The position numbers and the translations under genes are program-made. Below are positions 1 to 64,000 of a DNA stretch of 64,000 nucleotides, piece by piece (within the stretch, counting starts at the first letter, position 1; every line of letters starts with the position of its first letter). Source of the DNA: Pelagibacteraceae bacterium (GTDB lineage Bacteria > Pseudomonadota > Alphaproteobacteria > Pelagibacterales > Pelagibacteraceae); assembly GCA_018402735.1 (NCBI GenBank), contig JAGYIF010000001.1, forward strand, positions 310,001-374,000, read 5' to 3'. Below the pieces are notes generated by a model. The model worked only from the letters and a program-made list of their open reading frames with translations. It made no database searches and was not told where the DNA came from.

Positions 1-1389
1 AGAACCTTGTGTTGAGATTGAATGATTAACATCTTGATCGTTTGTAAAAAGCTGATTTTCATTTTCTACTTTTTCAAAACTTTCTTCCACAAATTCAATC
101 GGGTCTGCTTGACCAAAAAGAGAATGTTCGTCCATATTCATTTCTAAATGATCATGACTAATTTGTTCTTTTGTTTTAATCTGCGATTGCTCAGTCTGAG
201 TTTGATAATTAGTTTGAACATCTAATTTTTGTTCCTTAACTTGATTTTGCTCATGGTGAGGGTAAGCATTCATATCTAATGCTGTCGCTCCATTTGTGGC
301 CATGTGCGCAGATGTTTGAAGAGATGAATAACTATTGCCAGAAAAAGTAGATGGTCTTGTATAGCTATTGTTTCTATTCTGAATATGTCTGATCATGCTT
401 ACTACCGGCTTATTTATGCTTACTTCACCGTTTAAACCTGTAGCAACAATTGATACTCTAAATTTGCCAGCAAGACTTTCATCAAAAGTTGTTCCTACTA
501 AAATTTCTGCTGATGGATCAACTTCTGCTCTGATTTTATTGGAAGCTTCATCTACTTCAAATAAAGTTATGTCATTACCTCCTGTAATATTAATTAACAA
601 ACCTCTTGCGCCTTTTAAAGAATACTCATCGATCAAAGGATTTGTGATGGCAGCTTCGGCGGCTTGAATTGCTCTCTTCTCACCCTCCGCCTCTCCCATT
701 CCCATCATTGCTTTGCCCATACCACTCATTACAGTTTCAATATCTGCAAAATCTAAATTGATAAGACCTGGTTTAACAATTAAATCTGTAATTCCTTTTA
801 CACCTTGCATTAAAACATTATCAGCCATTCTAAATGCATCAGGAAAAGTTGTTTTCTCATTTGCAACTTTAAAAAGATTTTGATTTGGAATTACAATCAT
901 AGTGTCACAATATTTTCTTAATTCTTCCAAACCTTTTTCAGCAACTCTAATTCTACCAGGCCCTTCGAACATAAATGGTTTTGTTACAACACCAACTGTT
1001 AAAATATTTAAATCTTTTGCAGCTTTTGCAATCACAGGAGCAGCTCCAGTTCCAGTTCCACCTCCCATTCCAGCAGTTACAAAAACCATGTTGGCGCCTT
1101 GTAGTAAACTTATAATTTCATTCATTGACTCATCCGCAGCTGCTTGACCAATATCTGCTTTTGCTCCAGCTCCAAGTCCTCTGGTTAAATTTGCACCAAG
1201 TTGAATTTTACATTCTGCAAAGTTATGTTTTAATGCTTGTGCATCTGTATTTGCTGCGTAAAATTCTACGCCTTCCAATCCAGCTTCAAGCATATTATTA
1301 ATTGCATTTCCGCCTGCTCCTCCTACTCCTAAAACTATTATTCTTGGTTTAAGTTCTCTTAATTCCGGTGCTGTTATATTTATTGGCAT
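1..1389 (-). CDS. ftsZ: Cell division protein FtsZ, partial at the left edge
   Basis: Tubulin-like GTPase that polymerises into the cytokinetic Z-ring at the inner membrane. 463 codons are present and the reading frame is still open at base 1, so only the extreme C-terminus is missing. Visible motifs are the nucleotide-binding GGAGGN at about residues 23-28, the tubulin signature GGGTGTG at 109-115, and the synergy-loop NLDFAD near 210. After about residue 320 the sequence becomes a low-complexity Q/N/S/H-rich linker, as is usual for FtsZ. The ATG at 1389 is preceded by GGAG and lies 16 bases after the mraZ stop, so the two genes are probably co-transcribed. The usual neighbours ftsA and ftsQ are not upstream. 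The family call is certain. Confidence 0.98.
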
Positions 1390-1405
1390 ATTTATCTCCG
1401 TTGGT

Positions 1406-1855
1406 TTAATTGTTAGTATTCCATTTTAAGTTAGATCTTTGTAATTTTGCTTTTTTTCTAGCATCATCACTAAATTTTTTAAATTGCGAAGGTTCCCACA
1501 TTTGAAAAGTTTTTCCTTGTCCTACAAACAAAACTTTTTCCTTCACCCCTGTATGCTCTATTAATTTTTCTGTTAATGTTACTCGTCCTTCAGTATCAAA
1601 ATTTAATTGATGACTATCTGCTAAAATTGAAGTTGAAAAAACATCTCTGTTTTCTTCAAATGGATTTAGGCTGTCGATTGTTTCAATAATTTTTTCAATT
1701 CTACTTTGAGGACAAAATTCAATAGATGGATTCGTGAATGATGGATAGCAAACAACACTATTGTAACCAAGGCTTGATAAATAAGATCTAAATGTTGCTG
1801 GCACCGACACCCTTCCTTTTTTGTCCAGCTTGTTTTCGAAAGTTGAGATAAACAT
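1406..1855 (-). CDS. mraZ: Transcriptional regulator MraZ
   Basis: 149 residues, normal length for MraZ, a DNA-binding protein that represses its own dcw operon in the bacteria studied. Two SpoVT/AbrB-like repeats are visible, each with the D-x2-GR signature: [11 protein letters not shown] near residue 10 and [10 protein letters not shown] in the middle. It sits between rnpB and ftsZ. In other alphaproteobacteria mraZ follows rnpB in this way but is then followed by rsmH, ftsL, ftsI and the mur genes; here ftsZ follows at once. Three ATGGG-like boxes spaced by 5 bases lie over its likely promoter, which points to autoregulation (inferred). Confidence 0.96.
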
Positions 1856-1880
1856 TTTTATAATTCATTTTTTTCCCTTT

Positions 1881-1923
1881 ATGGGATATTATGGGTTTAT
1901 ATGGTCTTTTGAAATTTAGTCAA
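1881..1923 (-). promoter_or_regulatory. mraZ promoter with three MraZ-box-like repeats
   Basis: Reading the minus strand, TTGACT (1923-1918), a 16-base spacer and TATAAA (1901-1896) make a good sigma-70 promoter about 45 bases before the mraZ start. On the plus strand, ATGGG at 1881-1885, ATGGG at 1891-1895 and ATGGT at 1901-1905 repeat with exactly 5-base spacers. Known MraZ operators are TGGGN repeats with the same 5-base spacing. The boxes flank and overlap the -10 hexamer, a repressor-like geometry. They are inverted relative to the gene. The promoter and repeats are seen; binding is inferred. Confidence 0.6.
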
Positions 1924-1940
1924 TTGTATTAATACAATTG
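1921..1940. repeat. Perfect 20-bp palindrome between rnpB and mraZ
   Basis: The ten bases CAATTGTATT are followed directly by their exact reverse complement, giving a gap-free dyad. It lies 40 bases beyond the 3' end of rnpB and overlaps the mraZ -35 hexamer at 1918-1923. It could be an operator for a dimeric regulator or part of the rnpB transcription end. There is no T-run after it in the rnpB direction, so it is not a classical intrinsic terminator. Confidence 0.6.
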
Positions 1941-1979
1941 TAGATTGTTCTGTTTTTGTTCTTAAATTTTTGATTTTTT

Positions 1980-2337
1980 GCTAGTTGATCTGTAAGCTGG
2001 GTTTTGTCATTTAAAATGATAATTTATCTAGACTGTTTGTCACCAAACAGCTCAAGCAACCAACCCGAGTAGCTCATTTAGGAAATTTGATTAACAAAGT
2101 TAATCGCGCTACTCCTATTTGGTCTTGCTCCAAGTAGGGTTTTCCATGCGTTTTCTATTACTAAAAAACCGGTAAGCTCTTACCTCACCTTTTCACCCTT
2201 GCCTTGATTAGGCGGTTTATTTTCTGTGGCACTATCCCTAAGATTACTCTTGCCAGGTATTACCTGGTACTTTCTCCTATGGAGCCCAGACTTTCCTCTT
2301 TTAACATGAGTTAAAAGCTATCATTCAACCAACTAGC
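1980..2337 (-). ncRNA. rnpB: RNase P RNA, bacterial type A
   Basis: Catalytic RNA of RNase P, which matures tRNA 5' ends. On the minus strand the universal GAGGAAAGTCTGGGCTCC block lies near the 5' end and an ACAGATCAA-type block near the 3' end. The ends were set by helix P1: GCTAGTTG at 2337-2330 pairs with CAACTAGC at 1987-1980. The length of about 358 nt is typical. A strong promoter starts exactly upstream. The position between an amidase gene and mraZ is the usual alphaproteobacterial arrangement. Exact ends may be off by a few bases. Confidence 0.96.
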
Positions 2338-2343
2338 TTTGTA

Positions 2344-2372
2344 TATATAGTGAAGAAAATTTATAAATTCAA
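2344..2372 (-). promoter_or_regulatory. rnpB promoter
   Basis: On the minus strand TTGAAT (2372-2367), a 17-base spacer and TATATA (2349-2344) precede the predicted first base of rnpB (G at 2337) by six bases, which is ideal sigma-70 spacing. The -35 overlaps the TGA stop of the upstream amidase gene at 2369-2371, so rnpB has its own promoter inside the end of its neighbour. Confidence 0.72.
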
Positions 2373-2842
2373 TATATTTTAGATAAGCCTTTTTTATTTA
2401 AATAAGACCATGGAAAAAGTGGTCCTGGGTCAATCTTCCTATTTGGCGAGATATGAGAGTGTCCCAGAACGTGTTTTTTGTTTATTTTATGCTTATTTTT
2501 TAGGTATTTAATCAATAAACAGAGATTTTTTATCTGAATATTTGGGTATTTTTCGTTTCCTTTATTTACAAGTTCAATTCCTATTGATTTTGAATTGAGA
2601 TTAATGTCATTTCCCCACTTGGATTTTCCAGCATGCCATGCTACATTAATATCATCAACCATTTGATAAATATTGCCATTTTTTGATATTAAGTAATGAG
2701 AGCTTACTTTTGCAACTTTTGATTGCAACCTTGCAATTGCAACTCTTTGATTTTTCATACCAGTATAATGGACTATTATATACTTAACCTTTCTTGAAGA
2801 TTTTTGATCAAAATTAGGACTACTAATTTTTTTGAATATCAT
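2369..2842 (-). CDS. ampD: N-acetylmuramoyl-L-alanine amidase, AmpD/Amidase_2 family
   Basis: 157 residues forming one amidase_2 domain. It cleaves the lactyl-peptide bond of muropeptides, in AmpD during anhydro-muropeptide recycling in the cytoplasm. No signal peptide is seen, which fits a cytoplasmic AmpD. Zinc ligands are recognisable as H25 (IIVHYTG), H128 (GHSHISPNRK) and D138 (KIDPGPLFPW), with the catalytic Glu in SIGIELV. The family motif is usually GHSDI; here the Asp is His, but that position is not a metal ligand. It lies just upstream of rnpB on the same strand. Its presence argues that the cell still makes and recycles peptidoglycan. Confidence 0.9.
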   Translation of the reverse strand: MIFKKISSPNFDQKSSRKVKYIIVHYTGMKNQRVAIARLQSKVAKVSSHYLISKNGNIYQMVDDINVAWHAGKSKWGNDINLNSKSIGIELVNKGNEKYPNIQIKNLCLLIKYLKNKHKINKKHVLGHSHISPNRKIDPGPLFPWSYLNKKGLSKIY

Positions 2843-2879
2843 AAAATATTAATGATGCATTTTTTGCGCATATTCAATA

Positions 2880-2885
2880 TATAAT
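2880..2885 (+). promoter_or_regulatory. Possible -10 element for mlaA
   Basis: A consensus TATAAT lies 19 bases before the mlaA ATG in the divergent region between the amidase gene and mlaA. No convincing -35 is found 16-18 bases upstream, so this is only a candidate. Confidence 0.35.
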
Positions 2886-2904
2886 TACCAAGTCAAAAAA
2901 AAAA

Positions 2905-3639
2905 ATGAAATTTTCACACAAACTCTTAATCTTAATTTTTTTAACAACCCCGCTTAATGCTTTTGCAGAAACAAAAGATTGTTTTGAAAGCGTGAACAGA
3001 GCTATTTTTTCTTTTAACAAGGGATTAGATAATGTTTTGTTCAAACCAATTGCTAAAGGCTATGCTTATTTACCAAATCCAGTGCAACAAGGAGTTCGCA
3101 ATGTAACTTCAAACATTTCTCATACTGTAACAATTCCTAATCATTTGCTTCAAGGAAATTTTAATAATTTCTTTCATGATTCTGGAAGATTCTTAGTAAA
3201 TACAACATTTGGAATTCTTGGTATTTTCGATCCTGCCGCAGGTATTGGTCTTAATAAATTAGAACCTGAGGACTACGGCCAAACTTTTGGTGTATGGGGT
3301 GTTGGACCTGGATGTTATTTAATGCTTCCAATTTTTGGACCCAGCACAGTCAGAGATGCAGTTGGAAAAGTTGCAAATACAGTTTTGGATCCTTTTTATA
3401 TGGTGACCGTTGGCGATTCTACGGTCTTTGATAATAATTTTGGTGATCAAACGTATTACCTAGAACGAGGTTTTGATGTTGTTGATTTCAGATCGCAAAA
3501 TTTAAAAAGTTTTGATAATTTAGAAAAAAATTCTTTAGATTTGTACGCAAGTACAAGAAGCCTTTATCTTCAAAGAAGAGAAAATTTAATATCAAACAAT
3601 ACAAAATCTGAAGATGAATGGAAAGACTTTTCAAGATAA
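2905..3639 (+). CDS. mlaA: Outer-membrane lipid asymmetry protein MlaA (VacJ family)
   Basis: 244 residues. MlaA sits in the outer membrane and removes mislocalised phospholipid from the outer leaflet, handing it to periplasmic MlaC. A signal peptide (KLLILIFLTTPLNAFA) ends at an AFA signal-peptidase I type site near residue 21. There is no lipobox cysteine, unlike the E. coli lipoprotein; the first Cys (26) is out of context. Family blocks include FESVNRAIFSFNKGLD, FLVNTTFGILGIFDPA and EDYGQTFGVWGVGPGCYL. It is followed 40 bases later by mlaC. The ABC transporter part (mlaFED) is not in the window. Confidence 0.94.
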   Translation: MKFSHKLLILIFLTTPLNAFAETKDCFESVNRAIFSFNKGLDNVLFKPIAKGYAYLPNPVQQGVRNVTSNISHTVTIPNHLLQGNFNNFFHDSGRFLVNTTFGILGIFDPAAGIGLNKLEPEDYGQTFGVWGVGPGCYLMLPIFGPSTVRDAVGKVANTVLDPFYMVTVGDSTVFDNNFGDQTYYLERGFDVVDFRSQNLKSFDNLEKNSLDLYASTRSLYLQRRENLISNNTKSEDEWKDFSR

Positions 3640-3679
3640 ATGAAAAGACTTTAGGTCGGAGTCTAAAATAATAAATTAA

Positions 3680-4270
3680 ATGAAAAAAATTGCTTTTATT
3701 TTATTTTTATTAATATCAGTAATTTCTAATAACGTTATTGCCATTGAAAAAAATGCTGAAACATTTGTCATGGAAACAACGACTAAAGCAAAATCTATTA
3801 TACTAGATACAAAATTAAATGATCAGCAAAAGAGACAACAATTAGAAAATCTTGCACTTAATACTGTAGATGTAGAGGGCTTAGCTAAGTTTACTTTAGG
3901 AGAAGAAGGTAAAAAATTATCTGAAAAACAAATTTCAGAATTTGTAAAAATATTTATGGTTTTTTTTTCTAAAAATATTTCAAGTAAACTTAAAGATTAT
4001 TCAGACCAGGATGTTACAATTACTGGATCTAAAAAAATAAGTGATATTTATGTTCTAGTGAATTCAAAAATTACCAATGCTAAAGATAAGCAAGAAATCT
4101 TGGTTGATTGGAGAGTGTTCCTAGTAAATGGTAAGTTAACAATAAGAGATTTGGTAGTAGAGGGCTTAAGTTTAGCAAGAACACAAAGAGAAGAGTTTGC
4201 CTCGATCATTGGAAACAAAGGATTTGAAGCTTTAATTGAAAACTTAAAAGAATATATAACTAAAAATTAA
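3680..4270 (+). CDS. mlaC: Phospholipid-binding protein MlaC
   Basis: 196 residues with a signal peptide (MKKIAFILFLLISVISNNVIA). MlaC is the periplasmic shuttle of the Mla phospholipid transport system, carrying lipid between MlaA and the inner-membrane MlaFEDB complex. The family pattern is visible: KQISEFVKIFMVFFSKNISSKL, a central VLVNSKI strand and WRVFLVNGKLTIRDLVVEGLSL, followed by the terminal IGNKGFEALIENLKE helix. It follows mlaA on the same strand, and the 40-base gap can fold into either of two overlapping hairpins. Confidence 0.92.
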   Translation: MKKIAFILFLLISVISNNVIAIEKNAETFVMETTTKAKSIILDTKLNDQQKRQQLENLALNTVDVEGLAKFTLGEEGKKLSEKQISEFVKIFMVFFSKNISSKLKDYSDQDVTITGSKKISDIYVLVNSKITNAKDKQEILVDWRVFLVNGKLTIRDLVVEGLSLARTQREEFASIIGNKGFEALIENLKEYITKN

Positions 4271-4377
4271 GTAACGTTTCTTTTGCTCCCTAAAGGTATC
4301 TAAATTCATATATTATTATTAAATAATTAGGAAAAGTCTGTTCATAATCTAATTACATTTTGTCTATTTATCTACTG

Positions 4378-4441
4378 ATTCAATATTTTAGATAATATGG
4401 AACGCAGAAAGTATTGAGAAGTTTGCGGATAAATATTGAAT
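4378..4441. repeat. 11-bp inverted repeat with structured loop, next to the tRNA 3' end
   Basis: ATTCAATATTT at 4378-4388 is the exact reverse complement of AAATATTGAAT at 4431-4441. The 42-base loop contains a second, shorter pairing (CGCAGA with TTTGCG, one G-U pair). The repeat ends two bases from the CCA of the tRNA at 4443-4519 and lies in the largest gene-free stretch of the window (4271-4442). It could help end transcription from both sides or be a small structured RNA. No T-run follows it on either strand. The rest of the gap shows nothing recognisable. Confidence 0.45.
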
Positions 4442-4442
4442 T

Positions 4443-4519
4443 TGGTGGGCCCGCAGGGATTTGAACCCCGGACAACCCCGTTATGAGCGGGGGGCTCTAA
4501 CCAACTGAGCTACAGGCCC
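4443..4519 (-). tRNA. tRNA with CAU anticodon (probably tRNA-Ile2; tRNA-Met not excluded)
   Basis: 77 nt including an encoded CCA. The cloverleaf is complete: acceptor GGGCCTG/CGGGCCC, D-stem GCTC/GAGC, anticodon stem CCCCG/CGGGG around CTCATAA, and a T-stem with one G-U pair around TTCAAAT. The anticodon is CAU. The GGGCC acceptor resembles isoleucine tRNAs whose C34 is converted to lysidine by TilS, which would read AUA. This identity is an inference; elongator Met has the same anticodon. It is not initiator tRNA, because the acceptor starts with a normal G-C pair. It lies 42 bases after rpoD on the same strand. Confidence 0.93.
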
Positions 4520-4561
4520 TTAATTTTTTGTATACCACCTATTAAATAAAAGAAAAATAGA

Positions 4562-6430
4562 TTAGTTATCCAAGAAACTTTTTAACTGTCTTGACCTACT
4601 TGGATGTTTCAATTTTCTTAATGCTTTTGCTTCAATCTGCCTTATACGCTCTCTAGTAACTGAAAACTGCTGACCCACCTCTTCTAAAGTATGATCGGTA
4701 TTCATTCCAATTCCAAATCGCATTCTTAAAACTCTCTCTTCTCTTGGTGTTAGAGTTGCCAGTACTTTAGTTGTAGAATTTTTTAAGCCTGTTTGAATTG
4801 CTGCATCTACAGGGATTAAGGCGTTAGTGTCTTCAATAAAGTCACCAAGACTGCTATCGTCTTCATCTCCTACTGGAGTTTCTAAAGAAATAGGTTCTTT
4901 TGCTATTTTAAGAACTTTTCTAACTTTTTCTAATGGCATTGCTAATTTTTTAGACAATTCTTCTGGGGTGGGTTCTCTTCCGTACTCACTCATCATTTGT
5001 CTAGAAGTTCTGACTATTTTATTAATAGTCTCAATCATGTGCACAGGGATTCTGATTGTTCTTGCCTGATCTGCAATAGATCTTGTAATAGCTTGTCTGA
5101 TCCACCATGTTGCATAAGTAGAAAATTTATATCCTCTTCTGTATTCAAATTTATCTACGGCCTTCATAAGACCGATATTTCCTTCCTGAATTAGATCTAA
5201 AAATTGCAAACCACGGTTTGTATATTTTTTAGCTATAGAAATAACCAATCTCAAATTAGCTTCAATCATTTCTTTTTTAGCTATTCTAGATTCTCGTTCT
5301 CCTTTTTTAATTTTATTTACTAAAATTTTAAAATCAGAAATAGAAATTCCAATTTCCTTACTTAATTTTATTAATTTTTCACGAGATTCTTTGAATAATC
5401 TTTGCTCGTTTTTAAAAAACTTGGACCAATTTTTATCTCCACTTAAGAAAGACTCAAAATTTGGATTTAATTCATTGCCAACGTAATATTTGATAAAATC
5501 ATCTCTTGAAATATTATATTTAAGAGCAGCACGCATTAAATCACCGTCTAGGTTAATAGCTTTTTTATTTTCATTATAATTTAAACTAACCAAATCTTCT
5601 TGAGTGACTTGGTTAAATTGCAAACCAAGCATTTCTTCCATGATTTCTTTTTTAATTTTTTCGTAATTTTTTTTCTTACTATCGCTAAATTTTTCTCCTT
5701 TTAGTATCGATTCTAGACTTTCGTTTTGATACGCAATTAATTTTTTATAATTTTTAGAAATATTAGCAAAAGTTTTGAGAATTTTTGGTTTTAATTCAAT
5801 CTCTAATGACGCTAGAGAAATATTATATTCATCCTCATCATCATCAGCAACTTCTGTGGTTGTTTCCTCGTTTTGATCTTTATCTTCTTTTTTATCTGGT
5901 TTTGCTTCTTTTGCTTCTTTTTTTGCTTTTTCCTTTATAGATTTTGCTAACTTATCATCATCTAAAAAGTTAGTATCAAGATCAATAATATCTCTGACTA
6001 ACATTTCATTATTTATTAATTTATTTTCCCATTCAAATATTTTCTTAGCTGTAACAGGGCTCTCAGAAAGAGAACTTACCATTACATATTTTCCAGATTC
6101 AATTCTTTTTGCGATTGCGATCTCTCCTTCTCTGGACAATAATTCAACTCCGCCCATTTCTCGTAAATACATACGAATGGGATCATCGCTTCTTTCCTGA
6201 TTTCGCGGTTGTTTAGCAGTTTCTGCTTCTGTTTTTTTAACTTTAAAATCAGATTTCTTTTTTACAAAAGTAATTGCTTGATCAAATATGTGTAGTACTG
6301 ATTTTTCTAAGCTTTCAACATTAGCATTTCTTTTACCTAGAGATTTTTGCAATTCCTCATAGGTAATGAAGCCCCTGTTAAGGCCCTTTTCTATTAATCT
6401 TTCAAATGATTTGGATATTAATTTTTCCAC
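4562..6430 (-). CDS. rpoD: RNA polymerase primary sigma factor RpoD (sigma-70)
   Basis: 622 residues. Region 1.1 is at the N-terminus, region 1.2 at [22 protein letters not shown], then a long variable insert containing a strongly charged run (about residues 165-205). The conserved core begins near residue 385: region 2 ([20 protein letters not shown] and [20 protein letters not shown]), region 3, and region 4 with the helix-turn-helix ([18 protein letters not shown]). It directs polymerase to most promoters; the -35/-10 pairs seen in this window fit it. It is downstream of dnaG, the common bacterial dnaG-rpoD order. Confidence 0.99.
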
Positions 6431-6482
6431 TTTAAAACCTGTGAGAACTTATATTTTTTTTTGAAAATTTGAACAACTAAAT

Positions 6483-8243
6483 TTACAGATTATTGCTATT
6501 TTTCAATGAAATTAACTCATTTAAAGCTTGTTCATTCATATTCGAAGAAAATGTATTTTCTAATTCTTCTATTTTTTTATATTTGCGAATTCTTTCTAAT
6601 TGAATCTCATAATCATCAACTAAGTTAACAAAGGTTGCAAAATCAACATCCTCCATTAACGTATTAGTAGTCGAAAACTTAAAAAATAAATCAATATTTT
6701 TAATCTTTTGTGAGGCCAAGTATTCATTGATTTGATTAAGATTGAAATGCTGATTACCAATCAAAACATCTATAATTTTAGATTTGATATTTTTTGTTAG
6801 CTCCAAGTTTAAATTGATTTCTGATATTTTTTCTATGTGTTTTGCTGAAAATTCTGGAAACTTAATTAGTAATTGACATAGTGAAAACTCTTTAATTTCT
6901 AACTCCGACATTTCCAGTCTATTTAAATCAAAGGTACTGGCAATTTGAAACTTGCTTTGCTTATTTTTATTTTTTTTTATTAAATTTTCAAAAATTTTAT
7001 TTTTAAAAAAATTTCTATAATATTTTTTTATAATAGGGTCTTCTATAGTATCGGCAGTGTCCATCAATTTTTTTTCCAGTTCGGCCAAGGAAGAGGGACT
7101 ATGATTTTTTAATTGTCTTGCGCTATATTCAAATACAAATTCGGTTATATCTTTTTTTCTATTGATTAATTGATCAAAACCATCTTTTCCAAATTTATTA
7201 ACATAATCATCCGGATCTAGTCCTTGAGGCATAATCATAAAAGAAACTGTATGATTTGGTTTTGATATTCGTATGAGTTTTTCTGCAGCTCGGTAGGCTG
7301 CTGCAAAACCACTGCTATCTCCATCAAAGCAAATGATAATATTTTTAAAATTTCTCCACGCTAAATTAATCTGATTATCTGTGATGGCTGTTCCAAGTGA
7401 TGCGCATACATTTTTTATATCATGATTATAGAGGCTAACAACGTCCATATAGCCCTCAACTATCAAAAGATAATCCTGGTTTTTATTCTCATTTTTAGCA
7501 TTGTTAAAATTATATAAATTATTTCCTTTTTTAAAAAAAATTGTCTCTGGTGAGTTAATGTACTTCGCAGTCACAGAAGAAAGAACCGTTCTGCCTCCAC
7601 ATCCTATAAACTCTCCAAATAAATTTTTTATTGGAAAAATAATTCTATTTTTAAATCTTGCTACTAATGTTTTTCTTTGTTCATTCAAATAAAATAGCCC
7701 AGTTTCAATAAGTTCTTGCTGAGAATACCCAAGCTTTAAAAAATGATCACTTGCTTTATTGCTGTCATCGCAAAAACCAATTTGAAAAAAATCAATGGTA
7801 GTTTTTTTTAAAGATCTATTAGTAAGATAATCAAGGTGATTTTTATTTTCTTCTGTAAATAAATTTTTGTAGCAATAATTAAAAAATAATTGAAAAAGTT
7901 TTTCTGATTTTTTTATTTTTTTTTCTTGTTCAATATTAGTTTGAGAAAACTTGTATTCTTGCATTCCAGCTTTAGCTGCTAGTTTTCTAACTGCGTCTCC
8001 AAAGGTAAGTTTTTCAATTTTAACTAAAAAGTCAAATATCCCCCCGTGTTCTCCACTGCTAAAACAATGATAAAAACCTTTCTCGTCGTTAACAGTAAAA
8101 GATGGTGTTTTTTCATTTGTAAATGGAGACAATCCTACAAATTCTTTTCCCCTTTTCGTTAACTTAACTACGGAGCCAACTATATCGGATACTTTTAATC
8201 TTTGATTTATTTCTTCAAGGTATGATCTTGGGTACTTCATCAT
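6483..8243 (-). CDS. dnaG: DNA primase DnaG with degenerate zinc-binding domain
   Basis: 586 residues. DnaG makes RNA primers for replication. The order is N-terminal zinc-ribbon-type domain, RNA polymerase core with TOPRIM motifs (VEGYMDVVSLY and ICFDGDSSGFAAAYRA), and a weakly conserved C-terminal helicase-binding region. The zinc domain is unusual: where the family has C-P-F-H and C-F-x-C, this protein has S39-P-F-T42 and C60-F-S-S63, so only one of four ligands remains. The surrounding fold signature (NEKTPSFTVNDEKGFYHCF) is well kept, so this is not a frameshift. It overlaps yqeY by 4 bases and precedes rpoD. Confidence 0.97.
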   Translation of the reverse strand: MMKYPRSYLEEINQRLKVSDIVGSVVKLTKRGKEFVGLSPFTNEKTPSFTVNDEKGFYHCFSSGEHGGIFDFLVKIEKLTFGDAVRKLAAKAGMQEYKFSQTNIEQEKKIKKSEKLFQLFFNYCYKNLFTEENKNHLDYLTNRSLKKTTIDFFQIGFCDDSNKASDHFLKLGYSQQELIETGLFYLNEQRKTLVARFKNRIIFPIKNLFGEFIGCGGRTVLSSVTAKYINSPETIFFKKGNNLYNFNNAKNENKNQDYLLIVEGYMDVVSLYNHDIKNVCASLGTAITDNQINLAWRNFKNIIICFDGDSSGFAAAYRAAEKLIRISKPNHTVSFMIMPQGLDPDDYVNKFGKDGFDQLINRKKDITEFVFEYSARQLKNHSPSSLAELEKKLMDTADTIEDPIIKKYYRNFFKNKIFENLIKKNKNKQSKFQIASTFDLNRLEMSELEIKEFSLCQLLIKFPEFSAKHIEKISEINLNLELTKNIKSKIIDVLIGNQHFNLNQINEYLASQKIKNIDLFFKFSTTNTLMEDVDFATFVNLVDDYEIQLERIRKYKKIEELENTFSSNMNEQALNELISLKNSNNL

Positions 8244-8701
8244 CCGTGGAGCTGATCTTTCAAAATTTTTCCAGCTTTTGCAAAATCCATTGTTCCCAAG
8301 TATTTGTCTTTCAATATTTTCATTGCTTTGCCCATATCCTTGATACTCTGAGCTTGGGACTCAGTTATGGCTTCTTTGCAAGATTTAACAATTTCATCAT
8401 CACTCAATTGTTTAGGCAAAAACTCTTCTATTACCCTAATCTCAAATTTTTCTTTTTCTGCTAAATCTCCTCTATTTCCTTTTTCATACATTTCTATGGA
8501 TTCTTTTCTTTGCTTCATCATCTTGTTTAAAATATTAACAACATCAGAATCTAAAATTTCTTTTTGATCGGTTGCTCTCAACTCGATTTCTTTATCTTTT
8601 TTTTGTGAGACAATAGATCTAAGAGTCAAAACTCTATCAGCTTCTTTTTTCTTGATGGATTCGTTTAAAGAAAGGTTTATTTTTTCAAATAGTTTGGACA
8701 T
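8240..8701 (-). CDS. yqeY: GatB/YqeY domain protein
   Basis: 153 residues, normal for the YqeY family. It resembles the C-terminal tail domain of GatB, the tRNA-dependent amidotransferase subunit. Motifs include LRSIVSQKKDKEIELR, KQRKESIEMYEKGNRGDLAEKE and IEEFLPKQLSDDEI, which is the most conserved block. Its precise role is not established; a part in tRNA-dependent amidation is assumed from the domain. Its last 4 bases overlap the dnaG start, so translation is probably coupled, and yqeY-dnaG-rpoD is a frequent bacterial operon. Confidence 0.93.
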   Translation of the reverse strand: MSKLFEKINLSLNESIKKKEADRVLTLRSIVSQKKDKEIELRATDQKEILDSDVVNILNKMMKQRKESIEMYEKGNRGDLAEKEKFEIRVIEEFLPKQLSDDEIVKSCKEAITESQAQSIKDMGKAMKILKDKYLGTMDFAKAGKILKDQLHG

Positions 8702-8732
8702 GGTTTTTTATACATTATTTTACTTTAGTTGC

Positions 8733-8761
8733 TTGACGAGTTTAAGTCTTTTTCATATGTT
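8733..8761 (+). promoter_or_regulatory. carAB promoter
   Basis: TTGACG (8733-8738), a 17-base spacer and TATGTT (8756-8761) lie in the divergent region between yqeY and carA. The implied start near 8768 gives a leader of about 44 bases before the carA TTG. A five-codon reading frame (ATG at 8780) and a seven-codon one (ATG at 8799) fall in this leader, but nothing else suggests attenuation. Confidence 0.6.
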
Positions 8762-8811
8762 CCGCCAAAGTTTTTTTATGCAAATGATTCTTTAACCCAT
8801 GAGTTGTATTT

Positions 8812-10005
8812 TTGTTAAATAAAGAAGTTATTGCAGGTTCTGAATATTTAAATAATCAACAATCCACAGGTATTTTAATTCTAGAAAACGGAACAGTATT
8901 TGAAGGCTTTGGTCTTGGAGCTGAGTCTTATTCTGTGGGAGAAGTTTGTTTCAATACTTCAATGACGGGATATCAAGAAATAATTACTGACCCATCTTAT
9001 GCTGATCAAATTATAAATTTTACATTTCCTCATATTGGAAATGTCGGTACTAATTTAGAGGACATTGAGTCAGATAAAGTTTGGCTAAAAGGTGTAATTT
9101 TTAGCAAGGAGATAACTGAACCTTCTAATTATAGATCGCTAAAAAATTTAGATGATTGGTTAAAAAAAAATAACGTAGTAGGAATTTGCGGCATAGACAC
9201 CAGGGCATTAACAAATATTATTAGAAAAAAAGGAGCATTAAAAGGAACCATTGTTAACGACAAGTCTCATTCTAAAAAACATAATTTTTATCTAGAAGAG
9301 TGTAAAAAATGGGGAGGCTTAAATGGACTTGATCTTACTATTCAAGTTTGTTCTAAAAATATTTATCAATGGGAAGACGTTGCTTTATGGAACAAAAAAA
9401 CTGGCTACCAAACAAATAGTCAACATTCTTTAAATATTGTTGCTATCGATTTTGGGATCAAAAAGAATATCTTAAGAAACTTTTCTAACTTAGGGTGTAA
9501 AATAACAGTGGTTCCAGCCAACACTAGTTATGAAACTATAGAAAAACTTAATCCAGACGGAGTTTTTTTATCTAATGGTCCAGGTGATCCTGCTGCAACA
9601 TCAAAATTTGCAAAATCATGTATTCAAAATATTTTAAATAAAAAAATACCTATTTTTGGAATATGTTTAGGTCATCAATTACTTGGACATGCATTGGGTT
9701 GTGATACCAAAAAAATGCATCAAGGACATAGAGGTGCCAATCATCCTGTAAAAAATTTACTATCTAATAAAGTTGAAATCACATCTCAAAATCATGGATT
9801 TGAAATTGATAAACAAACTTTACCTAAGGACATTGATATAACTCACGTATCCTTGTTTGATGGAAGCATTGAAGGAATATCTTCAAAAAATGCACCTGCA
9901 TTTTCGGTGCAATATCACCCAGAGGCTAGTCCTGGTCCACACGATAGTAATTATTTATTCAAACAATTTATAGAATTAATAAAATTAAATGCCAAAAAGA
10001 ATTGA
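8812..10005 (+). CDS. carA: Carbamoyl-phosphate synthase small subunit (glutaminase)
   Basis: 397 residues. It hydrolyses glutamine and passes ammonia to CarB for carbamoyl phosphate, feeding pyrimidine and arginine synthesis. The N-terminal CPSase domain ([33 protein letters not shown]) is followed by a class I glutamine amidotransferase with catalytic Cys285 ([13 protein letters not shown]), His369 and Glu371 ([12 protein letters not shown]). The start is uncertain: a stop at 8800 closes the frame and no ATG occurs before about residue 52, so TTG at 8812 is the best choice, though no Shine-Dalgarno is seen. It overlaps carB by 17 bases. Confidence 0.96.
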
Positions 10006-13000
10006 TCTTAAAACAATTCTAATTATTGGAGCTGGTCCAATCGTCATAGGTCAAGCTTGTGAATTTGATTACTCCGGAACACAAGCCTGCAAGGCACTTA
10101 AGGAGGAAGGATATAAAGTTATTCTAATTAATTCCAACCCTGCAACTATTATGACCGATCCCAATGTTGCAGATAAAACATATATTGAGCCAATCACTTC
10201 TGAAATACTAGAAGAAATCATAAAAGTTGAAAAACCAGATGCAATTCTTCCTACAATGGGTGGGCAGACAGGATTGAATGCTGCCATGTTACTTCACAAA
10301 AATGGGATACTAAAAAAATACAATATAGAATTAATTGGTGCCAATGCAGAAGCAATAGACAGGGCTGAAGATAGGCAGAAGTTTAAAAAACATATGAATG
10401 AAATAGGACTAGAATCGGCAAAATCTGCAATATGCACTTCTATTGATCAGGCCCTAGGTATTTTAAAAGAAATAAAGTTACCAGTTATTATAAGACCTTC
10501 ATTTACTCTTGGTGGAACTGGGGGTGGTGTTGCAAATACGGAGGAAGAATATTTAAAAATTGTTAAAAATGGCCTAGCATTATCTCCCACTAATGAAGTG
10601 TTGGTTGAGGAGTCTTTGGTTGGCTGGAAAGAATTTGAAATGGAAGTTGTTCGAGACAAAAAAGATAACTGCATCATTGTTTGTAGTATTGAAAACATAG
10701 ACCCAATGGGAATTCATACCGGAGACTCTATGACGGTGGCACCCGCTTTAACTTTAACAGATAAAGAATATCAGGTGATGAGGGATGCATCAATTAACTG
10801 TTTGAGAAAAATAGGAGTTGAAACAGGTGGTTCTAATGTTCAATTCGCTATTAATCCAAAAGATGGAAGAATGATAGTTATTGAAATGAACCCAAGAGTT
10901 TCTCGTTCTTCCGCACTTGCATCTAAGGCCACTGGTTTTCCAATTGCAAAAGTTGCTGCAAAGCTCGCGATTGGTTACACTTTAGATGAAATCACCAATG
11001 ACATCACAGGAAATACACCAGCATCTTTTGAGCCTACTATTGATTACGTCGTAACTAAAATACCAAGATTTGCATTTGAAAAATTTCAAAAATCAAAAGC
11101 AGTATTAGGAACTGCTATGAAATCGGTAGGTGAAACAATGGCAATTGGTAGAAATTTCAAAGAGTCCCTTCAAAAAGCATTGGTCTCTTTAGAAGTAGGA
11201 TTGGATGGTTTGGATTTAATTTCTATAGCTAAGGAAGAGTTGCAAAAAAAACTAGGAGAAAGCATACCGCAAAAAATATTGTACGTTGCACAAGCTTTCA
11301 GAATGAATTTTCCCATAAATGAAATTTATGAAAAAACAAAAATTGATCCTTGGTTTTTGCGTCAGGTACAAGAAATTGTTAATATAGAAAAAGAAATTAA
11401 TGAAAAAAATATTCTAGAAAATAAGAAATTTTTTAATTTCGTAAAATCTGTCGGATTTAGTGATAAAAAAATATCGTCACTTATCAAAAAGCCTCTGTCG
11501 GATATTGTTAAAAAAAGAAATGAGTTTGGAATTGTTCCGGTATACAAAAAAGTCGATACGTGTGCTGCTGAATTTGGTTCTCAAACACCTTACATGTACT
11601 CGACCTATGATGTCGGTCTTTCTGATACAAGAGAGTGCGAGTCAAACCCTACCAATAAAGAAAAAATTGTAATTATTGGGGGAGGTCCTAACAGAATTGG
11701 GCAAGGAATTGAGTTTGACTACTGCTGTTGCCAGGCAAGTTATGCTTTAAGCGAGATCGGATACGAAACAATCATGATTAATTGTAACCCTGAAACGGTA
11801 TCCACAGATTATGACACAAGTGACAGATTATATTTTGAACCTCTTATTGAAGAATATGTTTTAGAAATTTTAAAAAAAGAAAAATCTAAAGGAACATTAA
11901 AAGGAGTTATAGTTCAGTTTGGAGGACAAACTCCTTTAAAATTAGCAAAAGCAATACATGACAATGACTATCCAATACTCGGTACTTCTTTGGACTCTAT
12001 TGATTTAACGGAAGATAGAGAAAGATTTAGCAATTTAATAAATAAACTTAATTTAAAGCAAGCTGAAAATGGATTGGCAAGATCAAAAGAAGAAGCTTAT
12101 GAAATTGCAAAAAAAATAAAATATCCGCTTGTGATTAGGCCTTCGTACGTACTTGGGGGTAGAGCAATGGAAATTATTCATGACGATGAACAGCTTAAAA
12201 TTTATATAGAGGAGGCGGTTATGGTTTCTGGAAACAATCCTGTTCTTCTCGATAGATTTTTAAATGATGCTATAGAAGTAGATGTCGATGCTGTTTGCGA
12301 TGGCTCTGATGTGTTTGTGTCTGGAGTTATGGAGCATATTGAAGAAGCTGGAATCCACTCTGGAGACTCCGCTTGCTGCATACCACCCTACTCCCTTTCC
12401 AAAGAAATTATTGAAGAAATTGAAAAACAAACCAAAACTCTGGCAACTAGTATTGGTGTAGTTGGTTTAATTAATATTCAATTTGCAATACAAGATAAAA
12501 AAATTTACGTACTTGAAGTTAATCCTAGAGCCAGTAGAACCGTACCCTTTGTCTCAAAGGCGTCCAATATCTCTGTTGCCAAAATTGCAACAAAAGTAAT
12601 GTCTGGTTTAAAACTTAAAGACTTAAAGATTCCAAATAAAAAATTAAAAACTTTTTCGGTGAAAGAATCTGTGTTTCCATTTAATAAATTTCCAGAAGTT
12701 GACACTTTATTAGGCCCCGAAATGAAGTCTACAGGTGAGTCTATGGGAATTGACGTAGATTTTGGAATGGCTTATGCGAAAAGTCAAATTTCTGCTGGCA
12801 ACACATTGCCAAAAGAAGGAGTTGTTTTCATTTCCGTCAACGATAAGGACAAACCATTAATTAAAAATTTTGCAAAAAAATTATTCAATTTAGGATTTTC
12901 TATAATTGCAACAGGTAGAACTGCCGATATTCTTAATCAAGAAAATATAACATGTGAAAAAATTAATAAAGTTACACAAGGATCTCCTCATGTTGTGGAG

Positions 13001-13204
13001 TACCTAGATGATAAAAAAATTGCTATTGTGATTAACACAACCTCAGGAAAAAAATCTATAGAAGACTCAAAGTCTCTTCGAAGATCTGCCTTAAATAATA
13101 ATATTCCTTATTTTACTACATTGGCTGGCGCCATAGCGTGTACAGAAGCTATAACTTCTATGAAAAATAAAAAAATGGGTATTACTCCAATCCAGGATTT
13201 ATAG
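9989..13204 (+). CDS. carB: Carbamoyl-phosphate synthase large subunit
   Basis: 1071 residues, full family length. Two homologous ATP-grasp halves are clear: the carboxyphosphate half starts with [20 protein letters not shown] and contains [12 protein letters not shown]; the carbamoyl-phosphate half starts with [20 protein letters not shown] and contains [13 protein letters not shown]. The last 140 residues form the MGS-like allosteric domain ([18 protein letters not shown]). With CarA it makes carbamoyl phosphate from bicarbonate, glutamine and two ATP. The 17-base overlap with carA ensures coupled translation. It converges on the next gene with two bases between the stops. Confidence 0.99.
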
Positions 13205-13206
13205 AA

Positions 13207-13869
13207 TTATAAAACTGGCCAATCAGTTTTGAAAGTTACGTAGTTTATTTGAATGCACCTTCTGTCTTTTTTAATTTCTTTCTTCTCCATTCCGTGCCAA
13301 CTATTCTCATCGCTACTAAAAAAATAACCGTAATTATTTTTATAAGGAACAGTTTTTACCAGCTCTAATTTTGTATTGTAGAAATCAGTTCCTAATTTCT
13401 CCGACTCACCGAAACGATTAACAAACAGCAAACAAGATAAAAGCTTTTCTTTAATATCGCAATGAGGCTTCAGCCAAAATCCTTTTCTGTCGCAAATAAC
13501 TTCTAGACGAACATAAGATTTGGATAAGTCTTTTTTAATTAATGAACCAACATATTGATGAGTATTCTTAGATTGAAGCTCTTGGACTAGTTTTAATAAT
13601 TCTGGAAATTGTTTTGCGTTATGCTTTTCTAAAAAAGATCTAAACTTAAGGGCTTTGCCTCCATCAGCTATACCTTCTCTAAATTTTCCATCACCTCCAT
13701 CTATGGCTCTAGTTCCATCATAATCGATTTGGTAGCGTGCTGGGTCATCAATTTTAGTGCTATAAATTTCATCAATCATCGCATCTGTTAGTGGCTCCCT
13801 AAATTCCCAGTGTGAAAAAGGATCCTGAAGATGATTGCATTTATTTTTAAGAGAATTTAAAAAATTCAT
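13207..13869 (-). CDS. 2-oxoglutarate/Fe(II)-dependent oxygenase-like protein
   Basis: 220 residues. The C-terminal half has the iron-binding triad of 2OG oxygenases: H-x-D in FWLKPHCDIKEKLLSCLLFVN and a distal His in DENSWHGMEKKE, followed by the 2OG-binding Arg region (KKDRRCIQINYV). The substrate is unknown. Hydroxylation of a small molecule, a protein residue or a glycan would all fit. It is five bases after an ELM1-family gene on the same strand, so the two probably share a transcript and perhaps a pathway. The N-terminal 70 residues (REPLTDAMIDEIYSTKI) have no recognised domain. Confidence 0.72.
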   Translation of the reverse strand: MNFLNSLKNKCNHLQDPFSHWEFREPLTDAMIDEIYSTKIDDPARYQIDYDGTRAIDGGDGKFREGIADGGKALKFRSFLEKHNAKQFPELLKLVQELQSKNTHQYVGSLIKKDLSKSYVRLEVICDRKGFWLKPHCDIKEKLLSCLLFVNRFGESEKLGTDFYNTKLELVKTVPYKNNYGYFFSSDENSWHGMEKKEIKKDRRCIQINYVTFKTDWPVL

Positions 13870-13874
13870 TAATA

Positions 13875-14837
13875 CTATGTAATTTTGGTTTTTATAATAT
13901 CAGCAACTCTTTTAGTTTCATATAACTTATCATAAGTCCAGTATTCTTCTGAAGTATTTAAATCCTTAATAATATTTAAACTTTTAAATAACTCTATAAA
14001 TTTATTAAAGCGATAATCATTTTTATTAGGTGTTAACTGAGCAACATATATTGGAGTTCCAGTGGTTGCCGCCTCCGATATCATTGAGATAGAGTCTGAA
14101 GTAACAATAATTTTTTTTGCTTCCGCTAAAGCATTTATGTAATTTTGTCGTTGCAAAGATGAATCGATAATAATTTTAGAATTATGAATATATTTTTCTT
14201 TTAAAAAATTAATAATATTTTCTGGCGTTCTTCTTGAGCAGATAATTTTTACCTGATCTACTTTATTAAAAAATAAATGTTCGATTGTGTTAAAAACATT
14301 CTTAATCTCATCGAGACCAAATAAGTAATATTTGTTTGGACCACCTAGAATAACTGTAAGTACATTTTCAGGTTGTATATTTTTTCTGGCAGTTATGATT
14401 TCTTCGCTTGATATGTAATGAATAGCACCTTTAGTAGTAATAATATTATCACCCCTAATACCATCATGCTCAGGAACAATAATAAAGTTAAAGTTTTTAA
14501 TATCTATTTTAGGATCCTGAATATGAATATTAAAAATTGATTGGTTATTTTTTTTCTTAAAATAGTTTTTTATAACAATAGACGGAATCACGCTTTTTCT
14601 TCCACAAGAAATAAGAAGTGTGGGGTTTTGAATGTTTGATTTGTCATTGATTATTTCATTGCAATTAAAAACAAATTCATTTTTAGGTGTGAACCTTGGA
14701 GGAAATAAGCTCCAAAGTTTATTATAACTAATTTTTTTATGTTGATAATTTACATTTAAAGATTTTGCTAATCCCTCTACTTGACTTATCATTCCATGAG
14801 CGCCCTCTGTTAATAACCAAGCATCAATTTTTTTCAT
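13875..14837 (-). CDS. Mitochondrial-fission ELM1 family protein (DUF1022)
   Basis: 320 residues. It matches the bacterial family related to plant ELM1, which has a GT-B-like fold: WLLTEGAHGMISQVEGLAKSL at the N-terminus, LLISCGRKSVIPSIVIK, IHIQDPKI, then VILGGPNKYY and VTSDSISMISEAATTGTPIYV. The last two blocks resemble nucleotide-sugar binding sites of glycosyltransferases. The bacterial function is not established; a role in envelope glycan or outer-membrane biogenesis has been assumed from the fold. It is transcribed with the 2OG oxygenase and divergently from trxB, with 47 bases between the starts. Confidence 0.82.
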   Translation of the reverse strand: MKKIDAWLLTEGAHGMISQVEGLAKSLNVNYQHKKISYNKLWSLFPPRFTPKNEFVFNCNEIINDKSNIQNPTLLISCGRKSVIPSIVIKNYFKKKNNQSIFNIHIQDPKIDIKNFNFIIVPEHDGIRGDNIITTKGAIHYISSEEIITARKNIQPENVLTVILGGPNKYYLFGLDEIKNVFNTIEHLFFNKVDQVKIICSRRTPENIINFLKEKYIHNSKIIIDSSLQRQNYINALAEAKKIIVTSDSISMISEAATTGTPIYVAQLTPNKNDYRFNKFIELFKSLNIIKDLNTSEEYWTYDKLYETKRVADIIKTKIT

Positions 14838-14884
14838 TATGATATATATACCTAAATTAATTTAACTGATAATAAACTTAATAA

Positions 14885-15835
14885 ATGAGTCTAAAAAAAG
14901 AGCAGCATTCTAAAGTTATAATTATTGGTTCTGGTCCAGCTGGCTACACGGCTGCAATTTATGCGGCCAGAGCAATGCTAAATCCGGTTCTTATATCTGG
15001 GATGCAACCTGGTGGGCAATTAGCAACTACAACTGATGTTGAAAATTTTCCTGGCTTTGCTGATGTCATCCAAGGTCCTTGGCTAATGGAAGAAATGAAA
15101 AAACAGGCAGAAACGGTTGGGACTATATTTAAAAATGACATGATTAAGAAAGTTAATTTTACCAATCGCCCATTTGAACTTATTGGGGAAAGCGGAGAAA
15201 TCTACACAACAGATTCTGTTATTATTACTACTGGGGCACAAGCACGATGGTTAAATCTCGAAACAGAAACTAAATATAGAGGATTTGGAGTTTCTGCCTG
15301 CGCTACCTGTGATGGTTTTTTTTATAAAGATAAAGAAGTACTGGTTGTTGGTGGGGGAAATGCAGCTGTTGAGGAAGCTTTGTTTTTAACAAAATTTGCA
15401 TCTAAAGTTACATTGGTCCATAGAAGAGATTCTTTAAGAGCAGAAAAGCTATTACAACAAAAAATTTTATCTCACCCAAAAATTAAAATTATTTGGAACA
15501 ACGCGGTGAAAGAAGTGCTGGGCACAGAGAAACCTAAAGGAGTTACTGGAGTATTATTAGAAAATACAAAAGATAAAAGTATAACAAAAATTGATACGCA
15601 CGGTCTTTTTGTGGCTATTGGTCATGATCCAGCAACTAAAATTTTTATAGACCAGATTACAATGGACAAGGAAGGTTATATCTTGACTCAAGCAGATTCG
15701 ACAAAAACAAATATTGAAGGTATTTTTGCTGCTGGAGACGTAAAAGACAAAACTTATAGACAGGCAGTTACGGCTGCTGGCATGGGATGTATGGCTGCTT
15801 TAGAAGCTGAGAAATTTTTGTCCAAAAATGATTAA
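14885..15835 (+). CDS. trxB: Thioredoxin-disulfide reductase
   Basis: 316 residues. Low-molecular-weight flavoprotein that reduces thioredoxin with NADPH. It has the FAD-binding GSGPAGYTAAIYAARA at the N-terminus, the redox-active pair C139-A-T-C142 followed by DGFFYKDKEV, the NADPH-binding GGGNAAVEEA, and the C-terminal FAD motif GIFAAGDVKDKTYRQAVTAAG. All key residues are present. Its stop codon directly abuts the stop of the convergent aspC with no base between them, so no terminator can lie between the genes. Confidence 0.98.
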   Translation: MSLKKEQHSKVIIIGSGPAGYTAAIYAARAMLNPVLISGMQPGGQLATTTDVENFPGFADVIQGPWLMEEMKKQAETVGTIFKNDMIKKVNFTNRPFELIGESGEIYTTDSVIITTGAQARWLNLETETKYRGFGVSACATCDGFFYKDKEVLVVGGGNAAVEEALFLTKFASKVTLVHRRDSLRAEKLLQQKILSHPKIKIIWNNAVKEVLGTEKPKGVTGVLLENTKDKSITKIDTHGLFVAIGHDPATKIFIDQITMDKEGYILTQADSTKTNIEGIFAAGDVKDKTYRQAVTAAGMGCMAALEAEKFLSKND

Positions 15836-17035
15836 TTAAATAAGTTTATTACAATAAGCTTCAATTTTGTCCAATGCTTTTACAAGATTGTCCATTGAAG
15901 TGGCATAAGAAATTCTAAAATACCCCTCTGAACCAAATGCAGATCCTTGAACGACTGCCACCCCCGTATTTTCCAATAAAGAAGTTACAAAATCTGTATC
16001 ATTTAAAATTTGCCTTCCCATTTTGTCTTTTTTACCTATACAATTTTTACAATTTGGAAAAACGTAAAAAGCTCCTTGAGGATTTTTACAAGATAATCCT
16101 TTTATAGTATTGAGTTTTTGCACAACAAAATCTCGTCTTTTCTTAAAAGCATCTGATCTCGGCTTAATAAAGTCTTGAACGCCGTTTAAAGCCTCAACTG
16201 CAGCTGCTTGACTAATGGAAGAAGTATTGGTCGTTGATTGCGATTGAATTTTTCCCATCGCTTGTATTAAATCCTCAGCTCCTCCAGCATAGCCGACCCT
16301 CCATCCGGTCATAGCGTATGATTTGCTCAATCCATTAATCGTTAAAGTTCTTGAAAATAATTCAGGAATTTGAGCAATCGTAAAAAATTTAAAATCATCA
16401 TAAAGCACATGTTCATAAATATCATCTGACATAATTAAAACTTGTGGAAATTTTTCCAAAACTTTACCTATACTTCTTAATTCTTGTTCTGAATAAACCG
16501 ATCCGGTTGGGTTAGATGGAGAATTTAAAATAATCCATTTAGTGTTTTTTGTAATATTTTTTTCTATTTGCTCTGGTAGAATTTTAAACTCATTGCTTTC
16601 ATCACACTCAATTATCTTTGGAATTCCCCCTGCTAATAATACAATGTCGGGATAAGAAACCCAATAAGGAGCTGGAATAATTACTTCATCACCAGGATTG
16701 ATAGTTGCTAAAATTGCATTAAAAATAACATGCTTTCCACCCACTCCTACCGTTACTTGTTTTTCATTATAAGTTAGACTGTTTTCTCTTTTAAATTTTC
16801 CAATAATTGCTCTCTTAAGCTCTATAGTTCCGTCAACAATAGTATATTTGGTCTGGCCATTTTTGATGGCGTCAATTCCTGCCTGTTTCACATTGTCTGG
16901 GGTATCAAAATCTGGCTCACCAGCACCCAATGATATTATGTCTTTTCCTGCGGCTTTTAATTCAGTCGCTTTTTTAACAACTGCCATTGTCGGAGATGGT
17001 TTTATTCTGGATAGAGATGCTGATAGTATAGTCAT
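15836..17035 (-). CDS. aspC: Aspartate aminotransferase, class I PLP-dependent (subgroup Ib)
   Basis: 399 residues from the ATG at 17035. A longer frame continues upstream to 17092, but the family starts at [17 protein letters not shown], so the shorter form is chosen. Transfers the amino group of aspartate to 2-oxoglutarate; subgroup Ib enzymes may also act on prephenate. PLP site: [18 protein letters not shown]-type block (here [19 protein letters not shown]), with the Schiff-base Lys in SKSYAMTG; also NSPSNPTG and the C-terminal FRISYA Arg. It starts 13 bases from the divergent uvrB. Confidence 0.96.
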
Positions 17036-17048
17036 TAAAATAAAAAAA

Positions 17049-19193
17049 ATGTCTAATTTGTCAGTTGTACATACCTCAGAAGGAAAAAACAAAAAAGATA
17101 ATTTTTGTAAGAAACTAGAGGGTGGAAAGAAATTTAAACTAACGACTGAATTTAAGCCTGCGGGAGATCAGCCATCTGCAATAAAACAGCTTAAAGAAGG
17201 TTTGATTAAAAATCAAAAAAATCAAGTTTTGCTAGGAGTAACTGGGTCTGGAAAAACATTTACAATGGCAAAATTAATTGAAGAACTAAATCGGCCAGCT
17301 CTTATCTTGGCTCCAAACAAAACACTTGCGGCTCAATTGTACGGTGAAATGAAAAGTTTTTTCAATGAAAATTCCGTTGAATATTTTGTTTCCTATTATG
17401 ATTACTACACTCCGGAAGCTTACGTTCCAAGATCAGATACTTACATAGAAAAAGAATCTGCCATCAATGAACAAATAGACAGAATGAGACACTCGGCTAC
17501 AAGATCGTTATTTGAAAAAGATGATGTAATAATTGTTGCTAGTGTATCGTGTATTTATGGATTGGGTTCTCCAGATTCTTACTCTAAAATGACGATGACA
17601 TTTGAAAAGAATAATCTCTTCGAAAGAGAAAAAGTTATTAAAGGACTTGTTGAATTACAATATAAAAGAAACGATCAAAATTTTCACAGAGGTACATTTA
17701 GAGTTAGGGGGGAGAATATAGAAATATTTCCATCGCACTTAGAAGATAGAGCTTGGAGAATTTCTTTAGAGGACGGAAAATTAGTTATGATTAAAGAGTT
17801 TGACCCTTTAACAGGAGATCAAACGGAAGAATTAAATATTATTAAGATATATGCAAATAGTCACTATATTACACCAAGACCAACTGTGCAGCAGGCCATT
17901 AAAGAAATTAAATTAGAATTAACACAAACATTAGAAAAATTTTATAAAGAAAATAAACTACTTGAAGCACAAAGACTTAATGAAAGAACTCGATTTGACC
18001 TAGAAATGATCGAGGCAACTGGGACCTGTGCAGGAATTGAAAACTATTCACGATTCTTATCAGGTAGAAAACCTGGAGAACCACCTCCTACTCTTTTTGA
18101 GTATTTGCCAGATAACGCAATCGTATTTGTCGACGAAAGTCACGTTACAGTTCCGCAATTAAATGCGATGTACAAAGGAGACCATACCAGAAAAAAAACA
18201 CTTTCCGAATATGGATTTAGACTACCTTCCTGTATGGACAATCGTCCAATGAAATTTGAGGAATGGGACATGATGCGACCACAAACAGTTTTTGTTTCAG
18301 CCACACCAGCTGATTGGGAACTGGATCAGACCAAAGGTGTTTTTGCAGAACAAATTATTAGACCGACCGGTTTAATCGATCCTGATATTTTTATACGTCC
18401 AGCAAAAAACCAAGTGGATGATTTATTATCTGAGTGCATAATATTGAGTAAAAAAAATCAAAGAGTGTTAGCTACCACTCTTACAAAAAAAATGGCTGAA
18501 GATCTCACTGAATATTTAGACGAGAATGGAATTAAAGTTAGATATATGCATTCAGAAATTGACACTTTAGAAAGAATTGAAATCATAAGAGATCTACGAT
18601 TAGGAGTGTTTGACGTTTTGGTTGGTATAAATTTATTACGCGAAGGACTTGATATCCCCGAATGTGCATTAGTTGCAATTTTAGATGCGGACAAAGAAGG
18701 ATTTTTAAGATCAGAAACTTCCCTGATTCAAACAATAGGTAGAGCTGCAAGAAACATTGAGGGAAGAGTTATCTTATACGCAGATAAAGAAACTAATAGC
18801 ATTAGAAAAGCTATAGAAGAAACGGATAGACGAAGAGACAGACAAATTTTATTTAATAAAGAAAATAATATAACTGCTCAAGGCATCAAAAAGGATATTG
18901 GAGATATATTGGAAAGTATTTACGAAAAAGATTATTTAAATATTAGTAAAGATGTTGAAATTGGACACAACTTAAAAAAGCATTTAAAAGCTCTGAAAAA
19001 AGATATGTTAATAGCAGCAGATAACCTAGAATTTGAAAAAGCGGCTAAAATAAGAGACGAAGTTAAAAAACTTGAAAATTCAGACTTGGGTTTGGCAATA
19101 AACTCTAGCATACAAAAATATGGACCAAACAATTCATTATATGGAAGATCAACACAAGGTAAGGCTGGAACAAAAGTTAAGAAAAAAAGATAA
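17049..19193 (+). CDS. uvrB: Excinuclease ABC subunit B
   Basis: 714 residues from the ATG at 17049; the open frame extends upstream into aspC, but the N-terminus [20 protein letters not shown] fits this start. UvrB verifies damage and loads UvrC in nucleotide excision repair. Visible are Walker A ([12 protein letters not shown]), the beta-hairpin block ([21 protein letters not shown]), Walker B (VFVDESHV), helicase motifs V and VI ([12 protein letters not shown] and QTIGRAARN), and the C-terminal UVR coiled-coil domain ([20 protein letters not shown]) that contacts UvrC. uvrC lies two genes downstream. Confidence 0.98.
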
Positions 19194-19946
19194 ATGAATA
19201 AAAATATACTTATTACTGGTGGTGCGCAGAGAATAGGAAAAGAAATATCATTTTTTTTTGCTAAAAGAGGTTGGAATGTTGCGATACATTTTAACAAATC
19301 TAAAAAGGAGGCACTTGCAGTTCAAAAAGAAATTGTAAAAATCGGAGTTAAATGCTGCATAGTTCAGGCCAATTTGTCAAAATATATAGAAGTAAAATCC
19401 ATTATAAAAGAAGCAAGCAAAAAAATGGGAGCAATCAACTGTTTAGTAAATTGTGCTTCAGTTTTTGAAAATGATGACATTAAAAAATTTAATAATCAAA
19501 AATGGCAGGCACATTTTGATATCAATTTAAAAGCACCAGCTATTTTATGCTCTGAATTTACAAAACAAAAAAATAATAATAATTCCAATATTATTAATAT
19601 TATTGATCAGAGAGTTTTTAAATTAACGCCTTACTTTTTTTCATATACTTTAAGCAAAGTAGGTCTTCAAACGTTAACAACGATACTTGCTATGAAACTT
19701 GCTCCAAATATAAGGGTTAATGCAATTGCGCCTGGTCCTGTAATGCAAAACAAAAGACAGTCCAAATTACATTTTGAAAAACAATTTAAAAATACGATAC
19801 TACAAAAACAAGTAAGAATAGAAGATATCTGCAGTGCTATAGAATTTATTATTAATAATCATTCAATTACGGGAATGACTATACCAGTAGACAGCGGCCA
19901 AAACCTTGGTTGGAAAACTCCGGATCTAATAAATATTAAAGAATAA
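19194..19946 (+). CDS. SDR-family pteridine reductase-like protein (FolM-type)
   Basis: 250 residues, short-chain dehydrogenase/reductase. The NAD(P)H site reads ITGGAQRIGKEI, the form with GGAxRIG typical of pteridine reductases (FolM, PTR1), then NCASVF and the catalytic Y-x3-K in YTLSKVGLQ. VNAIAPGPV follows. The next gene is folB, so a folate or pterin substrate is likely: reduction of dihydromonapterin or, as in some folA-less bacteria, of dihydrofolate. The SDR call is seen; the pterin role is inferred. The ATG follows the uvrB stop directly. Confidence 0.83.
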   Translation: MNKNILITGGAQRIGKEISFFFAKRGWNVAIHFNKSKKEALAVQKEIVKIGVKCCIVQANLSKYIEVKSIIKEASKKMGAINCLVNCASVFENDDIKKFNNQKWQAHFDINLKAPAILCSEFTKQKNNNNSNIINIIDQRVFKLTPYFFSYTLSKVGLQTLTTILAMKLAPNIRVNAIAPGPVMQNKRQSKLHFEKQFKNTILQKQVRIEDICSAIEFIINNHSITGMTIPVDSGQNLGWKTPDLINIKE

Positions 19947-19947
19947 A

Positions 19948-20361
19948 ATGAAACCAATCAAAAATAATAATGTAATTGAAATCTTTGAAGCAAAAGTATC
20001 AAAAGATATTGTAAAAAAAATACTTATCAAAGATCTTATTATTGAAAAAATTTTTGGTTACTACCCTGAAGAAAAAACAAAACCACAAAAATTAAAATTT
20101 AATATCAAATTAGAATTAAATCCAGAATTATCGTTTACTGATAACGATTTGCAAACAATTGTAGACTATGATGATATCATAAAATTAATTAACAACACTT
20201 TAGATAAAAAAATAAGTTTTTTAGAGATTTTGGGAGAAACAATAGCTAAAGAAGTTCTCAACAATGAAAAAATTGAAGCCATTGAACTACAAATAGAAAA
20301 ATTAGATATCTTAAAAACGGGTGGAACTGTAGGGTTTGAAATTAGTAAAAGAAAAAACTAA
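19948..20361 (+). CDS. folB: Dihydroneopterin aldolase FolB
   Basis: 137 residues. FolB converts 7,8-dihydroneopterin to 6-hydroxymethyl-7,8-dihydropterin in folate synthesis. The core matches the tunnelling-fold family: KILIKDLIIEKIFGYYPEEKT with the substrate Glu region, then FTDNDLQTIVDYDDIIKLI and SFLEILGETIAKEVL. There is an N-terminal extension of about 25 residues. It starts one base after the SDR gene and its TAA overlaps the ATG of uvrC by one base, so uvrB to pgsA reads as one operon. Confidence 0.88.
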   Translation: MKPIKNNNVIEIFEAKVSKDIVKKILIKDLIIEKIFGYYPEEKTKPQKLKFNIKLELNPELSFTDNDLQTIVDYDDIIKLINNTLDKKISFLEILGETIAKEVLNNEKIEAIELQIEKLDILKTGGTVGFEISKRKN

Positions 20362-22211
20362 TGAATAGTTTAGATTCTGGTCAATTATTAATAAAATCTA
20401 AAATACAACATATTTCAAGTAGTCCTGGAATTTATAAATTTCTAGATAGTAATAATAAAATAATTTATATCGGCAAAGCCAAGAATTTACCAAAAAGACT
20501 ATTGAATTACACTTCTAACTCTGGGCTTACGGTTAGAACTCAAAGACTAATTTCTTCAGTTAGTGAAATTGAAGTAATTACTACTACTAATGAATCTGAG
20601 GCTCTTTTATTAGAAGCGAATTTAATCAAAAAATTCAAACCTCGATACAATGTCTTACTAAAAGATGACAAATCATTTCCATATATACAAATAACGTTGA
20701 GTGATACCTGGCCTCAACTAACAAAGTTTAGAGGAAAACATAATGATAAAGATTTATACTTTGGTCCTTTTGCCTCTATTGGTTCTGCAAACTGGACTAT
20801 AAAAATGCTCCAAAGGGTTTTTCAAATAAGGGTTTGTGATGATCATACTTTCAAAAACAGAAAACGACCTTGCATACTTTATCAAATTAAACGATGTTCA
20901 GCTCCTTGCACAGACAAAATAACCAGTGATGAATATGCAAAATCTGTGGAGGAATGTATCGATTTTTTGAATGGAAAATCAAGATCTATACAGAAAAAAT
21001 TCTCAAATGAAATGGAAATTGCAAGTAAAAAACTAGATTTTGAAAAAGCAGCAATTTTACGAGATAGAATTAAATCATTAACTCAAATTCAATCTTCACA
21101 ACAAATAAATACAAATAATTTTGTAGATGCAGATGTAATAGTTTCTTATAGACTTGAAAATATTACATGCATTGTAGTTTTCTTTTATAGATCTAAACAA
21201 AATTGGGGTAACCAATGTTTTTTTCCAAGGCACGAAACTGATGACACCGAATCTGAAGTGCTAGAAGCTTTTTTGGCTCAGTTTTACGAAAATAAACTAC
21301 CTCCAATAGAAATTATTTTAAATTTTAAACCAAAAAATTTAGACATTTTAAAGAATGCACTTATCCAAAAGTATAATAAAAAAATTACTTTTAAAATTCC
21401 TAGAAAAAAAAATGAACTGTCAATAATCAATATGGCAATAAAAAATGCCAAAGAAAGTCATCAAAGAAAAATACTCGATACTAACAAAAACAACGATTTC
21501 TTAAAATTGCTTTTTCAAACTTTTAATCTTAATTTTGTTCCAAGCCTAATTGAGGTTTACGATAATAGTCACACCCAAGGTAGCAATGCGATTGGAAGTT
21601 TCATTAGTTTTGGTGAGAGTGGATTTTTAAAAAATAGATATAGAAAATTTGATATAAAAGACACACTTATAAAACCTGGAGATGATTATGGAATGATGAA
21701 GGAAGTCATTAACAGACGATTTTCTAAATTAATTAAAGAAAATGATAATGATAATACCCCAGATTTATTACTTATAGATGGTGGCAAAGGACAATACTCA
21801 ACCGTAAGAGAAAAGTTAGATGAACTTGGCTTTCATCATTTGCAAATTATAGCTATGGCAAAAGGCAAGAATAGAAACAAAGGTAATGAAACTTTTATTC
21901 ATAATAATACGGAGATTAAATTAGAAAAAAACAGTTCATTATTATTTTTTTTACAAAGGCTAAGAGATGAAGCCCACAGATTCGCTATTTTCACCCACAG
22001 AAAAAAAAGAACAAAATCTTTTACTAAATCATTGCTAGATGAAATACCTGGCATTGGCAGAAGTAGAAAAAAATCATTACTAAATCATTTCGGATCAGCA
22101 AAAGATGTTGGTAGTGCTAGCTTGGAAGATTTAAAAAAAGTTGAGGGAATAAGTGAATTTATTGCAAAAAAAATATATAATTATTTTCATCTAAACAAAA
22201 ACTTTTTATGA
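20361..22211 (+). CDS. uvrC: Excinuclease ABC subunit C
   Basis: 616 residues. UvrC makes both incisions around a lesion during nucleotide excision repair. Domains in order: GIY-YIG nuclease (SSPGIYKFLDSNNKIIYIGKAKNLPKRL written here as separate blocks GIYKF and IYIGKAKNL), a Cys-rich stretch (CILYQIKRCSAPC), the UVR domain (LDFEKAAILRDRIKSL) that binds UvrB, the RNase H-like endonuclease V half (EVYDNSHTQGSNAIGS and LLIDGGKGQYS), and tandem helix-hairpin-helix motifs (EIPGIGRSRKKSLLNHFGS) at the C-terminus. It overlaps folB by one base and pgsA by four. Confidence 0.98.
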   Translation: MNSLDSGQLLIKSKIQHISSSPGIYKFLDSNNKIIYIGKAKNLPKRLLNYTSNSGLTVRTQRLISSVSEIEVITTTNESEALLLEANLIKKFKPRYNVLLKDDKSFPYIQITLSDTWPQLTKFRGKHNDKDLYFGPFASIGSANWTIKMLQRVFQIRVCDDHTFKNRKRPCILYQIKRCSAPCTDKITSDEYAKSVEECIDFLNGKSRSIQKKFSNEMEIASKKLDFEKAAILRDRIKSLTQIQSSQQINTNNFVDADVIVSYRLENITCIVVFFYRSKQNWGNQCFFPRHETDDTESEVLEAFLAQFYENKLPPIEIILNFKPKNLDILKNALIQKYNKKITFKIPRKKNELSIINMAIKNAKESHQRKILDTNKNNDFLKLLFQTFNLNFVPSLIEVYDNSHTQGSNAIGSFISFGESGFLKNRYRKFDIKDTLIKPGDDYGMMKEVINRRFSKLIKENDNDNTPDLLLIDGGKGQYSTVREKLDELGFHHLQIIAMAKGKNRNKGNETFIHNNTEIKLEKNSSLLFFLQRLRDEAHRFAIFTHRKKRTKSFTKSLLDEIPGIGRSRKKSLLNHFGSAKDVGSASLEDLKKVEGISEFIAKKIYNYFHLNKNFL

Positions 22212-22768
22212 TTTTTAAAATTCCCAATATCTTAACTATAGGTAGACTTATTTTAGTACCAGTTCTCGTGTTTGCCTACTATCTGCCGGGTAGCCTCGGT
22301 GACTGGTTAGGTTTTTCAATTTTTGTAATAGCCAGTTTCACTGATTTTTTAGATGGATTTTTTGCAAGACTATTAAAACAACAGTCCAAACTTGGAGAAT
22401 TATTAGATCCAATAGCTGATAAAATAATAGTTGTTACAGCACTTGTTCTTTTAGTGGCAGATAATCAAATCAAAGGTCAAGATGTAATAGCCTCAATCAT
22501 TATAATTTGTAGGGAAATTTTAGTATCTGGCCTGCGTGAATATCTTGCAAAATTTAAATTAAAGATTCCAGTTTCTAATATGGCAAAAGTGAAGACTTTT
22601 TTTCAAATGTTTGCAATTTCAATACTTTTAACAGGACCTTCTGGAGACCAATTATTATTTAATTTAGGATCTGAAATAGGAATTGCACTTCTATGGATTG
22701 CTGCAGTTTTAACTTTAGTGACTGGATATTCTTACCTTAAAAAAGGTATTGAGCACGCTATTGATTAA
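22208..22768 (+). CDS. pgsA: CDP-diacylglycerol-glycerol-3-phosphate 3-phosphatidyltransferase
   Basis: 186 residues, integral inner-membrane enzyme with several hydrophobic helices. It makes phosphatidylglycerol phosphate, the committed step to phosphatidylglycerol and cardiolipin. The CDP-alcohol phosphotransferase signature D-G-x2-A-R-x8-G-x3-D-x3-D is complete in FLDGFFARLLKQQSKLGELL followed by DPIADK. The ATGA overlap with uvrC gives coupled translation; uvrC-pgsA is a widespread bacterial pair. It converges on ilvE with four bases between the stops. Confidence 0.95.
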   Translation: MIFKIPNILTIGRLILVPVLVFAYYLPGSLGDWLGFSIFVIASFTDFLDGFFARLLKQQSKLGELLDPIADKIIVVTALVLLVADNQIKGQDVIASIIIICREILVSGLREYLAKFKLKIPVSNMAKVKTFFQMFAISILLTGPSGDQLLFNLGSEIGIALLWIAAVLTLVTGYSYLKKGIEHAID

Positions 22769-22772
22769 TTTC

Positions 22773-23654
22773 TTATTTTTTTCTGACTAAAGCTTGGTAT
22801 TGATCAGAAAGCTTTCCTATCAAATCCAAAACTTGAAAAGAATATTCTCCTATTTGGGATACTGGTGTAACTTCTGCAGCTGAACCAGTTAGAAAACATC
22901 CACTATAATTTTTTAAATCTTCTAATTTTATTTTTTTTTCTACTACTTTAATTTGTAAACTTTTTGCAATATCAATAATTGTTCTTCTGGTAATTCCATT
23001 TAAAAAACTATCTGCTATTGGTGTATATATTTCTGTTTGCTCTTTGTTTACAAAAAAAACGTTTGCTCCTGTTGCTTCTGCAATATTACCCTGATAATCA
23101 AGCATCATTGAATCGTTATATCCATCTTTTTCTGCGTCATGTTTTGAAAGTGTATTGATCATATAATTCCCAGATGCCTTGGTGTCCCACGGAATAGAAT
23201 CTGGAGATGGTTTTCTCCACTTTGATATATTTAATTTAATTCCATTTAATTTTATTTTTGGGTCAAAGTAAGAACCCCATACCCAAGCTGCGATTGCAAG
23301 ATGTATGGTATTATGTTGAGCAGAAACTGCCATCATTTCACTTCCTCTCCAGGCGATTGGCCTAACATATCCATTTTCAATTTTTTGAACATTGACCACT
23401 TCATTACAAAAACTGTCTATTTGATTAACTGAATAGGGAATTTTAAAACCCATTCTACTTGCAGAATAAACCAGTCTTTCCGTATGATCGGTTAATTTAA
23501 ATATTTTTCCATCATATACTCTCTCACCTTCAAACACCGCACTTGCATAATGAAGTCCATGCGTGAGCACATGCAGTTTTGCATCTTGCCATTCGACTAA
23601 AGTTCCATCCAACCATATTTTTCCTGTTCTTTTGTCATAAGGAATTGAGTTCAT
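22773..23654 (-). CDS. ilvE: Branched-chain amino acid aminotransferase
   Basis: 293 residues, class IV PLP enzyme, the last step of leucine, isoleucine and valine synthesis. Motifs: LTHGLHYASAVFEGERVYDGK at the N-terminus shown by THGLHYASAVFEGER, the PLP Lys in WDTKASGNYM, and EATGANVFFV and FLNGITRRTI near the C-terminus. The position next to a MarR regulator and a response regulator on the opposite strand is shared with other alphaproteobacteria. The divergent region of 73 bases holds promoters for both sides. Confidence 0.96.
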   Translation of the reverse strand: MNSIPYDKRTGKIWLDGTLVEWQDAKLHVLTHGLHYASAVFEGERVYDGKIFKLTDHTERLVYSASRMGFKIPYSVNQIDSFCNEVVNVQKIENGYVRPIAWRGSEMMAVSAQHNTIHLAIAAWVWGSYFDPKIKLNGIKLNISKWRKPSPDSIPWDTKASGNYMINTLSKHDAEKDGYNDSMMLDYQGNIAEATGANVFFVNKEQTEIYTPIADSFLNGITRRTIIDIAKSLQIKVVEKKIKLEDLKNYSGCFLTGSAAEVTPVSQIGEYSFQVLDLIGKLSDQYQALVRKK

Positions 23655-23664
23655 GCAAATTTCG

Positions 23665-23693
23665 TTTTCAATTATTTGTTAATTCAATATAAT
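23665..23693 (+). promoter_or_regulatory. Promoter for the MarR-response regulator-kinase operon
   Basis: TTTTCA (23665-23670), a 17-base spacer and a consensus TATAAT (23688-23693) lie between ilvE and the MarR gene, about 35 bases before its ATG. The opposite strand carries a perfect TTGACA, but with a poor -10, for ilvE. Confidence 0.5.
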
Positions 23694-23727
23694 ATATGTC
23701 AATAATGCTGACTATATCAATAAATTT

Positions 23728-24165
23728 ATGCATAACTTTTTATATTTAAGAGAAAACAACATCAAGGAAATTATAGAATTAATGTTGGAAGCTTACACCA
23801 ATTCTTATTCTGATCCTTACGATATTCTAAAAAAAAACTCTTTTGGCAAAGCTCACCACAGACTCATATGTACTGTTGATGCAAATCCAGGAATAAAAGT
23901 GGCAGATTTAATTAAAAAGTTAAAAATAACAAAACAAAGTTTAAGTAGAGTGCTCCAAGAATTGATAAAAAAAGAAATCATATCTCAAAGCAGAGGAGAT
24001 TCTGATGGTAGGCAGAGATTGCTTCATCTTACAGAAAAAGGGAAAAAAGTTAGTGATGAAATATTTCACAAGCAAAAACAAAGAATATTAGAAGCATTTA
24101 AAGATTCAGACTCAAGTGAAGTTTTAAATTTTAAAAAAGTATTAAAAAAAATTATTGCCGAATAA
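23728..24165 (+). CDS. MarR-family transcriptional regulator, PetP-like
   Basis: 145 residues with a MarR winged helix-turn-helix in the centre: PGIKVADLIKKLKITKQSLSR as the recognition region and the wing SRGDSDGRQRLLHLTEKG, including the family's D-x-R-D-like basic turn (here DSDGR). It directly precedes an OmpR-type response regulator, as petP precedes petR in Rhodobacter, where PetR is needed for cytochrome bc1 gene expression. The PetP name is inferred from order and family. The ligand and DNA targets are unknown. The bc1 genes petABC are about 8 kb downstream. Confidence 0.86.
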   Translation: MHNFLYLRENNIKEIIELMLEAYTNSYSDPYDILKKNSFGKAHHRLICTVDANPGIKVADLIKKLKITKQSLSRVLQELIKKEIISQSRGDSDGRQRLLHLTEKGKKVSDEIFHKQKQRILEAFKDSDSSEVLNFKKVLKKIIAE

Positions 24166-24849
24166 ATGATTATAGAAGAAAAAAAACACATTCTGGTAGT
24201 TGATGATGATGATCGAATACGAGAGTTAATTAAAGAATATTTAGAAAGTAATGATTTTTATATTACTACCGCCAGAGATGCTGAAGATGCAAAAAATAAA
24301 ATTAAATTGATAAAATTTGATTTGATAATTTTAGACATAATGATGCCTGGACAAAATGGGCTTGAACTTACCAAGGAAATAAAGTTAACAAGTGATCAGC
24401 CTATTATTCTATTAACTGCTATGGGTGAAACATCTGATAGAGTTTCGGGACTCGAAACTGGAGCAGATGACTATTTACCAAAACCTTTTGAACCTAAAGA
24501 GCTTTTATTAAGAATTAAAAATATATTAAAAAGGATTAAAAAAAATAAAAACCTAAACCCAATATTAAAATTCGGCAATATTAAGGTTGACTTGGATAAA
24601 ATGTCTATTACTTCCAAAGAGGGAGACATTAAACTTAACTCTGCAGAAAAAGCATTATTAGAAACAATGATATTATCTGTTGGTCGTGTTTTTCAAAGGG
24701 AACAAATTTCTAAAATTGTCAAATTGACTAAAGAAAGGGCTGTCGATGTAATGATCACAAGACTTAGACAGAAAATAGAACCAGATCCAAAAAATCCAAA
24801 ATATTTACAAACCGTTAGGGGCAATGGTTACGTCCTTTGGACTGACTAA
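24166..24849 (+). CDS. OmpR-family response regulator, PetR-like
   Basis: 227 residues. Receiver domain first (ILVVDDDDRIRELIKEYLES), phosphoacceptor D57 in LIILDIMMPG, the Lys of the switch in LPKPFEPKEL near residue 105; then an OmpR/PhoB winged helix (KLNSAEKALLETMI, ERAVDVMITRLRQKIE, YLQTVRGNGYVL). It starts directly after the MarR gene and is followed three bases later by its likely cognate histidine kinase. In Rhodobacter the petP-petR pair controls respiratory genes; here that target is an inference. It could equally be an OmpR/EnvZ-type envelope regulator. Confidence 0.93.
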   Translation: MIIEEKKHILVVDDDDRIRELIKEYLESNDFYITTARDAEDAKNKIKLIKFDLIILDIMMPGQNGLELTKEIKLTSDQPIILLTAMGETSDRVSGLETGADDYLPKPFEPKELLLRIKNILKRIKKNKNLNPILKFGNIKVDLDKMSITSKEGDIKLNSAEKALLETMILSVGRVFQREQISKIVKLTKERAVDVMITRLRQKIEPDPKNPKYLQTVRGNGYVLWTD

Positions 24850-24852
24850 GAA

Positions 24853-26157
24853 ATGCTAAAACAATTATTGCCCAGAACTATTTTTTTTCGCTATTTACTA
24901 ATAATTATTGCCCCTGTTTTATTACTACAAATTATACTAACCATTGTATTTTTTGATAGTTTGTGGATTAAGACAAACAAAGGATTGGCACGAACACTAG
25001 TTGGACAAATTAATACTCTCGTAGAGGTCTATAGCAATCCCAAAACTAATAAAGATTTTAACTTTGTTAAAAATATTTTTGAAAATAAACTTATTTCAAA
25101 AATTTATGTATTGGAAAATTATAAACTACCTTCTTTAAAAAAACCAAAAATTTACAATTTGTATGATCAGCTTTTAGATGAGCAACTAACTAGACAAATC
25201 AATGCTCCATTTTGGTATGATACAAAAAATAGCAAAGATTTTGTTGATATAAGGGTAAGTATAAACAAAACTATACTACAGTTCATTGTAGAAAAATCTA
25301 GAATTAGAAATTCTTCTGCTAGAATATTTATTTTATGGATTACTATTCCATCTATATTGTTTCTTTTAATATCTATTCTTTTTTTAAGAAATCAAATCAA
25401 GCCATTTACTAGTCTGGCAGATTCTGCTGAGAAATTTGGAAAAGGACAGTACGTTCCGGAACTAAAACCATCTGGAGCAGTTGAGGTACGAAAAGTAATT
25501 ATAGAATTTGAAAAAATGAAAAGAAGAATTTTGCGCCACATTAGCCAACGAACAGCTATGTTATCAGGTATTAGTCATGATTTAAAAACTCCGTTAACTC
25601 GTCTGAAGTTACAAATAGAAATTTTAAATAAAAATCATGCCTTGGATAAAGTAAAAAGTGATGTTTTAGAAATGGAAAAAATGATTGCTGAATATTTAGA
25701 TTTTTCTAGTTCTCAAGAAACTGGTAATACCATTCAATTTGATTTATCTAATTTAATGACTGAAATAAAGCAAAAATATAATAACAATAAAATTACATTT
25801 AAATGCAATGAAAAAATATTGATGCTAGGAAGAAAGCATCTCATTAAAAGGTGTCTTTATAATCTTATAGATAACTCAGTAAAATATGCTGGCAATGCAG
25901 ATATTATTGTTAAAAAAAATAATTCAGCAATAGAAATCTCAATTGAAGATGATGGACCAGGTGTTCCGAAGAATGAGAGAGAAAGAGTTATGAGACCATT
26001 TTATAGAATAGATAAAAGCAGGCAAATGGCAGATGGAAGCGTAGGTTTGGGTCTGTCAATTGTGCAAGATATTGTAAATTCCCATGGTGGCACTATTAAA
26101 TTAGCTGACAATCCTAAAGGTAAAGGATTGAGAGTCACATTAAACTTTCCAGCATAA
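24853..26157 (+). CDS. Membrane sensor histidine kinase (EnvZ-like)
   Basis: 434 residues. An N-terminal transmembrane helix (RYLLIIIAPVLLLQIILTIV), a periplasmic domain of about 120 residues, a second helix (FILWITIPSILFLLISILFL), a HAMP linker (KPFTSLADSAEKFGKGQ), the dimerisation domain with the phospho-His near residue 242 (GISHDLKTPLTRLKLQIE) and an ATPase domain with N box (LYNLIDNSVKYA), G1 (EDDGPGVP) and G2 (VGLGLSIVQDIV). It probably phosphorylates the preceding response regulator. The signal is unknown. Its stop overlaps the lgt start. Confidence 0.94.
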   Translation: MLKQLLPRTIFFRYLLIIIAPVLLLQIILTIVFFDSLWIKTNKGLARTLVGQINTLVEVYSNPKTNKDFNFVKNIFENKLISKIYVLENYKLPSLKKPKIYNLYDQLLDEQLTRQINAPFWYDTKNSKDFVDIRVSINKTILQFIVEKSRIRNSSARIFILWITIPSILFLLISILFLRNQIKPFTSLADSAEKFGKGQYVPELKPSGAVEVRKVIIEFEKMKRRILRHISQRTAMLSGISHDLKTPLTRLKLQIEILNKNHALDKVKSDVLEMEKMIAEYLDFSSSQETGNTIQFDLSNLMTEIKQKYNNNKITFKCNEKILMLGRKHLIKRCLYNLIDNSVKYAGNADIIVKKNNSAIEISIEDDGPGVPKNERERVMRPFYRIDKSRQMADGSVGLGLSIVQDIVNSHGGTIKLADNPKGKGLRVTLNFPA

Positions 26158-26936
26158 TGTTTGTTCATGATTTTAATCCTATTTTGGTAGACATAGGACC
26201 AATCTCAATTCGATGGTATTCTTTAGCTTATATTTTTGGAATATTACTTGGACTGTATTATGGAAAACATCTCATCAGAAAGCTATCTACAAAAATAAAA
26301 GTTTCGGAGAAAAATCTTGATGATTATCTAATTTGGGCTGTGATTGGGATCGTGCTTGGAGGCAGAATAGGATATATTTTTTTTTATAACTTTACTTACT
26401 ATTTTGAAAATCCTGCTGAAATATTAAAAATATGGAATGGCGGTATGTCATTTCATGGTGGATTAATAGGAATTATTTTATCCTCATTATTATTTTCAAA
26501 AAAAAATAACATTTCATTTTGGTCTTTAACAGATTTGGTTGCCTGTATCTCCCCAATAGGAATTTTTTTCGGTAGAATTGCAAATTTTATAAATGCTGAA
26601 CTAGTTGGAAAAGTAAGCAATTTACCCTGGTCTTTTATATTTCCTCAATACGACCAATTTCCGAGACATCCGTCTCAAATTTATGAAGCATTATTAGAAG
26701 GATTATCATTATTTATTATTATAAATTTATTAATAAGAAAAACTAATATACCGACAGGATACTTATCTATTTTATTTTTGATACTATACTCAATATTCAG
26801 AATGATTGGTGAAATATTTAGGGAGCCAGACCAACAGTTGGGATATTTATTTTTTGAAATGAGTATGGGAAGTATTTTGAGCATTATAACAATAATGCTC
26901 GCAAGTATTTTTGTGTTATTTTTTAACAAAAAATGA
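26157..26936 (+). CDS. lgt: Phosphatidylglycerol-prolipoprotein diacylglyceryl transferase
   Basis: 259 residues, polytopic inner-membrane enzyme that adds diacylglycerol to the lipobox Cys of prolipoproteins. Motifs: GGRIGYIFFYN, GMSFHGGLIG, the invariant Lgt signature GRIANFINAELVGKVSNLPW, and RHPSQIYEALLEG with its essential Arg and His. It overlaps the kinase gene by one base and the following methyltransferase gene by four, so all are probably co-translated. The lgt-methyltransferase-pgeF order is common in alphaproteobacteria. Confidence 0.97.
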   Translation: MFVHDFNPILVDIGPISIRWYSLAYIFGILLGLYYGKHLIRKLSTKIKVSEKNLDDYLIWAVIGIVLGGRIGYIFFYNFTYYFENPAEILKIWNGGMSFHGGLIGIILSSLLFSKKNNISFWSLTDLVACISPIGIFFGRIANFINAELVGKVSNLPWSFIFPQYDQFPRHPSQIYEALLEGLSLFIIINLLIRKTNIPTGYLSILFLILYSIFRMIGEIFREPDQQLGYLFFEMSMGSILSIITIMLASIFVLFFNKK

Positions 26937-28000
26937 TCTTAACGGAAATTAAAAAAAAAACGTTACCTTTAGATGAATACATAAACTTCTGTCTATATAA
27001 ATTCAAAAATAGCTATTATCAAAAAAAAAGAAATTTTGGATATGATGGAGATTTTGTTACTTCACCACATATTTCTAGTATTTTTTCAGAAATGATTTCT
27101 ATTTGGCTGCTTACATTCTGGGATCAGATTAATAAACCAAAAATAATAAATATTCTCGAACTTGGACCTGGTGATGGAACAATGAGCAATGATATTTTAA
27201 ATTCTTTATCTAAATTTTCTTTTTTCAAATCTAAAATTAATTATTTTCTTTTAGAAACAAGTGATTCATTAAAAAAAGAGCAGAGAATAAAACTAAAAGG
27301 GAAAAAAAATATTTTTTGGATTAAAAAATTAAAGAATTTTAAAAAAAAAAATTTAGCAGTTATTAGCAATGAATTTTTTGATGCTCTACCTGTAAAACAA
27401 TTAATTAAAAAAGAAAATACCTGGTTAGAAAAAAATATTTTTTTTAACAAGTCAGCTAATAAATTAGATTACATTTTTAAAAAGCCAAAGGATAGTTTGA
27501 TGAAACAAATTAAAAATATTTATAACTTAGATATAAATACTTTTATTGAATTTTCTCCAAAACTAGAAAATATTATTAAAGATATTTCAAAAATATTAAT
27601 GGGTAAAAATTCTATTTTTTTAACAATTGATTATGGAGATTATTCAGAAATCTGCAATGATACCGTTCAGGCCATTTACAATAATAAAAAAGCAATATTA
27701 CTAGAAAACATTGGTGATAGTGATATTACATATCAAATAAATTTTTTTCATTTAATAAAATTATTTAAAAATTACAAACTGAATATTGTAGATTTTACTT
27801 CCCAGTCGAAATTTTTACAAAGACTTGGTATTAAAGAACGATTTGAGTATTCTGCAAAAAATTTAAATCCTATGGAACGTAAGAAATTAAGCAATTCTAT
27901 TGCTAGACTACTACACCCTTCCCAAATGGGGGATTTGTTTAAAGTGTTAATAGTATCAAAAATGAATAAAAATAATCAAAATTTGCAATATGATATTTAA
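26933..28000 (+). CDS. SAM-dependent methyltransferase, MidA/NDUFAF7 family
   Basis: 355 residues. The family signature GDFVTSPHISSIFSEMI precedes the SAM-binding glycine loop LELGPGDGTMSNDIL, then ISNEFFDALPVKQ and a late LTIDYGDYSE block. The mitochondrial homologue NDUFAF7 dimethylates an arginine of a complex I subunit, so this protein may assist NADH dehydrogenase assembly; this is an inference. It is unusually rich in Lys and Asn, in line with the local base composition. It overlaps lgt by 4 bases and pgeF by 11. Confidence 0.87.
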   Translation: MILTEIKKKTLPLDEYINFCLYKFKNSYYQKKRNFGYDGDFVTSPHISSIFSEMISIWLLTFWDQINKPKIINILELGPGDGTMSNDILNSLSKFSFFKSKINYFLLETSDSLKKEQRIKLKGKKNIFWIKKLKNFKKKNLAVISNEFFDALPVKQLIKKENTWLEKNIFFNKSANKLDYIFKKPKDSLMKQIKNIYNLDINTFIEFSPKLENIIKDISKILMGKNSIFLTIDYGDYSEICNDTVQAIYNNKKAILLENIGDSDITYQINFFHLIKLFKNYKLNIVDFTSQSKFLQRLGIKERFEYSAKNLNPMERKKLSNSIARLLHPSQMGDLFKVLIVSKMNKNNQNLQYDI

Positions 28001-28763
28001 ATCAAAAAAATTTAGCTATAAGAAAAATATTTCGCACGGTTTTTGTTCCAGAAAAAATGGAAATTCAAATGGAATATATAATTCCTTAAACTGTGGTCTT
28101 GGGTCCAAAGACTTAAAAAAAAATGTCTACAAAAATCTGGATTATGTTAAAAAAAAAATAGGCTCAAAATATTTATGTCTAGTAAGTCAAAAACATAGTA
28201 ATAAAATTATTTGGTTAAAAAAATTTTCACAAATTCAAAAAAAAATAAAAATTGGTGATGCCGATGGAATATTTACTAAACTACACAACGTTGCTATTGG
28301 CATTTTAACTGCAGATTGTGCACCTATTCTTTTTGTAGATCAAAATAATAACTACATTTGTTGTGTTCACGCAGGATGGAAAGGTACGTTTTCAAACATT
28401 ATTCAAAAAGCTGTTGCACTTTTTCGTAAAAATAAAATTTTGCCAAAAAACATAAGAGTATGCATAGGACCCTGCATATCACAGGATAGTTATGAAGTGA
28501 AAGCTGATTTTTATAATAAATTTATATCGTCAAATACAAATTTCAAAAAATGCTTCTTATTTAAAAATAACAAGATTTATTTTAATTTGAGATATTTTAT
28601 AAAATTAAAACTAGCTAATGCTAAAATTTCCATGTCTAATATTTTTGATATTAATAAAGACACTTTTGTAAATAAATCCCTATTTTATAGCTACCGAAGG
28701 TCTCTGCTAAATGAAGAAAAAGATTATGGTAGAAATCTATCCTTGATCTCAAAATACCATTGA
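27990..28763 (+). CDS. pgeF: Peptidoglycan editing factor PgeF (YfiH, multicopper-oxidase laccase-like fold)
   Basis: 257 residues. PgeF is described as clearing incorrect muropeptide precursors; the fold also has purine nucleoside and laccase-like activities in other members. Metal-site motifs are present: LVSQKHSNKI, GDADGIFTK, GILTADCAPILF (Cys), VHAGWKGTF (His) and IGPCISQDSYEV. The start at 27990 overlaps the methyltransferase gene by 11 bases. A 6-bp hairpin (28764-28783) follows its stop, before prs. Confidence 0.92.
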   Translation: MIFKSKKFSYKKNISHGFCSRKNGNSNGIYNSLNCGLGSKDLKKNVYKNLDYVKKKIGSKYLCLVSQKHSNKIIWLKKFSQIQKKIKIGDADGIFTKLHNVAIGILTADCAPILFVDQNNNYICCVHAGWKGTFSNIIQKAVALFRKNKILPKNIRVCIGPCISQDSYEVKADFYNKFISSNTNFKKCFLFKNNKIYFNLRYFIKLKLANAKISMSNIFDINKDTFVNKSLFYSYRRSLLNEEKDYGRNLSLISKYH

Positions 28764-28794
28764 ATACCCTTAATGTTGGGTATATAAAAAATAA

Positions 28795-29724
28795 ATGAAG
28801 ATTGTATCTGGCACAAATAATCCTAAGTTAAGCGAAGAAATTGCGAAGTATCTAAAAACCAAAATTGTTAATAGTAACATCAAACGATTTGCCGACTCAG
28901 AAGTCTATATTGAAATAAATGAAAACATGAGAGGGTCTGAAGTCTTTGTTATACAAGGAACATCTTATCCAGCTAATGATAACATAATGGAATTGTTAGT
29001 CTGTATAGATGCATTACGCAGAGCTTCGGCTAAAAATATTACCGCTGTCCTTCCTTATTTTGGGTATGCTAGGCAAGATAGAAAAGTTACACCAAGATCA
29101 CCTATTAGTGCCAAACTAGTTGCAAATTTGATTACAAACGCAGGAGCTAATAGAGTTGTGACTTTAGACTTGCATGCAAATCAAATTCAAGGTTTTTTTG
29201 ATATACCCGTTGATAATCTTTTTGCCGCTCCTACTTTTGTTAAGGACATAAAAAAAAATATTAAATCTAAAAGCTTGGTATGTGTCGCCCCAGACGTTGG
29301 CGGTGTTGAAAGAGCAAGGGCAATCGGAAAAAGGCTTAATGCTGACCTTGCAATCATTGACAAAAGAAGATCTGGTCCAGGAAAATCCGAGGTCATGAAC
29401 GTTATTGGAAATGTTAATGGAAAAACATGTATTATTATCGACGACATGGTTGATAGCGGCGGAACTATATGCAGTGCAGCAGAAGCCTTGATAAAAAAAG
29501 GGGCCAAAAATGTTTATGCCTATGTTGTTCATGCTGTTCTGAGTGGGGATGCGGTACAAAAAATACAGAAATCGAAAATAAAGCAATTTGTGGTTACAAA
29601 TTCTATAGACAATTATAAAAAAATTAAAGGTTCTAAGATTAAAGTTATAAGTATTGCAGCTCTATTTGGGGAAGCTATGAATAGAATATCGGAGTCCAAG
29701 TCAGTTTCTAAGTTATTTAAATAA
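28795..29724 (+). CDS. prs: Ribose-phosphate pyrophosphokinase
   Basis: 309 residues. Makes PRPP from ribose 5-phosphate and ATP, the precursor of nucleotides, histidine and tryptophan. Motifs: RFADSEVYIEINENMRG, the ATP loop FGYARQDRKVTPR, the catalytic flexible loop IDKRRSGPGKSEVMN, and the PRPP-binding IIDDMVDSGGTI. All are in the expected order, and the length is standard. The gene is followed by rplY and pth, a frequent bacterial order (prs-rplY-pth-ychF). Confidence 0.98.
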   Translation: MKIVSGTNNPKLSEEIAKYLKTKIVNSNIKRFADSEVYIEINENMRGSEVFVIQGTSYPANDNIMELLVCIDALRRASAKNITAVLPYFGYARQDRKVTPRSPISAKLVANLITNAGANRVVTLDLHANQIQGFFDIPVDNLFAAPTFVKDIKKNIKSKSLVCVAPDVGGVERARAIGKRLNADLAIIDKRRSGPGKSEVMNVIGNVNGKTCIIIDDMVDSGGTICSAAEALIKKGAKNVYAYVVHAVLSGDAVQKIQKSKIKQFVVTNSIDNYKKIKGSKIKVISIAALFGEAMNRISESKSVSKLFK

Positions 29725-29791
29725 AAAAAATAACTTTTTTTATAAAGAATTCTTGAGTTTATACCCCTGGTGCTATACAACCTCCTCTCCT

Positions 29792-30508
29792 ATGGAAAAA
29801 AATTTAAATACATTAGAAGTAAACCTCCGAGAAACAAAAACTAAAGCTGACGTTAAAAAATTAAGATTAGACGGTTTTGTGCCTGGTGTGCTTTATGGCG
29901 ACATAGATCAGAATTTAAATTTATCAATTAAAAAAAACTCTTTAGAAAAATTTCTAAAGTCTGGAAATTTTATGAGTAAAGTAATTGAGATTAAAGTAGG
30001 TGGAAAAGATTATAAAGTTTTACCAAGAGCTATAGAATTTAATAAGTTAAATAATCAACCTATTCACATAGATTTCCAAACATTATCTGCCGGAACGAAG
30101 GTTATTGTTTGGATACCTGTAAAATTTATAAACGAAAATATTTGTCCTGGCCTAAAAATGGGGGGTGTTCTAAACATTGTTAGAAGAAAAGTTGAATTAA
30201 GTTGTCCTGCAGATCAGATACCTTCCGAATTAATTGTCGATCTAGCCGAAAAACAAATTAATGAAAGTATTCACATATCTGCTGTTAAACTTCCTGAAAA
30301 TGTTAAACCAACAATTCTAGATAGAGATTTTACTATAGCAACAGTAGCAGCTCCTACTGTTGTTAAAGAGCCGGAGCCAGCTGCTGCTGAAGCTGTTGCT
30401 GAGGGAACCGAAGGCGCTGAGGGTGCTGTTGCTAGTGCAGATGGAGCTGCGGATAAAAAAGACGCAAAAACTCAAGAAGACAAAGCTCCTGCTGATAAAA
30501 AGAAATAG
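29792..30508 (+). CDS. rplY: 50S ribosomal protein L25 (CTC/TL5 form)
   Basis: 238 residues from the ATG at 29792. A TTG at 29753 would add 13 residues unlike the family, so it is rejected. L25 binds 5S rRNA. The N-terminal L25 domain (LRETKTKADVKKLRLDGFVP, PGVLYGD) is joined to the beta-barrel CTC domain (PIHIDFQTLSAGTKV, VELSCPADQIPSELIVDL). The last 45 residues are an Ala/Glu/Lys-rich low-complexity tail. An extended -10 (TGCTATACA, TATACA at 29774-29779) lies only about 13 bases before the ATG, and no Shine-Dalgarno is seen, so the message may be nearly leaderless. Confidence 0.95.
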   Translation: MEKNLNTLEVNLRETKTKADVKKLRLDGFVPGVLYGDIDQNLNLSIKKNSLEKFLKSGNFMSKVIEIKVGGKDYKVLPRAIEFNKLNNQPIHIDFQTLSAGTKVIVWIPVKFINENICPGLKMGGVLNIVRRKVELSCPADQIPSELIVDLAEKQINESIHISAVKLPENVKPTILDRDFTIATVAAPTVVKEPEPAAAEAVAEGTEGAEGAVASADGAADKKDAKTQEDKAPADKKK

Positions 30509-30511
30509 TAG

Positions 30512-31069
30512 ATGTTCTTATTTGTTGGCTTAGGAAATCCTGATCCCAAACACAAAAATAATCGTCACAATATTGGTTTCATGATTATTGATAATCTTAA
30601 TAAGAGATTTAATTTATCTAAACAAAAACCAAAATTTAAAGGATTATTAACCAATGGTGAAATTGACAAACAAAAATTAATATTAGTAAAGCCTCTAACA
30701 TTCATGAATAATTCAGGTACCTGCATTAGAGAAATTCAGGATTACTACAAAATTATTCCCAAAAATGTTTTTGTATTTCATGATGATTTAGATCTAGATT
30801 TGGGAAAAATCAGATGTAAAATTGGAGGATCATCTGGTGGTCATAATGGGATCAAATCAATTGAGGATGCCATAGGTCCAAATTTTTACAGAATAAGAAT
30901 TGGAATTGGTCATCCTGGAGAAAAAGAATTAGTTGATAGCCACGTTTTAAATGATTTTACAATTGACGAGATAGAAACTGTTAATATCTCAATAAAAAAA
31001 ATATTAGATAATGTTCATCTTTTGATGCAACGAGATTTAGATAACTTTTCAAGTAAAAGTAATATTTGA
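30512..31069 (+). CDS. pth: Peptidyl-tRNA hydrolase
   Basis: 185 residues. Releases tRNA from prematurely dissociated peptidyl-tRNA. Family residues are present: LFVGLGNPDPKHKNNRHNIG with Asn and catalytic His in the first block, PLTFMNNSG, VFHDDLDL with the catalytic Asp, and GGSSGGHNGIKSIEDAIG. It starts three bases after rplY and its TGA overlaps the ychF ATG by one base. Confidence 0.97.
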   Translation: MFLFVGLGNPDPKHKNNRHNIGFMIIDNLNKRFNLSKQKPKFKGLLTNGEIDKQKLILVKPLTFMNNSGTCIREIQDYYKIIPKNVFVFHDDLDLDLGKIRCKIGGSSGGHNGIKSIEDAIGPNFYRIRIGIGHPGEKELVDSHVLNDFTIDEIETVNISIKKILDNVHLLMQRDLDNFSSKSNI

Positions 31070-32145
31070 TGGGATTTAAAGTTGGAATTGTAGGCTTGCC
31101 CAATGTTGGAAAATCTACAATGTTTAACGCATTAACCAAGTCTAAAAATGCTGAAGCAGCAAATTTTCCATTTTGTACCATAGAACCAAATATAGGTGTG
31201 GTAGCTGTTCCTGATGCTAGAATTGAAAAAATAAGCAAAATTGCAAATTCTAAGAAAATTATTCCCACATTAATTACTTTTGTAGACATAGCGGGCTTAG
31301 TTGCTGGCGCTTCAAAAGGTGAAGGTTTGGGTAATAAATTTTTATCCCATATTAGAGAAGTAGATGCGATTGTTCATCTTTTGCGTTGCTTTGAGTCAGA
31401 TGAAATACAAAATGTTAACAAAACTGTAGACCCAATTAGGGATTTTGAAATTATTGAAACAGAATTGATGCTGGCAGATTTAGATTCTTTGGAAAAAAGA
31501 ATTGGGAAAAAAAATAAAAATATTATTGAGAATGAAGAACTTACAAAACTAATCGAAAAATCTTATGAATGCTTAAAAGAAGGAAAGAATCCTTATTTTT
31601 TAAGAAATGAATTTGATTCTAAAATATTAAATAGTGCTTCTATATTAACATTAAAACCAAAAATTATTGTCTGCAATACTGGAGAAGAAAGTATTTCTAC
31701 TGGAAATCAATATACTGAAATTGTGAAAAGTAGATTCAAAGATGAAGAAGTTGTCAATATATCGGCTGAGATAGAGCAGCAAATTACAGAGCTGGGTGAA
31801 GCCGAAGCATTGGAATTTATGAAAGAACTAAACATTATTGAAACTGGACTAGATCGTGTTATTCGATCAAGCTACAAAGCTCTCAACTTAAGCACATATT
31901 TTACTGCTGGTCCTGAAGAAACTAGAGCCTGGACAATTCCAACCAATTGCAAAGCGCCGGATGCCGCTGAAGTAATTCATACTGATTTTAAAAAAGGATT
32001 TATTAAAGCAGAGACAATAGGTTATGAAGATTTTATACAATACAACGGTGAGGCTGGTGCTCGCGACAAAGGAAAATTACGAGTTGAAGGAAAAGATTAT
32101 TTAGTTAAAGATGGAGATATCTTACACTTTAGATTCAATACGTGA
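31069..32145 (+). CDS. ychF: Redox-regulated ATPase YchF (Obg-like)
   Basis: 358 residues from the ATG at 31069; a TTG three bases earlier is less likely. A TRAFAC-class P-loop protein that binds ATP rather than GTP and associates with ribosomes. Walker A is GLPNVGKSTMFN, switch II VDIAGLVAGASKGEGLGNKFL, then the NxxE-type motif (here VCNTGEES) and the C-terminal TGS domain (TFFTAGPEETRAWTI-like block: YFTAGPEETRAWTIP). Its last 24 bases overlap the 3' end of the convergent petC gene. Confidence 0.97.
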   Translation: MGFKVGIVGLPNVGKSTMFNALTKSKNAEAANFPFCTIEPNIGVVAVPDARIEKISKIANSKKIIPTLITFVDIAGLVAGASKGEGLGNKFLSHIREVDAIVHLLRCFESDEIQNVNKTVDPIRDFEIIETELMLADLDSLEKRIGKKNKNIIENEELTKLIEKSYECLKEGKNPYFLRNEFDSKILNSASILTLKPKIIVCNTGEESISTGNQYTEIVKSRFKDEEVVNISAEIEQQITELGEAEALEFMKELNIIETGLDRVIRSSYKALNLSTYFTAGPEETRAWTIPTNCKAPDAAEVIHTDFKKGFIKAETIGYEDFIQYNGEAGARDKGKLRVEGKDYLVKDGDILHFRFNT

Positions 32146-32916
32146 CCAAATTTTCTTTTTAATTAAATAAACTAAAATTGTAAGAATTAATAAATAAAGA
32201 ACAGACTTAAAACCTAATTTTTTTCTAACTTCTAAATGAGGTTCTGCAGCCCACATCATAAAAGAAGTTACATCTTTTGCCATTTGTTGCTCTGAAGCTT
32301 TCGTGCCATCCGAATACTCTACTGACCCATCACTTAACGGCTTAGACATTCTAATTTTATTACCGGACATGTATTTATTATAATAAACACCATCTTCTAA
32401 TTTAATATTTTCAGGAACTTTTTCCTCATAACCCATCAACACAGAATAAATATAATCAGCACCTCCAGGTCTCGCCTTAGCTAGCACGGACATATCTGGC
32501 GGATAGGCTCCCCCATTTGCAGATCTGGATGCATTTTCATTTGGATAAGGACTTTTAAACTTATCAGATGGCCTACCAGGTCTAGTAAACATTTCACCTT
32601 GAGCATTTGGTCCATCTGTAACTTCATATTGTGAGGCAATTGCTTTGACCTCTTCTTCTGTAAACTCTGGTCCTCCTTTTTCTCCTAAGTTTCGATAACT
32701 AACAAGACTCATGGAATGACAAGATGCACAAACTTCTTTGTAAACTTGAAAACCTCTTTGTAATGAAGCCCTATCAAATGTTCCAAAAAATCCTTCAAAT
32801 GACCAGTTAGGCTTTAAAAGTTCAGCTTGCGCTTCTTTAGAATAGAAAATATTAGAAATAAAGGCGAAAATAAGTAATATGCAAATAAAGTTAACTTTTA
32901 AAAAAAAAGTTTTCAT
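32122..32916 (-). CDS. petC: Cytochrome c1 of the bc1 complex
   Basis: 264 residues. Signal peptide (CILLIFAFISNIF...AQA), then the covalent heme site C63-A-S-C66-H67 in YKEVCASCHSM, the P-rich block GGAYPPDMSVLAKAR, and the axial Met region near NKIRMSKPLSDG. A C-terminal helix (SVLYLLILTILVYLI) anchors it, with the heme in the periplasm. It passes electrons from the Rieske centre to a soluble cytochrome c. It is the last gene of petA-petB-petC, and its stop lies inside the convergent ychF end. Confidence 0.97.
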   Translation of the reverse strand: MKTFFLKVNFICILLIFAFISNIFYSKEAQAELLKPNWSFEGFFGTFDRASLQRGFQVYKEVCASCHSMSLVSYRNLGEKGGPEFTEEEVKAIASQYEVTDGPNAQGEMFTRPGRPSDKFKSPYPNENASRSANGGAYPPDMSVLAKARPGGADYIYSVLMGYEEKVPENIKLEDGVYYNKYMSGNKIRMSKPLSDGSVEYSDGTKASEQQMAKDVTSFMMWAAEPHLEVRKKLGFKSVLYLLILTILVYLIKKKIWSRIESKV

Positions 32917-32919
32917 AAT

Positions 32920-34218
32920 TTATTTACTGAAAATATTTATTGTTTTAATTTTTCCTTGTTTTTTCCAATTTTCAAATTCGTGAATGCTTTCGGGCATGGG
33001 CAGTGGTTTTTCTGTGGCAGCCACCAGCGGAGCAAGGATAAAGAAAAAGGCAAAATAAAATGCTGTGGCTATTCTACCTATTACTACATAAATTCCATCT
33101 GCCGGTGCCGCTCCGATGTACATAAGTACGAAAAAATTTAGTACAAACAAAAATACACACTGCTTCCATATCGGTCTAAATACGCAGGATCTTACTCGGC
33201 TGAAATCTAGCCAAGGCAACAGACCCAATACAGCAATACTACCCACCATTGCTATGACCCCCATTAACTTATCTGGTATGACTCTTAAAATTGCGTAAAA
33301 GGGTAAAAAATACCATTCTGGAACAATGTGCGGTGGTGTAACTAATGGATTTGCAGGAATATAATTATCTGGGTGTCCTAAATAATTTGGAGCATACATC
33401 ATAACAGCAACAAAAATTAATAAAAAAACCAACATACCAACTAAATCTTTACTTGTTGTAAATGGAGAAAAAGAAACTGTATCTCTTGTATCCTTTGGCT
33501 CGATTCCTGAAGGATTATTCGAACCAACAATGTGAAGTGCTATTACATGAAATACAACTACGCCAACTATTAAAAAAGCAATCAACCAATGCAAAACATA
33601 AAAACGGTTTAAAGCTGCATCACCAACAGAATAATCACCCCACAACCAAGTAACTACAGATTCCCCAAAAAAAGGAATGGCTGAAAAAAGATTTGTTATA
33701 ACTGTGGCTCCCCAAAAACTCATTTGGCCCCAAGGCAATGTGTAGCCAAGAAAAGCAGTGGCCATCATCAAGAAAAATATAACAATTCCAATCAACCACA
33801 TTAACTGTCTTGGTTCTTTATATGAGCCATAATACAAACTTCTAAATATATGTAGATAGACTGCTATGAAGAAAAATGAGGTCAGATTCACATGAGCATA
33901 GCGAATAAGCCACCCAAAATTGACATCTCGCATAATTTTTTCTACAGAATCGAATGCATATTTCGTGTCAGGTTTATAGTGCATTCCCAAACTCAGTCCT
34001 GTAATAATTAAAAGTATCAAACATATAGTTAAAATTCCTCCAAAACTCCAAAAGTAACTAAGAGACTTTGGAACTTGAAAATCCAAATACTCATGCTTGA
34101 ACATTCGTATGACTGGAAGTCTGTTATCTATCCATCCAGTTATTCCTGTAAATGGAGATCCTCCAGTTTTATTAGTATGAACTGGTTTATATTTTTGTTC
34201 TAAATTGTCAGCACTCAT
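32920..34218 (-). CDS. petB: Cytochrome b of the bc1 complex
   Basis: 432 residues, full-length cytochrome b with eight membrane helices. The heme-ligand histidines are in IRYAHVNLTSFFFIAVYLHI and VLHWLIAFLIVGVVVFHVIA. The quinol-site motif PEWY is intact (HIVPEWYFLPFYAILR). It oxidises ubiquinol at the Qo site and reduces quinone at Qi. Four bases separate it from petC. It is a single polypeptide, as in alphaproteobacteria and mitochondria. Confidence 0.99.
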   Translation of the reverse strand: MSADNLEQKYKPVHTNKTGGSPFTGITGWIDNRLPVIRMFKHEYLDFQVPKSLSYFWSFGGILTICLILLIITGLSLGMHYKPDTKYAFDSVEKIMRDVNFGWLIRYAHVNLTSFFFIAVYLHIFRSLYYGSYKEPRQLMWLIGIVIFFLMMATAFLGYTLPWGQMSFWGATVITNLFSAIPFFGESVVTWLWGDYSVGDAALNRFYVLHWLIAFLIVGVVVFHVIALHIVGSNNPSGIEPKDTRDTVSFSPFTTSKDLVGMLVFLLIFVAVMMYAPNYLGHPDNYIPANPLVTPPHIVPEWYFLPFYAILRVIPDKLMGVIAMVGSIAVLGLLPWLDFSRVRSCVFRPIWKQCVFLFVLNFFVLMYIGAAPADGIYVVIGRIATAFYFAFFFILAPLVAATEKPLPMPESIHEFENWKKQGKIKTINIFSK

Positions 34219-34227
34219 TTTAATCCT

Positions 34228-34749
34228 TTAACCTATTTTAATTTTATCGCTACCAACAAATTCGTATTTTGGAACTTCTAAATTTGTAGGTGCTGGGCCT
34301 TTTCTAATTCTTCCTGAAGTATCGTAATGAGATCCGTGACAAGGACAAAACCATCCAGAATAATCGCCCTGTCCTCCTGCAGGCACACAACCTAGGTGAG
34401 TACATACTCCAATAACTACTAGCCACTCTTCTTTTATAACTCTAGCTTTATCTTCTTGGGGGTCTTTTAAATCTGCCATTTTTGTTTCTTTAGCTTTTAA
34501 AATATCCTCTTTAGTTCTCCTTTTGATAAAAACTGGCTTTCCTCTCCAAAGAACGGTTATTTCCTGACCTTCATTTACCCCAGAAATATCCACCTCGATA
34601 GAAGCTAAGGCCTTAACTGAAGAATCTGGATTCATGTGATTTATAATAGGAAATACAGCGGCTCCAACTCCAACAGCGCCAACTGTAGCGGTTACCGTTG
34701 TTAAAAAATCTCTTCTTGTAGATTTATCTTTATTTTTATTTTCGTTCAT
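34228..34749 (-). CDS. petA: Ubiquinol-cytochrome c reductase Rieske iron-sulfur subunit
   Basis: 173 residues. The N-terminus has a twin-arginine motif (STRRDFLTT) followed by the membrane helix, so it is probably exported folded by Tat and stays anchored. The 2Fe-2S ligands are in CTHLGCVP and CPCHGSHYD, followed by the Pro loop GPAPTNLEVP. It is first in petABC. Upstream, between petA and trmL, a perfect 6-bp inverted repeat (TTTCCT/AGGAAA, 34764-34781) spans a TATATA that may be the operon's -10. Confidence 0.98.
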   Translation of the reverse strand: MNENKNKDKSTRRDFLTTVTATVGAVGVGAAVFPIINHMNPDSSVKALASIEVDISGVNEGQEITVLWRGKPVFIKRRTKEDILKAKETKMADLKDPQEDKARVIKEEWLVVIGVCTHLGCVPAGGQGDYSGWFCPCHGSHYDTSGRIRKGPAPTNLEVPKYEFVGSDKIKIG

Positions 34750-34828
34750 ATTTATTTTCTAAGTTTCCTGTATATAGGAAAAATTAATAATATAATTCTA
34801 CTCAGAATGACGCATAATAATTAAATAA

Positions 34829-35275
34829 ATGATTAATATCGCCCTTTATCAACCAGATATACCACAAAATACGGCAGCAATAATAAGAATATGCGCGTGT
34901 CTAGGTATTAATTTAGAAATTATTAAACCATGCGGCTTTTTTTTTGATAAAAAAAAGATGAATAGAATTTATTTAGATTATCTTAATAACTGTAACCTAA
35001 AATTTTACGAATCATATGATGATTTTATATTAAAAAAAAAACAATCGAGATTAATTTTGCTTACTACAAAATCACAGAACAATTATACAAAATTTATCTT
35101 CGATAAAAATGATACTTTAATTTTTGGAAAAGAAAGCTCTGGTGTACCAAAAAATATACATGACAACATAAAAAATAAATTAACTATACCAATGACTAAA
35201 AATGTCAGATCTTTAAATATAGCTTCTTCTGTAGCCATAGTTGGCTCGGAAGTTTTAAGACAAATTAATTTATGA
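34829..35275 (+). CDS. trmL: tRNA (cytidine(34)-2'-O)-methyltransferase TrmL, SPOUT family
   Basis: 148 residues, a minimal SPOUT methyltransferase. Motif 1 (IALYQPDIPQNTAAIIRICA), motif 2 (LIFGKESSGVP) and motif 3 (IPMTKNVRSLNIASSVAIV) form the knotted SAM site. TrmL methylates the ribose of the wobble base in some leucine tRNAs. Assignment rests on these motifs and the single-domain length. It is divergent from petA and overlaps hemF by four bases. Confidence 0.93.
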   Translation: MINIALYQPDIPQNTAAIIRICACLGINLEIIKPCGFFFDKKKMNRIYLDYLNNCNLKFYESYDDFILKKKQSRLILLTTKSQNNYTKFIFDKNDTLIFGKESSGVPKNIHDNIKNKLTIPMTKNVRSLNIASSVAIVGSEVLRQINL

Positions 35276-36120
35276 AAATAAAATCTACTATTTTAAAAAA
35301 AAAATTAGCTTCATCTTGGTTTGTAGATTTGAGAAATCAAATATGTGAAAAATTTGAAGATATAGAAAATAAACATTCAGATAAAAAAATAAAATTTTTG
35401 CAAAAAAAATGGAAAAAATCTAAAACAAAATCTGAGGGTGGTGGAGAGATTTCTATTCTAAGAAACGGAAAAATTTTTGAAAAAGTGGGGGTGAATATTT
35501 CGGTAGTAAATGGTTTTTTTAATTCTGAATTCAAAAAAAAAATTCCAGGTACGAAGAAAAGCTCCAAGTTTTGGGCTGCTGGAATATCACTAGTAGCTCA
35601 TTTTCAGAATCCTAAAATTCCATCTCTTCATTTTAATACTCGATACATAGTAACTTCTAAAGAATGGTTTGGTGGAGGCATGGATGTAACCCCGTGTATT
35701 GCTGATAACAGGCAAAAAAAGTACTTTCATAGCGAATTAAAAAAAACTTGCGACCTTCATGATAAAAATTATTACAAAAAACACAAATCTAATTGTGATA
35801 AATATTTTTATCTTCCTCATAGAAAAGAGCCAAGGGGTGACGGTGGAATTTTTTATGATTATCTAAATACCAATAATTGGGAAAATGATTTTTCTTACAC
35901 AAAAGATGTTGGACTTGTTTTTTTAAAAATTGCAGAAAACATTATTCAAAAAAAATCTAAACATAAATGGAATGAACGTGATAAAAAAATACAATTAATT
36001 AAAAGGGCTCGATATGTTGAATTCAATTTACTATTCGATCGTGGTACAAAATTTGGTTTAGCAACTGATGGAAACATTGAAGCTATATTTATGTCTTTAC
36101 CACCTTCGGCATCATGGTAA
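35272..36120 (+). CDS. hemF: Oxygen-dependent coproporphyrinogen III oxidase
   Basis: 282 residues. HemF oxidatively decarboxylates coproporphyrinogen III in heme synthesis and needs O2. Family blocks: EGGGGEISIL-type turn (here SEGGGEISILRNG), HFNTRYIVTSKEWFGGGMDVTP, HRKEPRGDGGIFYD and the C-terminal RYVEFNLLFDRGTKFGL. The heme supports the bc1 complex and aa3 oxidase encoded in this window. No oxygen-independent HemN is visible here. It overlaps trmL by four bases and is followed by greA. Confidence 0.97.
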   Translation: MKIKSTILKKKLASSWFVDLRNQICEKFEDIENKHSDKKIKFLQKKWKKSKTKSEGGGEISILRNGKIFEKVGVNISVVNGFFNSEFKKKIPGTKKSSKFWAAGISLVAHFQNPKIPSLHFNTRYIVTSKEWFGGGMDVTPCIADNRQKKYFHSELKKTCDLHDKNYYKKHKSNCDKYFYLPHRKEPRGDGGIFYDYLNTNNWENDFSYTKDVGLVFLKIAENIIQKKSKHKWNERDKKIQLIKRARYVEFNLLFDRGTKFGLATDGNIEAIFMSLPPSASW

Positions 36121-36132
36121 TAATTAAACTAA

Positions 36133-36609
36133 ATGGAAAAAGAACCGATAACAATTCAGGGGCTAGAAAAAATCAAAACTGAGCTTGATGAAAGAAAACA
36201 AGTTACTAGAGCCAAAATTGTAGCAGCAATCTCAGAAGCTAGATCTCATGGTGATCTTAAAGAAAATGCAGAGTATCATGCTGCAAAGGAAGAGCAGGGC
36301 CTTAATGAAAAGAGAATTCAAGAACTAGAAACTTCTATAGCAATGGCTGAAGTTATTGATATTACCAAAATAAAACCTGATATCAAAGTAATCTTTGCAA
36401 GCACTATTATTGTCAAAGATTTAGAAACAGATAAAAAAAATACTTACAAAATTGTTGGTAGGGATGAATCTGATGTCAAAAATGGTTTTATTTATTACAA
36501 ATCACCTCTTGGAAGAGGATTTATTGGTAAACAAAAAAATGATTTTGTAACTATTGAAACTCCCTCTGGTGAAAAAAGTTTTGAAATTATTGACGTAAAA
36601 TATATCTAG
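36133..36609 (+). CDS. greA: Transcription elongation factor GreA
   Basis: 158 residues, standard length. GreA rescues backtracked RNA polymerase by stimulating transcript cleavage. The N-terminal coiled coil carries the tip acidic pair (ARSHGDLKENAEYHAAKEEQ), followed by the FKBP-like C-terminal domain (YKIVGRDESDVKNGFIYYKS, SPLGRGFIGK). It converges on the CCA-adding enzyme gene with 20 bases between the stops and no clear hairpin. Confidence 0.98.
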   Translation: MEKEPITIQGLEKIKTELDERKQVTRAKIVAAISEARSHGDLKENAEYHAAKEEQGLNEKRIQELETSIAMAEVIDITKIKPDIKVIFASTIIVKDLETDKKNTYKIVGRDESDVKNGFIYYKSPLGRGFIGKQKNDFVTIETPSGEKSFEIIDVKYI

Positions 36610-36629
36610 ATTAAGAAAATATTAATCAC

Positions 36630-37382
36630 TTAATTTGTATTTGGTATTAATTTGTCAAAACCAGGATAAATATAATTAAAAAAATTTTCTGTAGATTTGT
36701 TTTGTTTTAAAATATTTTTTATGTTTTTAATTGACATAATTTTTCTCAGCTCTTTTTCCAATCTATTATTAGATAGTTTCTTAACATGCTCTTTATTATT
36801 AAAAATAAAATTTAATACTTGAGGATCGTGATCATATTTTGAATACAAAAAGAAAAAACGAAAATATCTTAAAGCTCTAACATAATCTTCTTTAATGCTA
36901 ATTTCAGGATCTGAAATAAAATTTATTTTTCCGTTAATAAGATCTTCTTTTCCATTAAATGGATCAAAAAAAGTATTTTCATTTTTTTTCACACCATTTA
37001 CACTGTAATAAATTGCATTCATGGTAAAATCGCGTCTTCGAGCATCGACTTCCCAATTGTCAGTAAAAATTATTTTTGCATACCTTCCATCTGGAAGTAA
37101 ATCTTTACGTAACGTAGTAATTTCAAACTTCATACTATTTACAATAGCTGTAATTACTCCAAAATGAGCAGCTACATCAATAAACTCAATATTTTTATTT
37201 TTTAAAATTTTAACAACTTCGTTAGGAAGAAACGTTGTAGCTAGATCAATGTCGTTTATATCTTGCTTTAATATGATATCTCTAACACAGCCTCCCACAA
37301 ACCTAGTACTGATAACCTTTTCCATGTTTGGATTTAACAATTTAAAAATTTCTAAGGCCTCTGGAATTTTATTTAAATTCAT
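36630..37382 (-). CDS. cca: CCA tRNA nucleotidyltransferase/poly(A) polymerase family, short form
   Basis: 250 residues, much shorter than the usual 400 or so. The head is complete: RFVGGCVRDIILKQDINDID with the nucleotidyltransferase Asp pair, GVITAIVN, RRRDFTMNAIYYS, DPFNGKEDL, and the neck RALRYFRFF and SNNRLEKELRKIMS. The body and tail domains are missing. It would add or repair 3' CCA ends of tRNA; both tRNA genes in this window already encode CCA. No frameshift or downstream continuation is seen. tRNA-Gln lies just upstream on the same strand. Confidence 0.9.
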   Translation of the reverse strand: MNLNKIPEALEIFKLLNPNMEKVISTRFVGGCVRDIILKQDINDIDLATTFLPNEVVKILKNKNIEFIDVAAHFGVITAIVNSMKFEITTLRKDLLPDGRYAKIIFTDNWEVDARRRDFTMNAIYYSVNGVKKNENTFFDPFNGKEDLINGKINFISDPEISIKEDYVRALRYFRFFFLYSKYDHDPQVLNFIFNNKEHVKKLSNNRLEKELRKIMSIKNIKNILKQNKSTENFFNYIYPGFDKLIPNTN

Positions 37383-37399
37383 TACAAATTCTAAAAAAT

Positions 37400-37473
37400 T
37401 GGCTGGGGCTCCAGGGATCGAACCTGGGATGACGGGATCAAAACCCGTTGCCTTACCGCTTGGCTAAGCCCCA
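37400..37473 (-). tRNA. tRNA-Gln (anticodon TTG)
   Basis: 74 nt with encoded CCA. Acceptor TGGGGCT/AGCCCCA, discriminator G, anticodon stem ACGGG/CCCGT around TTTTGAT (anticodon TTG), and T-stem CCAGG/CCTGG around TTCGATC. The weak first pair (U-A) is typical of tRNA-Gln. It lies between cca and ispE, all on the minus strand. Confidence 0.97.
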
Positions 37474-37483
37474 ACGTATGCAG

Positions 37484-38362
37484 TTATGTAATTGTTTTAG
37501 CTACTGCTGTCCAATAACTTCTATATTTAGTTTTAACTAATTTTTGGCATTTTAAAAGGATTTTCTTACTTTTAAAAACTGCAAAACAGCAAGATCCACT
37601 GCCGCTCATTTGAATAAAATCACAAATATTTTGACTTTGCAAATATGTCATTAATTTATTTATTGCTGGATTTAATTTTATTGCTGCATCAATTAAATCA
37701 TTATTCGCGAAATCAAATATACTAAAAATATTTTTATTAATTATTTTTTTAAGATAATTTATATTTAATTTTTTACTAAATTTTTTATTATTCTGGTAAA
37801 CATTTCTTGTAAAATTTGGCTGATTGGGAAAAATTAATAATAAATTTAATTTTATTTTAGACTTGCAATCTTGAATAATATCACCGTTTCCTGATACAAA
37901 TTTTGAATTAGAGTTATTAAATATTTTAGAATCAGCGCCAATCAGTTGGTATACTTTATTAATATTTTTTTTATCTATTTTTAAATCAAATTTTTTCATT
38001 AAATACTGAAATATTGTAACTGCATTTGAGGTTCCACCACCTAAACCAGATCCTACAGGAATATTTTTTTTTACTGTAACAACAAAATTTTTATATCTAA
38101 TATTTTTACATAGCTTCTTAAGTAAAGTAATTGTTGAAAGAATAGAATTATTTTTATCAGAAGTAAATTTAGCGAATGCTCCTCTAAACTTTACAATAGT
38201 TTTTCTGCTATTTGTTTCGTGTATCGATATTTCATCATAAAGATTAATATGAGAAACAAGGCTCTGAATTTCATGATAGCTATTTGACATTTTTTTGATT
38301 ACTCTAAGAAATAGATTTATTTTTGCTGGTGAACGAAGATAAGTTTTTTTAATTAATACCAT
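37484..38362 (-). CDS. ispE: 4-diphosphocytidyl-2-C-methyl-D-erythritol kinase
   Basis: 292 residues, GHMP kinase of the non-mevalonate (MEP) isoprenoid pathway. N-terminal SPAKINLFLRV, the ATP-binding GHMP loop in PVGSGLGGGTSNA, and the C-terminal MSGSGSCCFAVF are all present. With ispH in this window it indicates that isoprenoids, including the carotenoid precursors, come from the MEP route. Its first 14 bases overlap the end of the TPR gene upstream; TPR gene plus ispE is a common alphaproteobacterial pair. Confidence 0.95.
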   Translation of the reverse strand: MVLIKKTYLRSPAKINLFLRVIKKMSNSYHEIQSLVSHINLYDEISIHETNSRKTIVKFRGAFAKFTSDKNNSILSTITLLKKLCKNIRYKNFVVTVKKNIPVGSGLGGGTSNAVTIFQYLMKKFDLKIDKKNINKVYQLIGADSKIFNNSNSKFVSGNGDIIQDCKSKIKLNLLLIFPNQPNFTRNVYQNNKKFSKKLNINYLKKIINKNIFSIFDFANNDLIDAAIKLNPAINKLMTYLQSQNICDFIQMSGSGSCCFAVFKSKKILLKCQKLVKTKYRSYWTAVAKTIT

Positions 38363-40049
38363 GCATTAATTTTTCTTTTAGTTTTTTTGTGCGCTCTTCA
38401 TCAATTTGAGGAAGTTTAATTGCATTGCCCCAGACGTATCGTGCCTGAATTCTTTTATTATTTTTCCAAAGTACGTCACCGTAATGATCGTAAACTTCTG
38501 GTTCGTATGGAGCTTTCTCGTAGGCTAATTGCAATAATTTTTCAGCCTCACTAAAGTTACTAGATAAATAATATGCCCACCCTAGCGAATCGATAATATA
38601 GCCTTGTTCCCATTTGCTTAATTCTACTGCATCATACAGCATCTTTTTAGCTCTATCTATATTGACTCCTCTTTCTAACCAGCTGTATGCCAGATAATTA
38701 ATAACAACATATTCTTGAGGTGAGAGTTGCAAAGACTTTAAAAAATTTTTATCAGCATTATCGAAATTTCCAAGTCGTTCATTACAAATACCTTTGTAAT
38801 AATAAAATTTCCAATCAAGCTCTTTGGGTAATGCAATTTGTTCTGCCCTTTCGTAATATTCAAGTGATATTTTGTAATTTTTATTACTTCGATAGTAATT
38901 GGCCAAATCTATTAATTTAGAAAATACAAAAAAATTACTATCCGCTTGTTTTTTTTTTAAAATGTTAATTAAGCTGGCATTTTTTGTTTGTATTTTTTTT
39001 TCTTCATGAATTAATTTATTGAAATTAATATACCAAAAGAATTCACTACCTAAATTTTCAATAGTATCGGCAATTTCATAATTAAAATAATTTGAGTCTT
39101 CTAACATAAAATTTTCTAAATTTAAAAGTTTATTAGAAATAAAATTAGGATTTAAATAATCAGAGAGAGATACAAAAAGTTTTGATAATTCAATTTGGTT
39201 TTGTTGCTGTAATACATTTCCAAATAAATACAAAAGTTCAGAAATGCCATGATTTACATTTTTCGAGTCGTAATTATTAGTAAAGAAAGATAAATTATTA
39301 TTTTTTAAAGAGACATAACTTTGTTTCATTAATAAATTATTAGGATTTTCTAACAGTTGATTTTCAATAATTTTTGTAGCTTCTTGAATTTTATTTTTTT
39401 TTATTAAGAAAATACTATGAAAAAAGTGATAACGTCCTAAATCTGGTTGTTTTAAAATCTCTAGACTTGTCTTTTTATACAAATTATCATTTCCGATGTA
39501 ATCATATATTAAGAAGCTCTGAATTAATTTTATATTAGAAAATATAGTTTTAATTTTTTTAATTTTTAATTCTTGTTCAGGAGAATTTTCAGCTTCTAGC
39601 CACAGATTTATATAATTGTTAAGCTCTATAAATAAAGGGCTACTATTGCCTGAATTTTTAAATTTTTCTTTTGCCAAAAAAAAATTTCTATTTTTTATCA
39701 AATAAACACCTTCTATTAATTGAAATAAATCGTTATCTCTATATTGCTTATCAAGACTTGTTATTATTGAGTTGGCCTCTGCTATTTTGCCACTCATCAC
39801 TAGAGAGAATATATATTGAAAGTTATAGCTAGGGTGAGTATTGGAAAGTTTTTTAATTTTTGAAAAATAAATATTAGCTTCTGAATACTGATTTTGATTT
39901 ATTAATACTGATCCTTTTAAATAATTTGAGATATAGTCTGAGACTACGCTTGAATTGTTCAAATTAAAAAAAGATGAATTGGCAGAACTTGAATAAATAA
40001 AAAATGAAAATATACAGATAATAAAGATAGATTTTAACTTGGGTATCAT
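38349..40049 (-). CDS. Exported tetratricopeptide-repeat protein
   Basis: 566 residues. A signal peptide (KSIFIICIFSFFIYSSSANS) is followed by TPR-type helical pairs along the whole length; the clearest are near the C-terminus (YYKGICNERLGNFDNADKNF, IDSLGWAYYLSSNFSEAEKL, YDHYGDVLWKNNKRIQARYV). Homologues occur next to ispE in many alphaproteobacteria. TPRs mediate protein-protein contacts; the partner is unknown and a periplasmic or outer-membrane scaffold role is inferred. Its start codon overlaps the start codon of the divergent gene by two bases. Confidence 0.85.
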   Translation of the reverse strand: MIPKLKSIFIICIFSFFIYSSSANSSFFNLNNSSVVSDYISNYLKGSVLINQNQYSEANIYFSKIKKLSNTHPSYNFQYIFSLVMSGKIAEANSIITSLDKQYRDNDLFQLIEGVYLIKNRNFFLAKEKFKNSGNSSPLFIELNNYINLWLEAENSPEQELKIKKIKTIFSNIKLIQSFLIYDYIGNDNLYKKTSLEILKQPDLGRYHFFHSIFLIKKNKIQEATKIIENQLLENPNNLLMKQSYVSLKNNNLSFFTNNYDSKNVNHGISELLYLFGNVLQQQNQIELSKLFVSLSDYLNPNFISNKLLNLENFMLEDSNYFNYEIADTIENLGSEFFWYINFNKLIHEEKKIQTKNASLINILKKKQADSNFFVFSKLIDLANYYRSNKNYKISLEYYERAEQIALPKELDWKFYYYKGICNERLGNFDNADKNFLKSLQLSPQEYVVINYLAYSWLERGVNIDRAKKMLYDAVELSKWEQGYIIDSLGWAYYLSSNFSEAEKLLQLAYEKAPYEPEVYDHYGDVLWKNNKRIQARYVWGNAIKLPQIDEERTKKLKEKLMHGIN

Positions 40050-40734
40050 GGCTATAAAAAATTTAAAAAAACATTTTAACGATGGTCTTAGACAATATTA
40101 CCATTCTACAGGCGTCTATGACAGTTTAATTTATAGGGAAATGTCTGCTAATTTAAGCCTCTCTCAGGATCAAAAAATTGCAACTCTAATAAAAAAAATT
40201 GAAAAAAATTACAATAAATTTTACTTACATAAAAATAATATTCAATTTTCTAATAACAAAATAAATTCAAAAATAATGATTATCGGTGACTTTCCCAGTC
40301 TAGATGATAAAAAAAATAATAGTATTTTTTCTGATGAAAGTGGAGTTTTGCTAAACAAAATGTTAAGTGCAATTTCTCTTTCAACTGATAATGTTTACTT
40401 AACAAACATTGTTCATTTTTATTTAGAAGAAAATAAACAAGAATATTTAAATCAAAAAAGTCTATTAAAAAAATTCACGCAGGAGCATATTGAAATTATT
40501 AAACCAAAAATTATTTTTTTACTTGGATCTCTGCCTTTAGAAATATTATTTGAAAATCAATATTCATTAATTAAAAATCGAGGCCAATGGATTCAGTATA
40601 AACAGAAAGATTTTAGTGCTGAAGTTATCGCTTCTTTCCATCCTAATTTTTTAATCAAGCAACCCAATCAAAAAAAAAATTCATGGAAAGATTTACAAAT
40701 ACTTCAACAGAAAATTGTAGAGTTTAATATTTAA
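40048..40734 (+). CDS. Uracil-DNA glycosylase-like protein, divergent family 4, cysteine-free
   Basis: 228 residues from the ATG at 40048. The fold signature is recognisable: motif 1 IIGDFPSLDD (residues 80-84 GDFPS, where the family has GEAPG), SGVLLNKMLSAI, VYLTNIVHFY, PKIIFLLGSLPLEILF, and the C-terminal SFHPNFLIKQPNQKKNSWKDLQ. Family 4 enzymes carry a 4Fe-4S cluster bound by four Cys, but this protein has no Cys at all. It would remove uracil from DNA, if active. It is followed by rnhB and ccrM, as in other alphaproteobacteria. Confidence 0.78.
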   Translation: MAIKNLKKHFNDGLRQYYHSTGVYDSLIYREMSANLSLSQDQKIATLIKKIEKNYNKFYLHKNNIQFSNNKINSKIMIIGDFPSLDDKKNNSIFSDESGVLLNKMLSAISLSTDNVYLTNIVHFYLEENKQEYLNQKSLLKKFTQEHIEIIKPKIIFLLGSLPLEILFENQYSLIKNRGQWIQYKQKDFSAEVIASFHPNFLIKQPNQKKNSWKDLQILQQKIVEFNI

Positions 40735-40736
40735 TT

Positions 40737-41336
40737 GTGTTTAGTTTTTCTAGAGAAAATAAAATTAATTCAATTATTGTAGGAGTTGATGAAGTTGGAA
40801 GGGGTCCATTAGCTGGACCGGTATTTGCAGCTGCTGTAATTTTATCAAAAAATATTTGTTTAAAAGGAATAAATGATTCTAAAAAATTATCTAAAAAAAA
40901 AATGTCTGAAATTTTTAATAGGATAATTTCATTTTCTAAGTTTTCTATTGGTCTTGCGACTGTGGAAGAAATTGATAAAATAAATATACTACAAGCATCT
41001 TTACTTGCTATGAAGAGAGCCGTAAAAAAAATAAATATAAAAGATGCCAGTATTCTTGTTGATGGAACATTTAGCTTTGATAAAGAAAATAAAAATATCA
41101 AAACTTTCGTAAATGGAGATAGTATTTATCCGTCAATTGCAGCTGCATCAATTATTGCAAAAGTTATTAGGGACAAGTACATGTGCTTACTTTCTAAACA
41201 ATTTCCAGAATATGGTTGGGATAAGAATTCTGGTTATGGAACCTCACAACATATGATTTCTCTTGCAAAGTACGGTCCCACTCCTCTACATAGAAAAACT
41301 TTTGCTCCAATACACAAGATGTTGTTTAAAAAATAA
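40737..41336 (+). CDS. rnhB: Ribonuclease HII
   Basis: 199 residues. Cleaves RNA in DNA-RNA hybrids, including single ribonucleotides. Catalytic Asp18-Glu19 are in GVDEVGRGPLAGPVFAAAV, a third Asp is in SILVDGT, and AAASIIAKVIRDKYM and the C-terminal YGTSQHMISLAKYGPTPLHR follow. The best start is GTG at 40737, two bases after the preceding stop, since no ATG lies ahead of the conserved domain. Confidence 0.97.
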   Translation: MFSFSRENKINSIIVGVDEVGRGPLAGPVFAAAVILSKNICLKGINDSKKLSKKKMSEIFNRIISFSKFSIGLATVEEIDKINILQASLLAMKRAVKKINIKDASILVDGTFSFDKENKNIKTFVNGDSIYPSIAAASIIAKVIRDKYMCLLSKQFPEYGWDKNSGYGTSQHMISLAKYGPTPLHRKTFAPIHKMLFKK

Positions 41337-41365
41337 AAATGTAACTAATCTTTGATTTTAGCCAA

Positions 41366-43620
<2,255 letters not shown>

Positions 43621-43631
<11 letters not shown>

Positions 43632-44652
43632 ATTTAGTAGCAAATTGCAAAAGTTTTTGTGCCAAAATAGATACTGTAAAATTCTTCAAATTTTTTTTTT
43701 CTAACCAAAAATATTTTTTTTTATCGAAAATAATTTTTTTTATCTTTAAAATTTTTATATACATTATAAAATTTGACATTCTATAATTAAATGAATTATC
43801 CATTATATTTGCTACGATTGCCTTTTTAAAATTTTTTTTAATAATTGTTCCATAATTTTTATTTTTAGATTCAATTAATGGTAAATTAATTAGGCCACTC
43901 AAAAATTTAAAATTATTATTTAAAGTGAATAATATTCTACTACCTTTCTGAGCATACAAAGCGTAAAAATACTTCTTAACAACTGTTCGTGTTTTGTTTT
44001 TAAGGACAAACATATTTTTTTTATAAGAAATACAGTCTGCTTTCAGCGGGCATAATTTACACATGGGTTCTTTTACTAGGCATATTAAAGCTCCTAACTC
44101 CATCAGGCCCTGCATAAGATCACTAGATCCAATTTTTACTTTCATTAAATTTAATTTTTTCTCAATATTAAAAATTAATTTACTGTCATAATTAATAAAA
44201 AAAATTCTAGAAATAACTCGCTTAACGTTCCCATCAATTCCTATGAATGGTTTGTTTTTTGCAATTGATAAAATTGCAGATGCCGTATAATCGCCAATTC
44301 CAGGTAAATTTTTAAGATCAGAAAAGGAATCGGGTAATTTTCCCCCAAATTTCTGTGATACAATTTTTGCTATTTGATGCAAATTTCTTGCTCTTTGGTA
44401 ATAACCAAGCCCTTGCCAGAGTTTTAATACACTCGTAATACGAGATTTTGAAAGAGACTTGATTGTTGAAAATTTTTTATAAAACTTATTAAAATAAGGT
44501 ATCACAGTAGAAACCTTAGTTTGTTGAAGCATTATTTCACTTAGCAAGACCCTGTAATCTCTATCAGATGAACTTTTATAAACTCTCCAAGGTAATTGCC
44601 TTTGGTGTTTTTGGTACCATGCAATAATTTTTTTTGATAATATTTGGCTCAT
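43621..44652 (-). CDS. mutY: A/G-specific adenine glycosylase
   Basis: 343 residues. Removes adenine mispaired with 8-oxoguanine. N-terminal WYQKHQRQLPWRVY, catalytic Glu in SEIMLQQTKV, the helix-hairpin-helix LPGIGDYTASAIL with the catalytic Asp in GIDGNVKRV, and the 4Fe-4S ligands C-x6-C-x2-C-x5-C in ICLVKEPMCKLCPLKADC. The C-terminal NUDIX-like domain that reads 8-oxoG is present but weakly conserved. It starts 8 bases from the divergent dciA-like gene. Confidence 0.95.
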
Positions 44653-44660
44653 ATCAATTA

Positions 44661-45125
44661 ATGAATAAATTTATTCAACACAAAGTATATCAAGGACTTA
44701 AGCCAATCAAATCGGTTCTTCCCAAAGACGTAAGAAAAATTATCAACTCGCAAAAAAATTCGTTTGACGACGTCAAATCAAAATGGAGCGATATTGTTGG
44801 CACTGAAATTTCATCCATATCTGTTCCGGAAAAAATTAAACAAAGTTCAATAAATAGTGATAAAACATTGTTTTTAAGTGTTCCCAAAGAGCATATCATT
44901 GAGATTGATTATTCCAGAGATTATATAATTGAAAAACTAAACTCTTATTTTGGATATCAGTTTATTAACAAAGTTATTATTAATGCTTATAAAATTAGTA
45001 AATTAAAAAATGATACTGCAAACAAAGCTCCCGCTTTAAATGAAAGTTTATCAAATAAAATTAAGTTAATCAAAAATGAAAGTTTAAAAAATGCATTTAA
45101 AAATTTTTTCAAAAATGAAGACTAG
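44661..45125 (+). CDS. dciA: DUF721 protein, DciA-type replicative helicase loader
   Basis: 154 residues from the ATG at 44661. The DUF721 core is visible: IKSVLPKDVRKIINSQ, VKSKWSDIVGTEISSISVPEKI, the TLFLSVPKEHIIEI strand and LNSYFGYQFINKVIINAY. DciA proteins recruit the DnaB helicase in bacteria that lack DnaC or DnaI. The gene sits in the conserved mutY-DUF721-DsbA-smc neighbourhood. Its end overlaps the next gene by 11 bases. The loader role is inferred from the family. Confidence 0.82.
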   Translation: MNKFIQHKVYQGLKPIKSVLPKDVRKIINSQKNSFDDVKSKWSDIVGTEISSISVPEKIKQSSINSDKTLFLSVPKEHIIEIDYSRDYIIEKLNSYFGYQFINKVIINAYKISKLKNDTANKAPALNESLSNKIKLIKNESLKNAFKNFFKNED

Positions 45126-45708
45126 TAAACTTCTAATAAAAGCTATTTTGTTGCTATTTTTATTAAATAACAAAACAATAGCTATTGAACTAAATAGCCA
45201 CACTATAGGAAGGGAGAATTCGGCAATTAGTATCGAAATTTTTTCTTCATTCACGTGTCCTTATTGTGCAAAACTACACTTAAATATTCTTCCTGATTTA
45301 ATTAAAAAATACACCGATACTGGTCGAGCCAAAATTACTTTAAAAGATTTTCCACTTGATTTGGCTGCTCTTAATGCTTCTAAAATTGAAAAATGCATTC
45401 CAGTTAAGAACAAACTAAAGTTTCATGATACTATTTATTTACAACAATCAGAATGGGCCTCTGGTTCGAGTATCGAAGAGATTAACCAAAAACTTAAGAA
45501 AATATCATCAGATCTTGGAATCAGTAATGAAATATTCAATTCTTGTCTAAATGATCCAAAAAATGAGGAGTTTGTATTACAAACAAGAATTGAAGCACAA
45601 AAAAAATTTAACATTAATGCTACACCCACAATAGTTATTAATAATAAAAAATATAACGGAGATTATACAATCTCTGCTATTTCTAAATATATAGAAAAAA
45701 TAAATTAA
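45115..45708 (+). CDS. DsbA-family thiol:disulfide oxidoreductase
   Basis: 197 residues from the ATG at 45115. A signal peptide (LLIKAILLLFLLNNKTIA) directs it to the periplasm. The thioredoxin fold has the active site C48-P-Y-C51 (FTCPYCAKLH) and the cis-Pro loop INATPTIVINN. The DsbA-type helical insert lies between them (residues about 90-150). It probably oxidises or isomerises disulfides in exported proteins. The membrane partner DsbB is not in the window. It is located just before smc, as in other alphaproteobacteria. Confidence 0.92.
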   Translation: MKTSKLLIKAILLLFLLNNKTIAIELNSHTIGRENSAISIEIFSSFTCPYCAKLHLNILPDLIKKYTDTGRAKITLKDFPLDLAALNASKIEKCIPVKNKLKFHDTIYLQQSEWASGSSIEEINQKLKKISSDLGISNEIFNSCLNDPKNEEFVLQTRIEAQKKFNINATPTIVINNKKYNGDYTISAISKYIEKIN

Positions 45709-45711
45709 AAA

Positions 45712-48357
45712 ATGAAATTCAAACAACTTGAAGTTATTGGTTTTAAATCTTTTGCAGATAAAACTACATTTTATTTTGAGGATGGATTGACAGGAATTGT
45801 TGGTCCAAATGGGTGTGGAAAATCAAATATTGTTGAGTCTTTGAGATGGTGTATGGGAGAAACATCAGCAAAAAGTTTGCGGGGATCTGGAATGGAGGAC
45901 GTCATTTTTTCAGGTACAACTTCTAGACCATCAAAAAATTTATGCGAGGTAGCTTTAAAACTAGAGAACGATAATCGATTACCTCAATTTAAAGATATGC
46001 CAGAGATAGAAGTTCGAAGAAAAATAGAAAAAGATAAGGGATCAAAATATTATTTAAATGGAAGAGAAGTGCGCGCTAAAGATATTCAGATATTATTTGC
46101 CGACCTTTCTACCGGTCCGCACTCACCATCCATGGTAAGTCAAGGAAGAGTGGGGTCACTAGTGACTGCAAAACCAACTGACAGAAGAGCTATTTTAGAG
46201 GAAGCGGCTGGTATTGGTGGTCTTCATGTAAGAAGACATGAGGCAGAATTGAGACTTACCGCTGCTGAAAATAATTTGAAAAAAGCAGATGACATAATGA
46301 AGCAAATAGAAAATCAGCTCAAAAGTTTGCTTAAGCAAGCTGAGGAGGCATCGAAGTACAAAAATATCTCTAATGAAATTCAACATTTAGAGGCAAAACT
46401 TGTTTTTTTTCAATTTAAAGAAATTGAAAAATCAATATTAGATGCTCAGACAGAACTTGGTGAGGTAGAGGATGAAATTAGTGCCGTAAATATTGACAAA
46501 AACTTTAACGAAAATGCTCTTAAAGAAGAAAGTCAAAAAATAGCTCCTTTGAGGGATACGAATGCTCAATTAAATGCAAAACTTCAAAGACTCAATCTTG
46601 AATTTGAGCAGATTAATGAAGAAGAAGGCAGGGCCAAAAACGAAATAGAAAAAATTAAAAAAGAAATTAAACAAATAAGTATAGATATTGATAGAGAAAA
46701 ACAAATTATCAACGACTCTTCTTCTAATGAAAAACGTTTGTCTAATGAACGATCTGACGTTGTTGAGTTGGAACAAAATTCTTCAGAAATAGAAGAAAAA
46801 GCTGAAAAAGCGTACAAAGAAACATTAGGTGAGCTTGGCAAAGAACAATCAATCTTAAACGATTTATCTGAAAAAATATTTTCTCAAATCGGTGGATTTG
46901 AATTCGGAATAATCAAAAATAAAATTGATCAGCTATCAGTTCAAATTCAAAATATAAACCTTAAATTAAAAAATGAGGTAGAAACAATTGATAATCTCGA
47001 TACCTCCACATTTAAAGGAAAAATCACTGAATATTATAATGATTTAACAATCGTAGAAAATTTAATAAAAAAAATTAACTTTGATTTAGAAGCGGCGGAA
47101 CCCCAGGCCAATCTAAATTCTAATTTAACCAATAAACTCAAAGAAGATTTTCTTAATAAACTGAAAATTATTTCTGAACTTCAGGAAAAATACGCATCAA
47201 GATTAAGCAAACACGAAACTTTAAAGCAAGAAAATCTTAAGAGAAAAGAAAGGTTAAAAAATATCGATAGTGAAATAAAAAATTGGATAGATTTAAAAAA
47301 TAGCTCTGAAAAAAAATTTGAAGAATTAAGTGGTAGAATTAAGGATAGAGAAGCAATTTTAGCTAAAGAAGAAATAAAGCCTGGAACAATCGCAGAAAAA
47401 AAAGGTACTTATGTTCAAAATATAAAGAATGTTGAAGAAGATATACTTCAGATTAATGAGCAATTGGATAGCAAAGAAGATTCCGTTAAATCAATTAATC
47501 AAAAGCTATATGATATCAATGGTATTATTTTACAAATTACAGAAAGAAAAGTAAGAGCACAAACTATTATTGAAGGATTAAAAGAAAAGAAAAAAGAGAT
47601 TGAACTAAAATCTTTAAGTGACTTTAAAAATAGTATTGAAGACTTGCCTGTATTTGCGGGTATAGACATTGAAGAAAATATTGAAACCAATAAAATTGAG
47701 AATCAAATCCAAAAACTTAAAGACCAAAGGGAAAGAATGGGAGCTGTCAATCTTAGGGCTGATAATGAAACTCAAGAACTGCAAAATCAAATTGATAAAA
47801 TGATGAATGATAGAAAAGATTTAGTTCAGGGTATACAAAAACTTAAGGGCTCAATTAACGATCTAAATCAGAAAGGAAGAGAACGATTATTGGATGCTTT
47901 TGAAAAAGTTAGTAGAAAATTTAATGATGTTTACACAAAACTCTTTGCCGGGGGAAATGCAAGACTTGAACTTATAGAATCGGATGATCCACTTGAAGCA
48001 GGTTTGGAACTACTTGTGAGTCCACCTGGTAAAAAATTACAATCTATAACTTTGCTCTCTGGTGGAGAACAAGCTCTAACAGCTATGGCATTAATATTTG
48101 CAGTCTTCTTAATAAACCCTTCCCCCATTTGCATTCTCGATGAAGTGGATGCGCCCTTAGACGACGCGAATGTAACTAGATTTTGTTCATTGTTAGATGA
48201 ACTATCAAGTATAACTGATACAAAATTTGTTATTATTACACATCACGCACTAACCATGTCTAGAATGAATAGATTGTATGGAGTCACAATGGCAGAAAGA
48301 GGCGTTAGTCAGCTAGTCGCTGTTGATTTAGAAAAAGCAGAAGAAATGGTCGCTTAA
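45712..48357 (+). CDS. smc: Chromosome segregation ATPase SMC, short form without recognisable hinge
   Basis: 881 residues, against about 1150-1190 for typical bacterial SMC. The ATPase head is complete: FKSFADKTTFYFEDG, Walker A G31-S38 (GPNGCGKSNI), and, at the other end, MGAVNLRAD (about 716), FAGGNARLEL, the ABC signature LLSGGEQALTAMAL (about 780) and Walker B (ICILDEVDAPLDDAN, about 805). Between them lie about 525 residues of charged coiled coil. The globular hinge that joins two SMC arms in the dimer could not be found. One uninterrupted frame encodes it, so it is an internal loss and not a frameshift. It organises chromosomes with ScpAB, which are not in the window. Confidence 0.94.
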   Translation: MKFKQLEVIGFKSFADKTTFYFEDGLTGIVGPNGCGKSNIVESLRWCMGETSAKSLRGSGMEDVIFSGTTSRPSKNLCEVALKLENDNRLPQFKDMPEIEVRRKIEKDKGSKYYLNGREVRAKDIQILFADLSTGPHSPSMVSQGRVGSLVTAKPTDRRAILEEAAGIGGLHVRRHEAELRLTAAENNLKKADDIMKQIENQLKSLLKQAEEASKYKNISNEIQHLEAKLVFFQFKEIEKSILDAQTELGEVEDEISAVNIDKNFNENALKEESQKIAPLRDTNAQLNAKLQRLNLEFEQINEEEGRAKNEIEKIKKEIKQISIDIDREKQIINDSSSNEKRLSNERSDVVELEQNSSEIEEKAEKAYKETLGELGKEQSILNDLSEKIFSQIGGFEFGIIKNKIDQLSVQIQNINLKLKNEVETIDNLDTSTFKGKITEYYNDLTIVENLIKKINFDLEAAEPQANLNSNLTNKLKEDFLNKLKIISELQEKYASRLSKHETLKQENLKRKERLKNIDSEIKNWIDLKNSSEKKFEELSGRIKDREAILAKEEIKPGTIAEKKGTYVQNIKNVEEDILQINEQLDSKEDSVKSINQKLYDINGIILQITERKVRAQTIIEGLKEKKKEIELKSLSDFKNSIEDLPVFAGIDIEENIETNKIENQIQKLKDQRERMGAVNLRADNETQELQNQIDKMMNDRKDLVQGIQKLKGSINDLNQKGRERLLDAFEKVSRKFNDVYTKLFAGGNARLELIESDDPLEAGLELLVSPPGKKLQSITLLSGGEQALTAMALIFAVFLINPSPICILDEVDAPLDDANVTRFCSLLDELSSITDTKFVIITHHALTMSRMNRLYGVTMAERGVSQLVAVDLEKAEEMVA

Positions 48358-48375
48358 ATAATTAACAAATTTTAA

Positions 48376-48651
48376 ATGAACGACATTAAAGACCTAGAAA
48401 AAAAAATAAAAAAATTAAGTTTAAAGACGAAAAAAGAAGAATCTAGTTCAAAATCAAGCTCATCTCTAGGTATGGCCATGAAACTAAGTAGCGAGATGGT
48501 TGCTGCTGTATTTGTCGCAAGTTTAATAGGATATTACATAGATAAATTGTTTAAAACCCAGCCATTTTTCCTCATTTTTCTTTTTTTTCTAGGATCAGTT
48601 GCGGGAATTATAAATGTTGTACGAAGTTCTAAAATGATTAATAAGGACTAG
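48376..48651 (+). CDS. atpI: ATP synthase protein I (AtpI)
   Basis: 91 residues. A charged N-terminus is followed by two membrane helices (MVAAVFVASLIGYYIDKLF and FFLIFLFFLGSVAGIINVV), the pattern of AtpI, which assists assembly of the c-ring and is not essential. It leads the F0 operon, 11 bases before atpB. Confidence 0.86.
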   Translation: MNDIKDLEKKIKKLSLKTKKEESSSKSSSSLGMAMKLSSEMVAAVFVASLIGYYIDKLFKTQPFFLIFLFFLGSVAGIINVVRSSKMINKD

Positions 48652-48662
48652 ATTTTATATAT

Positions 48663-49397
48663 ATGGCTACAAACCCGATGAGCCAATTTGAAGTTCATTC
48701 AATTGGTCCTAAAATTCAAATAGGAAATTTTGATCTTTCCTTCACTAATTCAAGCTTATTTATGGTGTTAACAGTATCCATTATTTCACTATTTTTCATT
48801 GGGGCAACTCAAAAAAAATCTTTAGTGCCTGACAAAATTCAGCTTATTGCGGAAATGGCATTTGAGTTTGTATCGAAGATGATAAGCGAAACTGCTGGCA
48901 AAGATGCAAGGCCTTACTTTCCTTTTATACTAAGTTTATTTTTATTTGTATTGGTAGCAAATTTATTAGGAATGCTTCCATACTCCTTTACTGTAACAAG
49001 TCACATTATTGTAACATTTGCTTTGGCATTTTTTATTTTCATTGGAGTAACAATAGTTGGTTTTGCCAAGCATGGAATTTCTTATTTAAAACTTTTTGTT
49101 CCATCAGGGGTACCAGTTTTTTTATTACCTCTAATTATCGTAATTGAACTTATTTCTTACCTTAGCAGACCGGTTAGTTTATCTGTTCGATTATTTGCAA
49201 ATATGATGGCTGGTCACACCATGCTAAAAGTTTTTGGAAGTTTTGTTGTTAGCTTAGGTATTCTTGGTGGATGGTTGCCACTAGGTTTTGCGGTTGCTTT
49301 AACTGGCTTGGAATTGCTCGTTGCATTTATTCAGGCATATGTTTTTGCAATATTAACGTGCATTTATTTAAATGATGCACTCAATTTACATCATTAA
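48663..49397 (+). CDS. atpB: ATP synthase F0 subunit a
   Basis: 244 residues, polytopic. Forms the proton half-channels against the c-ring. The essential Arg is in SRPVSLSVRLFANMMAGHTM; LELLVAFIQAYVFAILTCIYL is the last helix. PYFPFILSLFLFVLVANLLGM is also typical. It is followed by atpE after a 17-base gap that carries a strong ribosome binding site. Confidence 0.98.
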   Translation: MATNPMSQFEVHSIGPKIQIGNFDLSFTNSSLFMVLTVSIISLFFIGATQKKSLVPDKIQLIAEMAFEFVSKMISETAGKDARPYFPFILSLFLFVLVANLLGMLPYSFTVTSHIIVTFALAFFIFIGVTIVGFAKHGISYLKLFVPSGVPVFLLPLIIVIELISYLSRPVSLSVRLFANMMAGHTMLKVFGSFVVSLGILGGWLPLGFAVALTGLELLVAFIQAYVFAILTCIYLNDALNLHH

Positions 49398-49402
49398 CAA
49401 AA

Positions 49403-49409
49403 AAGGAGG
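49403..49409 (+). promoter_or_regulatory. Strong Shine-Dalgarno of atpE
   Basis: AAGGAGG lies five bases before the atpE ATG. Most starts in this window have no clear Shine-Dalgarno, so this perfect one stands out. It fits the need for about ten c subunits per ATP synthase. Confidence 0.8.
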
Positions 49410-49414
49410 AAACA

Positions 49415-49642
49415 ATGGAAGTAGAAGCAGCAAAAATGATCGGAGCAGGAATAGCCTGTATAGCGTTAGCTGGGGCTGGCTTAGGTATAGGAAATATTTT
49501 TGGAAACTACCTATCTGCAGCAATGAGAAATCCATCTGCCGCGCAAAAACAATTTCCAAATTTATTATTGGGATTTGCTCTTGCAGAAGCAACTGGTTTA
49601 TTTGGCTTGGTTGTCGCGTTAATTATTCTTTTCGCTTTTTAA
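49415..49642 (+). CDS. atpE: ATP synthase F0 subunit c
   Basis: 75 residues forming two membrane helices. The glycine-rich first helix (ACIALAGAGLGIGNIFGNYL), the polar loop (RNPSAAQKQ) and the proton-carrying Glu in FALAEATGLFGL are all visible. No sodium-binding pattern is evident, so it is proton-driven. Its strong Shine-Dalgarno implies high translation. Confidence 0.98.
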   Translation: MEVEAAKMIGAGIACIALAGAGLGIGNIFGNYLSAAMRNPSAAQKQFPNLLLGFALAEATGLFGLVVALIILFAF

Positions 49643-49651
49643 TTATAGGTA

Positions 49652-50221
49652 ATGTTTAAATTTGTAACATTATTTATTTTTATAACCTCTGCTGCTCAAG
49701 CAGCAGAGAAAGCGGGGATGCCTCAACTAAATCCTTCATCATGGTTTACCCAAGTTTTTTGGTTGATTATTACTTTTGCTTTCTTATATTTAGTAATAAA
49801 AAAAATAGTTTTTCCAAGACTTTCTGACAGCATTGAGCAAAGAAATGAACATATAAGCGATAATATCGACCAAGCAAATTCAATAAAGAATCAAGCAGAA
49901 GAAAAATATCAAGAATATTTAAAGCTTCTATCTGATGCAAAAAAAGAAGCTCAAGATTTAATTAATAATAATAAAAAAGTTTTATTAAATAATTTTGAAA
50001 ATAAAAAAAAAGAAATTGATAAGAAATTAGAAGAAAAACTAAAACAGGTAAATAAGGAAATCGATGCTTTCAAAAAAGAGGCTATTAACAACATTAATAA
50101 TATTTCAACAGAAATTGCTAAAGAACTAGTAACTACAGTGACCAATATCAACGTCAATAGCGCCAGCGCTAATAGCATTGTTGACGAAGTTTCGAAAAAA
50201 TATTTGAAAGGGCTTAACTAA
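49652..50221 (+). CDS. ATP synthase F0 subunit b' (second b-type stator)
   Basis: 189 residues. An N-terminal hydrophobic segment (KFVTLFIFITSAAQA) resembles a short signal and is followed by the membrane anchor (FTQVFWLIITFAFLYLVIKK) and a long charged coiled coil. Alphaproteobacteria carry b and b' in tandem, forming a heterodimeric peripheral stalk. The order b' then b fits. It overlaps subunit b by one base (TAATG). Confidence 0.93.
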   Translation: MFKFVTLFIFITSAAQAAEKAGMPQLNPSSWFTQVFWLIITFAFLYLVIKKIVFPRLSDSIEQRNEHISDNIDQANSIKNQAEEKYQEYLKLLSDAKKEAQDLINNNKKVLLNNFENKKKEIDKKLEEKLKQVNKEIDAFKKEAINNINNISTEIAKELVTTVTNINVNSASANSIVDEVSKKYLKGLN

Positions 50222-50709
50222 TGGACGCAACATTTTGGGTTGGCGTATCTTTTGTATTATTTGTAGCTTTATTAATTTATAAAAAAATACCAGGAATTAT
50301 AAATGATGTTCTTGAAAATCGAATTAAAGAAATAAAATCTAAAATTGAAGATGCTGAAAATTTAAAAATTGAAAGCAGCAACTTACTTAATAAATACCAA
50401 TATCAATTAGAAGAATCCAAAAAAGAGTGTGAGGAAATTTTAATTAGAGCTGCGAGGCTCAACGAAGAAGAATCTGCTTTAATGGAAGAAAAAATTAATA
50501 CAATGTGGAAAGCAAGAGAAAATAATATTAATAAAAAAATAGTTCAATCAAAAAATAATGCATTAAAAGAAATAAAGAAAATATCTACAATAATAGCTAT
50601 CGAAAGTGCAAAAAAAATCATCTCTCAAACCATTGATAAAAACAAGCTTGAGGATATTAATTTGGCAAATATCAAAGAGGGCTTGGAAGGTTTAAAAAAA
50701 ACTATCTAA
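50221..50709 (+). CDS. atpF: ATP synthase F0 subunit b
   Basis: 162 residues. One N-terminal membrane helix (FWVGVSFVLFVALLIYKKIP) is followed by a coiled-coil stalk that connects the a subunit to F1. It ends the F0 operon; the F1 genes (atpHAGDC) are not nearby, as is usual in alphaproteobacteria. Its stop directly abuts the stop of the convergent CDGSH gene. Confidence 0.95.
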   Translation: MDATFWVGVSFVLFVALLIYKKIPGIINDVLENRIKEIKSKIEDAENLKIESSNLLNKYQYQLEESKKECEEILIRAARLNEEESALMEEKINTMWKARENNINKKIVQSKNNALKEIKKISTIIAIESAKKIISQTIDKNKLEDINLANIKEGLEGLKKTI

Positions 50710-50946
50710 CTATTTGTGAGACCCATCACAAAAGGGAGCGTTTTTTGTTTTTTTGCAGTTGCACAAAAAATAATCTTTACTTTCCTCAACCTCAAAATGC
50801 AATGAAGCCAGTCCTTCTACGGATTTGTGTGTACCATCGCAAAATGGCTGCTTTCCGGAAAGACCACATGTGCACCAAAAATATTTTTTTTCTTTCTCAA
50901 GAAAAATTTTTTCTGGAGAATTTTTTGTTGTTTTTAAGCTATTCAT
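50710..50946 (-). CDS. Small dual CDGSH iron-sulfur protein
   Basis: 78 residues from the ATG at 50946; a longer frame upstream is unlike the family and runs into crtI. Two CDGSH motifs each give three Cys and one His for a 2Fe-2S cluster: CTCGLSGKQPFCDGTH and CNCKKTKNAPFCDGSH. Bacterial dual-CDGSH proteins are thought to take part in redox or iron-sulfur handling; no specific role is known. It lies between the ATP synthase operon and crtI, transcribed away from crtI with 32 bases between the starts. Confidence 0.9.
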   Translation of the reverse strand: MNSLKTTKNSPEKIFLEKEKKYFWCTCGLSGKQPFCDGTHKSVEGLASLHFEVEESKDYFLCNCKKTKNAPFCDGSHK

Positions 50947-50965
50947 AGTAAAACTATCTACTAGA

Positions 50966-50971
50966 TATAAT
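50966..50971 (+). promoter_or_regulatory. Possible -10 of the crtI operon
   Basis: A consensus TATAAT ends 8 bases before the crtI ATG, with TTCATA 18 bases upstream as a weak -35 that overlaps the start codon of the CDGSH gene. If used, the transcript would begin at or next to the ATG and be leaderless; no Shine-Dalgarno is seen. Confidence 0.4.
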
Positions 50972-50978
50972 ATAAAAA

Positions 50979-52445
50979 ATGAAGAAAAATTTAATTGTTG
51001 TTGGTTCTGGTTTTGGCGGTATTGCTGCTGCACTAAGAATGAGGGCTAAAGGATTCGAAGTTACATTGCTTGAAAAACATCCTGATCTTGGTGGTAGAGC
51101 AAGAGTATTTATAAAAGGAGATTTTATTTATGACGCTGGTCCGACTGTAATTACAGCTCCATATTTATTAGAAGAACTATTTATTTTATTCAATAAAAAA
51201 ATAAATAATTATGTAAAAATTGTACCTTTGGATTTGTGGTACCGATTTGTTTTTGATGATGGTAGCACTTTTGATTACTCTGGGGATGAAGATAAAATGA
51301 AATCAGAGATAAATAAATTTTCTAAAAAGGATTTTTTTAGCTATACGAAACTTGTAAAATTTACAGAGAAAATATTTAATAAAGGTTTTACTGATTTGTC
51401 TACCAAGCCATTTACTAGTGTGTGGTTTATGTTGAAACAGGTACCGGCATTACTAAAATTAAAGAGCTACAAGTCTGTTTATCAATTAATTTCAACATAT
51501 ATTTCAAATGAAAAATTAAGAAGGGTATTTAGTATGCATCCTCTTCTTGTTGGTGGGAACCCATTTACGACCACTTCTATCTATGCGTTAATTTTATTTT
51601 TAGAAAAAAAATGGGGAATACATTATGCCATGGGTGGAACTGGTAATGTTGTAAAAGCACTTGAAAAATTAATGGTTGAAGAAGGTATTAGAATAATGAA
51701 AAGTTCAGAGGTAGTTGAATTTATAACTGGGGAAAACAAAATTACAGGAGTAAAATTAAATAATGGAGAGCTATTAAATTGCAACTACATTATTTGCAAT
51801 TCTGATCCGCCAAATGTCTACAAAAATCTAATTACTGGTAAAAAAAAGTACAATTTTTTCTTTAAACAAAAAATAAAACGAATGGATTATTCTATGGGTT
51901 TATTTGTTTATTATTTTGGATCTAAAAAAAAATATGAAAATGTTGCTCATCACACTATTTCTTTTGGAAAACAATACGAAGAACATCTAAAAAAAATATT
52001 TGAAAAAAAAGTTTTATCAGATGACATTAGCTTTTATCTTCATAGGCCTTCTGCAACAGATCCTAATATGGCACCGAAAGATCATGATGCATTTTATGTG
52101 CTAGTTCCAGTTCCAAATAACCTATCAGGTATTAACTGGGCTAAAGAGGGAGAAAAGTTTAAAGAACTTGTAATTGATAAAATGGAAAAAACTATATTAC
52201 CAGATTTGAAGAACAATATTATTAATGATTTTTATGTAACACCAGATTATTTTGAACAAGAACTTTCAACATTGCATGGCTCTGGATTTTCGATCCAACC
52301 GAAATTTTCTCAATCCGCATACTTTAGATTTCATAATAAATCAGAAATTTTTGAAAACCTTTTTTTTGTTGGAGCCGGCACCCATCCTGGTGCTGGTATG
52401 CCAGGAGTTCTTTCGTCTGCCAAAGTACTTGAAGAACTTTTGTAA
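50979..52445 (+). CDS. crtI: Phytoene desaturase
   Basis: 488 residues. Converts phytoene to lycopene in four dehydrogenation steps. The FAD-binding motif VVGSGFGGIAAALRMRAKG starts the protein, LGGRARVF follows, then YAMGGTGNVVKALEKL and the C-terminal carotenoid-desaturase signature LFFVGAGTHPGAGMPGVLSS. All are intact. First of four carotenoid/retinal genes; it overlaps crtB by one base. Confidence 0.97.
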   Translation: MKKNLIVVGSGFGGIAAALRMRAKGFEVTLLEKHPDLGGRARVFIKGDFIYDAGPTVITAPYLLEELFILFNKKINNYVKIVPLDLWYRFVFDDGSTFDYSGDEDKMKSEINKFSKKDFFSYTKLVKFTEKIFNKGFTDLSTKPFTSVWFMLKQVPALLKLKSYKSVYQLISTYISNEKLRRVFSMHPLLVGGNPFTTTSIYALILFLEKKWGIHYAMGGTGNVVKALEKLMVEEGIRIMKSSEVVEFITGENKITGVKLNNGELLNCNYIICNSDPPNVYKNLITGKKKYNFFFKQKIKRMDYSMGLFVYYFGSKKKYENVAHHTISFGKQYEEHLKKIFEKKVLSDDISFYLHRPSATDPNMAPKDHDAFYVLVPVPNNLSGINWAKEGEKFKELVIDKMEKTILPDLKNNIINDFYVTPDYFEQELSTLHGSGFSIQPKFSQSAYFRFHNKSEIFENLFFVGAGTHPGAGMPGVLSSAKVLEELL

Positions 52446-53299
52446 TGAAAAAAAATCACAGTTTATTGTCCAAACATGCAAAATCATTTAATTGGGCTGG
52501 TTTTTTTCTATCAAAAGAAGCATATCAAAAATCATCTACTTTATATAGTTTTTGTAGAACACTCGATGATATTTGTGATCAAGATAAAAGCTTAAGTTTT
52601 AAAAAAAAACAATTCAAACAATTTAAACATACTTTTAAAACAAGAAACAAATCCAAATCCATAATTAAAAATTTCCTTGATCTTACAATGGAGGAAGGAT
52701 TTTCTGAAAATATTATTTTAGATCTTTTTGACGGTGTTGAAACAGATCTAAAAAAAAAAATACAATTTAAAAGTAAAAAAGATTTATTTATATACTCTTA
52801 CAGGGTTGCTGGAACAGTTGGTCTTATGATGGCCAAAATATTTAAAGTAAATAAAAAAAAATCTTTAATAGGAGCTATTAATCTTGGAATAGCAATGCAA
52901 CTAACTAATATAGCTAGAGATGTTATTGAAGATAAAAAAAGAAATAGATTTTATATAAATCATGATTTTCGTTCTATTAAAGAAACAATTGAAATTTCCG
53001 AGAATTTATATTCAGACTCCTTTGAGTCTATAAAAGATATCCCTATTTATAATCGTTTTGCAATTTTAGTTGCGCGAAGAGTTTATAGGCAGATTGGTAG
53101 AGAGATATTAAAAAAAAGAAATATTGATAAATACAATTTTTCTGGAAAAATTTATGTGTCTAAATTACAAAAATGTATTCAAACTATTTTAGCAATATTT
53201 GATTTTTTTCATTTAATGATACTTAGACGCAACATAAAATTTAAAACTAATCTCCTCACTATTATTAACAAGGAAATAAATTTAAATGAAAGACTTTGA
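52445..53299 (+). CDS. crtB: Phytoene synthase
   Basis: 284 residues. Condenses two geranylgeranyl diphosphates to phytoene. The first Asp-rich motif is in CRTLDDICDQ, the second in ITNIARDVIEDKKRNRFY (seen as LTNIARDVIEDKKRNRFYI), together with YSYRVAGTVGLMM. Its substrate would come from CrtE, which is not encoded in the window. It overlaps crtI by one base and crtY by 14. Confidence 0.96.
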   Translation: MKKNHSLLSKHAKSFNWAGFFLSKEAYQKSSTLYSFCRTLDDICDQDKSLSFKKKQFKQFKHTFKTRNKSKSIIKNFLDLTMEEGFSENIILDLFDGVETDLKKKIQFKSKKDLFIYSYRVAGTVGLMMAKIFKVNKKKSLIGAINLGIAMQLTNIARDVIEDKKRNRFYINHDFRSIKETIEISENLYSDSFESIKDIPIYNRFAILVARRVYRQIGREILKKRNIDKYNFSGKIYVSKLQKCIQTILAIFDFFHLMILRRNIKFKTNLLTIINKEINLNERL

Positions 53300-54419
53300 T
53301 TATATAATTTTAGGAGGTGGTCTATCTGGTTTGTCCCTAGCATATGAACTAAATAGACAAGGTTGCTTAGTAAATAAAACACTCTGCATACTTGAAAAAA
53401 GAAAAGAATACACAAAAGATAAAAACTGGTCTTTTTGGGATTTTAATAACAATAAATTTGAAAATTGTGAAAAAAAAAATTGGACTAAATTTAGTATATC
53501 GGCAAATAATCAAACCGCTCTGATGGAATGTACAAAAAATCCCTACAGAACTATAGATTCAAAAAAATTTTATGATTTTATTATTGAAGAATTATCCAAA
53601 AATAAAAATGTTAGTCTGGTGCTAGGAAGTGAAATTATAACCATAAACACTTCAACAGTTATAACTCAGCAAGGTACGTACATAGGGAGTTTTATTTTTG
53701 ACAGTCTTTTGAATAATAATTTAAATTCTGGACTTATGTATCAACACTTCTATGGATGCGAAATAGAAAGTGAAGAAGATATCTTTGAAGAAGAGACTGT
53801 CCAACTTATGGATTTTAATTGCGAACAAATAAATGGAATGCATTTTTTTTATATTCTTCCTTTTTCAAAAAGAAAGGCTTTGGTAGAAACAACTTGGTAT
53901 TCCAAAAATATTAAATCACTAAAAGAATATCAAATTGAAATTGATGAGTATTTATTAAAAAAAAATATTATTTCTAAAACTAATTATACTGAACTTGGAG
54001 CAATTCCACTGAACCTCCCACCAACAAAATTATCCAAGTCCAATTATTTAAAAATAGGTACAGCTGGTAACCTAACAAGAATGAGTACGGGTTATACATT
54101 TAGCGCTATTCAGGATTATAGTGAACAATTAGTAAAAAAGTTAAGGCTAGAAAATATAATAGAAGCGCCAATTGTAAGAAAAAAAAAATATACTTTTCTT
54201 GATAGTATATTTTTGTCCGTTATTGAAACAGATTACAAAAGAATGCCAGATATTTTTTTTAATTTATTTAAAAAAAATAGCACTCAATCTACTATAAAAT
54301 TTCTATGTGATCGTAGTAACTTTTTTGAAGATATAAAAATTATTTTATCAATGCCAAAAATAGTTTTTATTAAGCACTTTTTAATCTACTTATATAAACA
54401 ATTACGAAACAATTTATGA
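53286..54419 (+). CDS. crtY: Lycopene beta-cyclase (CrtY type)
   Basis: 377 residues. Forms the two beta rings of beta-carotene. N-terminal dinucleotide motif ILGGGLSGLSLAYELNRQG, then SFWDF, the VQLMDF block, FFYILPFSKRKALVETTWYS and GTAGNLTRMSTGYTFSAIQ. These match CrtY of proteobacteria. It overlaps crtB by 14 bases and the next gene by four. Confidence 0.94.
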   Translation: MKDFDYIILGGGLSGLSLAYELNRQGCLVNKTLCILEKRKEYTKDKNWSFWDFNNNKFENCEKKNWTKFSISANNQTALMECTKNPYRTIDSKKFYDFIIEELSKNKNVSLVLGSEIITINTSTVITQQGTYIGSFIFDSLLNNNLNSGLMYQHFYGCEIESEEDIFEEETVQLMDFNCEQINGMHFFYILPFSKRKALVETTWYSKNIKSLKEYQIEIDEYLLKKNIISKTNYTELGAIPLNLPPTKLSKSNYLKIGTAGNLTRMSTGYTFSAIQDYSEQLVKKLRLENIIEAPIVRKKKYTFLDSIFLSVIETDYKRMPDIFFNLFKKNSTQSTIKFLCDRSNFFEDIKIILSMPKIVFIKHFLIYLYKQLRNNL

Positions 54420-55384
54420 GCAATTTATTAAATTCTAATATTCAATTCAAACAGTTATTTTTATATCAATTATATTTTTTTATAATGATTAGCTTTTTTT
54501 TAGTTATAGCTAATTACAATAATAAATTGACTGAAGATATTTATTTATATGTTTGCTTTATCCTCATTGCAACCATGGGCATTTCTCATGGCGCGTTAGA
54601 TAACCAGAAAGGTAGGTATATTTTAAAAACTAAATTTCCGAAATATTGGTCTTTGTTTTTTTATGGTTCATATATTAGTTGTTTACTATTTGTTTTGCTA
54701 TTTTGGATTAATTTCCCATTAATTACCTTGTGTATTTTCTTTATAATTTCTTCCTTTCATTTTGGTCATGAAGATTTAGAAATATTTCTTAGTAAAAAAA
54801 ATAAATTTGATTATTATTTTTATTTTTTGAGGGGATTTATCATAATCACTTCATCCTTATATTTTAATTACGAAGAGACTCTTGCATTTATAAATATTCT
54901 TTTACTAAATCAGACCACTCTAACTCTGAGTAAATATTTTTTTACTTATGGATATTACATCAATTTATTTTTTTTAATGTTGTTAATTTTCGTCTATTTT
55001 TTTTATAATTATATTGAGAAAAAAGAAGTGTTGATCATAACTTCAGAAATCGTCTTTATAATAATTCTATTTAAATATCTTCCTCTAATTATTGCTTTTA
55101 CTGTATATTTTTGTTTTATGCATTCAACAAAGCACATTTTATCTTTGTCTATGGAACTTGATCATAAAAATCTACTACATGGAATTAAAAAATTTATGCT
55201 CAAATCTATTCCTTTAACGCTTATTACTTTTGTAAGTGCGCTAATAATGTTAATTTATTTGCAAAACAATTTTTCAATTAATGACTCAATGTTAAAAATT
55301 ATTTTTATAGGCTTGGCCTCACTAACATTGCCTCATATTATGCTTGAATATATTTATGGAAAGTACAAACAGAAATTTAAATAA
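54416..55384 (+). CDS. blh: Beta-carotene 15,15'-dioxygenase, Brp/Blh family
   Basis: 322 residues, polytopic membrane protein. It cleaves beta-carotene into two retinals, the chromophore of proteorhodopsin. The iron-binding His motifs are present: MGISHGALDNQ, SSFHFGHEDLE, CFMHSTKHILSLSMELDH and LTLPHIMLEY. Together with crtI-B-Y it makes a complete route from phytoene to retinal. No opsin gene is in the window. It overlaps crtY by four bases, and its last 29 bases overlap ispH. Confidence 0.95.
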   Translation: MSNLLNSNIQFKQLFLYQLYFFIMISFFLVIANYNNKLTEDIYLYVCFILIATMGISHGALDNQKGRYILKTKFPKYWSLFFYGSYISCLLFVLLFWINFPLITLCIFFIISSFHFGHEDLEIFLSKKNKFDYYFYFLRGFIIITSSLYFNYEETLAFINILLLNQTTLTLSKYFFTYGYYINLFFLMLLIFVYFFYNYIEKKEVLIITSEIVFIIILFKYLPLIIAFTVYFCFMHSTKHILSLSMELDHKNLLHGIKKFMLKSIPLTLITFVSALIMLIYLQNNFSINDSMLKIIFIGLASLTLPHIMLEYIYGKYKQKFK

Positions 55385-56318
55385 ACTAAATATTTTTTTA
55401 GCAAGTCCTAGAGGATTTTGTGCTGGGGTTGACCGGGCGGTTGAGATTGTAAAAAAAACAATAGAAAAGTTTGGAACACCAGTTTATGTTCGACATGAAA
55501 TTGTGCACAATAAGCATGTTGTTGAAGATCTTAAGAATATTGGCACCATTTTTGTTACAGAACTAGATGAAATTGAAGATAAGACCAGACCTGTTATTTT
55601 TTCTGCTCATGGAGTATCTAAAAAAGTAGTCGAAACAGCTAAATTTAAAAATCTTTTTTATATTGATGCAACTTGTCCTTTGGTTTCTAAAGTTCATCGA
55701 GAAGCCGAACAACTTCATAAGCAGGGCTATAATATATTTTTAATAGGTCATGAAAATCACCCAGAAGTTATTGGAACGATGGGACAACTAGACAATAATC
55801 AAATTACACTGATCCAATCTAAAAATGATGTTTCTAATATCTCACTTAAAAATGAAAATGATAAATATGCCTATATTACTCAAACTACACTTTCTATTGA
55901 TGACACTAGAGAAATAATTGATGCTTTAAAAGAAAAAATACCAACTATTAAAGCGCCCATTAAAGAAGATATATGTTATGCCACAACCAATAGACAAGGT
56001 GCGGTTAAATTTATTGCTCAAAAGTGCGACTTATTTCTAATTATTGGTAGTCCAAATTCCTCTAACTCTCTAAGATTAGTAGAAGTTGCAAAAAAAAACG
56101 GATGTAAAAATAGCATGTTGTTACATGATGGTGTTGCCTTTCCTAAAAAAGACATCTTGCAAAGCAACAATTTAGGAATCTCGTCTGGAGCTTCAGCTCC
56201 AGAAATACTTATTCAAAATTTAATTAAGGAAATTGCTAAATTAAGAAAAGTTAAAATTGAAGAAATATCTACAGCTGTTGAGAATATTACTTTTAAACTT
56301 CCATCTAATTTGAAGTAA
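55356..56318 (+). CDS. ispH: 4-hydroxy-3-methylbut-2-enyl diphosphate reductase
   Basis: 320 residues from the ATG at 55356; a TTG four codons earlier also exists. IspH gives IPP and DMAPP, the last step of the MEP pathway. The three cluster-binding cysteines are in SPRGFCAGVDRA (C22), DATCPLVSKVH and EDICYATTNRQGAV, and the GSPNSSNSLRLVEVA motif is intact. It overlaps blh by 29 bases, so isoprenoid supply is translationally tied to retinal synthesis. Downstream is the standard ispH-thrB-rnhA order. Confidence 0.97.
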   Translation: MESTNRNLNKLNIFLASPRGFCAGVDRAVEIVKKTIEKFGTPVYVRHEIVHNKHVVEDLKNIGTIFVTELDEIEDKTRPVIFSAHGVSKKVVETAKFKNLFYIDATCPLVSKVHREAEQLHKQGYNIFLIGHENHPEVIGTMGQLDNNQITLIQSKNDVSNISLKNENDKYAYITQTTLSIDDTREIIDALKEKIPTIKAPIKEDICYATTNRQGAVKFIAQKCDLFLIIGSPNSSNSLRLVEVAKKNGCKNSMLLHDGVAFPKKDILQSNNLGISSGASAPEILIQNLIKEIAKLRKVKIEEISTAVENITFKLPSNLK

Positions 56319-57259
56319 TGGCCATATATACAAAATTATCATTTGTAGAGGTTGTTAAAATTTTAAAAAATTATTCTCTTGGAAACTTAAATAGCTTAAG
56401 AGGAATAAAAGAGGGTATCGAAAATTCTAATTATTTACTTAATACGTCCAGTGGAAAATATATTTTAACTATTTATGAAAAAAGAGTTAATACCAAAGAG
56501 CTTCCCTTTTTTATAAATCTAATGTCTCATTTAAGTTCAAATAAAATAATTTGTCCAACACCTATCTCAAATAATTCTGGAACTTATATTTTTAAAATCA
56601 AGAATAAATATGCATCTATTAGTGGCTTTGTTCAAGGTAAGGGCAAGTTAAATCATTCTATAACTGCGTGCAAAAGTATAGGAAAAAATATTGCCAAACT
56701 ACATTTAGCAACTAAGAATTTAAAAATAACAAGAAAAAATAATCTATCAATTAACTCTTGGATCAAACTTAATAATTCAATCAAAAATAAAGCAAATCTT
56801 AAAATTCCTGGAATACATTTTTTTATAAATAAAATTTTACAAAAATTAAAAAATAATTGGCCTAATAATATTCCTAAAGGAATTATTCATGCTGATCTTT
56901 TTCCAGATAATATATTTTTTTTGAAAAATAAATTTAGTGGATTCATTGACTTCTATTTTGCTTGTAATGACTTTTTAGTTTATGATTTGGCAATATGCAT
57001 CAACGCAATTTGTTTTAATAAAAAAAATAAATTAGATAATCAGAAAGTTTCTGCTATTTTACAAGGCTACTCATCTATTAGAAAACTAAAAAAAATTGAA
57101 TTAGATGCGCTGCCAAATTTATTAATGGGAGCAGCAATTAGATTTTTTCTCACTAGATTGCATGATTCAATTTATTTACAAAGAGATGCAATTGTAAAAG
57201 TAAAAGACCCTATTGAGTATTTAAATAAAATTGTATTTCATAATACAACAACTCGTTAA
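56318..57259 (+). CDS. thrB: Homoserine kinase (type II, APH-fold)
   Basis: 313 residues. Phosphorylates homoserine in threonine synthesis. It belongs to the aminoglycoside-phosphotransferase fold: IKEGIENSNYLLNTSSGKYI, the catalytic loop GIIHADLFPDNIFF (where the family often has HGDLFxxN) and the Mg-binding GFIDFYFA. Its partner thrC is nearby on the other strand. It overlaps ispH by one base. Confidence 0.93.
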   Translation: MAIYTKLSFVEVVKILKNYSLGNLNSLRGIKEGIENSNYLLNTSSGKYILTIYEKRVNTKELPFFINLMSHLSSNKIICPTPISNNSGTYIFKIKNKYASISGFVQGKGKLNHSITACKSIGKNIAKLHLATKNLKITRKNNLSINSWIKLNNSIKNKANLKIPGIHFFINKILQKLKNNWPNNIPKGIIHADLFPDNIFFLKNKFSGFIDFYFACNDFLVYDLAICINAICFNKKNKLDNQKVSAILQGYSSIRKLKKIELDALPNLLMGAAIRFFLTRLHDSIYLQRDAIVKVKDPIEYLNKIVFHNTTTR

Positions 57260-57273
57260 GTATTATTATAATA

Positions 57274-57708
57274 ATGAAAAATAAAACTATAATTTATACC
57301 GATGGAGCTTGCTCGGGTAACCCAGGAAAAGGTGGTTGGGCCGCTGTCATTATAAACAATAACAATGAGAAAATACTGTCCGGGTCTGAACCATTAACGA
57401 CAAATAATAAAATGGAATTACTAGCTGTAATAAATGCCTTAAAATCAATTTCTTCTGACGATATAATAATCTTCACTGACTCAAAATATGTAAAGGATGG
57501 AATAGAAAGCTGGATCATTAATTGGAAAAAAAATGGATGGATGACAGCTGCGAAACAACCTGTAAAAAATAAAGATTTATGGGCTCAGTTAGATGAATTA
57601 AGAGAAAATAAAAATATTGAATGGAAATGGGTTAAGGGACACTCTGATAATAAATATAATAATATGGTTGATGAAATTGCAAGAAAGGCCGTTAACTCTG
57701 AGGACTAG
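57274..57708 (+). CDS. rnhA: Ribonuclease HI
   Basis: 144 residues. Degrades the RNA strand of RNA-DNA hybrids. The catalytic D-E-D-D set is visible: Asp10 in YTDGACSGNPGKGGW, Glu in NNKMELLAVI, Asp in IFTDSKYVKDGI and Asp in NNMVDEIARKA; the basic handle WKKNGWMTAAKQPVKNKDLW is also present. Its 3' end overlaps that of the convergent thrC by 17 bases. Confidence 0.98.
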   Translation: MKNKTIIYTDGACSGNPGKGGWAAVIINNNNEKILSGSEPLTTNNKMELLAVINALKSISSDDIIIFTDSKYVKDGIESWIINWKKNGWMTAAKQPVKNKDLWAQLDELRENKNIEWKWVKGHSDNKYNNMVDEIARKAVNSED

Positions 57709-59095
57709 AAGCTTTATTTTGAATATACTTTTTTATTAATTCTAAATCATTTTGCAAGACTGTAAAATTTTCTTTCTTCTTATAAATATTTTTAACAAAT
57801 TCTGGTATCGGAGGATCATTATTTATTGCCTTAATTATCGATTCTGGGAACTTGCATGGATGCGCTGTTTCAAAACAAAAATAAGACAAACTATCTTTAA
57901 AATTATTATATTTTTTTAAAGCTTTAAATCCAATTGCTGAATGAGGATCAATAACAAATTTAGTAGAAGCATAAACTTCCTTAATTGTTTGTAAAGTTTC
58001 GTCCTCACTAATACTCAAAGCTACAAAGTTTTCTTGAAGTTTTTTTAATTCTTCATTTGATAATTGAAATTCTTTTTTTTCTTTTAAATCATTCATTAAT
58101 GAAACAACTCTGGAGTCGCTTTGTTCACAAATATCAAAAACAATTCTCTCAAAATTACTAGCTACTTGAATATCCATACTGGGAGAAATAGATGGATTAA
58201 CAGTTGATGGTTTATACAATCCTGTTTGTAAACATTTTTCCAATAAATTGTTATGGTTACTTGCAATCATTAATTTTTCAATAGGCAGCCCCATTTGTTT
58301 AGCTATATAACCTGCATAAACATCTCCAAAATTACCTGTTGGAACCGAAACTACCATTTGTTTTTCTGGATGTTCTTGCTGAAGATAAATAAAAAAATAA
58401 TATACTATTTGCGCAACTATTCTTGCCCAATTAATGGAGTTTACTCCTGACATCTGGATACTATTTCTAAAATTCTTATCATTAAACATTTCTTTGACTA
58501 AATACTGACAATCATCAAAAGTCCCCTTGACCGCTATATTGTATATATTGGGGTCCAATATAGTTGTCATAAGTCTTCTTTGAGTCTCAGACACCTTATT
58601 TTCTGGATGTAATACAAAAATATTTACATATTTTTTATTTTTAAAAGCATCGATTGCTGCCGCTCCTGTATCGCCTGATGTGGCGGTAACTAAATTCATT
58701 TTATTTTTACTTATACCAAGTACATAATCATACATATGTCCCAATACTTGCATGGCCACGTCTTTAAAAGCCAATGTTGGCCCGTGGTATAGTTCTACAC
58801 AAAAAATATTGTCTATTTTTTTAAGATCGATAATTTTCTTACTTCTAAAAACAGAATAAGACTTGTTTATAATTTTTCTCAAGTCTGCGGCGGGAAAAGT
58901 ATCGCCGGTAAATCTTTTAAAAATTTCATAAGAGAGTTCTTGAAAAGAAAAATTTTTCATTTCTTTTATTTCTTTTAAAGTCATTTTTGGCAGAAGCTTT
59001 GGCACATACAAACCGCCGTCTGAAGCAAGTGCATTGAGGAAAATTTCTTCAAAATTGTAGATTTTTTTCTTATTTCTCGTGCTATAATACTGCAT
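57692..59095 (-). CDS. thrC: Threonine synthase
   Basis: 467 residues, PLP enzyme converting phosphohomoserine to threonine. The N-terminal YSTRNKKKIYNFEEIFLNAL, PLP Lys in GPTLAFKDVAMQ, the SGDTGAAAI phosphate-binding block and VPTGNFGDVYAGYIAKQMG identify the class 2 (proteobacterial/fungal) form. It lies directly downstream of the cytochrome oxidase assembly genes, two bases after surf1, as in other alphaproteobacteria. Confidence 0.97.
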   Translation of the reverse strand: MQYYSTRNKKKIYNFEEIFLNALASDGGLYVPKLLPKMTLKEIKEMKNFSFQELSYEIFKRFTGDTFPAADLRKIINKSYSVFRSKKIIDLKKIDNIFCVELYHGPTLAFKDVAMQVLGHMYDYVLGISKNKMNLVTATSGDTGAAAIDAFKNKKYVNIFVLHPENKVSETQRRLMTTILDPNIYNIAVKGTFDDCQYLVKEMFNDKNFRNSIQMSGVNSINWARIVAQIVYYFFIYLQQEHPEKQMVVSVPTGNFGDVYAGYIAKQMGLPIEKLMIASNHNNLLEKCLQTGLYKPSTVNPSISPSMDIQVASNFERIVFDICEQSDSRVVSLMNDLKEKKEFQLSNEELKKLQENFVALSISEDETLQTIKEVYASTKFVIDPHSAIGFKALKKYNNFKDSLSYFCFETAHPCKFPESIIKAINNDPPIPEFVKNIYKKKENFTVLQNDLELIKKYIQNKASSPQS

Positions 59096-59097
59096 AT

Positions 59098-59751
59098 TTA
59101 TTTATATCTCTTTTTGTAATACCAAAAAGCAATTATTATACAAAAGCCCAATACAAACCAAGTAATGGCGTACTGCAAATGATTGTTGGATATATTTATA
59201 TTCAAATTATTTTGCAAAACAGGGAAGTTCTGATCTTTTCCAGTTTGAATAACTACATAGGGATAAATAGAAATTTTTAAATTATATTCGAGTTTATCCC
59301 TATCTAAATAATATAAGAAATTTTCTTTTGGGTTGTTGTCGGGAGTAAACATTCCTTTCGATTTTAAAGGATGCAGAACTCCTTCAAAACTATAAACATC
59401 TTGATTATTAGTCATCATAGATTTTTCAATTTTTTCAACCCAGCCTCTTTGAATAATTACTGCATCGGTTGTATTGAGTTGTAAAATTGATACTAAATTA
59501 AAACCATATTTTCCTTTTTCATTTAAACGATAAACAAAGTAATTATTTTTAAACAGAATTCCTTGTGATTTAACTTTTTGATAATTTTTAATATTCTCAG
59601 TAATTAATGATTTTGCTGGTTGTGATATAGATAAATTAATATCTTTAATAAGATCTTTTTTCCATTGCAATCTTACTAACTGCCAACCTCCTAAGCTAAA
59701 GAGAATAAATATTATAAATATTGAAAAAATAGAAAAAAGGTTTTTATTCAA
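59098..59751 (-). CDS. SURF1-family cytochrome oxidase assembly protein
   Basis: 217 residues. Two terminal membrane helices (FIIFILFSLGGWQLVRLQ and YAITWFVLGFCIIIAFWYY) flank a periplasmic domain, the SURF1 topology. The family block GGWQLVRLQWKKDLI and VIIQRGWVEK are present. SURF1 helps insert heme a into CoxA. It lies between coxC and thrC, seven bases from coxC. Confidence 0.92.
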   Translation of the reverse strand: MNKNLFSIFSIFIIFILFSLGGWQLVRLQWKKDLIKDINLSISQPAKSLITENIKNYQKVKSQGILFKNNYFVYRLNEKGKYGFNLVSILQLNTTDAVIIQRGWVEKIEKSMMTNNQDVYSFEGVLHPLKSKGMFTPDNNPKENFLYYLDRDKLEYNLKISIYPYVVIQTGKDQNFPVLQNNLNINISNNHLQYAITWFVLGFCIIIAFWYYKKRYK

Positions 59752-59757
59752 AAAAAA

Positions 59758-60549
59758 TTAACTGCCCCAAATATAAATAGCAGCAAACAAGAATAACCAC
59801 ACTACGTCCACAAAATGCCAATACCAAGCCGCTGATTCAAACCCAAAATGATGATCTGGAGTGTAATGACCTTTCTTAGCTCTAAATAAACATACAGCTA
59901 AAAATATAGTTCCAATTAAAACATGAAAACCATGAAAACCAGTTGCCATATAAAAGGTGGATCCATAGATTCCTGAACTTATTTTAAATGGAGCCACTAC
60001 GTACTCGTAAACTTGGAAAAGGGTAAAAATACTTCCCAGGATAACAGTTAGTAAAAGACCCTGAACAAGACCTTTTCTGTCGTTTTCAAGTAATGCATGG
60101 TGCGCCCAGGTTACCGTGGTTCCAGATAGTAATAAAATTAAAGTGTTAATTAGAGGAATGTGCCAGGGATCTAAAGTTTGAATACCTTTAGGTGGCCAGA
60201 TTCCACCAATTATTTGATCTGGAAATAAACTTGCATCGAAATACGCCCAGAACCAAGCAACAAAAAACATAACTTCTGAAGCTATGAATAAAATCATCCC
60301 ATATCTATGACTAATTTGAACAACCGGTGTATGATCGCCTTTGTGTTGAGCCTCTATCACCACATCTCTAAACCACATAAATACTGCATAAAAAAGGACA
60401 CCCAAGCCAATAAATAACATCCATAAATTTTTTGTTGAAAAATAATAAACAGCACCAAGTCCAACAATCAAAGCTGAAAAGGAAACGACTATTGGCCAGG
60501 GACTTGGATCTACTAAATGGTAATCGTGTTTTTTTTCTGCTGAAGACAT
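59758..60549 (-). CDS. coxC: Cytochrome c oxidase subunit III
   Basis: 263 residues with seven membrane helices. Family blocks: HDYHLVDPSPWPIVVSFSAL, FIASEVMFFVAWFWAYFDAS, GIQTLDPWHIPLINTLILL, FYMATGFHGFHVLIGTIFL and ESAAWYWHFVDVVWLFLF. It is part of the aa3 oxidase core and lies two bases after ctaG. Confidence 0.98.
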   Translation of the reverse strand: MSSAEKKHDYHLVDPSPWPIVVSFSALIVGLGAVYYFSTKNLWMLFIGLGVLFYAVFMWFRDVVIEAQHKGDHTPVVQISHRYGMILFIASEVMFFVAWFWAYFDASLFPDQIIGGIWPPKGIQTLDPWHIPLINTLILLLSGTTVTWAHHALLENDRKGLVQGLLLTVILGSIFTLFQVYEYVVAPFKISSGIYGSTFYMATGFHGFHVLIGTIFLAVCLFRAKKGHYTPDHHFGFESAAWYWHFVDVVWLFLFAAIYIWGS

Positions 60550-60551
60550 AA

Positions 60552-61091
60552 TTATTTTTTAAACTTATCTACTTCAAATAATGTGTAAGATAAAGTGATA
60601 TCTTTTACATTTTTTGTCTGTGGGTCGTTGGCAATTTCTGGGTCAATATAATAAGAAACATTAAATTCTCTTTTTCCTTTAATTGGAATTGCTTGTTGTT
60701 CAAAACAAAAGCACTCTAATTTATTAAAATACTTACCAACAGAATCTGGTGATACATTAAAAGTTGAAATAACTTTTATAATATTAGGGCTTTGATTTGT
60801 GACAACAAATGCTGCGTTTCTTATCTCGCCTGGCTTTATATCGAGTTTATTTTCTTTTATTTCAAATCGTACATCTAAGTTGCCAGCAATGTTGGTATCA
60901 AATCTCATTCCAATATTTTTGTCCACTACTACATTAGGAATCATAGTTGTTTTTTGAGTTGTACCTCCAAACCCAGTTACACGGCAAAAAAGATCATACA
61001 AAGGAACTGACGCAAAGGATAAACCTAGCATAATAAAAAAAATAGCAACCAGATACATTGGGTTTAGTTTTTTTTCTTTTAATGTGCTCAT
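60552..61091 (-). CDS. ctaG: Cytochrome c oxidase assembly protein CtaG (Cox11)
   Basis: 179 residues. An N-terminal membrane helix (YLVAIFFIMLGLSFASVPLY) is followed by a periplasmic Cox11 domain: LFCRVTGFGGTTQ and the copper-binding CFCF in KLECFCFEQQAI. It delivers copper to the CuB site of CoxA. Its ATG overlaps the TGA of a 38-residue membrane protein gene. Confidence 0.97.
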   Translation of the reverse strand: MSTLKEKKLNPMYLVAIFFIMLGLSFASVPLYDLFCRVTGFGGTTQKTTMIPNVVVDKNIGMRFDTNIAGNLDVRFEIKENKLDIKPGEIRNAAFVVTNQSPNIIKVISTFNVSPDSVGKYFNKLECFCFEQQAIPIKGKREFNVSYYIDPEIANDPQTKNVKDITLSYTLFEVDKFKK

Positions 61092-61204
61092 AGTGCCCTA
61101 TTAAAAATTCCTCCACTGATGTTATGAATGGTATAGAAAAAGAAAAAAACCATAAATGCAACCAATATCCACGCAATCAATTTATTTTTATTTTTAAGTT
61201 TCAT
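61088..61204 (-). CDS. 38-residue single-span membrane protein in the cox operon
   Basis: A short reading frame fills the gap between ctaB and ctaG: MKLKNKNKLIAWILVAFM, then a hydrophobic FFFFY run and a short polar tail ending NRAL. It has a Lys-rich cytoplasmic start and one membrane helix. Its TGA overlaps the ctaG ATG by three bases (ATGA), and its start lies two bases after ctaB ends, so it fits the operon exactly. Alphaproteobacterial cox operons often have a small membrane ORF (CoxF-like) at this place; assignment to that group is inferred. Confidence 0.75.
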   Translation of the reverse strand: MKLKNKNKLIAWILVAFMVFFFFYTIHNISGGIFNRAL

Positions 61205-61206
61205 AA

Positions 61207-62115
61207 TTAAATAAAGAAATAGTTATCGATTAAAATAGTTGAAAAAATAAAAAATAAGTAAAATATTGAATATACAAATATATTTCGAGCAATCTTATGA
61301 GAAGCTGGTTTCGCTTTAGTGATTAGAAGTTTAAAAGATAAAAAAATATAAAATAATCCAAAAAACGAGGAGAATATCAAATTAGAATAACTTGCAAAAT
61401 TAAGAAAGTATGGAGCTAAAGTTACTGGCCAAAGAATAATGGAGTAAAATAAAATATTTTTCTTAGTTACTTCCTCTCCACTTACGACAGAAAGCATGGG
61501 TATTTTTGCTTTTTTGTAATCTTCATTTTTATAAAGGCTTAATGCCCAAAAATGAGATGGCGTCCAAAGAAATATAATAAGAAACAAAACAATTGGTTCT
61601 ATTGAAATACTATTTGTAGAAATTGCCCAACCTATCACAGGAGGAAAAGAACCGGCAGCTCCCCCTATTACAATATTTTGCGGAGTGCTTCGTTTCAGCC
61701 ATATAGTATAGACAAAAATATAAAAAAGAATTGTTATAGCTAAAATTATGGCTGCTAATAAATTAGAAAACCAATACAAACCTATTACTGATACAAAAGA
61801 CAGAACTGTACCGAAGATTAATGCGTGTTTATTTGTAACTTTACCGAGAGGAATTGGTCTCAAGCAGGTTCTAGACATAATTCCGTCAATCTCGGCGTCA
61901 TACCACATATTTAAAGCTCCAGCCGCTCCCGCTCCCAAAGCAACAAAAAATAGCGAAATTGCAGCAACGATAAAATCAGGCTTAGCAGGCGCAATAACTA
62001 TGCCCACCAAAGCAGTAAATATCACCAATGACATTACTCTTGGTTTCATCAATTCAAAAAAGCTTTTGAATATATTTGGGAAATTTTTTACCGATGACAA
62101 AGATACATCAGACAT
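61207..62115 (-). CDS. ctaB: Protoheme IX farnesyltransferase (heme o synthase)
   Basis: 302 residues, polytopic UbiA-family prenyltransferase. It adds farnesyl to heme b to form heme o, the precursor of heme a. Motifs: FELMKPRVMSLVIFTALVG, the Asp-rich NMWYDAEIDGIMSRTCLRP and the second loop SLYKNEDYKKAKIPMLSVV. It follows coxA on the same strand and uses the isoprenoid pathway represented here by ispE and ispH. Confidence 0.97.
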   Translation of the reverse strand: MSDVSLSSVKNFPNIFKSFFELMKPRVMSLVIFTALVGIVIAPAKPDFIVAAISLFFVALGAGAAGALNMWYDAEIDGIMSRTCLRPIPLGKVTNKHALIFGTVLSFVSVIGLYWFSNLLAAIILAITILFYIFVYTIWLKRSTPQNIVIGGAAGSFPPVIGWAISTNSISIEPIVLFLIIFLWTPSHFWALSLYKNEDYKKAKIPMLSVVSGEEVTKKNILFYSIILWPVTLAPYFLNFASYSNLIFSSFFGLFYIFLSFKLLITKAKPASHKIARNIFVYSIFYLFFIFSTILIDNYFFI

Positions 62116-62139
62116 CTATTTTTCCAAGCCTCTTCTCTA

Positions 62140-64000
<1,861 letters not shown>

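Follow-up and report, generated by a model that had tools for sequence, protein, structure and literature searches.

The dnaG locus and its ligand positions

The window analysed here is the whole stretch of 64,000 nucleotides taken from contig C1 of a Pelagibacteraceae genome (1.3 Mb, 30% GC). Its minus strand carries a dnaG open reading frame with an ATG start at 8243 and a stop codon at 6483-6485, which encodes 586 aa (Table 1). The protein scored 399.3 bits against the NCBIfam profile TIGR01391 (curated cut-off 283.6) and displayed the Pfam domains Zn_ribbon_DnaG, DNAG_N and Toprim. A profile search of the whole genome with PF01807 detected this dnaG and no second match. The gene is flanked by a YqeY-like open reading frame on one side and an RpoD-like sigma factor on the other, both named by sequence. 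This gene order is usual for housekeeping dnaG in Alphaproteobacteria, and the RpoD-like neighbour marks the gene as the housekeeping dnaG locus. In the DnaG tree, the named Pelagibacteraceae loci were placed among genomes of the same order, which together with the size and GC content of the genome points to an organism of the SAR11/Pelagibacterales type.

Table 1. Positions in the window of dnaG, its domains, the codons at and near the ligand positions, and the neighbouring sigma factor gene
Feature	Position	Strand	Basis
dnaG, complete bacterial primase, 586 aa	6483..8243	minus	TIGR01391, 399 bits
N-terminal CHC2-type zinc-ribbon domain (residues 1-95), without zinc site	7959..8243	minus	PF01807, 100 bits; model 0.8-1.3 Å from 1D0Q
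S39 (tct), first ligand position; Cys in zinc-type DnaG	8127..8129	minus	codons, 1D0Q alignment
T42 (aca), second ligand position; His in zinc-type DnaG	8118..8120	minus	codons, 1D0Q alignment
C60 (tgt), third ligand position, sole ligand kept; Asp in other zinc-free DnaGs	8064..8066	minus	
S62-S63 (agc agt): 62 is Gly in zinc type; 63 is the fourth ligand position, Cys in zinc type	8055..8060	minus	
E65 (gaa), covarying position	8049..8051	minus	column counts over aligned DnaGs
RNA polymerase domain (residues 107-424), normal	6972..7925	minus	E263, D267, D307, D309 invariant; 3b39 Z 35.9
C-terminal DnaB/SSB-binding domain (residues about 450-586)	6486..6896	minus	9eco Z 9.8, 6cbr Z 9.2
rpoD-like sigma factor, downstream of dnaG	4562..6430	minus	sequence and dnaG-rpoD order

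The TOPRIM catalytic motif (EGYMD, DGD) is present, and its four acidic residues E263, D267, D307 and D309 are invariant across 69 DnaGs. An AlphaFold model built from 69 DnaGs reached a full-length pLDDT of 92.5; its polymerase domain matched the solved structure 3b39 (Z 35.9) and its C-terminal helicase-binding domain matched 9eco over 128 residues (Z 9.8).

The N-terminal domain scored 100 bits with the PF01807 profile (cut-off 24.9), and the Cys-x2-His...Cys-x2-Cys pattern of the CHC2 zinc ribbon is missing from it. Alignment with the zinc-containing 1D0Q showed S39-P-F-T42...C60-F-S-S63 in place of CPFH...CFGC. The preliminary description of this DNA had reported the loss of three of the four zinc ligands from otherwise well kept surroundings, and both statements hold: codons and alignment place S39, T42 and S63 at the C, H and C positions, and the residues around the ligand positions are conserved. 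The range it gave, 8064-8243, covers S39, T42 and C60; S63, at 8057-8055 on the minus strand next to the S62 codon (8060-8058), lies just outside.

Elsewhere in the same assembly, the GC content of contig C12 (385 kb) was 54-64% where sampled in the first 160 kb and 28-37% where sampled from 180 kb onwards, so that the contig seems to be chimeric or a contaminant. Its GC-rich part holds a second L31 gene, unlike the other.

Occurrence of the zinc-free form and its signature

Alignment of related DnaG N-termini, as proposed in the preliminary description, revealed the zinc-free form in all 36 DnaG loci of the Pelagibacterales (the best-scoring 31 and five further ones), the usual motif being SPFK...CF[SA][ST]. 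The order sample was ranked by score, so that Cys/His forms, if present, would be expected on top and the sampling should not conceal them. The zinc-free form is old and fixed in Pelagibacterales. Within the order the serine at codon 39 is encoded by both TCN and AGY, a mixture that fits selection for serine itself.

The state recurs across the order, the class and several phyla. It is not peculiar to this genome, and a simple local loss is not supported. A sample of 175 alphaproteobacterial loci, mostly one or two per family, comprised 152 with CHCC, 22 with S-x-[CD]-[ST] and one with CHCA. In a sample of Pseudomonadota, the zinc-free pattern was found in 33 of 113 alphaproteobacterial genomes (one match being a non-DnaG protein) and in none of the 186 genomes from other Pseudomonadota. 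A scan of named genomes detected the motif, among the matches listed, in Bradyrhizobium, Nitrobacter, Ancylobacter, Methylobacterium, Bosea, Caulobacter, Asticcacaulis, Phenylobacterium, Henriciella, Parvibaculum and many Pelagibacteraceae and, outside Alphaproteobacteria, in Chlorobium, Corynebacterium, Empedobacter, Nevskia, one Calditrichaeota and one Patescibacteria genome; these genera are a lower bound, as the scan pattern admitted only TCN serine codons and the E-K pair. Higher groups with a zinc-free DnaG include Caulobacterales, many Hyphomicrobiales, Chlorobi and Bacteroidota. A zinc-free match labelled Marinimicrobia grouped with alphaproteobacteria and is probably a mis-binned contig. 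Among viruses, the primase of Caulobacter phage Sansa and those of several IMG/VR contigs carry the zinc-free form, the IMG/VR set being biased by search patterns that contained the motif stretch PFTNEKTP.

Two genomes of one family (L070/G528 and L119/G419, family f25) differ in the zinc state of their DnaG and make a good pair for a recombination-breakpoint search.

This distribution bears on the idea that SAR11 lost the zinc site in order to spare the metal in zinc-poor seawater. Two observations agree with it: the marine SAR11 type of the organism, and the zinc-less form of the L31 encoded in the same genome (L353, G000:C22). Against it, the DnaJ of this genome (L355) keeps all its CxxCxGxG motifs, and the zinc-free DnaG is also present in Bradyrhizobium, Caulobacter, Methylobacterium, Corynebacterium and Empedobacter, none of them an open-ocean organism. 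With the cysteines of DnaJ retained and zinc-free DnaGs common among soil and host-associated bacteria, the motive of zinc sparing is weak and the explanation unlikely.

We aligned 222 DnaGs, 210 from Alphaproteobacteria and 12 from other groups. The alphaproteobacterial sequences fell into 150 with CHCC and 60 with S-x-[CD]-[ST], with no mixed forms, and no intermediate between the two states was found among all 222. Zinc-type proteins have C39, H42, C60, G62, C63 and mostly A65. Zinc-free proteins always have S39; position 42 holds K, N, T, Q or S (rarely G or V), position 60 C or D, position 62 S or A, position 63 S or T, and position 65 mostly E or K. Among these, 62 and 65 are non-ligand positions that covary with the ligand positions; residue 65 is Ala in 77% of the zinc-type and Glu or Lys in 92% of the zinc-free alphaproteobacterial DnaGs. 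The 12 DnaGs from other groups showed the same S39/S62/[ST]63 pattern, of which only the positions other than S39 are independent evidence, as the retrieval pattern fixed S39.

Two candidate intermediates were rejected. The CHCA locus (L141, G468:C19) has an intein-like insertion right after C-F in a zinc-type background, and the SPFH protein of G918 is a different, mobile-element-like TOPRIM protein. The latter (G918:C27, L386) is 407 aa long, reads SPFHEEKTPSF...WYDFSIGEGG, also without Cys ligands, and is probably a mobile-element primase; similar motifs were observed in the viral contigs L165, L168, L169, L170 and L173.

Fold, constraint and history of the domain

The modelled N-terminal domain superimposed on 1D0Q with Z 17.1 and 1.3 Å over 99 residues. 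Modelling the domain from zinc-free sequences only, chosen to lessen the pull of zinc-type relatives, gave a pLDDT of 91.9 and, over 92 columns, a distance of 0.8 Å from 1D0Q. Since AlphaFold takes no account of metals and may force the family fold on a sequence, this normal zinc-ribbon fold is a prediction. Within the order, the N-terminal, polymerase and C-terminal domains have mean pairwise identities of 0.73, 0.42 and 0.25, respectively. The preliminary description had suggested a fold maintained without zinc rather than decaying, and the predicted structures and the identity of the domain both speak in its favour; decay is argued against because no other part of DnaG is as well conserved within the order.

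The same data weigh on the view that the domain is a relic without a role and that DnaG works by helicase recruitment alone. With three of four ligands gone, loss of the site could mean loss of sequence recognition, as a phage T7 primase that lacks the zinc domain synthesises random diribonucleotides only, in a DNA-independent manner (reviewed in PMC6163395). A relic is nevertheless very improbable, given that the N-terminal domain is the most conserved one in the order, that the full length is kept in every lineage examined and that the substitutions are uniform, not random.

A tree of the region downstream of the domain, the core, required 20 state changes between the zinc and zinc-free types, at least nine of them forced by well-supported branches, and a single zinc-free alphaproteobacterial clade was rejected on the core (AU test, p = 6e-5). 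The domain tree rests on 80 columns. After removal of the nine motif columns it required 14 state changes in the 222 rows, as compared with 21-32 for core pieces of equal length. In a 57-row set, the domain without these columns required five changes and was compatible with a single zinc-free clade (p 0.52), also after addition of the Chlorobi, Bacteroidota and Nevskia sequences (p 0.54), whereas 80-column samples of the core rejected such a clade (p 0.007-0.035). Pairs with a core identity of 0.30-0.35 shared a domain identity of 0.62 if zinc-free and 0.44 if zinc-type. The identity of Pelagibacterales domains to those of Alphaproteobacteria is 0.57 for the zinc-free and 0.48 for the zinc-type ones, with the cores at the same distance (0.27) in both cases.

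The domain and the core thus carry conflicting histories. Because the core rejects one zinc-free clade and the domain is compatible with one, the sequences point to either of two routes: the domain would have been swapped laterally, or it would have undergone the same remodelling on several occasions. Zinc-free domains group together even across phyla, which could reflect convergent composition rather than shared history.

One loss of the zinc site in an alphaproteobacterial ancestor, with the whole dnaG passed on vertically thereafter, would account for the many zinc-free orders in one class and for the contrast between the 33 of 113 alphaproteobacterial genomes (including the one non-DnaG match) and the 0 of 186 from other Pseudomonadota. 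It is highly unlikely in view of the 20 changes on the core tree, the opposite states of L070 and L119 within one family, the presence of the zinc-free form in other phyla and the rejection of one clade at p 6e-5, a value that holds under the model used and that better taxon sampling could soften.

Equally improbable is a replacement metal site made from other residues, for example C60 with H59, H66 or E65. The only Cys and His within residues 1-105 are H59, C60 and H66, which lie near one another in the sequence and are retained by about 90% of the zinc-free rows. A search for other residues that could supply a complete zinc site, raised as a counter-argument in the preliminary description, found none evident; H59 (18/22) and H66 (15/22) are also common in zinc-type DnaGs and therefore do not represent a newly made site, and the zinc-free DnaGs of Henriciella and the L134 genome have K59, D60 and G66 and hence no such cluster.

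A sequencing or assembly artefact that hides Cys/His codons has a negligible chance, even in an assembly with the chimeric-looking C12 elsewhere: artefact and chance are excluded because 36 of 36 DnaGs of the order, from independent genomes, agree in the absence of the ligands, and the window, which lies on C1, has the low GC content (30%) of the rest of the order.

Proposed working and significance of the zinc-free domain

Stabilisation of the ribbon and sensing of DNA are the roles ascribed to the zinc of DnaG (reviewed in PMC6163395), and in C. difficile a residue adjoining the ribbon affects the choice of trinucleotide (PMC5204125). Judged from sequence conservation and the predicted fold, the N-terminal domain described here is most likely a working, metal-independent template-binding domain. 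In the simplest reading, a serine/threonine-rich cluster would stabilise the ribbon, with side-chain packing and hydrogen bonds around S39, C60, S62-S63 and E65 holding it in place of Zn2+, and the domain would still select template sites. It would presumably bind the single-stranded template, select start sites and pass them to the TOPRIM core.

Taken as a whole, the gene probably encodes a housekeeping DnaG with a zinc-independent CHC2 template-binding domain that is fixed in Pelagibacterales and recurrently replaces the zinc form. In bacteria at large the zinc form would have been replaced several times, always by the same six-position signature, either through lateral domain exchange, phage primases carrying the form, or through repeated concerted change; both routes are possible. 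More tentatively, the template-reading domain of DnaG may exist in two interchangeable forms, of which the metal-free one would be a mobile module. Recombination at the 5' end of dnaG, possibly by way of phage primases, would repeatedly have put this module in the place of the zinc form, and it may bring its own start-site preference.

The protein shares its three-domain layout and catalytic TOPRIM residues with bacterial DnaGs that contain a CHC2 domain (TIGR01391/PF01807; 1D0Q of B. stearothermophilus, 2AU3 of A. aeolicus), as well as the predicted fold of the N-terminal domain and the dnaG-rpoD gene order. It differs from the zinc-binding enzymes in lacking the Cys3His site, with S39, T42 and S63 replacing C, H and C, and in the exchanges of G62 to S and A65 to E. 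With the zinc-free DnaGs of Caulobacterales, Hyphomicrobiales, Chlorobi, Bacteroidota, Corynebacterium and phage Sansa it has the six-position signature in common; in those proteins position 42 is variable (K, N, T, Q), Asp is frequent at position 60, and the core sequences show no close relationship to that of this genome. Ribosomal proteins such as L31 likewise occur with a zinc ribbon in a Cys form and in a Cys-free (C-) form, with switches between them. Their C- form is often a zinc-regulated paralogue, whereas the zinc-free DnaG is here the single copy of an essential replication enzyme. Our literature search, which covered mainly papers outside subscription journals, found no description of a zinc-free DnaG, nor any solved structure or assay of one.

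Overall, this is a known domain in an established and recurrent variant form. A natural and widespread zinc-free form separates the structural from the chemical role of the metal, and the role of zinc can be tested with ordinary Caulobacter or Bradyrhizobium enzymes. Many DnaGs are wrongly annotated as 'zinc finger CHC2', and primase inhibitors directed at zinc would be expected to leave the zinc-free ones unaffected.
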